Source: Medicago truncatula (lineage: Eukaryota; Streptophyta; Magnoliopsida; Fabales; Fabaceae). From it: DNA of 64,000 nt. Shown piece by piece: positions 1-64,000 of this stretch. Within the stretch, counting starts at the first letter, position 1, and each line of letters starts with the position of its first letter. Where the stretch lies: assembly GCF_003473485.1 (NCBI RefSeq), contig NC_053043.1:35502576-35566575 (forward strand). Reading direction: 5' to 3'. Position numbers and translations under genes: made by a program. The notes beneath the pieces were generated by a model. It saw only the letters and a program-made list of their open reading frames with translations. It was not told the origin of the DNA and searched no databases.

Positions 1-503
1 GCTTGGATTTTGTTTTGTAATTGGTATTTCTAGTCTGAATGTGTGTTTCTGGGTTTAATATGATGATTTATGGGTTTTCTTTTCATTTTTCAATTAGTTA
101 TGTAGCTTTTATTTTATTTTAAAATTAAAAAATTCCACAGTCAACATGTGACATGCCATCCACATCAATTTTGACTGAGTCAAAATCAAAGGGGACCATG
201 GATTTGCAAAGAGGGTGAAATTTAAGGGGGCAAAAGTGCTATTTTCAAACTTGGGGGTCAAAGATGCATTTTAGCCTAAATATTAATGGTGGGGGTTCAA
301 GGGTGTTACATATTACACAACGATACATACACGATTTTAAAAACCAAAGGGATGCCCATTTAGACACAAATAAAAATAAACAGATACAACAACCTTGCAG
401 TCGACAACAAACATAACAATTCGTGTGGGGCTAAACAATACTAAGATAATATAGAGGTAAGATATTGTACCGATAAAAGTAGAAAGGGGCTACAAAAACA
501 AAC

Positions 504-505
<2 letters not shown>

Positions 506-551
<46 letters not shown>
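506..551. repeat. (TA)n microsatellite
   Basis: An uninterrupted run of about 23 TA units directly abuts the SINE-like segment that follows. It is probably the slippage-expanded tail of that element. Confidence 0.95.
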
Positions 552-556
<5 letters not shown>

Positions 557-640
557 TTTTTATTGGTGTTCAAAGTTCGAACCTTGGCCCTTGCATATAT
601 TTTGCATTTACCTTACCAATTGAGTTAAGCTCACGGGGAG
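551..640 (-). mobile_element. short tRNA-derived SINE-like element
   Basis: Read on the minus strand this has tRNA-like blocks: an A-box-like stretch (gagcttaactcaattggta) and, about 45 nt on, a B-box (ggttcgaac), followed by an A-rich tail that runs into the TA repeat. This is the layout of a tRNA-derived SINE. It could also be an old tRNA pseudogene. Similar decayed copies may lie near 11345-11455 and 55240-55310. Confidence 0.5.
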
Positions 641-701
641 AAATAATAATAATAATAATAGTAATAATAATAATATATTATTATTATTATTATTATTATT
701 A

Positions 702-745
<44 letters not shown>
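641..745. repeat. inverted trinucleotide repeat (AAT)n/(ATT)n
   Basis: About 35 nt of AAT units is followed at once by about 70 nt of ATT units, so the tract can fold back on itself into a long AT-only hairpin. One or two units are imperfect. Confidence 0.9.
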
Positions 746-746
<1 letters not shown>

Positions 747-1782
747 TTAACATTTAGAAAATAGTATATTTTTAAGGAAAATAGTTTGACTTGATGTTCC
801 CTAAAAAAAAAAGGTTTGACTTGATGTATGTTGACATCAAATCTAGCACCACTACACGGAGACTATTGTTGTCAATGTTTGTCGATATAACAATCAAGTT
901 GCGCAACTTATAACTAACAAATTATTAAACGGTAGATATCATCTTGGTATTTCTTGAAATTTTTATTAGAGTGTTCTATATTGATCTCGAATCAATTTAG
1001 TCGAGTATCCGAATATATCAGTTGTCCAGAGGAATTACCAACAATCAATATAGCAAATCATTTAGTCGTTGGTACATGTCTCCCACCTATCTTTCCATAA
1101 GGTCTTTGTGGTCCCCACTTTGCTTACCTTCTAAAATGGCGATTCATATCGTCAAACGACAACGCCTGATAGTTTGGTTGGAATCGTTGTCCCAAAGATA
1201 AACAAAAAGGATATTTAATTTTATGAGTAGTACGATACGAATTTTAAGAATATTAGAATAGTTCAGTCTCACGGGTTTGGATAAACGACATATGTTTAAA
1301 CACTTTACGACTTTTCAAAAGAATTAGATTTAACAATAAGTAATAATCCAATCGTATAATTTATCAACTTAATTTAAATTAAAAGGACTTATTTTTGTCT
1401 ATTATCCAACACCTAATTACTAATCGATTCCAAATAATAAAGGAATAATCCTTATTTCAAAACATCTCGATTCAACACAAGAAGATAATTAATTTCAAAT
1501 AAAGTTAAAAAACAATGCACATAACAATCAAGACCCCCTAAAGACTTAGACATACCAATTCACATGCTATACTTATAACCTATCACAAATGAACTAAAAT
1601 GATGTTAAAGGTCCACCAAAATAATATCTTTGTCATCAGACATTACAACATTAATCTAAGTATGGAATGCACATAGTATTCAAACACTACACCAAAGACA
1701 ATTCAATCAAAATTCACAATCAAAAGCCAAACAATTTAAAATAAAATAACATAATTCATACTTACATATTTCATATATATAT

Positions 1783-1968
1783 GGTTTTGCTAGAAGCCAC
1801 CCATGAAGGTGTCTTTTAGCAATCCACACCTCAAGGAGTGATTTCCACTTTTTAGTTATAACTTTGCTAAAAGACACCTTCATAAAAATTAGTTTGTGTC
1901 TTTTAGCAAATGTTCATAGAATAACTTGCTAAAAGACACCTTCATAAAAGGTGTCTTCTAGCAAAACC
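1783..1968. mobile_element. MITE with TIR ggttttgctagaag
   Basis: The ends are inverted repeats (ggttttgctagaagccacc at the left, its near complement ggtgtcttctagcaaaacc at the right) and lie in TA-rich DNA. The inside holds further inverted copies of the phrase tgctaaaagacaccttcat, so most of its 186 bp can fold. Relatives are at 42005-42504 and, split by another element, around 44090-44530. Superfamily is not assigned; the TA-rich flanks fit a TA-targeting family. Confidence 0.75.
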
Positions 1969-2102
1969 TATATATATATATTATCAAGCAAATGATCAAT
2001 GTCAAATCTAAAACAAATACAATATCTTCCTCCACTTTAGGAACAGTTTGGTTCAACGAACGGGAAAGGAGGTGAGGGAAATGAAGATATTTTAGTTAAA
2101 AG

Positions 2103-2281
2103 GAGTGATATTTGTACAACTAATATTATACAACTTTGTTGACAACCACTTTTCTCCTCTTGTGATTGGACAGAAACAATGGAGAGAGAAAGAAGAAGAT
2201 AGAGAATAAAAACACATGTGAGTATGAGAGAGGGGGTTGTTTCAAAAGTTGTCAAAAGTGATTTTACAAATATCATTTCTC
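2103..2281. mobile_element. short MITE, TIR gagtgatatttgta
   Basis: The left end gagtgatatttgtacaac matches the complement of the right end (tacaaatatcatttctc), with a second inverted pair (gttgacaac / gttgtcaaaag) just inside. Two more copies with the same ends lie at 37914-38119 and 41777-41941, which supports a mobile family. I could not fix the target duplication. Confidence 0.6.
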
Positions 2282-2421
2282 TTTATTTAAATATATGTTT
2301 GATTCAAAAGAGAGAAGGGGAGAGATTTTAATTAAAAACATGTTTGATTCATAATGGAAGGCGATGATGAATTTTAAAATTAATTTACCTTTTTGCTCTT
2401 AAATTTAAGTAATAATATTTT

Positions 2422-2872
2422 GGCTCAATTACCTTTTTGGTCCTCTAACTATTTAATTGGTATCAGATTGGTCCTCTAACTAAAAATAGATTTATTTTGG
2501 TCCTCTAAGTTTCTCACCGTTCCTACATTTAGTCCTTTCTGTTAGTTTTATTCAAATAAACGTTAAGGTTTGTGTTATGTGAGTCCTCTAACTTTATTTA
2601 TTAGTATCATTTTGGTCATATGCCTTGTTAAGGTATTATGATTAAATAGTGACTGATATTATTGGTAATTGTTATAGTTCATATGTATGTGTGAAACAGG
2701 AGGTCAGGTACTCACATAACACAAACCCTAACGTTTATTTGAATAAAACTAACAGAAATGACTAAATGTAGTAACGGTGAGAAATTTAGAGGACCAAAAT
2801 AAATCAATTTTTTGTTAGAGGATCAATCCAATACCAATTAAATAGTTAGAGGACCAAAAAGGTATTTAAGCC
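2422..2872. mobile_element. Mutator-like MITE with long TIRs and 9-bp TSD
   Basis: Two arms of about 165 bp are inverted copies of each other, starting ggctcaattacc at the left and ending ggtatttaagcc at the right. Both carry the phrase ggtcctctaac several times. The 9-mer taatatttt occurs directly outside both ends (2413-2421 and 2873-2881), the duplication length of Mutator-like transposons. The 120-bp centre has no coding capacity, so it is non-autonomous. Confidence 0.85.
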
Positions 2873-2881
2873 TAATATTTT

Positions 2882-4104
2882 TTTAGTAGAACAAAGTAAT
2901 TTTTTTAAAAAGAGGATAAGATAAAGACTAAATTATCTCGTTTTGATTCTACAAAATTAATTGGATAAGATCCTTCAATCTTAGTTGTGATCTTATGTTT
3001 TATGAACTTACTATTCCCTTTCAATCTTATATGCAAGATCTCAATCCTAACAACCATGATTATAGTACTTACTAATCACTTGAATTATTATTAATAATTA
3101 CTAATATTTTACACTTATGTCAAAATCACTTATCTTACACCTAAGTAACCTTATGTCATCATATATATAAGCAATTAAGCAGTATATATTGACAATAATA
3201 TCATGTTGACCAACATGTGATATCTCATCTCATAAATAATAACAATACTACTAATGTACACGCATACAAGAAAACCAAGTGATTGAATGAGTGGCGGTGG
3301 AGAAAATAGTACTGTATAGAATTGAGCTGAATTTAGGCACTATGGCACTAACTTTCACATAGTTTCATATTCATTCATATTGGAAATGATTACATCAATG
3401 ACCCAACCAAAATTAAATTCCCATAATGGTAGGCTCAGCAACAATGGCGGAGAATTGTGATGATCCTAACAAATCCACACGTCCTTATTCTCTTTTTTTC
3501 ATTCCACACACACCATTTAGTCAAACACATATGATATAGTAACTGTTCATAAAAAAACCACACATTATGGTTCTGATTAATTTCATTACAACAACATGGA
3601 CCAAAAACATAACAAACAAAGTAACAAGTTTCAATGATGAAAACAAAAACAAAAACAAGAACAATAGTAACTAGTTTGTTTATGCTACTTTGCTGTAAAG
3701 TAGTGTAACACAATATGGAGTTGACTCAATAATCATGATCATATATTTCACGGTTTATCCAAACTTTTTCATGCTCTCATCAATCAAAGTTTATAGCTTT
3801 ACTTTCTCTCTCTTATTTATCTCTCTGTTGTGTATTCATTGTTTTCATGGGTCTATTTAATTTTTCTCCTAACCAAAAGGGTCATTTCATTTCTTTAACA
3901 ACACGGTATCTTTTGTTTTTATTTCAATTTTCTATGTCATCTTCTGTTATGTCTTGAACTTCTCAATTTTTCATGTTCACACACACTATATGTGTTTAGC
4001 TTCTGTTCTTGTCAAGTATTTGATGTTTTTGTTTTGTTTTCCTATGTTTTGCTTTGATTTTTAAGACAACTGTTTTATGTTTTTGTTGATTTTCCTTTGA
4101 AAAA
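2882..4104 (+). other. 5' flank of the receptor kinase gene
   Basis: No ORF is supported. The last 350 nt are rich in T and C (long tctctctc and tttgttttt stretches), as usual for a plant promoter and leader. I cannot place the TATA box or transcription start with confidence. Confidence 0.5.
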
Positions 4105-7100
4105 ATGGGATTGGAGTTAAGTTTCAGCTCAAAAAATGTGTTTTTTCACTTTTACATGATTTTATTGTTTAGTCTTGGAATCTTCTTTGTAAGTTCAATC
4201 AATGAAGAAGGTTCAACTCTTTTGAAGTTTACAATTACTCTTTTAGATTCAGATAACAATCTTGTTAACTGGAATCCTTCTGATTCAACTCCATGCAATT
4301 GGACTGGTGTGTCTTGCACTGATTCATTGGTAACTTCTGTTAATCTTTACCACCTTAATCTTTCTGGTAGTTTGTCACCTACTATATGTAATCTTCCATA
4401 TTTAGTTGAGTTGAATCTTTCCAAAAATTTCATCTCTGGTCCAATTTCTGAACCTTTTTTTGATAAATGTAATAAACTTGAGGTTTTAGACCTTTGTACT
4501 AATAGGCTTCATGGACCATTTCTATCTCTTATTTGGAAAATCAAAACACTTAGAAAACTTTACCTTTGTGAAAATTACATGTATGGTGAAATTCCAAATG
4601 AGATTGGAGAACTAATATCACTTGAAGAGTTAGTGATTTATAGCAACAACTTAACCGGAATCATTCCGAAATCAATCAGTAAATTGAAGAAGCTTAGAGT
4701 AATAAGAGCAGGTTTGAATGGTCTCTCAGGAACATTACCTTCAGAAATTAGTGAGTGTGATAGTTTAGAGACATTAGGGTTAGCACAGAATCAGTTAGTA
4801 GGTTCTATTCCAAAAGAGCTTCAAAAGCTTCAGAATCTTACAAATTTGATTTTATGGCAAAACTCTTTTTCTGGTGAGCTTCCTCCTGAGATTGGAAACA
4901 TTAGTTGCCTTGAATTACTTGCTTTGCATCAAAATTCGTTGATTGGTGATGTCCCGAAAGATATCGGAAGGCTATCGCGGTTGAAGAGGTTGTACATGTA
5001 TACTAATCAGTTGAATGGAACAATTCCACCTGAGTTAGGAAACTGTACTAATGCTGTTGAGATTGATCTTTCGGAAAACCATTTGATTGGTATCATTCCT
5101 AAAGAGTTAGGTCAAATCTCTAATCTTACCTTGCTTCACCTATTTGAAAACAATTTGCAGGGTCATATTCCAAAGGAACTTGGAAATTTGAGGCTGCTAA
5201 GAAATTTAGATTTGTCATTGAATAACTTAACTGGTAGAATTCCATTGGAGTTTCAAAATCTGGAACTCATGGAAGATTTGCAGTTATTTGATAATCAACT
5301 TGAAGGTGTGATTCCACCTCGTCTTGGAGCTGTTAAGAACCTTACTATTCTTGATATATCCGAAAATAACCTTGTTGGTAAGATACCGATCCATCTTTGT
5401 GAATATCAGCAGCTTCAATTCCTTAGCCTTGGATCAAATAGGCTCTTTGGAAATATTCCTTATAGCTTGAAAACTTGCAAGTCACTTGTGCAGTTAATGT
5501 TGGGAGACAATCTTTTGACAGGAAGTTTACCTGTTGAATTGTATGAACTTCATAATCTTACCGCGCTCGAGCTCCATCAGAACCGATTCTCGGGTTTTAT
5601 TAGCCCTGAAATTGGTCAACTTCGGAATTTAGTGAGGCTTCGCTTGTCAGATAATCATTTTTCTGGTTATCTCCCTTCTGAGATTGGAAATTTATCACAA
5701 CTTGTCACATTCAATGTCTCGTCTAACCGTTTAGGTGGAAGTATTCCAGACGAATTAGGAAACTGTGTGAAGCTGCAGAGGCTTGATCTTAGAGGGAACA
5801 AGTTTACTGGTATGCTTCCAAATTCAATTGGAAATCTTGTGAATTTGGAGCTACTAAAAGTCTCTGATAACATGCTTTTTGGAGAAATACCGGGTACTTT
5901 GGGAAACCTTATTCGGCTAACTGATTTAGAGCTCGGTGGCAATCGGTTTTCAGGACGCATCTCTTTTCATTTGGGGAGACTTTCTGCTCTTCAAATAGCA
6001 CTTAACTTGAGTCACAACAATCTTTCTGGTACGATTCCTGATAGCTTAGGGAGCTTGCAAATGCTAGAATCACTTTACTTGAATGATAATCAACTTGTCG
6101 GTGAAATTCCTTCATCAATTGGTGAGTTGCCTAGTCTTTTAACATGCAATGTATCTAACAATAAGCTGATAGGAGCTGTTCCTGACACAACTACATTCAG
6201 AAAGATGGACTTGACGAATTTTGCGGGGAACAATGGTTTGTGCCGTGTAGGTACTAATCACTGTCATCCATCTTTAGCTTCATCTCATCATGCAAAGCCA
6301 ATGAAAGACGGTTTATCAAGGGAAAAGATAGTGAGCATTGTCTCTGGAGTGATTGGTTTTGTTTCTCTTATTTTCATAGTTTGTATATGTTGGACTATGA
6401 TGAGGCGCCACCGCAGCGACTCTTTTGTTTCTATCGAAGAACAAACAAAGTCTAATGTATTAGATAACTATTACTTTCCAAAAGAAGGCTTCACTTACAA
6501 TGATCTCTTGGAAGCTACTGGAAATTTTTCAGAAGGTGAAGTTATAGGAAGAGGAGCTTGTGGAACTGTCTATAAAGCTGTTATGAATGATGGTGAAGTT
6601 ATCGCTGTCAAGAAGCTGAATACACGAGGTGGAGAAGGAACGAGTATGGACCGAAGCTTCCTTGCAGAGATTTCAACTCTTGGAAAGATCAGGCACAGGA
6701 ACATAGTGAAGCTGCATGGCTTTTGTTTTCATGAGGATTCAAATCTTCTCTTGTATCAATACATGGAAAATGGAAGCCTTGGAGAAAAACTTCATTCAAG
6801 TTCAAAAGAATGTGTATTGGATTGGAATGTTAGATATAAAATAGCTCTAGGAGCAGCAGAAGGATTATGTTATCTTCATTATGATTGTAAACCTCAAATC
6901 ATTCATCGCGATATTAAGTCGAACAACATTTTGCTTGATCATATGTTTCAGGCTCATGTTGGAGACTTCGGATTAGCAAAGTTGATCGACTTTTCATTAT
7001 CAAAATCTATGTCTGCTGTTGCTGGATCATTTGGCTACATTGCCCCAGGTACGAATAAGTTCAATACAAAGGTACTACATCAATTATACTTAGAAAACAT

Positions 7101-7735
7101 ATCAAGGGATAGTATAATTTCGCAACTGCAATAATTGTCGCAATATAAAAGATTTTGAAGTCGTCTTAATGGCATCGCAACCATAATTTCGACTGTATAG
7201 GCCATATGACCTCAATATATAGGTCGCAGTTACATGATTGTAATGTAAGACAATTGCGACTGCGACCACAATTTAGAATCATGATTGAGTCATTGTACCT
7301 TCTGCATTCTAATTATTGCTTGATTTATATTTATTTTCAGAATATGCTTACACAATGAAGGTGACTGAAAAATGTGACATCTATAGTTTTGGGGTAGTTT
7401 TGCTGGAACTAGTAACTGGTAGGTCACCAGTTCAACCATTGGAGCAAGGTGGTGATTTAGTGAGTTGGGTGAGGAGATCAATTCAAGCATCCATACCTAC
7501 ATCTGAATTATTTGACAAAAGATTGAATTTGAGTGAACAAAAAACTGTTGAAGAAATGTCTCTTATTCTAAAAATTGCACTGTTTTGCACAAGTTCATCT
7601 CCACTTAATAGGCCTACAATGAGAGAGGTCATTGCAATGTTGATTGATGCTAGAGAATATGTCAACCAATCACCAAACTCTCCTACATCTGAATGTCCAC
7701 TTGATGAATATAAAAGCTCTTCTTCCAAAGGTTAG
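4105..7735 (+). CDS. LRR receptor-like Ser/Thr kinase, At1g17230 type (subfamily XI)
   Basis: Two exons, 4105-7048 and 7341-7735, joined across a 292-nt GT-AG intron (phase 1), give 1112 residues, close to Arabidopsis At1g17230. A hydrophobic signal peptide (about 1-31) is followed by an LRR N-cap with Cys64 and Cys71, some two dozen leucine-rich repeats to about residue 705, a C-cap pair Cys713/Cys720, one membrane helix (about 743-767) and a kinase domain. The kinase has glycine loop [11 protein letters not shown] (815 on), Lys836 in AVKKL, an RD-type HRD at 934-936, and DFG at 954-956. The APE motif is split by the intron and rebuilt exactly on splicing, which fixes both splice sites. Expected role: plasma-membrane receptor for an extracellular, probably peptide, ligand with active cytosolic Ser/Thr kinase output; the ligand is unknown. 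The first in-frame ATG directly precedes the signal peptide. A possible extra 3' exon at 8562-8578 is discussed in the findings. Confidence 0.93.
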
Positions 7736-7889
7736 AATACTCAAGTGTTCAATGATAATAATTTGTATTACTAGCTTTATCCCTTAAGAAAAGTATTAGT
7801 AGATAGTACATGTAATGCATCTATTTTGTACGTAGATATGTCCAACTCCGATTTTTCATTTTTCAAAACAAATTAGTACTAAATTAAAA

Positions 7890-7941
7890 GGATTATAGGT
7901 TTTTTTTTTTTTTTTTTTGGTGTTTAAGGGATTATAGGTTT
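7890..7941 (-). repeat. T-run between two 13-bp direct repeats
   Basis: The 13-mer ggattataggttt occurs at 7890-7902 and 7929-7941. Between them lie about 18 further T residues and ggtgtttaag. On the minus strand this is roughly ten bases plus a poly(A) tail inside a target duplication, as left by a severely 5'-truncated retroposon. Confidence 0.5.
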
Positions 7942-10099
7942 GAGAGTTTCATATTTCGGACAATTTTTTTTCCTTCTTTCTAAAATATATTTAGAATTAG
8001 GGAAAAATGTATTATTTTGATAGCTGATATAAGGGAGTAGATACTAGTATGAGATGTTCACTTGACAAAAGTAAGCGAATTTTTTATTTGTCTCTAGACT
8101 TGGATTCCCTCCAGTCAAATATCATTCGTTGGATTAATCTAACGATTGATAAGTTGATGGAGAGATAGGAGGGACTCCATACATTGCATTTGAAGAGAGA
8201 GAAACATTAAATTCTCACAAATTAGGGCTGGAAATGAGACGAGTCAAGCCGAACTCGTCTGAGCTCAGTTCGACTCAATAAGATTTGGTTCGGCTCAAAA
8301 CTCGACTTGATTTCGATACGAACTTGTGACAATATTTTATTGTATCAAAATTTCACATAAGATTGCATAAAAAATCACATAAGAGAATATATTCCTTTCT
8401 TCCTATATTATTTGCCCGCTAAAAATTTCATGGAATAGTGTACATCGGAACAATTCACCTCATACATTTTTTACGAAGTAATGACCTATTGAAATTCATA
8501 GATGAAATTTTTATTTATATATGTAGAATACATATTGACTTGTCATGTTTTGTGCATGCAGATGATAGTCTTGAGTAGTGAATTTGAAGAAGCTTCACTA
8601 TGTCCTCAAAGGAGAGTTATTTGAGCAATACATTTCCACATGTTTGAATCTTGATCAATGATGTCCCCTAGCTCAAATGAATAAATAACTTTACCTTAAA
8701 GAAAGTAAAAAATGCAATACTTTAACACAATCAGGATCATTTCCTTCATGTGCAAGTTCCTCTACTATGTTGTTTGACAAGTTTTCATCCAAAGGGTATC
8801 AAACAAGTCTAATATAGTATTTGTGATGATTCTATTAACATACCAAAACTCTTCTCAATGTAGACACTCTTTGTTTGATGCCTTAGATAGTGAGTTGAGC
8901 ATACAAAAATCTTTGAACCTTAAATTAATGATGACTATCTTTGTTTCAACCATATCCCTTTTTACTTTTAACTCATATCTCATTTTTACTTTCCTTTCAC
9001 TTTCACGCATTCTCTCAACCTCCTCCAACCTACCTTTTAAATATGTATAGTTGAACTACAAAGACCACATAAGATATGATCTATAAGTCAGGCTTGTTTG
9101 TAATTAATTTATTAATTCATCAATAAGAAACGTGTTCTATAAGTATTAAAATCATATAATTTAGTGCGAAATAATCAGATGAACATGCATATAAATTAGT
9201 ATCTACGACATTTTTGGTCTATCAAAGATAATTACTCTGTTATTAAAAATACTTGGATGAATATTTGATGGTAGCCTCTCCAAAATAAAAATTTGAAACG
9301 GAGAGAGACGGCGATTTGAAACACACAACACAGATGAACCTTTCATGATAGCCTCTCATAATTTGATCAAAACCAAAATTTCATTAAAAAAAACACCGTT
9401 CATAATTTAAATGCACTTCGTAATAAAAAAAAAAAAAGTGAAGATGGGACGTTAGTTACTATATAGATATTTTCCCACAAAATATAATTAAATAATAAAT
9501 CATTCCAGCAATCTCCCACTTGGACTACATATCGTAACAATTATATTAAAGTTATTTAGGGGCGCGTCTGAATGATATTTATCTTTAGATTTCCTATTTA
9601 CAATTTGGTTCACCTCATACATCAATAATGGAATCATCGTGGTTATTTTCAATGACGTATAACGTAACTAAATCCCAACGACCACCATATCAATACACTT
9701 TAGGACATAGATCAATATAGATGAGTGACATGGAAATTTCATCTAATGTGATCTCTAAATCATGCATATTTTCAACTGGTTAAACTGAAATCTTTAGTGA
9801 GATCAAACTAAAGTTTGCAAATTCAATATTTGCACAAACGATACATGAATGGTTACAACAATAATAAACTCATGAACTTTATTTCTACAGAAAATCACAA
9901 CGTAAAGTATGTATCAATATCAAAAACAAAAGTTTAAAACATAAAGGAATAGAAGACTCTCGCTAATCCAATACATCATTAGTGACAACAATTGAAACAA
10001 TTAACAAGAAATACTCCAATTGAAACAACATCTTTCTAACAAATCACAAACTAAAGACCTTGCTAAACTCTTATTTTTTAGGTATTGAGACATCCCAAT
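7942..10099. other. intergenic DNA with decayed repeats
   Basis: No convincing gene. The stretch 8225-8335 (agccgaactcgtctgagctc and similar) resembles a half of a dispersed plant inverted-repeat element. From 9510 to 10080 the sequence reads like an old, non-coding repeat that I cannot name. The 75-codon frame at 8823-9050 has no recognisable domain. Confidence 0.4.
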
Positions 10100-11090
10100 C
10101 TACGGATGGTCTGGGTGCATTTTATTTACATACTTCAACTTGAGGGAGTGAATTATCAACATGTCCCCAAAGGCCAAAACGCCCCCTAAAGGGGCCCGGA
10201 TACTGTTCCAAAGGGCATCATCCCTCACAAACATCCGAAAGCATGAAATAGTTTATGACCAATCCTCATAGATTCACCACTTCGCCTTGCCCTAAAGCTC
10301 GTGCTTGGGGGATGTGGACAGTTAATATATTCCTAAGGGCCTGAAAGTCCTCTATAAAGGCTCAGGCGCTCTCCAGAAGGGCTCCTGAAGACTAGACGTG
10401 CCCTTCCAGAGGTGCCACCTTAGTTAGCTTCTGGAAGCATCTAGAAGTAAGTAAAGACCTAGAAGCACAACTTGCTTGAAGCTTAAGTCACGCGATAACC
10501 AACCCACCAAGAGACTATAAATATTACTCTTGGGATCATTCTCAAGGCATGACCAATACAATACTCAGGCCCGTTCCTATGAAATATGAGGCTTGGTTCT
10601 ATTTTTAAAATAGGCCCCCGTAAAATCAAAATGCAATTCTTTTTGTGTACCTAATCTTCATTAAAAAAATCAGAATCAGAAGAACTTTTAAATACGAAAC
10701 AAAACAAAATAAAATTAAGTGAAAGAGAGGTGAACTTTACCTAACGGTGTCGTTTGGAATGTCACTCCTATGTCGTAAGAAAGGGGAAGACAAATGGTTT
10801 ATGCGAAAAAGAAATAATTGTTGTGATTCTTTCAATGAAATAATTTTTCAAATTGACTGAATAAGTGTTTATTCAAATTGATGGTGGTTTAATAGCATCA
10901 AATTTATGTCCAGAAAGTTGAACTAAAGTCTAAAAAAAAATCATACGTCTACTGAAGGAAAAAAAAGTAACAGGTGAGTATTATAATTTTTTTGAGGCCA
11001 TAGTTTTTAGAGGCTCGGTTCGGAAGTGCCTCTTGCACTCCTCAATGTCCGGTCCTAACAATACTGAACCCTAATATATGATATTGTACC
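10100..11090 (+). mobile_element. probable LTR remnant (solo or partial), interrupted by a hAT MITE
   Basis: The composition is richer in G+C than the surroundings. It contains a TATA-type signal (gactataaatatt near 10514) followed by the sort of text seen at LTR R/U5 borders. It carries on across the hAT insertion (10566-11057) as caatactgaaccctaa. I could not define termini or a target duplication, so family and limits are open; Ty3/gypsy is a guess. A fossil without coding sequence. Confidence 0.4.
10566..11057. mobile_element. non-autonomous hAT-like element, 8-bp TSD
   Basis: The 8-mer acaatact is present on both sides (10558-10565 and 11058-11065). The ends are short imperfect inverted repeats (caggcccgttcct left, the complement of ggtccta right, with gaggc/gcctc motifs inside). 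The 8-bp duplication and CAGG-type end point to hAT. At 492 bp it has no transposase frame. Confidence 0.7.
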
Positions 11091-11344
11091 GACTACAAGT
11101 ATAGTGGGATGTTGATATTTAACTAAATAATAATTGGAATAATTGTAAATATATTTTAGTTACTCGGAAAGGTTCTTAGCATAGCAAATTTATTAGCATA
11201 CTACGTAACAAATTATTTAATTAATTCTCTTACTTATGTAATTCTCTATATTATAGAAAATCTGGGATGCTCTTCAAACACACGGTTTCAATAAATACCT
11301 TTCATATTTTTTTATTTATTTATTTTTTTTAAATAAAATGACAA

Positions 11345-11455
11345 AATTATTATAAACTCATGCAGATAAGTGAAGGTGCCGACGTTCGAATCTCGATCAT
11401 GATGTTCGGTCTAACAATTTCAATATTTTTTTGCCAATTGAGGTAGAACTTATTA
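11345..11455 (-). mobile_element. decayed SINE-like / tRNA-like segment
   Basis: On the minus strand a stretch like a tRNA A-box (gttctacctcaattggc) is followed by a B-box-like gattcgaacg, in the same order as the copy at 551-640. It is too degenerate for a firm call and has no clear tail or target duplication. Confidence 0.35.
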
Positions 11456-11886
11456 ATATTCTCTTACTTTTCTATTTCAATAGACCTATAATTTTGTCCA
11501 TAAAAAAATTATCATATGATACTTTTAATTGCTAGAGACATTTTGTCATCAACCATCATTATTGTTTTTTTTGTCACATCAATCATTATTATTGTTATTC
11601 TTCTGATATGTTTCCGTTGTTTAACATAAAAGACTAAAAGAGAGAAATAAAGAAATATATAAATGTTCAATAAAAAAAGAAAAAAGAACTTTGACGCACA
11701 TCAAAATTTTATATGATATTTTTACCGAAGTTAAGGGATTGATTGATTGATCGAGAGAAAGGGAAACACGACACACTAACGTTCCTTAGATACATTTAAC
11801 AATAACTCCAATTTTATAAATGGTCTCTTATAACTTGTAAATGATAAAAACTATTTAATTAAAGTTAAAAGGCATGGATTTCTTTT

Positions 11887-11895
11887 CTTATAAAG
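11887..11895 (+). promoter_or_regulatory. TATA box candidate of the NCR-like gene
   Basis: cttataaag lies 47 nt before the ATG of the cysteine-rich peptide gene. A start about 30 nt downstream would give a very short leader. Confidence 0.45.
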
Positions 11896-11941
11896 CGATC
11901 CAATGATTTTCTATTTATTACATATACAAAAAAGAGAAAGT

Positions 11942-12240
11942 ATGAATCCAAACATCAGATTATTTTATGCTTTGATTATCTTTCTTTCTCTTCTACTTAT
12001 TCTAACCGATGGTGGTCTAATCAACGGTGGTAGGTCTTCATTTTTCATACCAAATTTTAATTTCTAATTTTTCTTACACGCAATATTTCACCAACCTTTT
12101 TAAAAAAAAAAAATTGTTTTATGATCGTATTGGCCATTGCAGGTTCTGTTCCTTGCTTGACTAGCTTTGGTTGTCCAAGAAGTACATGCTACCCTCCTTC
12201 AACACCAAATTGCATTCGTCGTATTTGTGAGTGCATCTAA
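11942..12240 (+). CDS. NCR-like secreted cysteine-rich peptide (nodulin-late type)
   Basis: Two exons, 11942-12029 and 12143-12240, with a GT-AG intron of 113 nt in phase 1, encode 61 residues. Exon 1 is almost entirely a signal peptide: Arg6 followed by a hydrophobic core (about 7-21), with cleavage somewhere around residues 23-30. Exon 2 holds the mature peptide with six cysteines at 34, 40, 45, 53, 58 and 60. The spacing C-x5-C-x4-C-x7-C-x4-C-x-C and the proline-rich third loop are those of six-cysteine NCR peptides, and the intron between signal and mature part is also typical. The family is known from IRLC legumes, expressed in nodule cells and delivered to symbiosomes, where members drive bacteroid differentiation or act on bacteria. 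Function of this member, including nodule expression, is inferred only. The mature part (about 31 residues) has four basic (Arg42, Arg55, Arg56 and at most one more) and few acidic residues. Alternative: another small defensin-like secreted peptide. Without splicing the exon 1 frame ends soon after the donor, so the gene is easily missed. Confidence 0.85.
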
Positions 12241-13456
12241 GTATAACAATTAAGTTAAAAACATAATTGTATGTTACTTGTAATTGAATAATTTATATGT
12301 ACGTCATAATGTTGGCACTCATACAATTTTTGTCAATTTCAATTCATTTGGTTGATCTAGAAAACTCTCATTAGAGGATTAGTGGATGAAATTAGTACTT
12401 GTTATTAGGCTGGCCGTACTAATTGCTAGTGGCCTTTACTTTTTTTTTTATTTTTTTATTTTCGCACCGGTTTTCAACCCATAAAAAATGGACAACTAAT
12501 CCGACTCGTATGTAGAGGAGGCATGTGCACCGGCCAAACCTTTACTTTTAATGCTACTGTGATGATTCACATATTTATGTTCTATATTAGACACATTTGG
12601 TTGTAAATGATACACCTTAAAGAATACAATACAAAGGCTATCTTATTCACTTTTCGTTCTTCCATCTTCATCTATACTCTTTTAATATATAGCTCTAATT
12701 TTGATTTCATGTCTTCTATGATGAATTTTTTTCTCTTCTACTTCTATGTTTCCCTCCCTCTCTTGCTTTCTATATTCTCTTGAAGTTGTTAAGTTGTCAT
12801 ATATTTTTATCCATTTTTTTTTTGTTACATCGAAAAACAAGCTAGTCCTTATGTCATTGAGACGGGCAAAATAGCTTGTTTTGGCAAGCATGTGTGGAGC
12901 TAATTTATTTTAATTTTAAAAATTAGTTGGCCACGGTTGAATGATGTCTTTTTAATTTCAACGTTTCATATTTAGTCGATAATGCTTTACCCGACCTAAG
13001 AAATTGTGTTTTGGTTGACTCATAATTTGACTCAATAATTGTTGAATGTTGAGTCATTTGATATTAGGTCTGATGCAGATCTGACTTAAGAAGTCATTTC
13101 TACTTGATTTAAAAGTGTTTCTTGCATTAGTGAGAGAAATTTGAGTTATAATATAAGTTTTGAGAGAAAATTTTGTGTTCGAGGTATGAATCATACACAT
13201 CATAAGACTCGATAAAAGAACATGTAAATTAGTTTTAATTTTTTTTACCCCTTGTGAATTAAACATTCTTTTAATTAAAATATAATCTCTCTCCACTAGT
13301 CATTTGATGGCATCAAAACATTCATGTAATTAAAATCTACCATATCCCAATTCCTCTTCATTAAAATCTTTCCTCTTCCTTTGCTTGAACCAAACAAACC
13401 TAATGAAATAGAATGACAAACCATTATACATTAGACTTATTTGGGCTAAAAAAAAA
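12241..13456. other. intergenic DNA, no gene seen
   Basis: AT-rich with scattered repeat-like text (for example a G+C-rich patch at 12460-12535 containing ggcatgtgcaccggcc). Minus-strand frames at 12682-12891 and 13054-13296 lack any recognisable domain. Confidence 0.5.
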
Positions 13457-14159
13457 GAGTAATGATAACTAGACACAAAATATTTGACACAAATACGACA
13501 CCATGGGTAGTTTGGATATTTCCACCATTAAGCAGGGGTAGTTTTGTCAAATCCCATAGACCCATCTTCTTCCCAATCTCATCTTCTCTGCATTCTCTCT
13601 CAGTTCCTCACCACAGACAGCACCATTCTCCAAACCACCGCCTTCCTCTCCCGCCGTCGTCCTCACCACCGCAGCCTGCATCCTCACAATCATTTGTCCT
13701 CATCAGTGGCAACCACCACCGTCCTCGCCACCATCAACCCGTTCAGATCTGGATGCGACGACGACGAAATCTTCTCCCTCTCGTCGCCGGAGTCCCGTTC
13801 AGATCACCACCACATCGGACATCAAATCTGTGACGACCGTGGTCACCGTTGATTGTGAGAAACCTCGAGGGAGAGAGAGCAGTGAGAACTCGAGGGACAA
13901 AACACACAAAGATAGCACATGAGATAGGTGGAGGTTGCGACGACGTTCAAAGGAAGATGACCGGAGGTTGCGGCGGCGTTCAAAGGTAGATGACCGTAGC
14001 AAGTTGAGAGAGACCGTAGGGATGCAAGAAAGAGAGAAGGTGGATTGCAGAAAGACAAGAGAGAAGAGAAAATAATAATAATAAAATATATGGTATAAGT
14101 GAACAGTTGTATATGGTGTTGTATTTGTGTCTAAAGTTTTGTGTTTGTTTATCATTTCT
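13457..14159. mobile_element. non-autonomous TIR element, about 0.7 kb
   Basis: The two ends are inverted copies for about 48 nt: left aatgataactagacacaaa then gacacaaatacgacaccat, and the complement of the right end is nearly the same. The inside is C-rich on the left and purine-rich on the right, which creates long frames on both strands that I consider non-coding. The ends lie in A-runs, so the target duplication and superfamily (Mutator-like is possible) are not determined. Confidence 0.65.
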
Positions 14160-14225
14160 GAAAGAAAAAAAAAAAGATGAATATGAGTTATTTTATGGAT
14201 GAGTAATTAAAAACGATGAGGGAGT

Positions 14226-17200
14226 CAAGATGTATAATGGTTTCAGATCTAGCCATATGTCTTCTCTCTAGAAAAATCCAGGTCCCTCTCCCTCCGTCCA
14301 TATACGCCGTACACGGCTAGTCAAGATGTAGCCATCTGTTGGGTGGTACGCACGCCTCTCGCGGCTGCACCACCGCCTTCGACCTTCTGAAAGGGTCACG
14401 CCGCTGTGTCGGAGCTGATGCAGTGGAGGCTGCTTCTTCCCTTCTTGGGTCTTTTTTTTTCTGGTTTGTTTCATCGTTGTGTTCCAATTTTGTATTTTTG
14501 ACCCGACCTCATCTATTGCTGTTTTGTTTCAATGTTTTCAGATCTGGTTCTGTTTTATTCCAACGTTATGTTTGTTTTGTCTCTAGATCTGGTTTCTGTT
14601 TTATCTCTTCATTTTAGATCCGGTTTCAGGCACGGCTGGGTGCTGCGCCGGCGACCTCATCTTTGTTGCTCACGTGTTTTATGTGGTGATGAGGTGTTGT
14701 GGCGAGGGGACGTGATGCTCTGTGTAGGCGGATGTCACGAGTTATGGTGGCTTGTGGTGGAGATGGTTGTTTTTTGGTGGTGATGGGGGTGGTGGTTCGG
14801 TTGGAGTTTTATGTGGTGATGTGATGAAGTGGTGGAGCTGTGTGGGGTGCTGGTCCTGGCTGTTGGGTGCCGGAGGAGAGGGTGGTGGTTTTTTGCGCCA
14901 CCGTCCTCTTTGGGTGCCGCAGGTTTTTGTTGTGTTTTGCTCGTTTGTTTGTGTTGGTTTCGACGATCTTTTTTCTGTTGTGGTCGTTGTGTTTGGTTTT
15001 CTTGTGGTGTTTTATTCTGTTGTGTTGTTCTCTGATGTAGTATTTTTGCATCAAACAATTGTAAGTATTTATATCGTCTCCTCAGGGACTAGTGCGATAT
15101 CGCGGACCGTTCGACACCAAATACCATTCCAAGTTAAAAAGATAATTGGTTGTTTGTTTTAGTAACTCATTTGCAAACGATAAAATTGAGATTAATAGGG
15201 CGTGAAACTTGTTAGGATTAGAGTTCCTTGATCAAGCGTCGCACGTAACCTAATGATCATACATGGATTCTAGCTTTTCTTTGATATTATCACGTATCCC
15301 TCGACAACACTATTCGTGTCCAAACAATATTGTGAAATCAATTGTATCATTCAATCGTCGATCTTATCGTCCAATCGATGATTTCTCGATCTATTGAATG
15401 CTAAGAAAGCTTTAGGTTTGGATACACAAAGTGATTATCAAAACATCGATTCCATGTCTAGAACCTATGTTTTGATAGATGGTTATTCTAAACCTAGATT
15501 CAAAAGTATTTCTCAATCACAATTAAATCAAAGATAAAGATTAAAGTGCAAGAATAACATCAATATCAAATCAAATGCTAGAACCATATATTTATAGATC
15601 AAAAGATTACATGTTAAGCTAAGATCAAGTACCTCTAATCCCAACAAAGGAGATTTAGCTACTCATTGTCATGGAAGCCTTGCAAGAATGAATTTAAGGA
15701 GAAAGATTCATTTACAACTTGTGATTTCTCAACAAAGAATGAAGAATCCACTCTCTATCACTCTCACTCTATGAAGAACAAGCCCTATCTCTCTCTCTAG
15801 AAATATTACAAGTGAAAAACTCAGAGAAAAACTAAGTAAAAAAACTATATCAATGAAATGGTTGAGTGGGCTATTTATACAATTCTGACTCTGCATCAAC
15901 TCGCCTCGCGAGCTCATTCATTCGCCATGGCGAGTTGAGGTTCCTTCGCCATTGGGTTTGTGCCACGTCAGCTGTGAGAGGCTAAACTGCCCTAACTCGC
16001 CTTCCACTCGCCATTGCGAGTTGGTGGCGAAAGATCTTTGATGCTTACTGGAATTGCTCGCCTTTGATGCTTGCCATGGCGAGTTGGAGGCGAGGGATCT
16101 CATTTTTCTACCTTTTTGTACTCTTCTCCATTTTCTTCTCTTTGCTTGATATCTTGAGTTCGAATCCTGCACAAATGGGTGAAGTAAGATAGATAAAGCG
16201 TAAAAGGGCAATAATCACTTATTTCTCGGCTTTTCCCTCAATAACTTGCAAAACAAGTAACAAAAGTGCCTAAAATATATCACTTAAAATACAACTTTCT
16301 AGCACTTATCATTCTCTCTCGGTGGATCTTGTCTCACGATGATTCTCTAAGAAGTTTTGGTGTCCGTCTGCTGTTTTTGTGCTTTTCTGAAGTTGCTTGA
16401 AAGGGTTTGGTGCGTAGACACTCCGTGATGGCGGTAGTAGTCATTCATGTACCTTTCAAAATTTGGGTCTTTTTGGGTTGTGCTAGTGGGTTCTTGTGGA
16501 GTTTTGGTTTTGGTTGTTGTTTACTCCGACAATGGTCGCTTTCTTCTTGCCACTGGCGGACGCCATTCTTTGATTTGGGGTTGTGTTTCCGCTTCAGACC
16601 GGCGTCGCTGCCCAAGTTTTGTTGTTTGGTTTCGTCTCCCTCTGGTCATGAGTTTGTGTTGCTGTTTGTTTCTTGGAGAGGTGGTTTGGTAGTGTAGTTT
16701 ACTTTCAGCCTTGCTATCTTGCTCTTGTATTTGCTGATCCTTTTGGTTGTGTCTAGTTTTAGTTTCGTTTTGTTTTTGTTCCATAATGTTGGTTTTGGTG
16801 TTGTTATTGCTGTTTAGTTTTTGGGTGCATTAGCCCATATTTCTTTTTCGGTGGTTTGGCGTCGTTCTAACCCGATATGTGGTGTTGCAGTGTTGGTCGT
16901 GGTGATGGTTATGCAGGGTTGGTGGTGGTGGTGATGTGTGGTGGACGTGGTGATTCGGTAAAAGGGGATGTTGATGTTGCTTAGGTGTGCATGTGCGTGT
17001 TTTTGTGGAGGATTCCTTTCAGAGGCTGCCTCTGGTATTCAGGTCCATATTCGTTGTCGCTACCTCTTGTTTGAAGTTGTTTGGGTTGCTTAGGTGTTCA
17101 GGTTGCATGTCCTTTGAGCTGAGCTTGTTTTCCATGTTGATTGATGTTTGCACCACCGCAATTCATGTTGTCTGTTTTACTTGTTGTGTGCTGGATTCTG

Positions 17201-17739
17201 ACGGGGCCGGTTACTTTTGCTTCGAGATCGGGAGTTGGTGTCTAGCTGCTTTCTTGTCTGGCGGGCTCGGTGTTTCTCTGGTGGACTGGGGGTTAGGGGT
17301 GCCCGTCTGGTTTGATCTTGAAGTCTGGTGGCCAATCGCTTTTGATTCGAGATTGATAGTCAGTTCTTCGGTTCATGTTTGGTTTTTGGGCTGTTATGAT
17401 GTTCTTTCGGTTGACCAGAGGTTGTGTGGTGGTGGAAGCTGATTGATTCATGGAATAGTGGCTCGGCTTAGGAGTTGCGGATGGTGTGTTTCATTTAGAG
17501 GGGTTTATCTGGGGATGAGTAGTGGCGACAGCTGGTTATGGGTATTGTTTTTCAGGGGTCGTTTTGTGAAGAGTCGGTTTTAGAGGGGGTGATGTTTATG
17601 GGTGTAGGGGTGTTTTGTTTGGAGTGTATTTTCAGGTGTTCCGCCTATATACGGCTCCTTTAGTTGTATTCTATGAATCACCGGTCTCTGTTCATCTTGA
17701 GCAGGGATCTGGTTTTTAATAAAATTTGTTGTTTAAAAA
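14226..17739 (+). mobile_element. LINE-like retroposon insertion, G+T-rich, with poly(A) and 17-bp TSD
   Basis: The 17-mer aaaaacgatgagggagt flanks the block on both sides (14209-14225 and 17740-17756). The right end is taataaaatttgttg followed by an A-run, so this was inserted by target-primed reverse transcription. After removing the nested solo LTR (15033-16311) about 2.2 kb remains, strongly G+T-rich on this strand. No reverse transcriptase, endonuclease or other domain is visible in the frames within it. It could be a non-autonomous LINE derivative or a retrocopy of an unknown transcript. A segment of similar composition lies on the other strand at 51390-51795. Confidence 0.65.
15033..16311. 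mobile_element. solo LTR, about 1.28 kb, inside the LINE-like insertion
   Basis: It starts TGATGTAG and ends CTTATCA (TG...CA). It is flanked by the 5-mer ttctc at 15028-15032 and 16312-16316, which is the signature of an LTR retroelement. No gag or pol lies inside or beside it, so it is a solo LTR left by recombination. It carries repeated phrases around tcgccatggcgagtt (15920-16100). The family is not determined; the length fits Ty3/gypsy. It is younger than the LINE-like block it interrupts. Confidence 0.75.
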
Positions 17740-17756
17740 AAAAACGATGAGGGAGT

Positions 17757-19533
<1,777 letters not shown>

Positions 19534-19595
19534 AGACTTTGTGTGCAAGCTTTAAATATTTACTTGGATTTGATTAATATTCTATATGGTTTGCT

Positions 19596-19724
19596 AGACA
19601 CTTGAGTGTGTCTACAATATTACATTTGGAATAAAATATGATTGTAATAAGGTTTGTGTAATTGACTTTTGTTTAGTGGTCTTTGATCAATGTACTATGG
19701 TTTGCTAGACACTTGATTGTGTCT
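19596..19724 (+). other. duplicated small hairpin motif in GST gene 1 3' region
   Basis: agacacttgagtgtgtct at 19596-19613 and a one-base variant at 19707-19724 can each form a 6-bp stem with a 6-nt loop. Each is preceded by tatggtttgct and followed by acaatattacattt, so a segment of about 50 nt is directly repeated. The same motif follows GST genes 2 and 3. Confidence 0.6.
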
Positions 19725-20396
19725 ACAATATTACATTTGAAATTGAGGAGGGATGATTGTTATTTGTTGCTATGGTTATTTGAAGTTGAACACTTGTATG
19801 ATCTATAAATGACTCATTCGTCGTCTTTTAGTGGTAGATATTGATGGTTCTTTTTATGTTTACGATTGAAATAATGACTTAATCTATATCAATTTGATTA
19901 AAACAACATAAAATAAACGTGTAGTTCGTATGAAACCAGCATTAATCAAGTCACCATCTTAACCATAAATATAAGAAGGGTCGTGAGTTCTTATTTATGA
20001 ATAATTTTATCCATCATTATTTAAATTTCTGATAATTTTAAATATCGAGTCATGGTGGAACATTTATAAAAGTGATCCACCGAGCAACTGCGACAAACAT
20101 TATTCAATTCTGTTTTTATACTATGGTTTCAATTTGTTGACTATGGTGACTGTGGATTTGGATTCAACACAGTTGACTGCATGCTGTCAACACATTTAGA
20201 CCGTTCGATCAAAATCAGATGATCCAAACTTAAAATCCAAACCCGCTCTTAATCAGACGGTCTACATGTGTTCAGTCAGAGTCTTCTCACCGCACACAAC
20301 CTTGATCCGGTGATTGTCTAGTAAATGTCCCTGTCCAACTAGAACATTTCAGAATATTCTATATCCTTCGAATATTAGGTAAAAAAAACCACTAAC
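19725..20396 (+). other. intergenic DNA between GST genes 1 and 2
   Basis: No coding sequence or well-bounded repeat seen. It supplies the 3' end of gene 1 and the promoter of gene 2. Confidence 0.5.
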
Positions 20397-20407
20397 TTTA
20401 TAAATAA
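20397..20407 (+). promoter_or_regulatory. TATA box of GST gene 2
   Basis: tttataaataa lies 73 nt before the start codon. The equivalent position in gene 1 has a weaker cataaataac. Confidence 0.55.
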
Positions 20408-20467
20408 CATGCTCTATATTGTTCACAAGTAACAACCTATAATTCACTTTCACTTGGGATTTAGTGA

Positions 20468-22059
<1,592 letters not shown>

Positions 22060-22158
22060 AGATCAGGACTTAATGAATCAAATTAATAATGTTTGCTAGT
22101 TAAATATGATATTATTGTGTCATGTGCTTAGATATAAGATATTATACTATGGTTTGCT

Positions 22159-22176
22159 AGACACTTGAGTGTGTCT
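22159..22176 (+). other. hairpin motif in GST gene 2 3' region
   Basis: agacacttgagtgtgtct, 100 nt after the stop codon, is identical to the first copy behind gene 1 and has the same preceding tatggtttgct. Confidence 0.6.
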
Positions 22177-22375
22177 ACAGTATGGCATTTGGAACATAGG
22201 AGTATTGAATGTCACTATGGTTGTTTTAAGTTGAACACTTATATTTGGTCTATAACTAAATTACTTATACTATTTGGCTGTTAACTGTTTTCTTTAATTC
22301 AATTTAATGTATATTGTTGCTATAGTTGTTCCAATGTAGTGAACATGCCACCTGTTAACTACAATGGCTCACGTT

Positions 22376-22545
22376 TTTTTATCACCATTGATCACCACTT
22401 TAACCATCATTAAACACAACTTTGTCCACTGTTGACTATAACTTTGACCACCTTCGACCACCATTTTGACTACCATTGACAACCACTTTAACCACCGTTG
22501 ACGAGCATTTTGACCACCATGTTAATCACCATCGATGACCACGTT
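22376..22545. repeat. degenerate tandem repeat, unit about 22-24 bp
   Basis: About seven imperfect units built on ttgaccaccattttgaccac follow one another, each with several substitutions. It is a decayed minisatellite with no coding frame. Confidence 0.7.
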
Positions 22546-22908
22546 TAGTAAATTGAAACGGCTTTTGAAGAATTAAATAAAAAAGTTATTACTCACTTCA
22601 CCTCTTACATTTTCCAAACAATAAAATGCAAGCTTTGTTACATATCATTGCTAGTAAAACTATAGAATGATTTCGTTTTAAAGTGTCTATTGAAAACTAC
22701 TTTCTTTGAAAGGTAAGCAAACACACTCTTTTTGTTAAAGTAGTCTAATAGTAAAAAAATTAATATTGCCTAATGAAGAGAATATAGATGACATTACATA
22801 GCTTTCCTTCTTTACTTGTATCACAAGTAATGAGTATTAGATAGTTATTCACTAGAGTAGAGACACACTATCTTACATTGTAGCTCAAGTTCATATATAT
22901 ATATATAT

Positions 22909-23115
22909 TGAAAGATAATAAGTTAATACTTTTATGATTTATTCCTCAGCCAAAGGCTGGTTTTTATAGAGAGAATACAATTAATGTTCTCTTAGACTAG
23001 CCTAGAAAATTGTTACATTGGAAAAATGACAATGAAATTCTCTAGATTTGACTAGAAAATAATATCATAGGGAACAATAACATAGGAAAATCAATTACTG
23101 ATGTATTTTCCAGCA
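22909..23115 (-). repeat. 3' LTR of copia element A
   Basis: 207 bp, nearly identical to 27318-27524. Adjacent on its right is the purine tract (minus strand) that primes plus-strand synthesis. Confidence 0.93.
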
Positions 23116-26100
23116 CCCCCCCTCAAGTTGGTGCATAGATATCTATCATGCCCAACTTGTCTATCAAATGCTCAAAGGTGGGTCTTGCCAAGCTTTTGGT
23201 CAAGATATCTGCAGTTTGTTGACTCGAAGTAACAAAAGGTAGACATATTATTCCAGCATCTAACTTCTCCTTTATAAAATGTCGATCAATCTCAATATGC
23301 TTGGTTCTATCATGTTGAACTGGGTTATGAGCTATGCTAATAGCGGCTTTACTGTCAGAGTATAATTTTAATGGAAGCTCAATTTTCATCTTAAGTTCTT
23401 CTAGAACTCTATGGATCCATAATCCTTCACAAATACCTTGAGCCATAGCTCTGAACTCAGCTTCTGCACTACTTCTTGCTACAACTCCTTGTTTCTTGCT
23501 TCCCCATGTCACAAGATTACCCCAAACATAGGTACAATATCCTGAGGTTGATCTTCTGTCTGTGACTGAACCTGCCCAATCAGCATCGGTGAAGATAGAC
23601 ACATTTCTTTCACTAGTCTTCTTAAAAAATAAGCCTTTTCCGGGATTTCCCTTCAAATATCTCAGTATCCTATAGACTGCCTCAAGATGTTCCTCGAAAG
23701 GAGAATGCATGAACTGACTTACTACACTAACTGAAAAAGCAATATCAGGTCTGGTGTGTGACAAATAAATCAATTTCCTAACCAATCTCTAGTATCTTCC
23801 GGTATCAACCAGAACACTACCTTCTCCCCAAAGCTTAACATTAGGATCCATAGGGGTATCTGCTGGACGACATCCACTCATTCCTGTTTCTTTTAATAAG
23901 TCTAAAATGTATTTCTGCTATGAAACCACAATACCCTTCTTTGATCGTGCAACCTCCATACCAAGAAAATATCTCATGGATCCCAAGTCCTTAATTTCAA
24001 AGTCTACTGCTAATTTCTCTTTTACTCTTGCCATTTCTACTGTATCATCTCCAGTAAGGACAATATCATCAACATAAACAATCAGGACAGCGATTTTTCC
24101 ATCGTGGGAGAACTTTGTGAACAAGGTGTGGTCAGTCTGTCCTTGAATGTACCCTTGTTTCTTCATGGATTGAGTGAATTTTTCAAACCAAGCTCTTGGA
24201 GACTGCTTTAATCCATACAAAGACTTATTTAGTTTGCATACATTTGATTCAAATTTCTTTTCAAAACCAGGAGGAATGTCCATATATACCTCTTCTTCTA
24301 GATTTCCATTGAGAAAAGCATTCTTAACATCCAACTGATGTAGAGGCCAATCCAGATTAGCAGCAAGAGACAAGAGAATTCTGACGGTGTTCAATTTTGC
24401 AACTGGAGCAAATGTCTCAGAGTAGTCTATACCATAGGTTTGAGTAAATCCCTTAGCCACCAAGCGAGCCTTGTACCTTTCAATTGACCCATCTGAATTA
24501 TACTTCACAGTGAACACCCATTTGCATCCAACCGTCTTCTTGTCATCTGGTAATGTCGTGACACTCCAGGTTTTGTTCTTTTCAAGAGCTTTCATCTCCT
24601 CAAATACGGCTTCCCTCCACTTTGGAATTTCTAGAGCAACCTATACATTTTTTGGAATTTCTACACTAGACAATTTTGAGGTGAAGGCAGACAAGGGTGA
24701 AGACAAATTTGAATATGATATAAAATTGGACATAGGGTGTTTAGTGCAAGATCTAACAGGTTTTCTAATGGCAACATGATCATCTATATCAGGATACAAA
24801 ATATGACTCTCAGAAACAGAGATAGACTTGCCTTTCCTTTTCTTAGGAGGTTGATCATTCCCCGGTTCAGATTCATGACAGTGTTGAGATGTGGACTCAT
24901 CCCTTTCTTTGTGGTGCTTTTTCACAAGAACCTTCTCTTTCCAAATCCTGTTTCCTAGTTCAAATTTGTTCTCTTTAAGTGACTCATTATTTTGTGGCAT
25001 TTCAATTAGATCATCATTATCAAGTGCTTCAAGATTCTCATTGTTTTCTACATGAGAAAATGTAGGCTCGGATTCACCAAGTTCCTTACTCATAACATGA
25101 GTAGGATCAGATAAAGAATCATGTCCATTTTCTATTGGTGCAGAAGTATAAGTCTTAGAACTTTGTGATACAGGCAAAGACAATTTATTTGAAAAACTCA
25201 TGTCCTCAGTTTGAAAGGAGTCTTCCTTTATATCCCCCCCTTGAAGATGAGTGTTATCAAAAAAAGGTTTATTTTCAAAGAATGTAACGTCCATAGTGAC
25301 AAACATTTTCTTGTTTTTTGGATCAAAACATTTATATCCCTTTTGGGTTGGAGAGTATCCAACAAAAACACATTTTATAGCACGTGGTTCAAGTTTTCCA
25401 ACATTTTTATGTTCATGAACAAAGGCCGTGCAACCAAAGATTTTTAATGTCAAACCAGTTGAAACACGAGTACTAGGAAAACATTCTTTGAAAGTATTAA
25501 TCGGGGTTTGAAAGTTGAGAACTTTGGAAGGCATTCTATTAATTAAATATGCAGCTGTTAAAACAGCTTCGCCCCACAAGTAGTTTGGTACTTTACTTGA
25601 GAAAAGTAAGGCTCTAGCAACCTCCAATAAATGCCTATTTTTTCTTTCAGCAACTCCATTTTGTTGAGGAGTATTGGGACATGAACTTTGATGTACAATC
25701 CCATTTTTAAGAAAAAAATCATCCAAAATAGTGTTAAAATATTCTTTGCCATTATCACTTCTAAAGACTTTAATATTTGTTTGAAATTGGTTTTGCACCA
25801 TTGTAATAAAATCCTTTACAACCTGACAAACATCGGATTTCCCCTTTAACAAGTACACCCAACATACTCTTGAATGGTCATCTATAAATGTGATAAACCA
25901 TTTTTTGAGTGAAAGTGTACTTGTACGGTTAGGGCCCCAAACATCACTATGAATAATAGAAAAAGGTTTTGATGGTTTATAAGGCTGTATTGGAAATTGG
26001 GAACGATGATGCTTTGCAAATTCACATGCTTCACATTTAAACAAAGAAAAGTTCTTATTATGAAATAACTTAGGAAACAAGTGTTTTAAGTAACGAAAAC

Positions 26101-27317
26101 TAGGATGACCTGATCGTAAATGCCACAACATAACGTCGTCATCATTATTATTCAAAACAAGAAAAGATTCAAAGCAAGAACTTATTGGTTTTGAAGGTAG
26201 TTGTGATGCAGATCCAACGTCAAGGTAGTAGAGTCCTCCACTCTTCTTAGCACTGCCAATAATCTTCCCCGAGTTCAAATCCTGAAAGACACAGTGAGAT
26301 CGGAAAAAATTAGTTTGACAATTTGCATCTTCGGCTTATTTACCGACAGACATTAAATTACATGATAATTTTGGAACATGAAGAACATTTTAAAGAGATA
26401 ACTCTAGAGACAACACAACTGACCCTTTACCTGCAACGGCTGAAAAAGAGCCATCTGCAATTTTTATTTTTTGATTACCTGCACATGGACTATATGAAGA
26501 AAACAAAGTGGACTCACCTGTCATGTGATCAAAGGCACCTGAATCTACTATCCAAGTATGACTGGGACTGACACTAAGAAAAGCAGAATTACCTTTTGTT
26601 GCTATAGAGCAAGAAAGAGTTGGAGACTCGAGGAGTTTGTACAACTTGTCTAGTTGTTCCGTAGTGAGTTGAAGCTGAGTTGAAGAGGATTGCTGCCCTT
26701 GATCAGAATTACTAGCCTGAAATGCACAATCACCTTTCTTCTTCCAGTTAGGTGGTTTGCCTTTGAACTTCCAACAATTTTCACGCGTATGCCATTCCCG
26801 TTTACAGTGATCACTCCAAGGATTGTTTGACATTTTATCATGAATAACCTCTGCCATCTTTAAAGGAAGAGAGCAACAAACAGCCACCAAAGCCAAATTG
26901 CTGGCAAACTATAATCAACACTGTAAATTAAAGAAAACTAAAAAACCAAGTGTCTCCAATCTGAATTTTGACCGCTCAAATAGAACAGGAAAGCGCCGAT
27001 GAAGAAACTGATGTAATACGGCGAGAAACGGAAGTCTGGAAGGCGGCGCGTGGTACGCACGCGGCGACAACGTTGCTGCGAATAGACCTCACACGCCGGT
27101 ATAGAAGAAGCGCGTGGAGGCGCGTGTAGCAGTGAACGACGGCGGGATTTTCGACGTTTGACTCGGTTTTTTGTTCTGGTTCTGATGGTCTGGTCAGTTA
27201 TTAGCATCCGGTGATCGGACACACAGTGATGATATACTTGGTAATAGAGGTACAACATAAGTACCTATAATTACGCGGAAGCGAGACCCCCAAACACCAA
27301 GAGCTCTGATGCCATAT

Positions 27318-27524
27318 TGAAAGATAATAGGTTAATACTTTTATGATTTATTCCTCAGCCAAAGGCTGGTTTTTATAGAGAGAATACAATTAATGTTCTC
27401 TTAGACTAGCCTAGAAAATTGTTACATTGGAAAAATGACAATGAAATTCTCTAGATTTGACTAGAAAATAATATCATAGGGAACAATAACATAGGAAAAT
27501 CAATTATTGATGTATTTTCCAACA
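27318..27524 (-). repeat. 5' LTR of copia element A
   Basis: 207 bp, TG...CA, directly followed on the minus strand by the tRNA primer site. It contains tttataga-type TATA text on the plus strand as in the other copy. Confidence 0.93.
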
Positions 27525-30500
27525 ATATACATACCTTCTGTAATAATGATTTTATTAATGAGAATTCACTTTTATCATTCTTGTCTATTTTCTAATATGG
27601 TATCATGCGCCTTCTCCCATGGGGAAAGGTAGTTACGATCCTCAACAACCTCTAACCACTTTTCTCCGTTGTGCTTTCTCTTCCGATCATCTTCATTGAT
27701 CGTTTCTTTGTTTGATTCATGGTGCTAGCAATCTTCCTTTGCACTTTGATCTTCATTTCTTGTTGAAATCTCTGTTTTTTTTTGTTTGATTGAGTTTATC
27801 TTCAATCTTACTCTTTTCTTGTTTTCTTCTTGATCTTCTTCTTGTTCGTTGTAATTGATTCACACGTTGTTCATTGTGTTTTTGTTCATCCAAGTGAAGG
27901 TCATAATTCACTTTCTATCACTACTAAACTCATCGGTTCGAACTACATTGCTTAGAATCGCACTATTCAACGTTCGTTGGGAACGAAGAACAAATTAGGG
28001 TTTATCAATGGTTCTATTCCAATTCCAGATTCTGATGATTTGAACCGCGCAGCTTGGGAACGATGCAACCATGTGGTACAATCTTGGCTTACTAATTTTG
28101 TTTCTGATTTCATTGCTCAAACTATTGTTTTCTATGATACTGCCTTTGATGTTTGGCATGATCTGCAAGAAAGATTTTCTAAGGTTGATCGTATACGCAT
28201 TGCTAATCTGCGTTCTACCATTAACAACCTCAAGCAAGGTTCTAAATCTATATTGCATTATTTCACTGAAATGAAGGCACTTTGGGAAGAATTAGCTTCA
28301 CACAGACCCATTCCTAGTTGTTCATGGATTCACACATGTCGTTGTGAAGCTTCTAGAGTTGCTAAAACTCATAGGAATGACGACTAGATCATGCAGTTTC
28401 TTACAGGTCTCAATGATCAGTTTCCTGTTGTCAGGATACAAGTTTTGCTCCTTGACCCTCTTCCCTCATTGAACAAGTAACATTCATTAGTTGTTCAAGA
28501 AGAAAGCAACAATGCTTCTCTTTCTTCTTTGAGTGTTTCTGATGATTCCTCTATTCAAATCAATGCTTCTGAAACTAGAAAGTTTCAAGGTCATGGCAAG
28601 AGTTTTTCTCAACATAAGCCTGCTAGGTTTTGCACCTTCTACAACTGTACCAACCACACTGTGAATTTCTGCTATATGAAGCATGGCTATCCCAATATTA
28701 AAAAAGCTCAACCTAGAATTAATGTTGCTACTCATGAAGAGAATGATGCTGGTAACTCCTCCTCTCTTGGTGCAGGTGCTTCTGTAAGTTCCAACACTGG
28801 TTTTTCTCAAGAACGGTTAGTTCAACTTGCATCCTTGTTACAACAAGCTAACTTGGTTGTTCCTTCATCCCAAGCTACTTCTAACCACATTGCAGCTACC
28901 CCCTTGATTTCCACCAGTATTTGTGCACATGAGTCATCTTCTGCAAGTATAATACCAAAACCCTCATATTTGTTACTTGATTCAGAAGCTAATGAACAAA
29001 TTTCCCTGCTATCTCTCTTGTTTCAGTTCATTTTATAGAATTAAACCTGATCATGTTTCTTTACCTAATGGAAATTCCATTTTGGTTATTATGCTGGTAT
29101 TGCTTCTTTTACTTCCAATTTTTATCTCAGTCATGTTCTTTATTCACCAACATTTACTCTTAATATCATTTCTGTTGCTAAGTTGTGAGTCTTTATCCTA
29201 TTCTTTACACTTTACTCTTGATCATTGCATCATACAGGACACGCTATCTTTTAAGATGATTGGTTTGGCTAAGCAACTGGATGACTTATACAAATACATT
29301 CCATCTTCATGTACTTCAAATTCTATGTCTTTTAGTTTTTCCAATAAATCTTGTAATGTTGTTTTACCTCGTTCATGTAATTCTAGCAATAGTATTCCAT
29401 CTAATGCCTTGTGGCACTTTAGACTTGGTCATTTATCTCACCAAAGACTTCACTCTATGTCTCTTTTGTATCCCAACATTATCAATAACAATAATAAAGA
29501 TGTCTGTGATTTGTGCCATTTTTCTAAACATAAACATTTATCTTTTACTTCTAGTAATTATCATGCTTCTACCAATTTTGAACTTATTCATCTTGACATT
29601 TGGGGTCCATTATTCATTGCTTTTGTACATGGACACAAATATTTCCTTACTATATATGACCATAACAGATTTCTTTGGGTGATTTTACTTAAAACTAAGG
29701 CTGGAGTGTCTACACATGTCAAAAACTTCATAACCATGATTCAAACACACTTTCATACTACCCCTAAATTCATTAGAACTGTCAATGGTCTTGAATTCAT
29801 GCTTTCTGACTTTTATGCTTCACATGGTATGTAGAGCCTTACTTTTCCAAACCAAACTCCCTCCTTCCTTCTGGTCTTATGATATCCTTCATGTTGTGTT
29901 CCTCACCAATAGAGTCCCTACACCTGTACTTAATAATCAATCACCTTATTTTGTATTGCATAACAAGTTACCTAACCTCAATTTGTTCAAAGTATTTATA
30001 TGTTTATGCTATGCTTCAACCCTTCATTCTCACAGAACAAAATTACAACCCAGAGCTATAAAATCTCTTTTCTTAGGATACAAATCAGGTTACAAGGGAT
30101 TCACCCTTTATGATTTATATTCTAGAGAGATATTTGTATCCAGACATGTCACTTTTCATGAAAATTTTCTTCCCTATCATCTTACTTCTTCATCCACACC
30201 ACCTGATTGGGAATATTTTTCACTATCTCCTTCATCTGATATTACAACTCCTATACCTACTTCTCATACTCCTGAATCACCAGCAATCATAGATGATATT
30301 TTCCTTATTTCCCATAATCTTGACCCCCCATCTCCACCACCTTTACCTGTTGTTCCTGTCATTCCCAGACATTCCACCAGACAAACCACCACTCCTTCTT
30401 ACTTACAAGATTATATATGCAATAATATTCATTCTTCCACGTATCATATACATCATTACATTTCACATCACAATTTATCTAATAGTTCATCTTCTTTTGT

Positions 30501-32058
30501 TATGTCTCTTCACACTACCACCGAACCAAAATCATATGTTGAGGCAAGCAAGCATGACTGTTGAAAACAAGCCATGCAAGTTGAACTTCAAGCTCTTGAG
30601 AAAACTGGTACCTGAGAACTTGTTGATTTACCACCAAATGTCAAGCCCATGGTTGTAGATGGATGTACAAAGTAAAACATCATGTTGATGGATCCATTAA
30701 GAGATATAAAGCAAGGTTGGTAGCTAAAGGCTACAATCAGATTGAGGGACTTGACTCTTTTGACACTTACTCTCCTGTTGCTAAGCTCACAACTGTCAGG
30801 CTTGTCATTGCTTTGTCGTCAATACACAACTGGAATTTACATCAACTTGATGTTAACAATGCTTTCCTTCATAGAGATTTACATGAAGATGTTTATATGA
30901 TTATCTCTCCTGGTATTAAATCTGACAAAGCAAACCAAGCATGAAAGCTCAATAAATCCCTTTATGGTTTGAAACATGCTAGCAGAAAGTGGTATGAGAA
31001 ATTAATATTTGTGCTTTCACATCAACAATATGTTCAAGCTTCACCTGATCATTCACTGTTTGTCAAGAAAACTTCTCATTCATTCACTATTCTTCTAGTA
31101 TATGTGGATGATATGATCCTAGCTGGTGACTCCCTCACTAAGTTTACTCTCATCAAGTCTATTTTGGATGCTTCATTCAAAATTAAAGACTTAGGTCAGC
31201 TCAAATATTTCCTTGGCATTGAAGTGCCACATTCAAAGCTTGGTATTTCTCTATGTCAGAGAAAGTACTGCCCATATTTACTTGAAGATTCAAGAACTAT
31301 AGGCTCCAAACCTGTTTCCACTCCCTCTGATTCTTCTCTCAAACTTCACCATGATTCTAGTCCTTCTTATGATGATATATAATCTTATAGAAGACTAGTA
31401 GGCAGGTTACTTTATCTTAATACCACTAGACCTGACATTACCTTCATTACACAACTGCTAAGCCAGTTTCTTTCACAACCTACACAAACACATCATGTTG
31501 CTGCTTTAAGGGTTCTAAGATACCTCAAAGGTTGTCCAGGAATATGTTTGTTCTTTCCTAGAAATTCTTCTATCAATCTGCAAGGGTTTTCTGATGCAGA
31601 TTGGGCAGGTTGTATTGACACCAGAAGATCTATTTATGGTCAGTGTTTTTTCTTAGGAAATTCACTAATTTCTTGGAGAACTAAGAAACAAATTATTGTT
31701 TCTAGGTCTTCATCAAAAGGGGCCTTAGCATCTGCTACCTGTGAACTCCAATGGATTCTATACTTATTTCAGGATCTCAACATATCTTGTCCTAAATTAC
31801 ATGTACTCTACTGTGATAATCAGAGTGCTCTTCATATAGCAGCCAATCCAATTTTCCATGAACGCACTAAGCATTTGGAAATTGACTGTCATCTAATCAG
31901 GGAAAACTTCAAGCATGCATCCTCAAGTTGCTCCCAGTTCCTTCTCAGGATCAAGTGGCTGATTTTTTTCACTAAAGCTTTGCTTCCCAAGCCTTCCAAT
32001 ATTCTCCTGTCCAAGTTGGGATAGATAAACATTTATCAATATCCATCTTGTGGGGGGC

Positions 32059-32262
32059 TATTGCCTAATGAAAAGAATATAGATGACATTACATAGTTTT
32101 CCTTCTTTACTTGTATCACAAGTAATAAGTATTACATAGTTATTCAGTAGAGTACAAACACACTAGCTTACATTGTAGCTCAAGTTCATGTATATTTACC
32201 TTCTGTAATAATGATTCTATCAATGAGAATTCACTTTTATCATTCTTGTATATTTCCTAATA
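32059..32262 (+). repeat. 3' LTR of copia element B
   Basis: 204 bp. It aligns to the two halves of the 5' LTR (22764-22908 and 27525-27597), which shows exactly where element A landed. Confidence 0.92.
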
Positions 32263-32267
32263 ATTAA

Positions 32268-33986
<1,719 letters not shown>

Positions 33987-34064
33987 ATATGATATTGTAA
34001 TAAGTTTTTCTGTACTTTTCTCTTGCATTTGTTTTGTTAGCTTTGATTACTTTATAATGGTTCT

Positions 34065-34082
34065 AGACACTTGAGTGTGTCT
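34065..34082 (+). other. hairpin motif in GST gene 3 3' region
   Basis: agacacttgagtgtgtct, about 80 nt after the stop codon, identical to the motif behind genes 1 and 2. Confidence 0.6.
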
Positions 34083-34168
34083 ACGGCATAACATTTAGAA
34101 ATTGGAGGGTGAATGTTGTTAAGGAATGTTGTTTTAAGTTGCCAATTTTGTTCATATTATAGTGATGT

Positions 34169-34416
34169 AATGCACTGATTCATGCCTATGGTAAATGTAA
34201 ATTTGTTGAGGGTACGAGACGTGTTTTTGATGATTTGGTTGTTAGAGACGTGGTTACTTGAAGCGCATTGTCCTCATGCTATGTTAGCTGTGGATTTCCC
34301 TGGGAGGCTCTGGCCATTTCTCGCAAAATGGGATGGAATGGGGTGAAACTGGATTCGATGACTGTGTCTAGTATTTTGCCTGCGTGCTCGGATTTGAAAG
34401 ATTTGCAATCAGGTAA
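34169..34416 (+). pseudogene. fragment of a PPR (pentatricopeptide repeat) gene
   Basis: One reading frame covers about two PPR motifs: NALIHAYGKC with RRVFDDL, then ALAISRKMGWNGVK and TVSSILPACSDL. This is the text of plant PLS-class PPR proteins, which bind organellar RNA. An in-frame TGA lies at about 34258, where functional relatives have a Trp. There is no start, no further repeats and no C-terminal domain, so it is a dead fragment of roughly 80 codons. A functional parent copy is presumably elsewhere in the genome. Confidence 0.8.
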
Positions 34417-34429
34417 TGCAAGTTCATAC

Positions 34430-34453
34430 TGGTTTGATCCCTTTTTATAGCTG
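34430..34453 (+). other. 24-nt patch matching GST exon 2
   Basis: This short stretch equals the exon 2 segment encoding GLIPFYS of the neighbouring GSTs with one mismatch to gene 1 (19342-19365 region) or gene 2. It directly follows the PPR fragment. It may be filler DNA copied during break repair, or the last trace of a deleted GST copy. Confidence 0.45.
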
Positions 34454-35115
34454 CTAACTGTATAGTGTTCTGTCATCTAATATACCTTGAATTAAACCTA
34501 AAGTATGAATTTATGGAATTTTGATCTACATCAACTAAAAAAATTAGACAAAGAGTTAAAGAAAAAGGAGAAGGTTACACTATGCTTCAAATATAAAACA
34601 TTCTTTCAGAAGAACATAAATAGCAAAACCAATGGCAAACCTAAATGCCAGTTTGTTATGCTATTATTATGAAACATTACTTTAAATTACTATTCATAAC
34701 TATTACTGCAGTCATAGTTACAGTTACGACTGCAGTCACAATTCGAAATCTTATTTTGAAGACAACCATACAACTACAGTTTACAATAAACAAGTGAATA
34801 GAGAAACGAAAATGTTTCAAGGAAATCTTATTTTCCCTATAGCTACGACACCTAGTCAATCACATGTAAAATTATGGTTAAATCAGTTTAGTATATGATT
34901 CATTTAGATGACCTTGAAAATTGTGAAATCGTCGTTAGTGATGTAGTTGAGTTAACCACAATATTCATTGTGAATTTAACTAACCATCTACTCACTAAAC
35001 TAACCATATTTTTAAATGTGATTAACCAAATGTCGAATCTGTAGGAAAAGATCGGTGTCTGGATATCATTCCCGGTAGAGAAAATAAATATTTCCTTCCC
35101 ACCTAGTCCTTTCTT
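34454..35115. other. intergenic DNA where the two GST sub-arrays converge
   Basis: AT-rich, no coding sequence. It contains short repeated actgcagtca motifs (34708-34740). Genes 3 and 4 point at each other across this interval. Confidence 0.5.
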
Positions 35116-35945
<830 letters not shown>

Positions 35946-35989
35946 TCAGCTATTTGGTTTGGGTTCTCAATTTATAGAAAATGTTGAGA

Positions 35990-36907
35990 AGCTTGAAATA
36001 ACAATAAACAAGGGAAATAAAACAACTAGTTGGGAATTGGACGGATATTACTATGCATATTGTTTCCTTTGAGACCATTTCTTTGCTATTAAATACGGAC
36101 ACAGACACGAACATTGGTCACGACATTGATATTAACAAGTAGGCACCGATAATAATTTAAGAAAATAAAAATGGTTGTGTCCAAGTCATATACCAACACA
36201 TGTTGAACATCGACTACGTCTTCAATCTAAAGTGTCAATGTTAAATAGACTTCTCGGCATTTCCAAAATGATAATATTATATAAGTTGGTCATCACAAGT
36301 ATTAACAACAAATCAGAAGCAACAAATACAAAATACAGAACTAATACCTAATGAATTGAGGTAGCTTGTTGGCCTGCAGGATCAGTATAGTATATGCTTA
36401 TGCTTGTTTAAAAATTGCATGTCTTAGAACCAATACTTTCCTCATCATTTTCTTTTAAAACTCTTGAAAATAAAGTATTTTCAGAAATTAAAAAAAAAAA
36501 TCAAAACATTGTTTTCTTTATCATTTTTGTACTCATTGTGTTCATTATTCTGAAAATACATCATTCTTAGTTTTTATACTTAATTAAAAGACCAACAACT
36601 AACAGATCAAAGATCCATGATCCATCACAATTCACAAGTGTTTGAAACTACTTTCTTACAAAAAGCACAAAGTTTGGCACATCAAAATGCCTTTTTATTA
36701 CATAATTATAACATCAGAAAGGTTAAGATAACTGAAATTATTTAGTACTACATGTTTTGATTCGTGTTGAGAATAACAAACATCACAATAAACCACCACG
36801 ATTTTAACAAAAGCTACACTTTCGAGCTTCAACAAAATCAACGCATCATTGTGTTTTCGCCAAACTCATCACTCATCCAAACATAAACTTAACCTAACAT
36901 CTCCAAC
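35990..36907. other. intergenic DNA between GST genes 4 and 5
   Basis: No ORF. 36600-36907 is the 3' region of gene 5 and is clearly related to the 3' regions of genes 6 and 7 (shared text such as caaagtttggcacatcaaa). Confidence 0.6.
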
Positions 36908-37702
<795 letters not shown>

Positions 37703-37913
37703 TTAGAGAGAATAACAGAAAGAGGAATGGAAGAAGAAGAAATAAATGTGTGGCTGTGAGAAAATGTGGAATATGGAAGTGACTTTGGGAGGATATATGT
37801 ATAGAAAGACAATCACTTCTTTAGGTGAAGTCTAGAATTTATTTTCCGACACATGTTAGATTTCTCTAGAGATTGCTACAAAGTCTTTGATATGTTTATT
37901 CAGTTTTTTAAAA

Positions 37914-38119
37914 GAGAAATGATATTTGAACAATTATTTTGGTATTTGACAATTTTCTCTCTCATATTCACATTATATTTTTATTCTCTCTCTTCATTTT
38001 TCTCTCTATTATTTTTTTTTTTCGACAATATTCTCTCTATTGTTTTTGACCAATAAATATATAAAATAGCAAGGTTGTCCAAAAAATTGTCTCAAAAGAT
38101 TGTACAAATATCATTACTC
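37914..38119. mobile_element. short MITE, TIR gagaaatgatatttg
   Basis: The ends are inverted copies (gagaaatgatatttgaacaa left; complement of ttgtacaaatatcattactc right). The same family occurs at 2103-2281 and 41777-41941. It sits upstream of GST gene 5, about 220 nt before its ATG. Confidence 0.65.
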
Positions 38120-38857
38120 AAGACTAAATCACGTCATTTCAATTATTTAATTATAATTTATAACAACCTTGTAATTTATGTTTGGTTTAAATATACTTTT
38201 GATCCCCTTATTTTAATTTGATCGGTAAATATCGTTAAGTTGAATAGCTCAGCTTAACCTGAATTCTCATACATGACAATCTCCTATTTAAACGTGAGTT
38301 TTAGGCTTTCTGAAACAATCCTAGTTTTTAATTAGTAGAAAATTTGTATAAGTTGTTTTACAACTTATAGACTTTTTTTTAAGCATGAAATACATAAGTC
38401 ATTTATTCTTTTTTAAATGTCCATTAGTTGAAAATTGGAATGAATGTCGAGAATTTGTAAAGATTATGTAAGGACTATGAAATTTGTATGGTTTATGAAA
38501 TTTAATGGATTATGTAAGACTTATAAAATTAAAATTCGTGTTTAAAATTGAAATATTTAGGTAATTAAAAAAACATTTTTAAAAACTCCATGGATATCCG
38601 CAGTATTCGTGGATACTTCAACACATGTGGATTACCGATATGGTGGCGCTTGTAGATATCATAATATTTGTACCATGGATATTCATTTCCATTTCTAGTT
38701 AGAATGAACACTCATTTTATATTTCTAACATATAATACTTATTCTGAAATAAATTAAATATAATATTTATTATCATTTAACATATGTGACTCACAAAATT
38801 ATATTTAATATATGAAGAAAGAGAAAAATATGTTAGTATGGTGCATGTAGTTGGTAG
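38120..38857. other. AT-rich intergenic DNA, nothing recognised
   Basis: No frame, repeat boundary or motif that I can support. Confidence 0.5.
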
Positions 38858-39017
38858 GGGTAACACTTAGGTGACATAGAGTTGGGTGACATTGGTGACA
38901 TTGACCAATCACAAATGCCACAATGCTTGTGAAAGAGAGAGAAACACAAGCATTGCGGCATTGTGATTGGCCAATGTCACCAATATCACCCAACTCTATG
39001 TCACCCAAGTATTTTCC
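38858..39017. mobile_element. hairpin MITE with 9-bp TSD (Mutator-like)
   Basis: Two arms of about 73 nt are near-perfect inverted repeats separated by a short purine-rich loop (near 38932-38944). The 9-mer agttggtag flanks it at 38849-38857 and 39018-39026. If transcribed, the arms would form an almost complete double-stranded RNA hairpin. Confidence 0.88.
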
Positions 39018-39166
39018 AGTTGGTAGTGTTATTAAATCAAGTACTCTAAATATATTTAATGTATATTTAGACAATGAACAGTATAATTTTTGGCTAACTA
39101 CACTCAACCTAAGGTACTTTTTGTGCTATAATACCATGGTTATCTTTAAGATAAAAATATATTTAA

Positions 39167-39524
39167 GGGTTAATATTTGTTTATCCGTTATATTAGTGAG
39201 TTTTAATTTATCCTATGTAAAAAAAAATAGATTATAACCTTGTGACGTGAAGATTATTTGGTTTTAAATCCTCATAATATATGATTTGACACTTAAGTTG
39301 ATGTGGTATGTTGAGTCACCTATGACTGAATAAAAGCCAAATCAGTTTATCACGTCATCCTTTTATCATAGTTCGTGTTCCACATCAACTTATTTGCACA
39401 ATTAGATGGGCTTACGGTTCAAAATCAAAAAATCTTCATCTTACATGCTTGAAATCTAAAGAATATTACATAAGGGTAAATCAAAACTCGTTATATTACA
39501 AGGGGAGTAAATATATACTAACCC
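39167..39524. mobile_element. Mutator-like MITE with 9-bp TSD
   Basis: Left end gggttaatatttgtttatcc, right end its diverged complement (gagtaaatatatactaaccc), with inverted similarity over about 60-80 nt. The 9-mer tatatttaa duplicates at 39158-39166 and 39525-39533. It is non-coding and only 150 bp from the preceding hairpin element. Confidence 0.8.
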
Positions 39525-40105
39525 TATATTTAATATATAAAAATTGTTGAAAAACAAGTATCTATGGAGGCTTCTTCAAAAAAGTATCTATTGAGGCAAA
39601 AATGCAAGTGCTCTTAAATGAACGACTGGTATCTAAGTGTTCTTAACCATTTTTTATACAAGAAGAAATTCCTTAAATCAAAAGAGGAACAATGAGAAAA
39701 TCATTCCCGTGAAATATAGGATAGTATTTTATATCCTGCCTTAACAACATTTACCAAACAATAAAATAGTTTCACATGAAAGAGTGCATAACAATGTATA
39801 AAAACTAACAGATCAAAGATCCATTACAATTCACAAGTACTTCAGAATAATTTCCTACAAAAACCACAAAGTTTGGCACATCAAAGTGCCTTTTTATTAC
39901 ATAATTATTCCAACAGAAAGGTTGAGAAAACTGAAATCATTTAGTACTACATGTTTTGATTCATGGTGAGAATAACAATACCGCAATGAACCACCGTGAT
40001 TTTAACAAAAGCTACACTTTCGAGCTTCAATAAAATCAAGGCATCATCATGGTTTCGCCAAACTCACCACACATCTAAACATAAACTTAACCTAACATCT
40101 CCAAC

Positions 40106-41522
<1,417 letters not shown>

Positions 41523-41776
41523 TTAGAGAAGAATGAATTGCTATGGAAGAAGAAGAAATGTGTGGCTGTGACAAAGGATAAAGGTTGGAACTCTCTTATA
41601 GAGTGAGATATGGAATATGGAACGGTGAGTTTGTGAGGACATGTAGACAATCTTAACTTTGGTGTGGACCATGTTTCTAGTTCTAGGTGAAATTTTGAAT
41701 TTATGTTTCGACATATGTTAGATTTTGTCTAGAGATTGCTACAACCGTTTTATCTTGTTTAATCAGTTTCTTCGAA

Positions 41777-41941
41777 GAAAAATGATATGTATAACTATTT
41801 GATGATGACAACTTAATTTTGAATTATTCTTTCTCTCATATTCACATAATAAATTTACTCTTTTTCTTTTGTTATTGAATAATAGAAAGAGATAAAAAGA
41901 AGTTATCATATGAATAGTTGATTTTACAAATATCATTACTC
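41777..41941. mobile_element. short MITE, third copy of the gagtaatgatatttg family
   Basis: The right end (tacaaatatcattactc) is the same as at 37914-38119; the left end is more diverged. It interrupts the duplicated promoter flank of GST gene 6 and is missing from the equivalent place near 49230 of gene 7, so it arrived after the duplication or was lost there. Confidence 0.6.
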
Positions 41942-42004
41942 TTTTTAAAAGGGTGGACTCTTTCACGTAGCAAAATTATGGTTAATTCAATGTATAATAT
42001 TATT

Positions 42005-42502
42005 ACAATGCGTCTTTTAGCAAGTCACACCTCAAGGTGTGCTTATCCACTTTTTAGTTATAATTTTGCTAAAAGACACCTTCATAAAATGTGTTTTCTA
42101 GCAAAACCCATATATATATATTAAGGTGTGTTTTAACAAAGATATAACTAAAAAGTTGTTAAATACATCTTAAAGTGAATGTTGCTAAAACACACCTTCT
42201 AGAAAATAAGTGGGTGTATGCTAGAACACATCCACTAGTTTTTATGTGGAAGTGTTTTAGCAAGCTACACCTTAAAGTGTATTTAACCACTTTTTAGTTA
42301 TAACTTGCTAAAACACACCTTCTAAAAAAAATAAGTGGGTGTATCCTAGTAAATGTCTATAGAAGTTGCTAACATATACCCACTTATTTTCTAGAATGTG
42401 TGTTTTAGCAACATTCACCATAAAATGTATTTAACAATTTTTTAGTTATATCTTTGCTAAAACACACCTTAATAAAAATTAGTAGGTGTATCCTAGCAAA
42501 CC

Positions 42503-42504
<2 letters not shown>
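42005..42504. mobile_element. cluster of ggttttgctag-family MITEs
   Basis: At least two related units lie back to back: about 42005-42109 (ending tctagcaaaaccc) and about 42121-42504 (ending tcctagcaaacccc). The phrases gtgttttagcaa, its complement ttgctaaaacacacctt, and actttttagttata recur in both orientations, so the block can form alternative hairpins. Related to 1783-1968. Confidence 0.65.

Positions 42505-42544
<40 letters not shown>
42505..42544. repeat. (TA)n microsatellite
   Basis: About 20 TA units between two transposon ends, probably grown from their TA-rich target sites. Confidence 0.95.
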
Positions 42545-42547
<3 letters not shown>

Positions 42548-42551
42548 TCAT

Positions 42552-43370
42552 GATCCGTTGACACCTGGTGTCAACGAATTTGTTGACACCAAATCTCAAT
42601 AGTCTATTTCATTTAATCCAACGATTGATAATTAATTCATGATTCTATTTCATGAGCGTCCTTTTTCTAATCACATACTATTATTTATTTTTTTCAATCA
42701 TTAAAAAACATGGTCATTTTATTTTGGAATTTTCTTTTACGATGATCACATACCCACCCATCTTAATATTATTCCTGTAAACATCTCTACCCCTTTGTTA
42801 ATTCCACGTACGGTTTCCAGGCAATAAAACATATAATACCAAATTTATGAAAACAATAGCAACCTGAGGTTGAGAGGAAATTATTGAATCTACGATTCTA
42901 AGGGTATTTTTGATGAGTTTTATTGCATTTGTGGAATTTTAGGTTTGGCAATTGAGTCTTTAAAAATAATCCACTATAATGATTAATCATAATTTTGAAA
43001 TAGAATTTTATTGAATAAATCGTAATTCTCCCTCATTGATAGAATTCCCAAATTTTAGATTGAAATGGAGAAGATGTAATTTTTATTTGGAATAAGAGAC
43101 CAATGGTGTCAAACTCAGATTCAATGTTTATGTCAAAAAAAAAAATTACATGGTAACTAATGATTGATAATATGATGCTGGTAGAGGATGTATAATTGTG
43201 AAGAAGACAAATCTAGTTTAGGAATCAAGAGGATCTTTAGGAAAGGAGATATGAAATACTAAATGCCTACAATAAGATTTTGATGAATAATTATTGACCT
43301 TTAGATTAGGAGAAATGAACGTTCAAGATTTGGTGTCAACGAATCCGTTGACACCTGGTGTCAATGGATC
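42552..43370. mobile_element. TIR element with gttgacacc ends, about 0.8 kb
   Basis: The outer 45 nt are inverted copies: left starts gatccgttgacacctggtgt and the right end is its near complement. Each end also holds its own internal palindrome (gacacctggtgtc), so each can fold alone. The inside is AT-rich without coding capacity. Target duplication not determined because microsatellites flank both ends. Confidence 0.75.

Positions 43371-43373
<3 letters not shown>

Positions 43374-43419
<46 letters not shown>
43374..43419. repeat. (CT)n(TA)n compound microsatellite
   Basis: About 16 CT units followed by 7 TA units directly after the TIR element. Confidence 0.9.
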
Positions 43420-43543
43420 GGGGGATGCTAACTTGCTTCCACCTAAAAACACTAAAGTGGTGCAAGTTAGCAAGCTGCACCTACTAGTTATTTACCATAA
43501 CACCCTTTTGTCTATACTCAAATTAATTTTAAAAAGAAAGGTA

Positions 43544-43825
43544 CTCCCTTCGTCCTAAATTGTATATCGCTTTAGGGAAAAAAAAATTGTCCTAAATTAT
43601 ATGTCGCTTTAAAATACCAATGCAACATTAATGATACTTTTTCTATTATAACCTTAATTATTTATTACCCTTTCTTCTTTCAATTCTTTCATTTATTTTT
43701 CTCATATCATTTATTAAAGACAATTTTGTAAAACAACTCATAATATCTTTTTTCACACAATATTAATTGTATTTCTTAATATGTGTGAAATGCCCAAAAC
43801 GTAATACAATTTAGGACGGAGGAAG
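43544..43825. mobile_element. Stowaway-type MITE
   Basis: The ends ctcccttcgtcctaaattgt and the complement of acaatttaggacggaggaag are the classic Stowaway terminal repeat, flanked by TA (43542-43543 and 43826-43827). 282 bp, non-coding; a Tc1/mariner-mobilised family. Confidence 0.9.
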
Positions 43826-44150
43826 TAGTTTTGTAACCAACTTAAGGAAATGATTGTGTTCCTAATTATTTGGCATAATTTGCGTGAACATGTTGTGCGT
43901 GAAAATTTGTGTTCCTGGGCGTGAACGATATAGCTTCTGAGCATGAACTTTTTTTTTTACCAAGCTTTTGAGCATTAACTAATAAAAAGATTCAGTTATT
44001 TTTTTTTTTTGAAAGATAAAAATATTCAGTTTATAATTAATTTCGAAAACAAAAGCTTGTATTTTCTTTTTCTATTTAAAAAAAAAATTGTTTTAAGGTG
44101 TGTTTTAGCAAGTTATAACTAAAAAGTAGTTAAATACATTTTAAGGTGTA

Positions 44151-44470
44151 CTCCCTCCGTCCTAATTTATAAGCAAAAAACAGTAATTCACACTTATTAA
44201 GAAAATAACACTTAGTAATTTGAGGTATAATTTTTTGTGTTCTCCTTAGAATAAATTTCATGAAAAGATGTAAAAATAATTTTCATTGGTTAAAAATTAT
44301 AGAGAAAATAAAAATGAGAACAAATTGAATGCAATTTGCATTTAATTTTACATTAAAAAAGATGATTTGTTTGAAAAAACATAATAATAGCATAAAAGTT
44401 GGTCTTTTTTGCTTATATTTTGAGACAAAGAATATGAGATTTTTTTGCTTATATTTTAAGACGGATGGAG
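44151..44470. mobile_element. Stowaway-type MITE nested in a ggttttgctag-family MITE
   Basis: Ends ctccctccgtcctaat and the complement of gacggatggag, with TA on both sides. The text before it (ttaaggtgtgttttagcaag) and after it (tagcttgctaaaacac) belong to one older MITE that it split. 320 bp, very similar to 44606-44925. Confidence 0.88.
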
Positions 44471-44605
44471 TAGCTTGCTAAAACACTCATACATAAAAAT
44501 CCATGTAATTAAATACACCTTAACTGATTTTATTTAATTAACTGTTGCCACGAAGTTATTCCTTTAGGAAGAGCCATGATATTTTTTATTTTAACATAAA
44601 ACATA

Positions 44606-44925
44606 CTCCCTCCGTCCTAATTTATAAGCAAAAAACAGTAATTCATACTTATTAAAAAAACTAACACTTAGTAATTTGAGGTATAATTTTTTGTGTTATC
44701 CTTAGAATAAGTTTCATGAAAAGATGTAAAAATAATTTTCATTGGTTAAAAATTATGGAGAAAATAAAAAGGACAACAAATTGAATGCAATTTACATTTA
44801 ATTTTACATTGGGAAAGATGATTTGTTTGAAAAAACATAATAATAGCATAAAAGTTGGTCTTTTTTCTTATATTTTGAGACAAAGAATATGAGATTTTTT
44901 TGCTTATATTTTAGGACGGAGCGAG
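44606..44925. mobile_element. Stowaway-type MITE, near-identical second copy
   Basis: Same length (320 bp) and nearly the same sequence as 44151-44470, TA target on both sides (44604-44605, 44926-44927), 135 bp further right. Either two insertions of one active family or a local duplication. Confidence 0.9.
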
Positions 44926-44980
44926 TATATCTAATATGTTTCTAATTCCATTGCTTTTATAACTTGCATCGGCTATCTAA

Positions 44981-45779
44981 GGGTCTATTTGGTTAACCCC
45001 AAAAAAGAGCTTTTAGCTTTTAGCTTATAAGCTCGTTTGACAAAAAAGCTCTGTTTGGTAACACTTTTTCACCAAGAGCTTATAGCTTATTTCACGAGCT
45101 TATAAGCTATTTTTCAGAAGCTATTCCAAGTAGCGTTTGAGCTTATAGCTTATAGCTTCTCACTTTTTCTTCCAATTTTACCCTTATTATTTTATTTAAA
45201 TTGTATTTTTATCCTTTATAATTTTTATAATAAGCTACGTAATAAAGACTACTATCTCTTTATTCTAATTTTTGTATATATATCAGCTGGCTTTTATTTA
45301 TATTTTTTGAAAAAATATATACCTTCGTTTTTCTTTTACGAAACAAAATACTATTATTCTATTAGTGTTATTTTTTTTTTTTTTTGAGGTAAGTGTTATT
45401 TTCTTTATTCTCTGTTATTAGTATTACTCTATTAGTGCTACCTTTTTTTTTGTTTTTGAGGTAAATGTTATTTTTTTTATAAAGTGGAAACACTTCAATG
45501 ATAATAAATATAAGATAAAATTTTAGTGAATAAAATTTAATTTAATTATAATACATATGATATATTAAATTAATAAATTTAAAGTATTTTTTTAAAGAAA
45601 AATTAGTTTACAAAATTACAAATACTTAAATTAATGATATAATTTTTATTATGAATTAAGAATACTCTTTATGTCATTTTACATTTATCAGCTAGTTGAA
45701 CCGCTATTTTTACCAAACACTTCAGTTAGCTTATCAACTAAAAGCTATCAGCTATCCGCTATTTTTATCAAACAGAGCC
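44981..45779. mobile_element. Tourist-like (PIF/Harbinger) non-autonomous element
   Basis: Left end gggtctatttggt, right end complementary to ggctctgtttgat, flanked by the 3-mer TAA (44978-44980 and 45780-45782), as expected for PIF/Harbinger. The inside repeats agcttataagct-type palindromes. 799 bp without a coding frame. Confidence 0.8.
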
Positions 45780-45782
45780 TAA

Positions 45783-46770
45783 GTCGAAGAACTTCTATAA
45801 AAGTCTCATTTTCTAAGGGTTAAAATTCTAACCGGATATTAACATTTCATAAGCTCCAAATAAGATTCGGCCAGCTCCATAATCACTTTTCTCCAAAACA
45901 GCTTATTTAGGCTTATTGCTTCTGCTTCTAACTTTTGAATTTAGAATTCAACCAAACTCTTGCTCAGCCATGTAAGCATTCATAATCAGTTATGGAATCA
46001 TTCATAACCAACTTAAACTCATATTTCAGCTTATTCCGGAAAAATCCATGCCGAACCCGTAAGCAGTTTTCAGCACCAAAATCCAAACTTTAAACGCGTT
46101 TTCTGAATTCATTTCTAATCGAAATCATAAAAAAAACAAAAATTATATCCAAACTGAAGGGAATTAAGTGTTGAATCTGAAACTTCAATAATCACTCAAT
46201 TATAGATTACACAACAAAAGATACGAGCCAAAAACCATGACCGGTCCTTATGAATTTTAACACCCATCGCATAATATTCAAGGATAATGACTTCTGCCAA
46301 GCCAAACATGTATAATCAGTTTCAAAACCACTTATATAACAACTTAATTTCATAACTCAATCACTTTTCCCTAATAATTTCTTAAATTCCAAATCCTAAT
46401 TTCATTCTATTCTCAAACAACACAACTTCTAAAAAACAAAGCTTATTGGAAACTCACCTCAAGAAAACTTTCAATTGATGCCACAAGCTCCAAATTTCAC
46501 TTATTTACCCAAACCCTAGCTTAAATCTTTCTCAAGAGAGGAAAGGATAGAAAAACCAAGCTCTCCATAAGTTTTTCAATTGCTTTAAGGCTCATAATCC
46601 TCTTCTACTCTTAGTTCTAGATCATACTAGCTCCAAAAACTCAATTTCTCAAGGGTGGAAGGTGTGGTGGCTACGGCTGAGAGAAAGAAGTGAGGAGGGA
46701 TAAATTTCAAGCTTAATACCTTGATCAAGAGAGATTAAAAAATCAAAAGAGAAACCAAGAGAAATCTCTC
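45783..46770 (-). other. repeat-like block, possibly retroelement-derived
   Basis: Non-coding and different in composition from its neighbours. The text (read on the minus strand, with phrases such as gctagggtttggg and gaggtgagtttcc) resembles leader or LTR parts of plant retroelements, but I find no termini or target duplication. It ends where the duplicated GST gene 7 unit begins (46771). Confidence 0.3.
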
Positions 46771-47115
46771 ATAAAATAGTTTCACATGAAAGAGTGCATA
46801 ACAATGTATAAAAACTAACAGATCAAAGATCCATTACAATTCACAAGTACTTCAGAATAATTTCCTACAAAAACCACAAAGTTTGGCACATCAAAGTGCC
46901 TTTTTATTACATAATTATTCCAACAGAAAGGTTGAGAAAACTGAAATCATTTAGTACTACATGTTTTGATTCATGGTGAGAATAACAATACCGCAATGAA
47001 CCACCGTGATTTTAACAAAAGCTACACTTTCGAGCTTCAACAAAATCAAGGCATCATCATGGTTTCGCCAAACTCACCACACATCTAAACATAAACTTAA
47101 CCTAACATCTCCAAC

Positions 47116-48783
<1,668 letters not shown>

Positions 48784-48838
48784 TTATGGAAGAAGAAGAA
48801 ATGTGTGGCTGTGAGAAAGTACAAAGGATGGAACTCTG

Positions 48839-48847
48839 TATTTATAG
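48839..48847 (-). promoter_or_regulatory. TATA box of GST gene 7
   Basis: ctataaata on the minus strand, 83-91 nt before the start codon. In gene 6 the equivalent site has become ctataagag, so the two duplicates may differ in promoter strength. Confidence 0.55.
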
Positions 48848-49262
48848 AGTGAGATGTGGAGTGAAAAGCGTGGAGATGTAGCGTGTGAAAATGTGGAATA
48901 TGGAACAGTGAGTTTGTGAGGACATGTAGACAATCTTAACTTTGGTATGGACCATGTTCTAGGCGAAATTTAGGATTTATGTTCCGACATATGTTAGATT
49001 TCTCTAGAGATTGCTACACCTGTTTTAATTTCTTTAAGGGTTATGTTAACGAAATATTAGTTAAGAAAGTTAAAAATAAATTTTTAATTTAAAATAACAA
49101 CTTTTTAACTCTTATAAACTTGAACATTTCACTTTTTATTATTTTTTAATATAAATTTTTTATATCAGTCTTATTAACCAGTGTCTTAGGGATATTAGTT
49201 AATATTTTTATTTGTTTAATCATTTTCTTGAAAGGGTGGACTCGGGACTGTTTCACGTATGC

Positions 49263-49490
49263 ATCAAGTTAAATATCAACTCACGAGAAAAGATCATATT
49301 ATATTTATATATTTTATTGTTTCTTCTCACTCATCCGATCGCATTTATAATCAAAAAAATATTTTTTAAATTTATTGAATACCTTATGTATTTAACCATA
49401 TACAGTAGATATTCAATGAAATTAAAAAAATAGTTTTTTCCCTTATAAATGTAGCTGAATAGAGCATATTTTTGTTGTATCATGAGTTGT
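49263..49490. other. AT-rich spacer, nothing recognised
   Basis: No frame with a domain and no clear repeat end. Confidence 0.5.
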
Positions 49491-50372
49491 CTAAATGTGC
49501 TTTTGGTCCCTTAACTAAAAAGAAAAATTATTTGAGTACTTTATCTTTATCTCCGTTACTTGTTTTGGTCTCTTCCGTTAAAAAAATTCAAAAAACCGTT
49601 AGGGTTTATATTATTTATCTTCTTCCTTCTCCTTCCATCATCTTCTTCATGATATTCATCATTAAAAACATACCAACCCAGAAGAAAAAAAATCACTCTA
49701 ATTTACCAAACAACAATTTTTTTTAAATTCAAATCCAACCTCTTCAAACCTTTCCATGTCCAAAAATTCATTCTCTTGCAACCGTACAACCAAATCATAA
49801 CCTTCACCAAACAATCCATTCTCGAACCAACAACAAGAACACTTGATTATAAAAATCTTTTTTTTTATCCTTTAAACCCATAAAGGGAGACTGCACGAGA
49901 GGGAGAGTGGGAGATCGAAAAGAAACAGAAGAATGGAAGAGAAAGGGGAGAGAGAAGGCGGAGGCCGACGTGAGAGAGAGTTCGGTAAAGAATTGCAGGG
50001 AAGAGAGAGAAGTCAGAAAATTGAAGATCATTTGGGTTTGAGATTCAATAGATGATTATTCATAGAAGGAAGCTTTGAGTTTGAGATTCAACACATAAGA
50101 GGAAAGATTGAAGGATTTGTTGATTTGATGAAGATGATGGGCTTTGATGATGATGAAAAAGATTTTTTTTTTTTTTTTTTTTGGATTGGTGTGTTGTTGA
50201 TGATGAAGATCATGATGAAGATGATGGAAAGAGAAGGAAGAAGATGAATAATATAAACCCTAACAGTTTTTTGAATTTTTTTAACAGAAGGGACCAAAAC
50301 AGGTAACAGAGATAAAGATAAAGTATCCAAACAATCTTTTTTTTAGTTAAGGGACCAAAAGCACATTTAAGC
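49491..50372. mobile_element. large fold-back element, arms about 200 bp
   Basis: Arms are inverted copies: left begins ctaaatgtgcttttggtccc and contains accgttagggtttatatta and the cttcttccttctcc run; the right arm has the complements and ends gcacatttaagcc. The purine/pyrimidine-rich centre (49870-50040) gives spurious frames on both strands. It resembles the Mutator-like MITEs at 2422 and 56936 in arm design, but no target duplication survives at the left edge. Confidence 0.7.
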
Positions 50373-50373
50373 C

Positions 50374-51310
50374 TAAATAGTATTAGTTATGATATTTTAA
50401 TCGGCTGGACCCACAAATTTGTCATATTTCATAAAGGCTTAAATGTGTCATTAGTCCATGCAGTCGCACCATTTTATGGCTTTGGTCCTGCATTTTTTTT
50501 TGTTTGGTTTTAGTCCTTGCACTTTATAAAAAATTTGGTTTTGGTCCTTGCTGTTAGTTGACTGTTAAAAAAAAGGTAAAAAAATAACCGAGTGCCACGT
50601 GGCCCAATCGTTACATGCCATGTGGCACAGGAAAAAAATATTTACTAATTTAATTAAATAAAATAAAACAATTGATTTATAATTTATTTTATTATTATTA
50701 TTCTCATGGTTATTGTTATTTTGAGGTCCTATTTTTCATTTTATTCTCATTCTCATGTTTCTATCCATACATCTCTCAATTTTTGTTCTACCATTTGATT
50801 TGAGATTTGATGGGTGCCCCAATAGACCCTTTAAAATTGTTCACATTTCATTGCTCTATAGCCCTCTTATTTATATGTGGCTCAACATATCAATTTTTAT
50901 TTGATATGAGACTTTCTAACTCATAATTGATACTCCAACAATTTTTACTCAATTACCCTAACATTTCATTAAATTTTGATGTTATTAGTTAAAATATGAC
51001 TCTTTTCCATATTATTTATAAGGATGTCTTTTTTTATGTTATGTACATGAGAAACTAGTCCAAGAACCTCCTGGATTCACTATGAACAACTAACTAGGTC
51101 GATGCATACTCCTCTTTTCTCCTAATCTAATCGACTTATCCTTTTGTTCATTCTTATTCTTACTACCATACGCATTTTTCAATGAAAGATGCCAATGTAG
51201 GGGAGGTACTTAGGAGGTTTTAGTGAATGAAAGGACTAGTGATCAACCTTAACTATACTATAAATTCCACTAAATATACAATAAAATAAGAGGCGAGACC
51301 AGGTAGGTCT
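50374..51310. other. intergenic DNA with a one-armed repeat
   Basis: 50436-50640 reads like a single arm of a ggcttaaatgtg-type Mutator-like element (tttggtcctgca, ttggtccttgctgttag) whose partner arm I do not find nearby. The remainder shows no gene. Confidence 0.4.
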
Positions 51311-51318
51311 CTGTTGGG

Positions 51319-52948
51319 CAGTGGCGGAGCCACACAAAAATGTTTGGGATGGCCGTCATCAAAATAAAGTCGATCATTTTTAATTTTTTAGACAGTCAAT
51401 ATTATTACCTCAAGCCGGTGTAAGACGCACCAAGCAGGGTAAAAAGAAGAACAATTACAAGGTGTCGAATATATGCGAAACACCAAACCAAAACCCAAAA
51501 GAGTTATAGCCACCAAAAACACACTGCTAGCCCACTTAAAACACACCTAGACCCCAAAAAAACAGCAACAGAACAGAGGCCAAAACAGCTGAGAAAAGGA
51601 AGAAAAAAAAAGATGGCGCGCCTGATGAAAAAACCAACCCAAACAGATAGAAACCACACCAGCTAGGTGCGGCCAGCACAACCACACCAGAACCCACCAG
51701 AATGCTAGCAGAAAACCCCAAAACCGCAACCGTGTAACAGAGAAAACAGCCAGCACAGCCACACCACACCCACACTAGAACCCACCAGTTTAAAGTGACA
51801 CTTTACGCTTCCTCTTGTAAAATGAATAGATTTTTTGACTCTTCATCTTGACTTTTTTGTTGCAAGGAAACAAATTTATCAAAATGATGTAAGAATAGTG
51901 TTAAGACTCATAATGAAACAAATCTACAGTTGACAATGCTACTGCTAATGTCTAATGAGAAACAATATCATTGACAAGATCAAATGGAGTTATCTTCAAC
52001 ACAATGATCCTAAGACAAACTTAAATCAGTGATCATAAAAGTAGAGATTCATATGTACACAATGGAAGTAATAAATCAATCTTTCACATGCCACTCCATT
52101 GCTCATAAAAATAATTAAACTAGAACTGAATGATTGTTAAATTACCAATATTTAGAATCGGCACAAGCAATAAAAATTTCAAGATACTAATGACTTTTGA
52201 TAAGATGACTAGTGTTTCCCTTTTAACAGAAGTCTAGCTCCCAGCTTAAAAACCTTTATCTAGCTTCTAAAAACCAGAATCCCCAAAACACACATAAAAA
52301 ATCCAATCTAACATTAAAGAAAAACTTTGCAATAACTTTGTCATCTTTTGAAATTATTATCTAAGCATACTTAATTCTCAATTAGTTAACCAAATGTCCA
52401 ACGTCAACAGTTCCCATTCTTTTTTCCCAATTGATTTACCTAAGATATTAAAAGAGAGGACATTTGAGGCAAAATATTTGATTTACCTAAGCAGTATTAT
52501 TAACAAAAATAAAAAATAAAAAATCCCCTTTTGTTTTGATTAGGGTTATGGGAAAATTGAAATTGAAAACCAAATTAAAAATCAAATTCAGAGATTAGAT
52601 ACACTTACAGTTTTAGGGTTTGTAGAGAGATTGAGATCAATGAAGAGAAGAATCAGAGATTGATGCAGAGAGAAGAGATGGAGGCCTTGAGTTTGCCGGA
52701 GAGTTCGTCGGTCGCGGGATTGCCGGTGGGTGAGGGTGGTGGTGGGTGAGGTTGCGCACGTGAAGGAGAAGAGAAAATATTGCTTCTTCGTTTCTTTCCC
52801 GTTCTGGAGAAATATTGGAATTAGAGTGGGATAGTGGTTTGAGTGGCATGGTAGTAATATTAAAATTAATCCAGGGGCATTATAGTATTTTCACAAAATA
52901 AATGGGTAGGCCATGGCCATACCCAGTCCACACGTGGCTCCGCCACTG
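51319..52948. mobile_element. non-autonomous hAT element, 1.63 kb
   Basis: Perfect 15-bp terminal inverted repeats cagtggcggagccac and gtggctccgccactg, with the 8-mer ctgttggg duplicated at 51311-51318 and 52949-52956. These are textbook hAT features. No transposase is encoded; the interior includes a C+A-rich block (51390-51795) that looks like a separate insertion. Confidence 0.92.
51390..51795 (-). mobile_element. possible LINE-like fragment inside the hAT element
   Basis: On the minus strand this is G+T-rich text of the same kind as 14226-17739 and ends in aataatatt...ctaaaaaatt, like a short poly(A) junction. The domain-free frames at 51536-51775 are by-products of composition. No target duplication confirmed. 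Confidence 0.35.
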
Positions 52949-52956
52949 CTGTTGGG

Positions 52957-53413
52957 TCTCCTTCTTGTGTGTTGATTTCATTTAGTTGATCAAGAATCAT
53001 GAGCAACACCATAAGGAGGAGGCAACATCTGAGCTAGTTCCCTGTTCCATCTATCGATTGAGTTGAATCGACAATAGATCCAGTAGCTTTTTTAATAAAG
53101 AATAATTCTTTTTGAGTTTTGGTGTTTCTTGTTATTAGAAACCCAATTTAAAAATTAGAACATAATCTCTAAATTATATAAAATGACATGATCATCAATA
53201 CATAGATATTAATCACAAAGCTAGAATTTACACTCAGATACTATTTCGTTAGTTTGCTTTAAAAAGTTCAGAAGTTCTTAATCTTTTCACATATCTTTTT
53301 TTGTGTCCAATGGTCAATTCCCCTCTTAAAATGAATTAGTGAAGCTTCCAAAATTTAAATTCCAACTACAAACTATAGAGCAATGATAGGTTGATTATCC
53401 CATATGATATATA
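52957..53413. other. intergenic DNA between two hAT elements
   Basis: The text on both sides of the 51319-52948 insertion (taggtctctgttggg and tctccttcttg) was once continuous. It may be part of an older repeat on the minus strand; no gene is supported. Confidence 0.35.
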
Positions 53414-53421
53414 CCTCTTAT

Positions 53422-53999
53422 CATAGTTTTGAAAACCGGACCGGACCGGCTGGTCGAACCGGTCCGACCGTGAACCGGATGGGTAACCGGTTCGGTTGGT
53501 ATGTTGGATCGGTCATGCAATCAAACCGGTGCGAACCGGCATGAACCGGACAAACTCGGTTAAAACCGGTGAACCGGCGGTTTAATGAGCCAACCAGGTT
53601 ATAAATTTCTTTTTTAATGAATAATTATATAATTTACCAAAAAATTGAAAATTGGCCTTGCTGTGGATCGAACAGGCGACCAAACAGTCACAAACTTCTC
53701 AAAGGCACTAATAATCCACTGCACCACTGCTGTTTGTTGTGATGAATTGTTGATTCATTTTGATTGTATATTATTTCAAAATATCATAAACTAAAACTAC
53801 ACCATTTTTTTTTTCGTTACACTAAAACTACTTCATTTCAATTCACATTTTAACTTGTATTTTATAATTTTTTTTGCATAATTTGAATTTTGTCAATTTT
53901 TTTGCATAACTTGTATTTTGTCTTTCTTATAAAAAAATAGAAACATGTATTCTCTTTTTATTTTATCTTCATAATATATTGTATAAGTAAATGTTTCAT

Positions 54000-54065
<66 letters not shown>

Positions 54066-54328
54066 AATTAATTTGTGTTTGATCATATAATAACTGTTGA
54101 ACCCGCGTCTCTTAGATTATTTTAGTTTCTAAAGTGACCGAGTCACCGATTCAATCCGAGTTAATCCGGTTAAATAACTATATAAATTTAATCTAAGGAC
54201 CGAGTTATCTAACCGAGTCATCCGAGTGGTTCCGATTCAGTCATGCGGTTCGACCAATGACTCAGTGGTTCGACCATTGACCCAGTACCCCCGCCGAGTC
54301 GATGACCGAGCCGAGTTTTAAAACTATG
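53422..54328. mobile_element. hAT-like MITE rich in ccggtt motifs
   Basis: Ends catagttttgaaaaccgg and the complement of gagttttaaaactatg, with the 8-mer cctcttat at 53414-53421 and 54329-54336. The first 170 bp are packed with aaccggtt-like words and the last 190 bp with gaccgagt/ccgagtca words, an internal subterminal-repeat layout as used for transposase binding. Contains a (TA)n tract; no coding frame. Confidence 0.88.
54003..54063. repeat. (TA)n microsatellite inside the hAT-like element
   Basis: About 30 uninterrupted TA units. Confidence 0.95.
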
Positions 54329-54337
54329 CCTCTTATA

Positions 54338-54678
54338 CTCCCTCCGTCCTAAATTATAAGCAAAAAAACAAAAATCACACTTATTATGAAAACTAAAGCA
54401 TAAGAATTTGTAGCATAATTTTTTGTGTTTTCTTTGGAATAAGTTTCATGGGAAGATGTAAAAACAATTTTCATTGGCAATTGGTTATGAAAAAAATAAA
54501 AGAGAGAGAAAATTAAATGTAATTTGCATTTAATTTCATGAGAATAAGAAAAAGTTTTTATTGGAAAATATGATTTTTTTAAAAACAATATTAAATAGAA
54601 TAAAAGTTTGTCTTTTTTACTTATATTTTGGGACAAAGAAAATGAGTTTTTTTTACTTATATTTCAAGACGGAGGGAG
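54338..54678. mobile_element. Stowaway-type MITE abutting the hAT element
   Basis: Ends ctccctccgtcctaaattat and the complement of ttcaagacggagggag, with TA target copies at 54336-54337 and 54679-54680. Its left TA overlaps the last base of the hAT target duplication, so it inserted precisely at that border. Related to the copies at 44151 and 44606. Confidence 0.9.
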
Positions 54679-54680
54679 TA

Positions 54681-56925
54681 CATCCATATAAAAAATGACA
54701 TGGGACGACGTGATCACCACACACTCCTCAATTTTTTCTCTCACTCTTTCTTCTTCTAGTGTCATATATGAGGGTGTACAAAGATGGTATAAAAAGGGTG
54801 TCAAACTTATAATTAATCAAGCTATATTATATGTAACTCTACTAGCCGAACAAATAAATTCACGAGCTGAAACTTTCCATATTATTCCACATATGATGGA
54901 CACCGACACGCTACCTTTTTAATTTATTGAGATTAGATGTCACGGCTTAAGTCAGCAATCGCATAGCATATTCTATTTATTTATTATTGATAATGATATA
55001 TTTTTTTTGAAAGAATTATTGATAATGATATTGACATGTAAATATGACATTTTCCTTAAAATAATGTCAAAATATAACATATTCATATTAAAATGGTGAA
55101 ATTCTAACAACTAAGTTATTTGATACGAAAACACCAGAAATTGAATACAAAATGTTTCTCTTATTTTTAAGTTAGTGGTAAAAATTCATCTTTTTTTTTT
55201 TTTTTGATAGATCTAAAAATTCATCTTTTAAAAGGACTAAACAGAGTATCTGAATTTCGAACCTCGGTTCATATGTACATATAATGCAATATTTCTACCA
55301 AATGAGTTAAGTTTATAAAAACTGTTTTTCTTATTAAATGTTAGTTATTAATATTTTTTTCTTCAATTTATTTTAATCCTCCGCTTTTTATTTTTTTGGT
55401 AGAACCTCCGCTTAATTAATTCATTTTCTTAAAACTAGTCCCTACTTAATTTCTATTCTTTTAAGAACATCTCTAACTATTTTCTCTAAAATACTTAATC
55501 AATTCTTGACTTCAATTATGTTGTGACCTCTATTTTTTTACTTGATTTGAAATAGTTAATTAAAATTAAATTAATTTCATATTTAACTAATATTAAAATT
55601 TTGATACAGTTAACCAAATATATAACATATTTTTACATTTTTGCTTGACACAGTTAACCAAATAATTGAGTTCAAGCAGTCAATAAGCTTCATCAAAAGA
55701 CAATTTACATAAGAGAACCTGAATTTAATTCATAAATAAAATAATTCTTGATCAAAATTTATTTATTTATCGATCAGTCAAACATTGAATCATCAAATCT
55801 CTTCTCTTAGAAAACAACAGATTAACACCAAATATTTATCATAGAGATTTTTCCCTTAAAATAACAATACTTCATTTTTCTAAAAAAAGAAAAGAATATC
55901 AAACAGTGTCTTCATAACATTGGTTTTTTTTTAAGGAGTCAGAAAATTGGTTAAACAAACAAAACAAACAACTTTTATAAAAAATAATAGTTCAATTATT
56001 ACTTAATCAAAAGTCAAAATTTATATTTTTGAGATAAAATTTTTATTTATAGATTTCTTAACCATTATCTTAGGGTGTATTTGGATGGAGGGCTTAGGAG
56101 AGGAATATAGGGAGTGTTCACTTTTCAATTTTAAATTACTGATACTATGAATTTTTTTTTTTGGAAAGTTAACATATTAACATGATAAAAAGTATTATAT
56201 AATACTTCAATCACATTTAATTTATTTTAAAAAAACATATTATATATTCCGTGATTTAAAAAAGAAAAATAAAATCTCCCTCTTGTTTCTCTCATAAACT
56301 ATCAATTCAAACATACTTTTAAGACACCTGTTGACAAAATTCAAAAAAGTTATCACTACCATGGTCGATATTATTAGTAAAGGATATAGTATTGACTAAA
56401 AGCATATTCTAACTTTGTACGAAAAAAAGGACATATCGCAACATATTTTTGACAATGTTGTGCGTGCTCACGTGCTGTGCAAGTGTGATGTAATCAACTA
56501 CATCATAAAGTCCACGTTGAAATTTGAATTCAACAACTCTCGACTTGTGTGAATTGTGATGCAATCAATTACGTTTGCATGCCGTTAGAACAAAAATTAT
56601 ATTTTTTTGGGTTTGGCTAACCCGTGTCATCATAAAGTCCACGTTAAAGAATCTATAAATAAAAATTTAATCTTAAAAATATAAAATATTATTTTTAATA
56701 AAGTAATGATTACACAATTTTTTTATGAAAACCTACTTATTTTAAATGTTTAACCATTACTTTTAGAATACCGGTTAACATTCTCCATATTTTTTTTTTA
56801 AGGAGAACAAGAATGAATTTTGTTTTCCTTAAAAAAAGAATGAATTTTGTTTGAAAAATTCTAGTGCGAATACTGAAATCAAATATAATTGAATTATATT
56901 AAAATTGATGTAGTCAATCTTTTAA
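54681..56925. other. AT-rich intergenic DNA, no gene seen
   Basis: No coding sequence. 55240-55310 (gaacctcggttcatatg...accaaatgagttaag) is a likely decayed SINE-like copy on the minus strand, like 551-640. 56073-56330 may be a worn MITE (gggtgtatttggatgg at one end). Otherwise nothing recognised. Confidence 0.45.
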
Positions 56926-56935
56926 TTAAAAATAA

Positions 56936-57349
56936 GACTTAATTGCATGTTGGATCCTTTATGTTTATTTTAGTTTTCAATTTGGTCCCTTATGTTTGAA
57001 AGTTTCAAGTTGGTCTCTTACGTTTTAAAAGTTTCAAGTTGGTCCAAAACGTTACTTATATAGGAATAAGTTAGTCCATTCCACGACATGATATTGAGTT
57101 TAATAAAACAAAAAAATTAAAATAACGTTTTAAACTAATTTTCTAAATAAGTTAAGTTCCATCACCCATATTGTCAACCCGGATCTTTAACCGTTACGTG
57201 ACTGAAGAGACTAACTTATTCCAACGTGAGTAACGTTTTGGACCAACTTGAAACTTTTAAAACGTAAGGGACCAACTTAAAACTTTTAAAACATAATGGA
57301 CCAACTTAAAAATTAAAATAAACATAAGGGATTAAACATACAATTAAGC
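56936..57349. mobile_element. Mutator-like MITE with long inverted arms
   Basis: Arms of about 150-170 bp are inverted copies: gacttaattgcatg at the left, catacaattaagc at the right, each with several ggtcc(c)tta phrases. The 10-mer ttaaaaataa flanks it at 56926-56935 and 57350-57359, compatible with a 9-bp Mutator-type duplication plus one matching base. Confidence 0.82.
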
Positions 57350-57359
57350 TTAAAAATAA

Positions 57360-58879
57360 TATTATTTTTAGTATTTTTTTAAATAAAGAGTATATAATTA
57401 TTATTTTTCTTTAACAAGTGTCACAGCAGCATTAACGAGCATGACACATTTTATTTTTTCTTGTTAAAGGGAAATATGTTTGCTGGTCTTTGAATTTGTG
57501 CATATCAACCCATCTATTTGGTCCTTGGATTTTTCAAAAGAGTCAAACCGTCTCTCAATTTGTTTCACGTTTATTAATAGAGTCACTTCGTCAAACTCAA
57601 ACTTTAGATACGCTGACATGTACCGTCAAATGTTGATGTGTTCGTCCATGTGATCTCACATAAGCAGGACTAATTTGATTGCGAAATTTTACATCTTAAA
57701 GATTAAAAAAAAAAAAATATCATTAGAAAAAATTGAAACTTCATCAAAATAAATCTCAGAACTTCATGAAAAAGTCATTTTCCCTATTTTCTATCTCATA
57801 AATCAACCTAACCATAAATTTTAAAAAGATGAAATCCCAAAACAAATGTCAAATCTTCATCATCTTTCATCAATAAAAGAATCTTTCAAGATGAGGAAAA
57901 AATTCAAATCATCAAACTTTTATCTAAGACATCAAGTCAAAATCAGAAACACAATAACATTCATCCCATTGTCATGTGTTTTCCTCTTCAAACTAAAAAA
58001 TTCTCGAATTAGTTTTTGAAAATTTCATTTTAGGAGGAGTTTAAACTTTGATTCCATTAGTCAATCACCAAAACTCCTTCCACACTCTTCCATTCTCATT
58101 CAAATCTAAATTTTGAGAAATTGAAATCAGACAGTTCAACATTAACAATCATCAACAACAATACTTCAAAATTTATATATAAGATGATTTTTTTTTTCTT
58201 TCCATTTTTACAACATAAAAGGAAATAAAATAGTGTGGATACTCTTTACTTCACATTCCCTTACCCTCATTTTCACCATATCAATTATCAACCTTGCACA
58301 CTCCACATAACTTCAGTGTGAATACATGATGGTAATGATTTTATTTGTGGGGTTATTGTTATTGTCTTTTTGTTTGATGAGTTGAAATCGTTGTGATGTT
58401 TTTAATTGCTTTTTTATGTTAAAACTTTGAACAAAATCAAAGATTTTCTATGTCAGAGAATAACGCATGCATAAGATGGAGATGATCATATGGTGATGGT
58501 GATCTTCCTCCTTGTTATGGTGTTGCTAGTTTCACTTTCGTGATTATCATTTTGTGATTACAAATTTGATAAATGCACAAATCTTAACAACTACAAAAGT
58601 AGTAAGTTATTGTCTCCACATAAATTGTCGTTTCGACTAAGAATTTTTCTCGACTTACTAATAAAAGCAGTAAAATGGGAGGAGTTTGCAAGTTTTGTTT
58701 GATTGTGTAAAACGAGTTAATTTGTCTGCAGAAATAGTAAAATGAGTTTGATTCAGATGATTAGCGGTGATTAGGATTCTTCGAATCCCCTCCACCTCTT
58801 TGTTTGATTTAATGCAAATATGTCTATCAATTATGAAATAAGGTTTATATAAAAGTGATTAGTTTGTAGGATAGAATCC
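57360..58879. other. intergenic DNA with a one-armed repeat
   Basis: 57480-57640 looks like one arm of another element of the kind above (ctatttggtccttgg, gagtcaaaccgtc). No gene or clear partner arm in the remainder. Confidence 0.45.
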
Positions 58880-60381
58880 CTCAAGATGTCATGTTTCTCC
58901 TCATCACCCTAAACGTCATATGTGCAATATGGTAAAGGGTCATCACTCTTCTAGGTTTCTTCTGTTTTTAAAGGGGGGACTTACACTCTCATAGGTAATT
59001 GAAACGATACAAATGTTGAAATTTCTAAATTGTCATCTAAAGGAACCACAATGCACACGAATCATAGAATCTAACCGCATACCCTAATTATCCCCGATTA
59101 ATTAAAGACATCAAAATAAAGTTCATATGCAATGATTATGACCAAGACTAGTCATAAGTTGTCTACCCTAATCTAATTAAGTGTCTAGGAATGTCACATT
59201 CCCTACTATAAGAAATAATTAAGCAAGAGACATATGAAAATTAAATCTAAATCATATCATAACTTAATAAACGACTTCATTAATATCATCCAAAAAATAA
59301 ATAGAGGTTCATCTTAGAATCTTAATTAAAAGGTGATTAATTAATCATGGTATAAAAATACATAATCAAAAAGAAATGAAACATACTCTAGATCATAAGC
59401 TTTGAAAGAATATTTTGTGTGGAAGGAGCATTACTTATACAAAAATTTCATGTTGGGTTTGGGTTGAAATTCATGGCTTTTTCCCCAACTCGCGGGAAAA
59501 TAGAACAAAAATTTGTATTTTTTAGGGCAGCACGCGCATGGGCGCATGACAGCTGACGAATAGCAAACTCTCTCTCTCCCATGCGTTTAGGGGCACGTAA
59601 GGCATACACGGGACATTGGGCCTCATCCTCAAGTGCGGAAATTTCCTTTTTTTCGTCGCTATTTGAATGTTTTCCTTCTCCGCCTTGGTCTTGTGATTTG
59701 GGGCAGAATTCTCCAATTTGTAATGTCTTCAAAGCCTTATTGAACCTTGATAATCTTCATTTCATGTCTTCCAAAACTTTCATGGGCTTCCTTGCTTTCC
59801 GAATTACATGATTTTTCAATAAAAGACTCGAAACATGTATGAAATTGTCTGGTTTAGGGAAGAAACATAATTACATGACTCAATTAAAAACAATGCAAAA
59901 TATCTCTTAAACCATGAAAAACTTCTATCAAACTCATATAACGATCCAATTATCAAATAAACTGACTCAAAAAATACTAGAAATAACATAAGATAACATG
60001 TTATCACAACCCCAAACTTAATTGTTGCTTCTCCTCAAGTAACAAAAATAGATAATATTAAAATTTGAACAAATTTTAAGTGAACGTACCTTTCCAGAAA
60101 GGGTTCTCATATCATTGTTGATTCCATTTCCTAGCTCTGACTAACTTACCACTTCCACGCAAGTGGGACATGCTTAGAGAAGATAGTTCATACCTTCAAC
60201 CATACTCTTTTATAATGTATCATCCTAAAGCAAGTAGGTTGGTCATGGCCATTTGCTCACTCCAGTCGGCATGTTAATGTACCTTTCTATGAACTTGCAA
60301 AAACTCTAAACAAACATTCAAGGTCAACATTATATACCACTTTAGTGGTTTTTTAGGGCCCCAGCTGACTGAGAGAAAATG
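58880..60381. mobile_element. anonymous retroelement-like repeat (non-coding)
   Basis: Contains a purine tract (aaaggggggac near 58971) and stretches such as caaccccaaacttaattgtt that I recall from non-coding parts of legume LTR elements. No gag or pol. It continued directly into 63774-64000 before the solo LTR at 60387 inserted. Limits, strand and family are not resolved. Confidence 0.35.
59618..59819. repeat. direct repeat, copy 1
   Basis: About 200 nt from gggcctcatcctcaagtgcg to atttttca, matching 63794-63998 with many substitutions (for example gccttggtcttg and aaagccttattgaa in both). Possibly two LTR copies or tandem repeats of the surrounding element. Confidence 0.7.
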
Positions 60382-60386
60382 ATCTC

Positions 60387-63300
60387 TGTTATCACGATTT
60401 TGGGGTATCAAGTCATTAATTAGGTTTGAACCTTTCAATCTTTGATATTCTCTATTTTTTCTTGGGAAGGGTAAAATTGAGAAAACCCTTAGAAATTCTA
60501 AGTTCGGGGGTCGTTTTCGTTACAGGAAGGTGTTAGGCACCCGTAACGACTATAGTACTCTATAGGAACCGTTTTCCTAATTTTATGTCTACGCTTTATT
60601 TTTAATGCTATTTATTGAAAAAAGAAGTTGTTTATTTAGGTTAAGAATGGAGGGAGAAAATGTTTGAGATTTTATTTTATTGGACTTGGAGAGGTTTTGA
60701 CCTCTTGCCTACATACCCTTTTAAGGGATCAAAATTCCATGTAGTTCTCTTTCAAAAATGTTTTTGGTGTGTTTGATTGATTTTAAGTTTTTTTTTGAAA
60801 ATGGGTTTTGAAGAAGAGAAAGAGGCCGTAAAGGCATGAGAGAAGAAAATGGTGAGTGGTTGGTTCAATTATTATTAAAAAAAGGGTCTAAGTTGGAATT
60901 AGAGTTCATTTGAGTTTGATTAAGAAAATAAAGGAAAAATTCAATGGAGTTTTGACTCCAAGGTTTATTTGGAAATTTTTTTCAAGTGATGGAATTTACT
61001 TATTTTGGAAAATTGATATTTTTCTAAGTATCGCGTCTCCTAAGCATACATCTAAAGCGGTAAACATACAACGTGTGTGCGTGTCGGTGCTTGTGTCGGT
61101 GTACATCATTGGAGAGTCCATTGTCCGTTACATTGGCCCTAGTTTACATTCTATGGTCTTGCAAGAAATTAAAAAAAAGGGAAATTAAACTACCTAAAAT
61201 TACATGCCAACTTTAACATAGAAATGAATAGTAAAAGACCTAAACTATAAGAAATGGAGATGAAATGATAGAATGCTTATGAGGTGAATGAAACAAGAAA
61301 TAAAATGGTTAGTAGAATAGGGTATAAAATGATAGGAAACAAGTAAGGAGATATTGAATGGAATGGCAAAAAAGAGAGTAATAAAGTGGTAAAATATGCC
61401 CAAAACTTGTCATAATACCTAAACATGTACATGACCTATAATTCTCTCATCATAGCAATTTTAAAGGGTTTTATTTTATACCATAATGTGAGAATAACAA
61501 GAACACATTCAAGCCAAGAATTATGACATATTTCTAGAGATACTTTGCACTTTATTTCTTGACAAAAACACACATTACTTGCAAAACAAGAAAAAATGAA
61601 AATTCACATCCACAAACAGTAAAACACACATATGATCAGAGACATATTCATCATGAAATTGCATATCAATCATTAATATCGTGCCAAGACCTCATGCACA
61701 AATTATGGCAAGAAAATTCACAAGTTTAGTCAAAAAAATGAACAAATCAATAAGAAAATATCACATATATTTTTTTTTTATCATTTTTTAACATGAAAAA
61801 ACATCACAAAAATATCAAAAATGCATCAAGAAACACATAGAAATTTTTAGGAATTTTTTTACAAGAAAAAAATTAGACAACAGGGGGTTCACATAACAAG
61901 AAACAGGGTGTGCATAACAAGAAAATCAAGAAAACACAGGAAAAGGCCCAAGCCCAACGTCCATTGGATCCGAACGCACATGAACCGTTGGATTGATCCA
62001 AGATGCCAAACCCTAGATCTAAGGGCGCAGAAAGGAAGGGAAAGAACCGAAAATAAACCGGACCGGTTCAGTTGTTTATAAAAGGCATTGGGGACCGGTT
62101 TATTTCATTTCTTCCTCTCCTTTCTCTCTCTTCTCTCATCCTAGTGAGAGAAGCTCTCACTTCTCTCTAAAAAAATTCTGAAAAAGGTGGGAGATGATCT
62201 TCATCTTCTCCGGCGAACCTTGCTTCTCCGGCGTGGTGGCCGGCCGCCCAAGGGTGGTGGCGCCGCCGCCGGAGTTGAGCAAGTTTCTCCGATTTCGATT
62301 TTTTTAAGATTTAGATATCCTTTTTAGTGTTAATCACGAATCTGAACTTATTTTTTTTCAAAATCGAAGCGAAACTCTCTAGATCTACACTTTAGGATTC
62401 AGATTCAAATTTTTTCAAACTTTTTCGAAAACAAAATCACATCACATGCAGCTAGTAAACGCGAGAAACGAAAAAAGGATAACGAAATCGTTACCTCCGT
62501 TGGATCTGGAGATAATAGTATTCGGAAAACTTCGATTTGGCTTCGATCTGGCGCGATTGAGCTTTGTTTGAGTCGGATTTGGTGTCACTCTTCAGATGCT
62601 GGTTCGAACTCCTTCCATATGCTTGATTCCGATTCAGTTTTGTGTTCTCACTCCAAGATCCGGTTCGGTTTGAGTGTTTATGAATCGCTACGAACTTTCA
62701 ATACTGTGATGTTGTGGTTTGATTCCTCTTTGTTTCTTTCCTTCTTCTTCTCTTTCCTCTTCTCTGTGATCGGTGCTGGAGTTCCTCGCCTCCGGTGAGG
62801 AATTCGTACCTTGAATTGCAGAGGAATCAATTCAATGATGAAGATTCATCAATGAATCTCTGAGAATTGATGAATTTGTTGATGAATCTGGTTCTGGAAA
62901 AGTTAGGGTTTTTTGCTTGTTCTTGATGATTTTCTGAATTTTGATCTAACTGAATGGAGAGAGAAAAATGGAATTCTGTTTTGGTGATGTGGCACTGATT
63001 CTGTGGATCTGTAGATTTGTGCCTTTTATAGGCTGCCATGTGTGCTTGAGACCCAATGGGAGAAGGACACCTGTTTTTGGACTTAGGGACCTCTCTGCAA
63101 AAAAAGAAAAATTGAAGGACTGGACTGTAATTAAGAAAAAGGACCTAAAAATACAATTTTAAAAAGTATTGGACTAAAATGCAATTTTAGAAACTGTTTC
63201 AGGGACTAAAATGCAATTAAAATAAAATTGGACAAAACGTAAAGTGAAACCAAAAATAAAATCAACAAAAAGGACTAAAACGAACCAATTACAAAAATGA

Positions 63301-63768
63301 GGTATTTTAAAATACCTCTCTGCCGAAATTTTGACAAGAAAAGACCAAAATGCCCCTAGGGACTAAACTGACTCAGATACAATTTTTGAAATGGTTTTTT
63401 AAACAAAGATTCAACAATAATTTGTACAGACAAGTTAAAAAGACTCAGAGACAGTTACAGGGATTAAAATGGGCTCCAATGCAGGAAATGACCAAAATAC
63501 CCTTTTTGTATGATTTTTTGAAATAAAATGCAAGAAAAGTAATGCAATGATTCAGAGAGTTTTTCAAATGACTTGTAATGCAAGAAAGACACTTTGGATA
63601 GTTTTACGCAAGAAAATCATGATTGAACATACTTTGAGACAGAGACAGTAAAATAGGCAGATGAAAAGAGAGTAAAGATTCAGAGTAAAACAATAGTAAA
63701 TTGACAAATATCAGTGTTGAAAAAGAAATTTGAATGAGTATTTTTAGGTCCAAAATCAGGGTATAACA
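60387..63768 (-). mobile_element. long solo LTR, Ogre/Tat (Ty3/gypsy) type
   Basis: Read on the minus strand it begins TGTTATACCCTGATTTTGG and ends GGTATC-type text ...CGTGATAACA, with the 5-mer atctc at 60382-60386 and 63769-63773. So it is an LTR unit of about 3.4 kb. The very long LTR and its opening phrase are, as I recall, typical of the legume Ogre/Tat lineage. No gag or pol is present, so it is a solo LTR. A G+C-rich patch near 62200-62280 and domain-free frames inside are part of it. A fossil without coding capacity. Confidence 0.72.
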
Positions 63769-63793
63769 ATCTCTATGTCATGCGATGGGCATA

Positions 63794-63998
63794 GGGCCTC
63801 GGCCTAAAGTGCGAAAATTTCATTTTTTTGTTTGTTATTCTTATAGTGTTTTCCTTCCTGCCTTGGTCTTGAGACTTGGGGCATCACTTCTTCAATTAGT
63901 AACGTCTTTAAAGCCTTATTGAATCTTTATAATCTTCATTACATGTGTTCCAAAACTCCCATGAGGCGCCTTATTTGTCGAAATACATAATTTTTCAG
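63794..63998. repeat. direct repeat, copy 2 (runs to the window edge)
   Basis: Partner of 59618-59819. The window ends here, so its true right border is unknown. Confidence 0.65.
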
Positions 63999-64000
63999 GA

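Follow-up and report, generated by a model that had tools for sequence, protein, structure and literature searches.

An apparently intact six-cysteine NCR gene in two short exons of the Medicago truncatula genome

NCR genes are described as consisting mostly of two exons, encoding a signal peptide and then a mature peptide, and members with six cysteines are assigned to group B (PMC9515463). Nearly all of the NCR genes tested are reported to be expressed only in nodules, with five genes of relaxed specificity among 334 probe-sets (PMC4168050). Five motifs have been defined in NCR promoters, and according to the account in PMC3613412 they occur in combination only upstream of NCR genes, as judged against 33,131 other annotated genes; 400 bp of promoter was described there as necessary, not sufficient, in reporters. 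For NCR169 a promoter of 436 bp was found sufficient, and in this gene the motifs follow the order 2-1-4-5-3, transcription starts 23 nt before the ATG, and AHL factors bind the motif-4 region, the AHL-binding H0 region resembling motif 4 (PMC9946822). The number of NCR genes is given as 678 in A17 Mt5.0, and for R108 as 20 from its own gene pipeline and then 616 from a family-based search (PMC8862580); a family-based method for finding such genes has also been described (PMC3924332).

Here we analyse a stretch of 64,000 nucleotides of Medicago truncatula (the window; C2:35502576-35566575 in a genome of 430 Mb and 42 contigs) that contains an NCR-type gene at 11942-12240. Its structure, its family, the resemblance of its upstream DNA to NCR promoters and its paralogues lead us to conclude with high confidence that this is an apparently intact, functional-looking six-cysteine (group B) NCR gene with a secretion-signal exon 1 and a cysteine-domain exon 2. 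The neighbouring genes include:

4105-7134 and 7355-7735, plus strand: frames of an LRR receptor kinase
18383-18709 and 19210-19533, plus strand: frames of a glutathione S-transferase

The window also holds repeated DNA. A stretch of about 707 bp at 13456-14162 has 47-nt inverted ends (83% complementary), is 98% identical to C7:45216841-45217546 and is probably a recently moved DNA element. High-copy dispersed repeats, with dozens of listed matches over contigs C1 to C8, occupy 15032-16311 (about 1.28 kb) and 9481-9991 (about 0.51 kb). Retrotransposon-like frames, Copia-type as judged by eye, extend over both strands of 23123-32024, and the minus-strand frame at 24641-26278 carries GAG-pre-integrase and integrase domains.

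Gene structure and family membership

Translation of the plus-strand exon pair 11942-12029 and 12143-12240, spliced across a 113-nt GT..AG intron, gives a peptide of 61 residues, MNPNIRLFYALIIFLSLLLILTDGGLINGGSVPCLTSFGCPRSTCYPPSTPNCIRRICECI, with the cysteine spacing C-x5-C-x4-C-x7-C-x4-C-x-C. The gene is made up as follows:

11942-11944, plus strand: predicted start codon ATG
11942-12029, plus strand: exon 1, 88 nt; 29 codons, MNPNIRLFYALIIFLSLLLILTDGGLING (signal peptide and following residues), then the first base of a split codon
12030-12142, plus strand: intron, 113 nt, GTAGGT...GCAG, phase 1
12143-12240, plus strand: exon 2, the six-cysteine domain and stop (TAA at 12238-12240)

An earlier note on this DNA had given the same exon coordinates, phase 1 join, peptide length and cysteine spacing, all of which proved exact on translation. 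Its further remark that simple gene calling misses such a gene is fair in principle, the difficulty being a known one by the accounts in PMC3924332 and PMC8862580.

Among several GTs, the donor at 12030 looks best by splice consensus (context GTG/GTAGGT, with the slash at the exon border), and the acceptor context is ATTGCAG/GTT. Use of the alternative donors at GT 12012, 12015 or 12027 would leave the cysteine domain unchanged and remove 6, 5 or 1 residues before it. Because the 12027 donor scores slightly higher on a profile of NCR products (43.7 versus 42.7 bits for the 12030 model), the exact choice of donor is left unsettled by the sequence, which is one small uncertainty in the model. 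An in-frame ATG is also present upstream, at 11903. If transcription begins as in NCR169, its start would lie near 11919, downstream of this ATG, and for this reason 11942 is the likely start codon. The predicted mature peptide has about 37 residues. An assumed cut after residue 24 gives a net charge of about +1.7 and a pI of 8.35, a cut after residue 22 a computed net charge of +0.7 and a pI of 7.78, and the predicted charge ranges from about +0.7 to +1.8 across the assumed cleavage sites and cysteine states.

The comparison with Pfam Nodulin_late (PF07127) that the earlier note had proposed gave 48.3 bits for the 61-residue product (E 1.3e-12; profile positions 1-54 of 54), against a curated gathering cut-off of 30.4 bits. 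Because this profile includes the signal peptide, parts of the product were also scanned singly against Pfam, with families listed to E 10. Residues 1-30 alone reached 21.8 bits (Nodulin_late positions 1-25), exon 2 alone (SVPC..ECI) 21.3 bits (positions 28-54) and the mature part, residues 21-61, 24.4 bits, each score being below the cut-off; Nodulin_late was the sole family matched by each separately scanned part at E up to 10. Since the signal-peptide exon and the cysteine exon lie in different frames, each is supported independently. The N terminus is a hydrophobic signal peptide, of which residues 1-25 align to profile positions 1-25 and for which cleavage is assumed.

The genome contains at least 159 Nodulin_late matches, each exon being counted separately. 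The spacing x5-x4-x7-x4-x1 recurs in 12 of 73 NCR products, a sample comprising 59 read-through products and 14 of 15 two-exon models (L078 was omitted as too long). Nineteen two-exon loci entered the intron comparison, four of them yielding no model (L069, L072, L074 and L087), and in all 15 modelled genes the intron of the top-ranked model is phase 1 and 81-114 nt long; phase 0 occurs in models of lower rank for L073, L078 and L085. An intron between the signal-peptide and mature-peptide exons is usual, not required, in NCR genes, because many NCR loci of this genome read through without one at that place. The full-profile PF07127 score, the position and phase of the intron, the cysteine spacing and the close paralogues elsewhere in the genome together bear out the assignment to the NCR/nodulin-late family made in the earlier note.

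In a set of 60 NCR loci with strong Nodulin_late matches (L009-L068), 59 run from an ATG start through the signal peptide to the cysteine domain in one frame, a share that is unrepresentative because the search favours continuous frames. No intron is evident between the two parts in this set, and a few of its members may conceal a short one.

The region upstream of the start codon

Single-sequence BLAST at E 1e-3 gave matches to 11500-11950 from 8 of 78 NCR upstream regions (5 of 59 read-through and 3 of 19 two-exon loci), and many other matches of these regions were scattered through the window, presumably at repeats. Promoter profiles were built because this signal was weak. The 350-bp profile covers the 350 bp nearest the start of each of 78 other NCR genes: 80 loci were chosen from the listed Nodulin_late matches, and two (L056 and L088), with no ATG at the match start, were dropped. 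These genes were selected by protein match only, so the promoter test is free of circularity.

The 350-bp profile has a single significant place in the 64 kb, immediately before the gene (97.3 bits, E 1.3e-29); the runner-up in the window has an E of 0.49, and a shuffled window yields nothing better than E 0.19. This place is also recovered by five other versions of the profile, with E values from 1.8e-22 to 2e-31, and over all six the next-best match in the window has an E of 0.1 and the best in the shuffled window an E of 0.17. In a 5-fold hold-out the region scores 83.4-96.3 bits, exceeding 27 of the 78 held-out NCR promoters and lying below their median of 144.5 bits, while 300 random pieces of the window, taken from the plus strand only, score at most 1.7 bits. 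The region and the NCR promoter motifs in it are:

11568-11938, plus strand: NCR-type promoter region, the 350-bp profile match, ending 3 bases before the ATG
11611-11651, plus strand: NCR motif 2, weak; 31 of 41 consensus positions, rank 3 of 127,920 (both strands)
11786-11826, plus strand: NCR motif 4; 37 of 41, rank 1 of 127,920; starts 156 bases before the ATG
11828-11868, plus strand: NCR motif 5; 38 of 41, rank 1 of 127,920; starts 114 bases before the ATG
11871-11920, plus strand: NCR motif 3; 44 of 50, rank 1 of 127,902; starts 71 bases before the ATG

The motif 3 match encloses a TATAAA at 11889-11894. The best place for motif 1, which overlaps motif 2, is unconvincing (rank 62, with 27 of 41 positions). 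With motif 2 weak as well, the full set is not evident here, and only three or four of the five motifs are seen. Their order, 2-4-5-3, agrees with the order 2-1-4-5-3 given for NCR169 (PMC9946822). Taken together, the upstream DNA favours nodule expression of the 11942 gene, a point left open in the earlier note.

A DNA search with 11400-12900 listed 42 matches, with 40 of 406 candidates scored. Besides the query itself and two copies treated below (L120 and L121), 39 matches are listed, of which 36 cover or overlap the upstream region and exon 1 (query 167 to about 617, some extending beyond) and the remaining three are located further downstream; these are matches at the DNA level, NCR identity aside.

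Paralogues and alternative readings

The closest relative of the gene, L120, is a two-exon copy on the minus strand at C2:36264883-36265176, 0.75 Mb off. It is identical at 57 of 61 residues, with the same splice positions, an intact frame and all six cysteines kept, and its intron has the donor GTAGGT, as in the target, and the acceptor GTAG. L120 lies in a duplicated segment of about 1 kb (C2:36264702-36265713) that is 94% identical to the target stretch, and its aligned upstream 400 bp is about 96% identical to that of the target. The residue changes from target to L120 are A10D, I20V, G25D and R55L, the last of which loses a positive charge between Cys4 and Cys5. Four nonsynonymous and five synonymous changes separate the pair (dN 0.029, dS 0.126, ratio 0.23, Fisher p 0.035). 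Any sign of selection in this comparison is weak, because there are only 9 substitutions and because the neighbouring non-coding DNA has diverged to about the same degree (0.027-0.038), so that dN is no lower.

The third copy, L121 (C2:31330664-31331308), has kept the upstream region and about two-thirds of exon 1 and is missing exon 2: homology ends near window position 12000 and restarts at 12952, with unrelated DNA in place of the exon. The surrounding segment, C2:31329164-31332808, is a decayed relative of the duplicated segment. A 984-bp stretch of the window (10108-11091), lying some 850 bp ahead of the NCR gene, is absent at that place in L120 and L121, and some 490 bp of it matches dozens of places in the genome at 77-90%; for these two reasons it is probably a transposable-element insertion, and we treat it as a candidate.

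The gene might instead be an NCR copy that was silenced recently: it would still look like a gene, persisting through recent duplication, although its expression and any need for it had been lost. This reading would fit the location of the target in a recently duplicated stretch with a 94% identical copy, the loss of exon 2 from L121, a dN equal to the local non-coding divergence and the presence upstream of the 984-bp stretch that both copies lack. We nevertheless consider it unlikely, because both the target and L120 have an open frame, intact splice sites and six cysteines, because an NCR-type promoter precedes the target and is closely matched in the aligned upstream DNA of L120, and because the synonymous rate exceeds the nonsynonymous rate.

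Returning to the gene as an intact NCR member, its more distant relatives L122 and L093 have the intron at the same place in alignments judged by eye. For L122 the model script ranked a 70-nt intron first and the alignment-fitting 103-nt intron second, both of them phase 1; for L093 it gave no model, and the donor and acceptor in the alignment read GTAAGT and GTAG. The L122 donor is 15 nt earlier in the alignment than that of the target, and the segment before the cysteine domain thus seems to be five residues longer in the target and L120 than in L122. It is conceivable, if speculative, that the target and L120 form a young pair in which a donor shift has lengthened the segment before the cysteines and an R-to-L change has altered the charge, the effects of the two peptides on bacteroids beginning to diverge as a result.

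Less probable still than silencing is a reading in which the product is one of the defensin-like (DEFL) members of this family, acts in defence and is expressed in organs other than nodules, such as roots or seeds. The atypical N terminus could point this way: the start MNPNIRLF, of a different kind from the MAxxLKFVY type, is uncommon for an NCR peptide, as the earlier note had observed, and the few genes of relaxed specificity reported in PMC4168050 provide precedents. The note's further suggestion of a divergent or non-nodule member becomes less likely given the NCR-type promoter in the upstream DNA. Only three or four motifs are seen here of the five-motif combination described as peculiar to DNA upstream of NCR genes (PMC3613412), and nodule-only expression is the reported rule among the NCR genes tested (PMC4168050).

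For chance controls, we enumerated two-exon structures along both strands of the 64 kb, requiring a GTA or GTG donor, an intron of 65-350 nt, a product of 45-95 residues and at least four cysteines, and scored the resulting 574 candidates on a profile of 73 other NCR products. The top six, at 39.4 to 43.7 bits, are all versions of the 11942 gene that differ in start or donor. No candidate from another locus in the window exceeds 17.3 bits, and in two order-4 Markov shuffles, which yielded 468 and 446 candidates, the maxima are 8.5 and 9.1 bits. The exon pair at 11942-12240 is more than chance. Accidental joining of a hydrophobic open frame to a cysteine-rich frame is conceivable in that T-rich introns can translate as hydrophobic stretches, and the 159-base protein match of L093 seems by eye to extend into its intron in the alignment, but the PF07127 match of the whole product and of its parts, the conserved copies, the promoter profile match and the enumeration against shuffles make this so improbable that we dismiss it.

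Several other places in the window were considered and rejected. Upstream, 25 nt of exon 1 recur at 10869-10893, a repeat that was considered as a second copy and is taken as chance; its surroundings contain no signal-peptide or cysteine exon by eye, and the cysteine pattern scan lists nothing there. The cysteine-dense frames at 14820-14954 (plus strand) and 308-409 (minus strand) are absent from the best 8 of the 574 two-exon candidates. The 17.3-bit second-best locus, on the minus strand, resembles the C-terminal part of a glutathione S-transferase, its letters having been judged by eye. A six-frame pattern for at least five cysteines, the promoter profile and the best 8 of the 574 two-exon candidates revealed no further NCR-like gene in the 64-kb window.

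Predicted role and comparison with known systems

For the nodule expression, splicing, secretion, disulfides and target of this peptide we argue by analogy with the NCR family. With AHL factors bound at motif 4, the promoter would become active in infected cells of the nodule, and the intron would be spliced out of the transcript. The signal peptide would then direct the product into the nodule secretory route, and the peptide would fold with three disulfides, arrive at the bacteroids and help to modulate or terminally differentiate them. Because its predicted charge is mild, a modulating rather than a strongly membrane-killing role is suggested.

The 11942 gene is most likely an ordinary member of the large known NCR family and may well be among the 678 genes counted in A17 Mt5.0. 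Four fragments of the peptide are absent from the main texts searched; NCR lists sit in supplementary tables, so this has no bearing on annotation. The analysis thus adds, or re-finds, one member of a Medicago family of about 700 peptides that governs rhizobial symbiosis, and leaves the picture of that family unchanged. It also provides a case in which a two-exon peptide gene could be recognised from raw sequence and was then backed by an independent line of evidence, the promoter.

Compared with Medicago NCR group B (PF07127), the gene has the same signal peptide and six-cysteine domain, the same phase-1 intron between them and an NCR-type promoter. It differs in starting with MNPNIRLF, whereas the MAxxLKFVY type is common among the NCR loci fetched, and in the length of exon 1, which at 88 nt exceeds the 73-79 nt of the 15 two-exon genes for which models were obtained. 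Among solved structures, a phmmer search with the mature part finds chickpea NCR13 (PDB 7th8, 8ulm) as the sole notable match (E 0.0034, or 0.0093 with the whole product), with one other at E 5.2. The cysteine spacing of NCR13 is identical to that of the target, its cysteines being given as C4, C10, C15, C23, C28 and C30 (PMC11637438). By contrast, NCR13 is described in the same source as antifungal and as having a net charge of +8, compared with about +0.7 to +1.8 predicted for the product of the 11942 gene.
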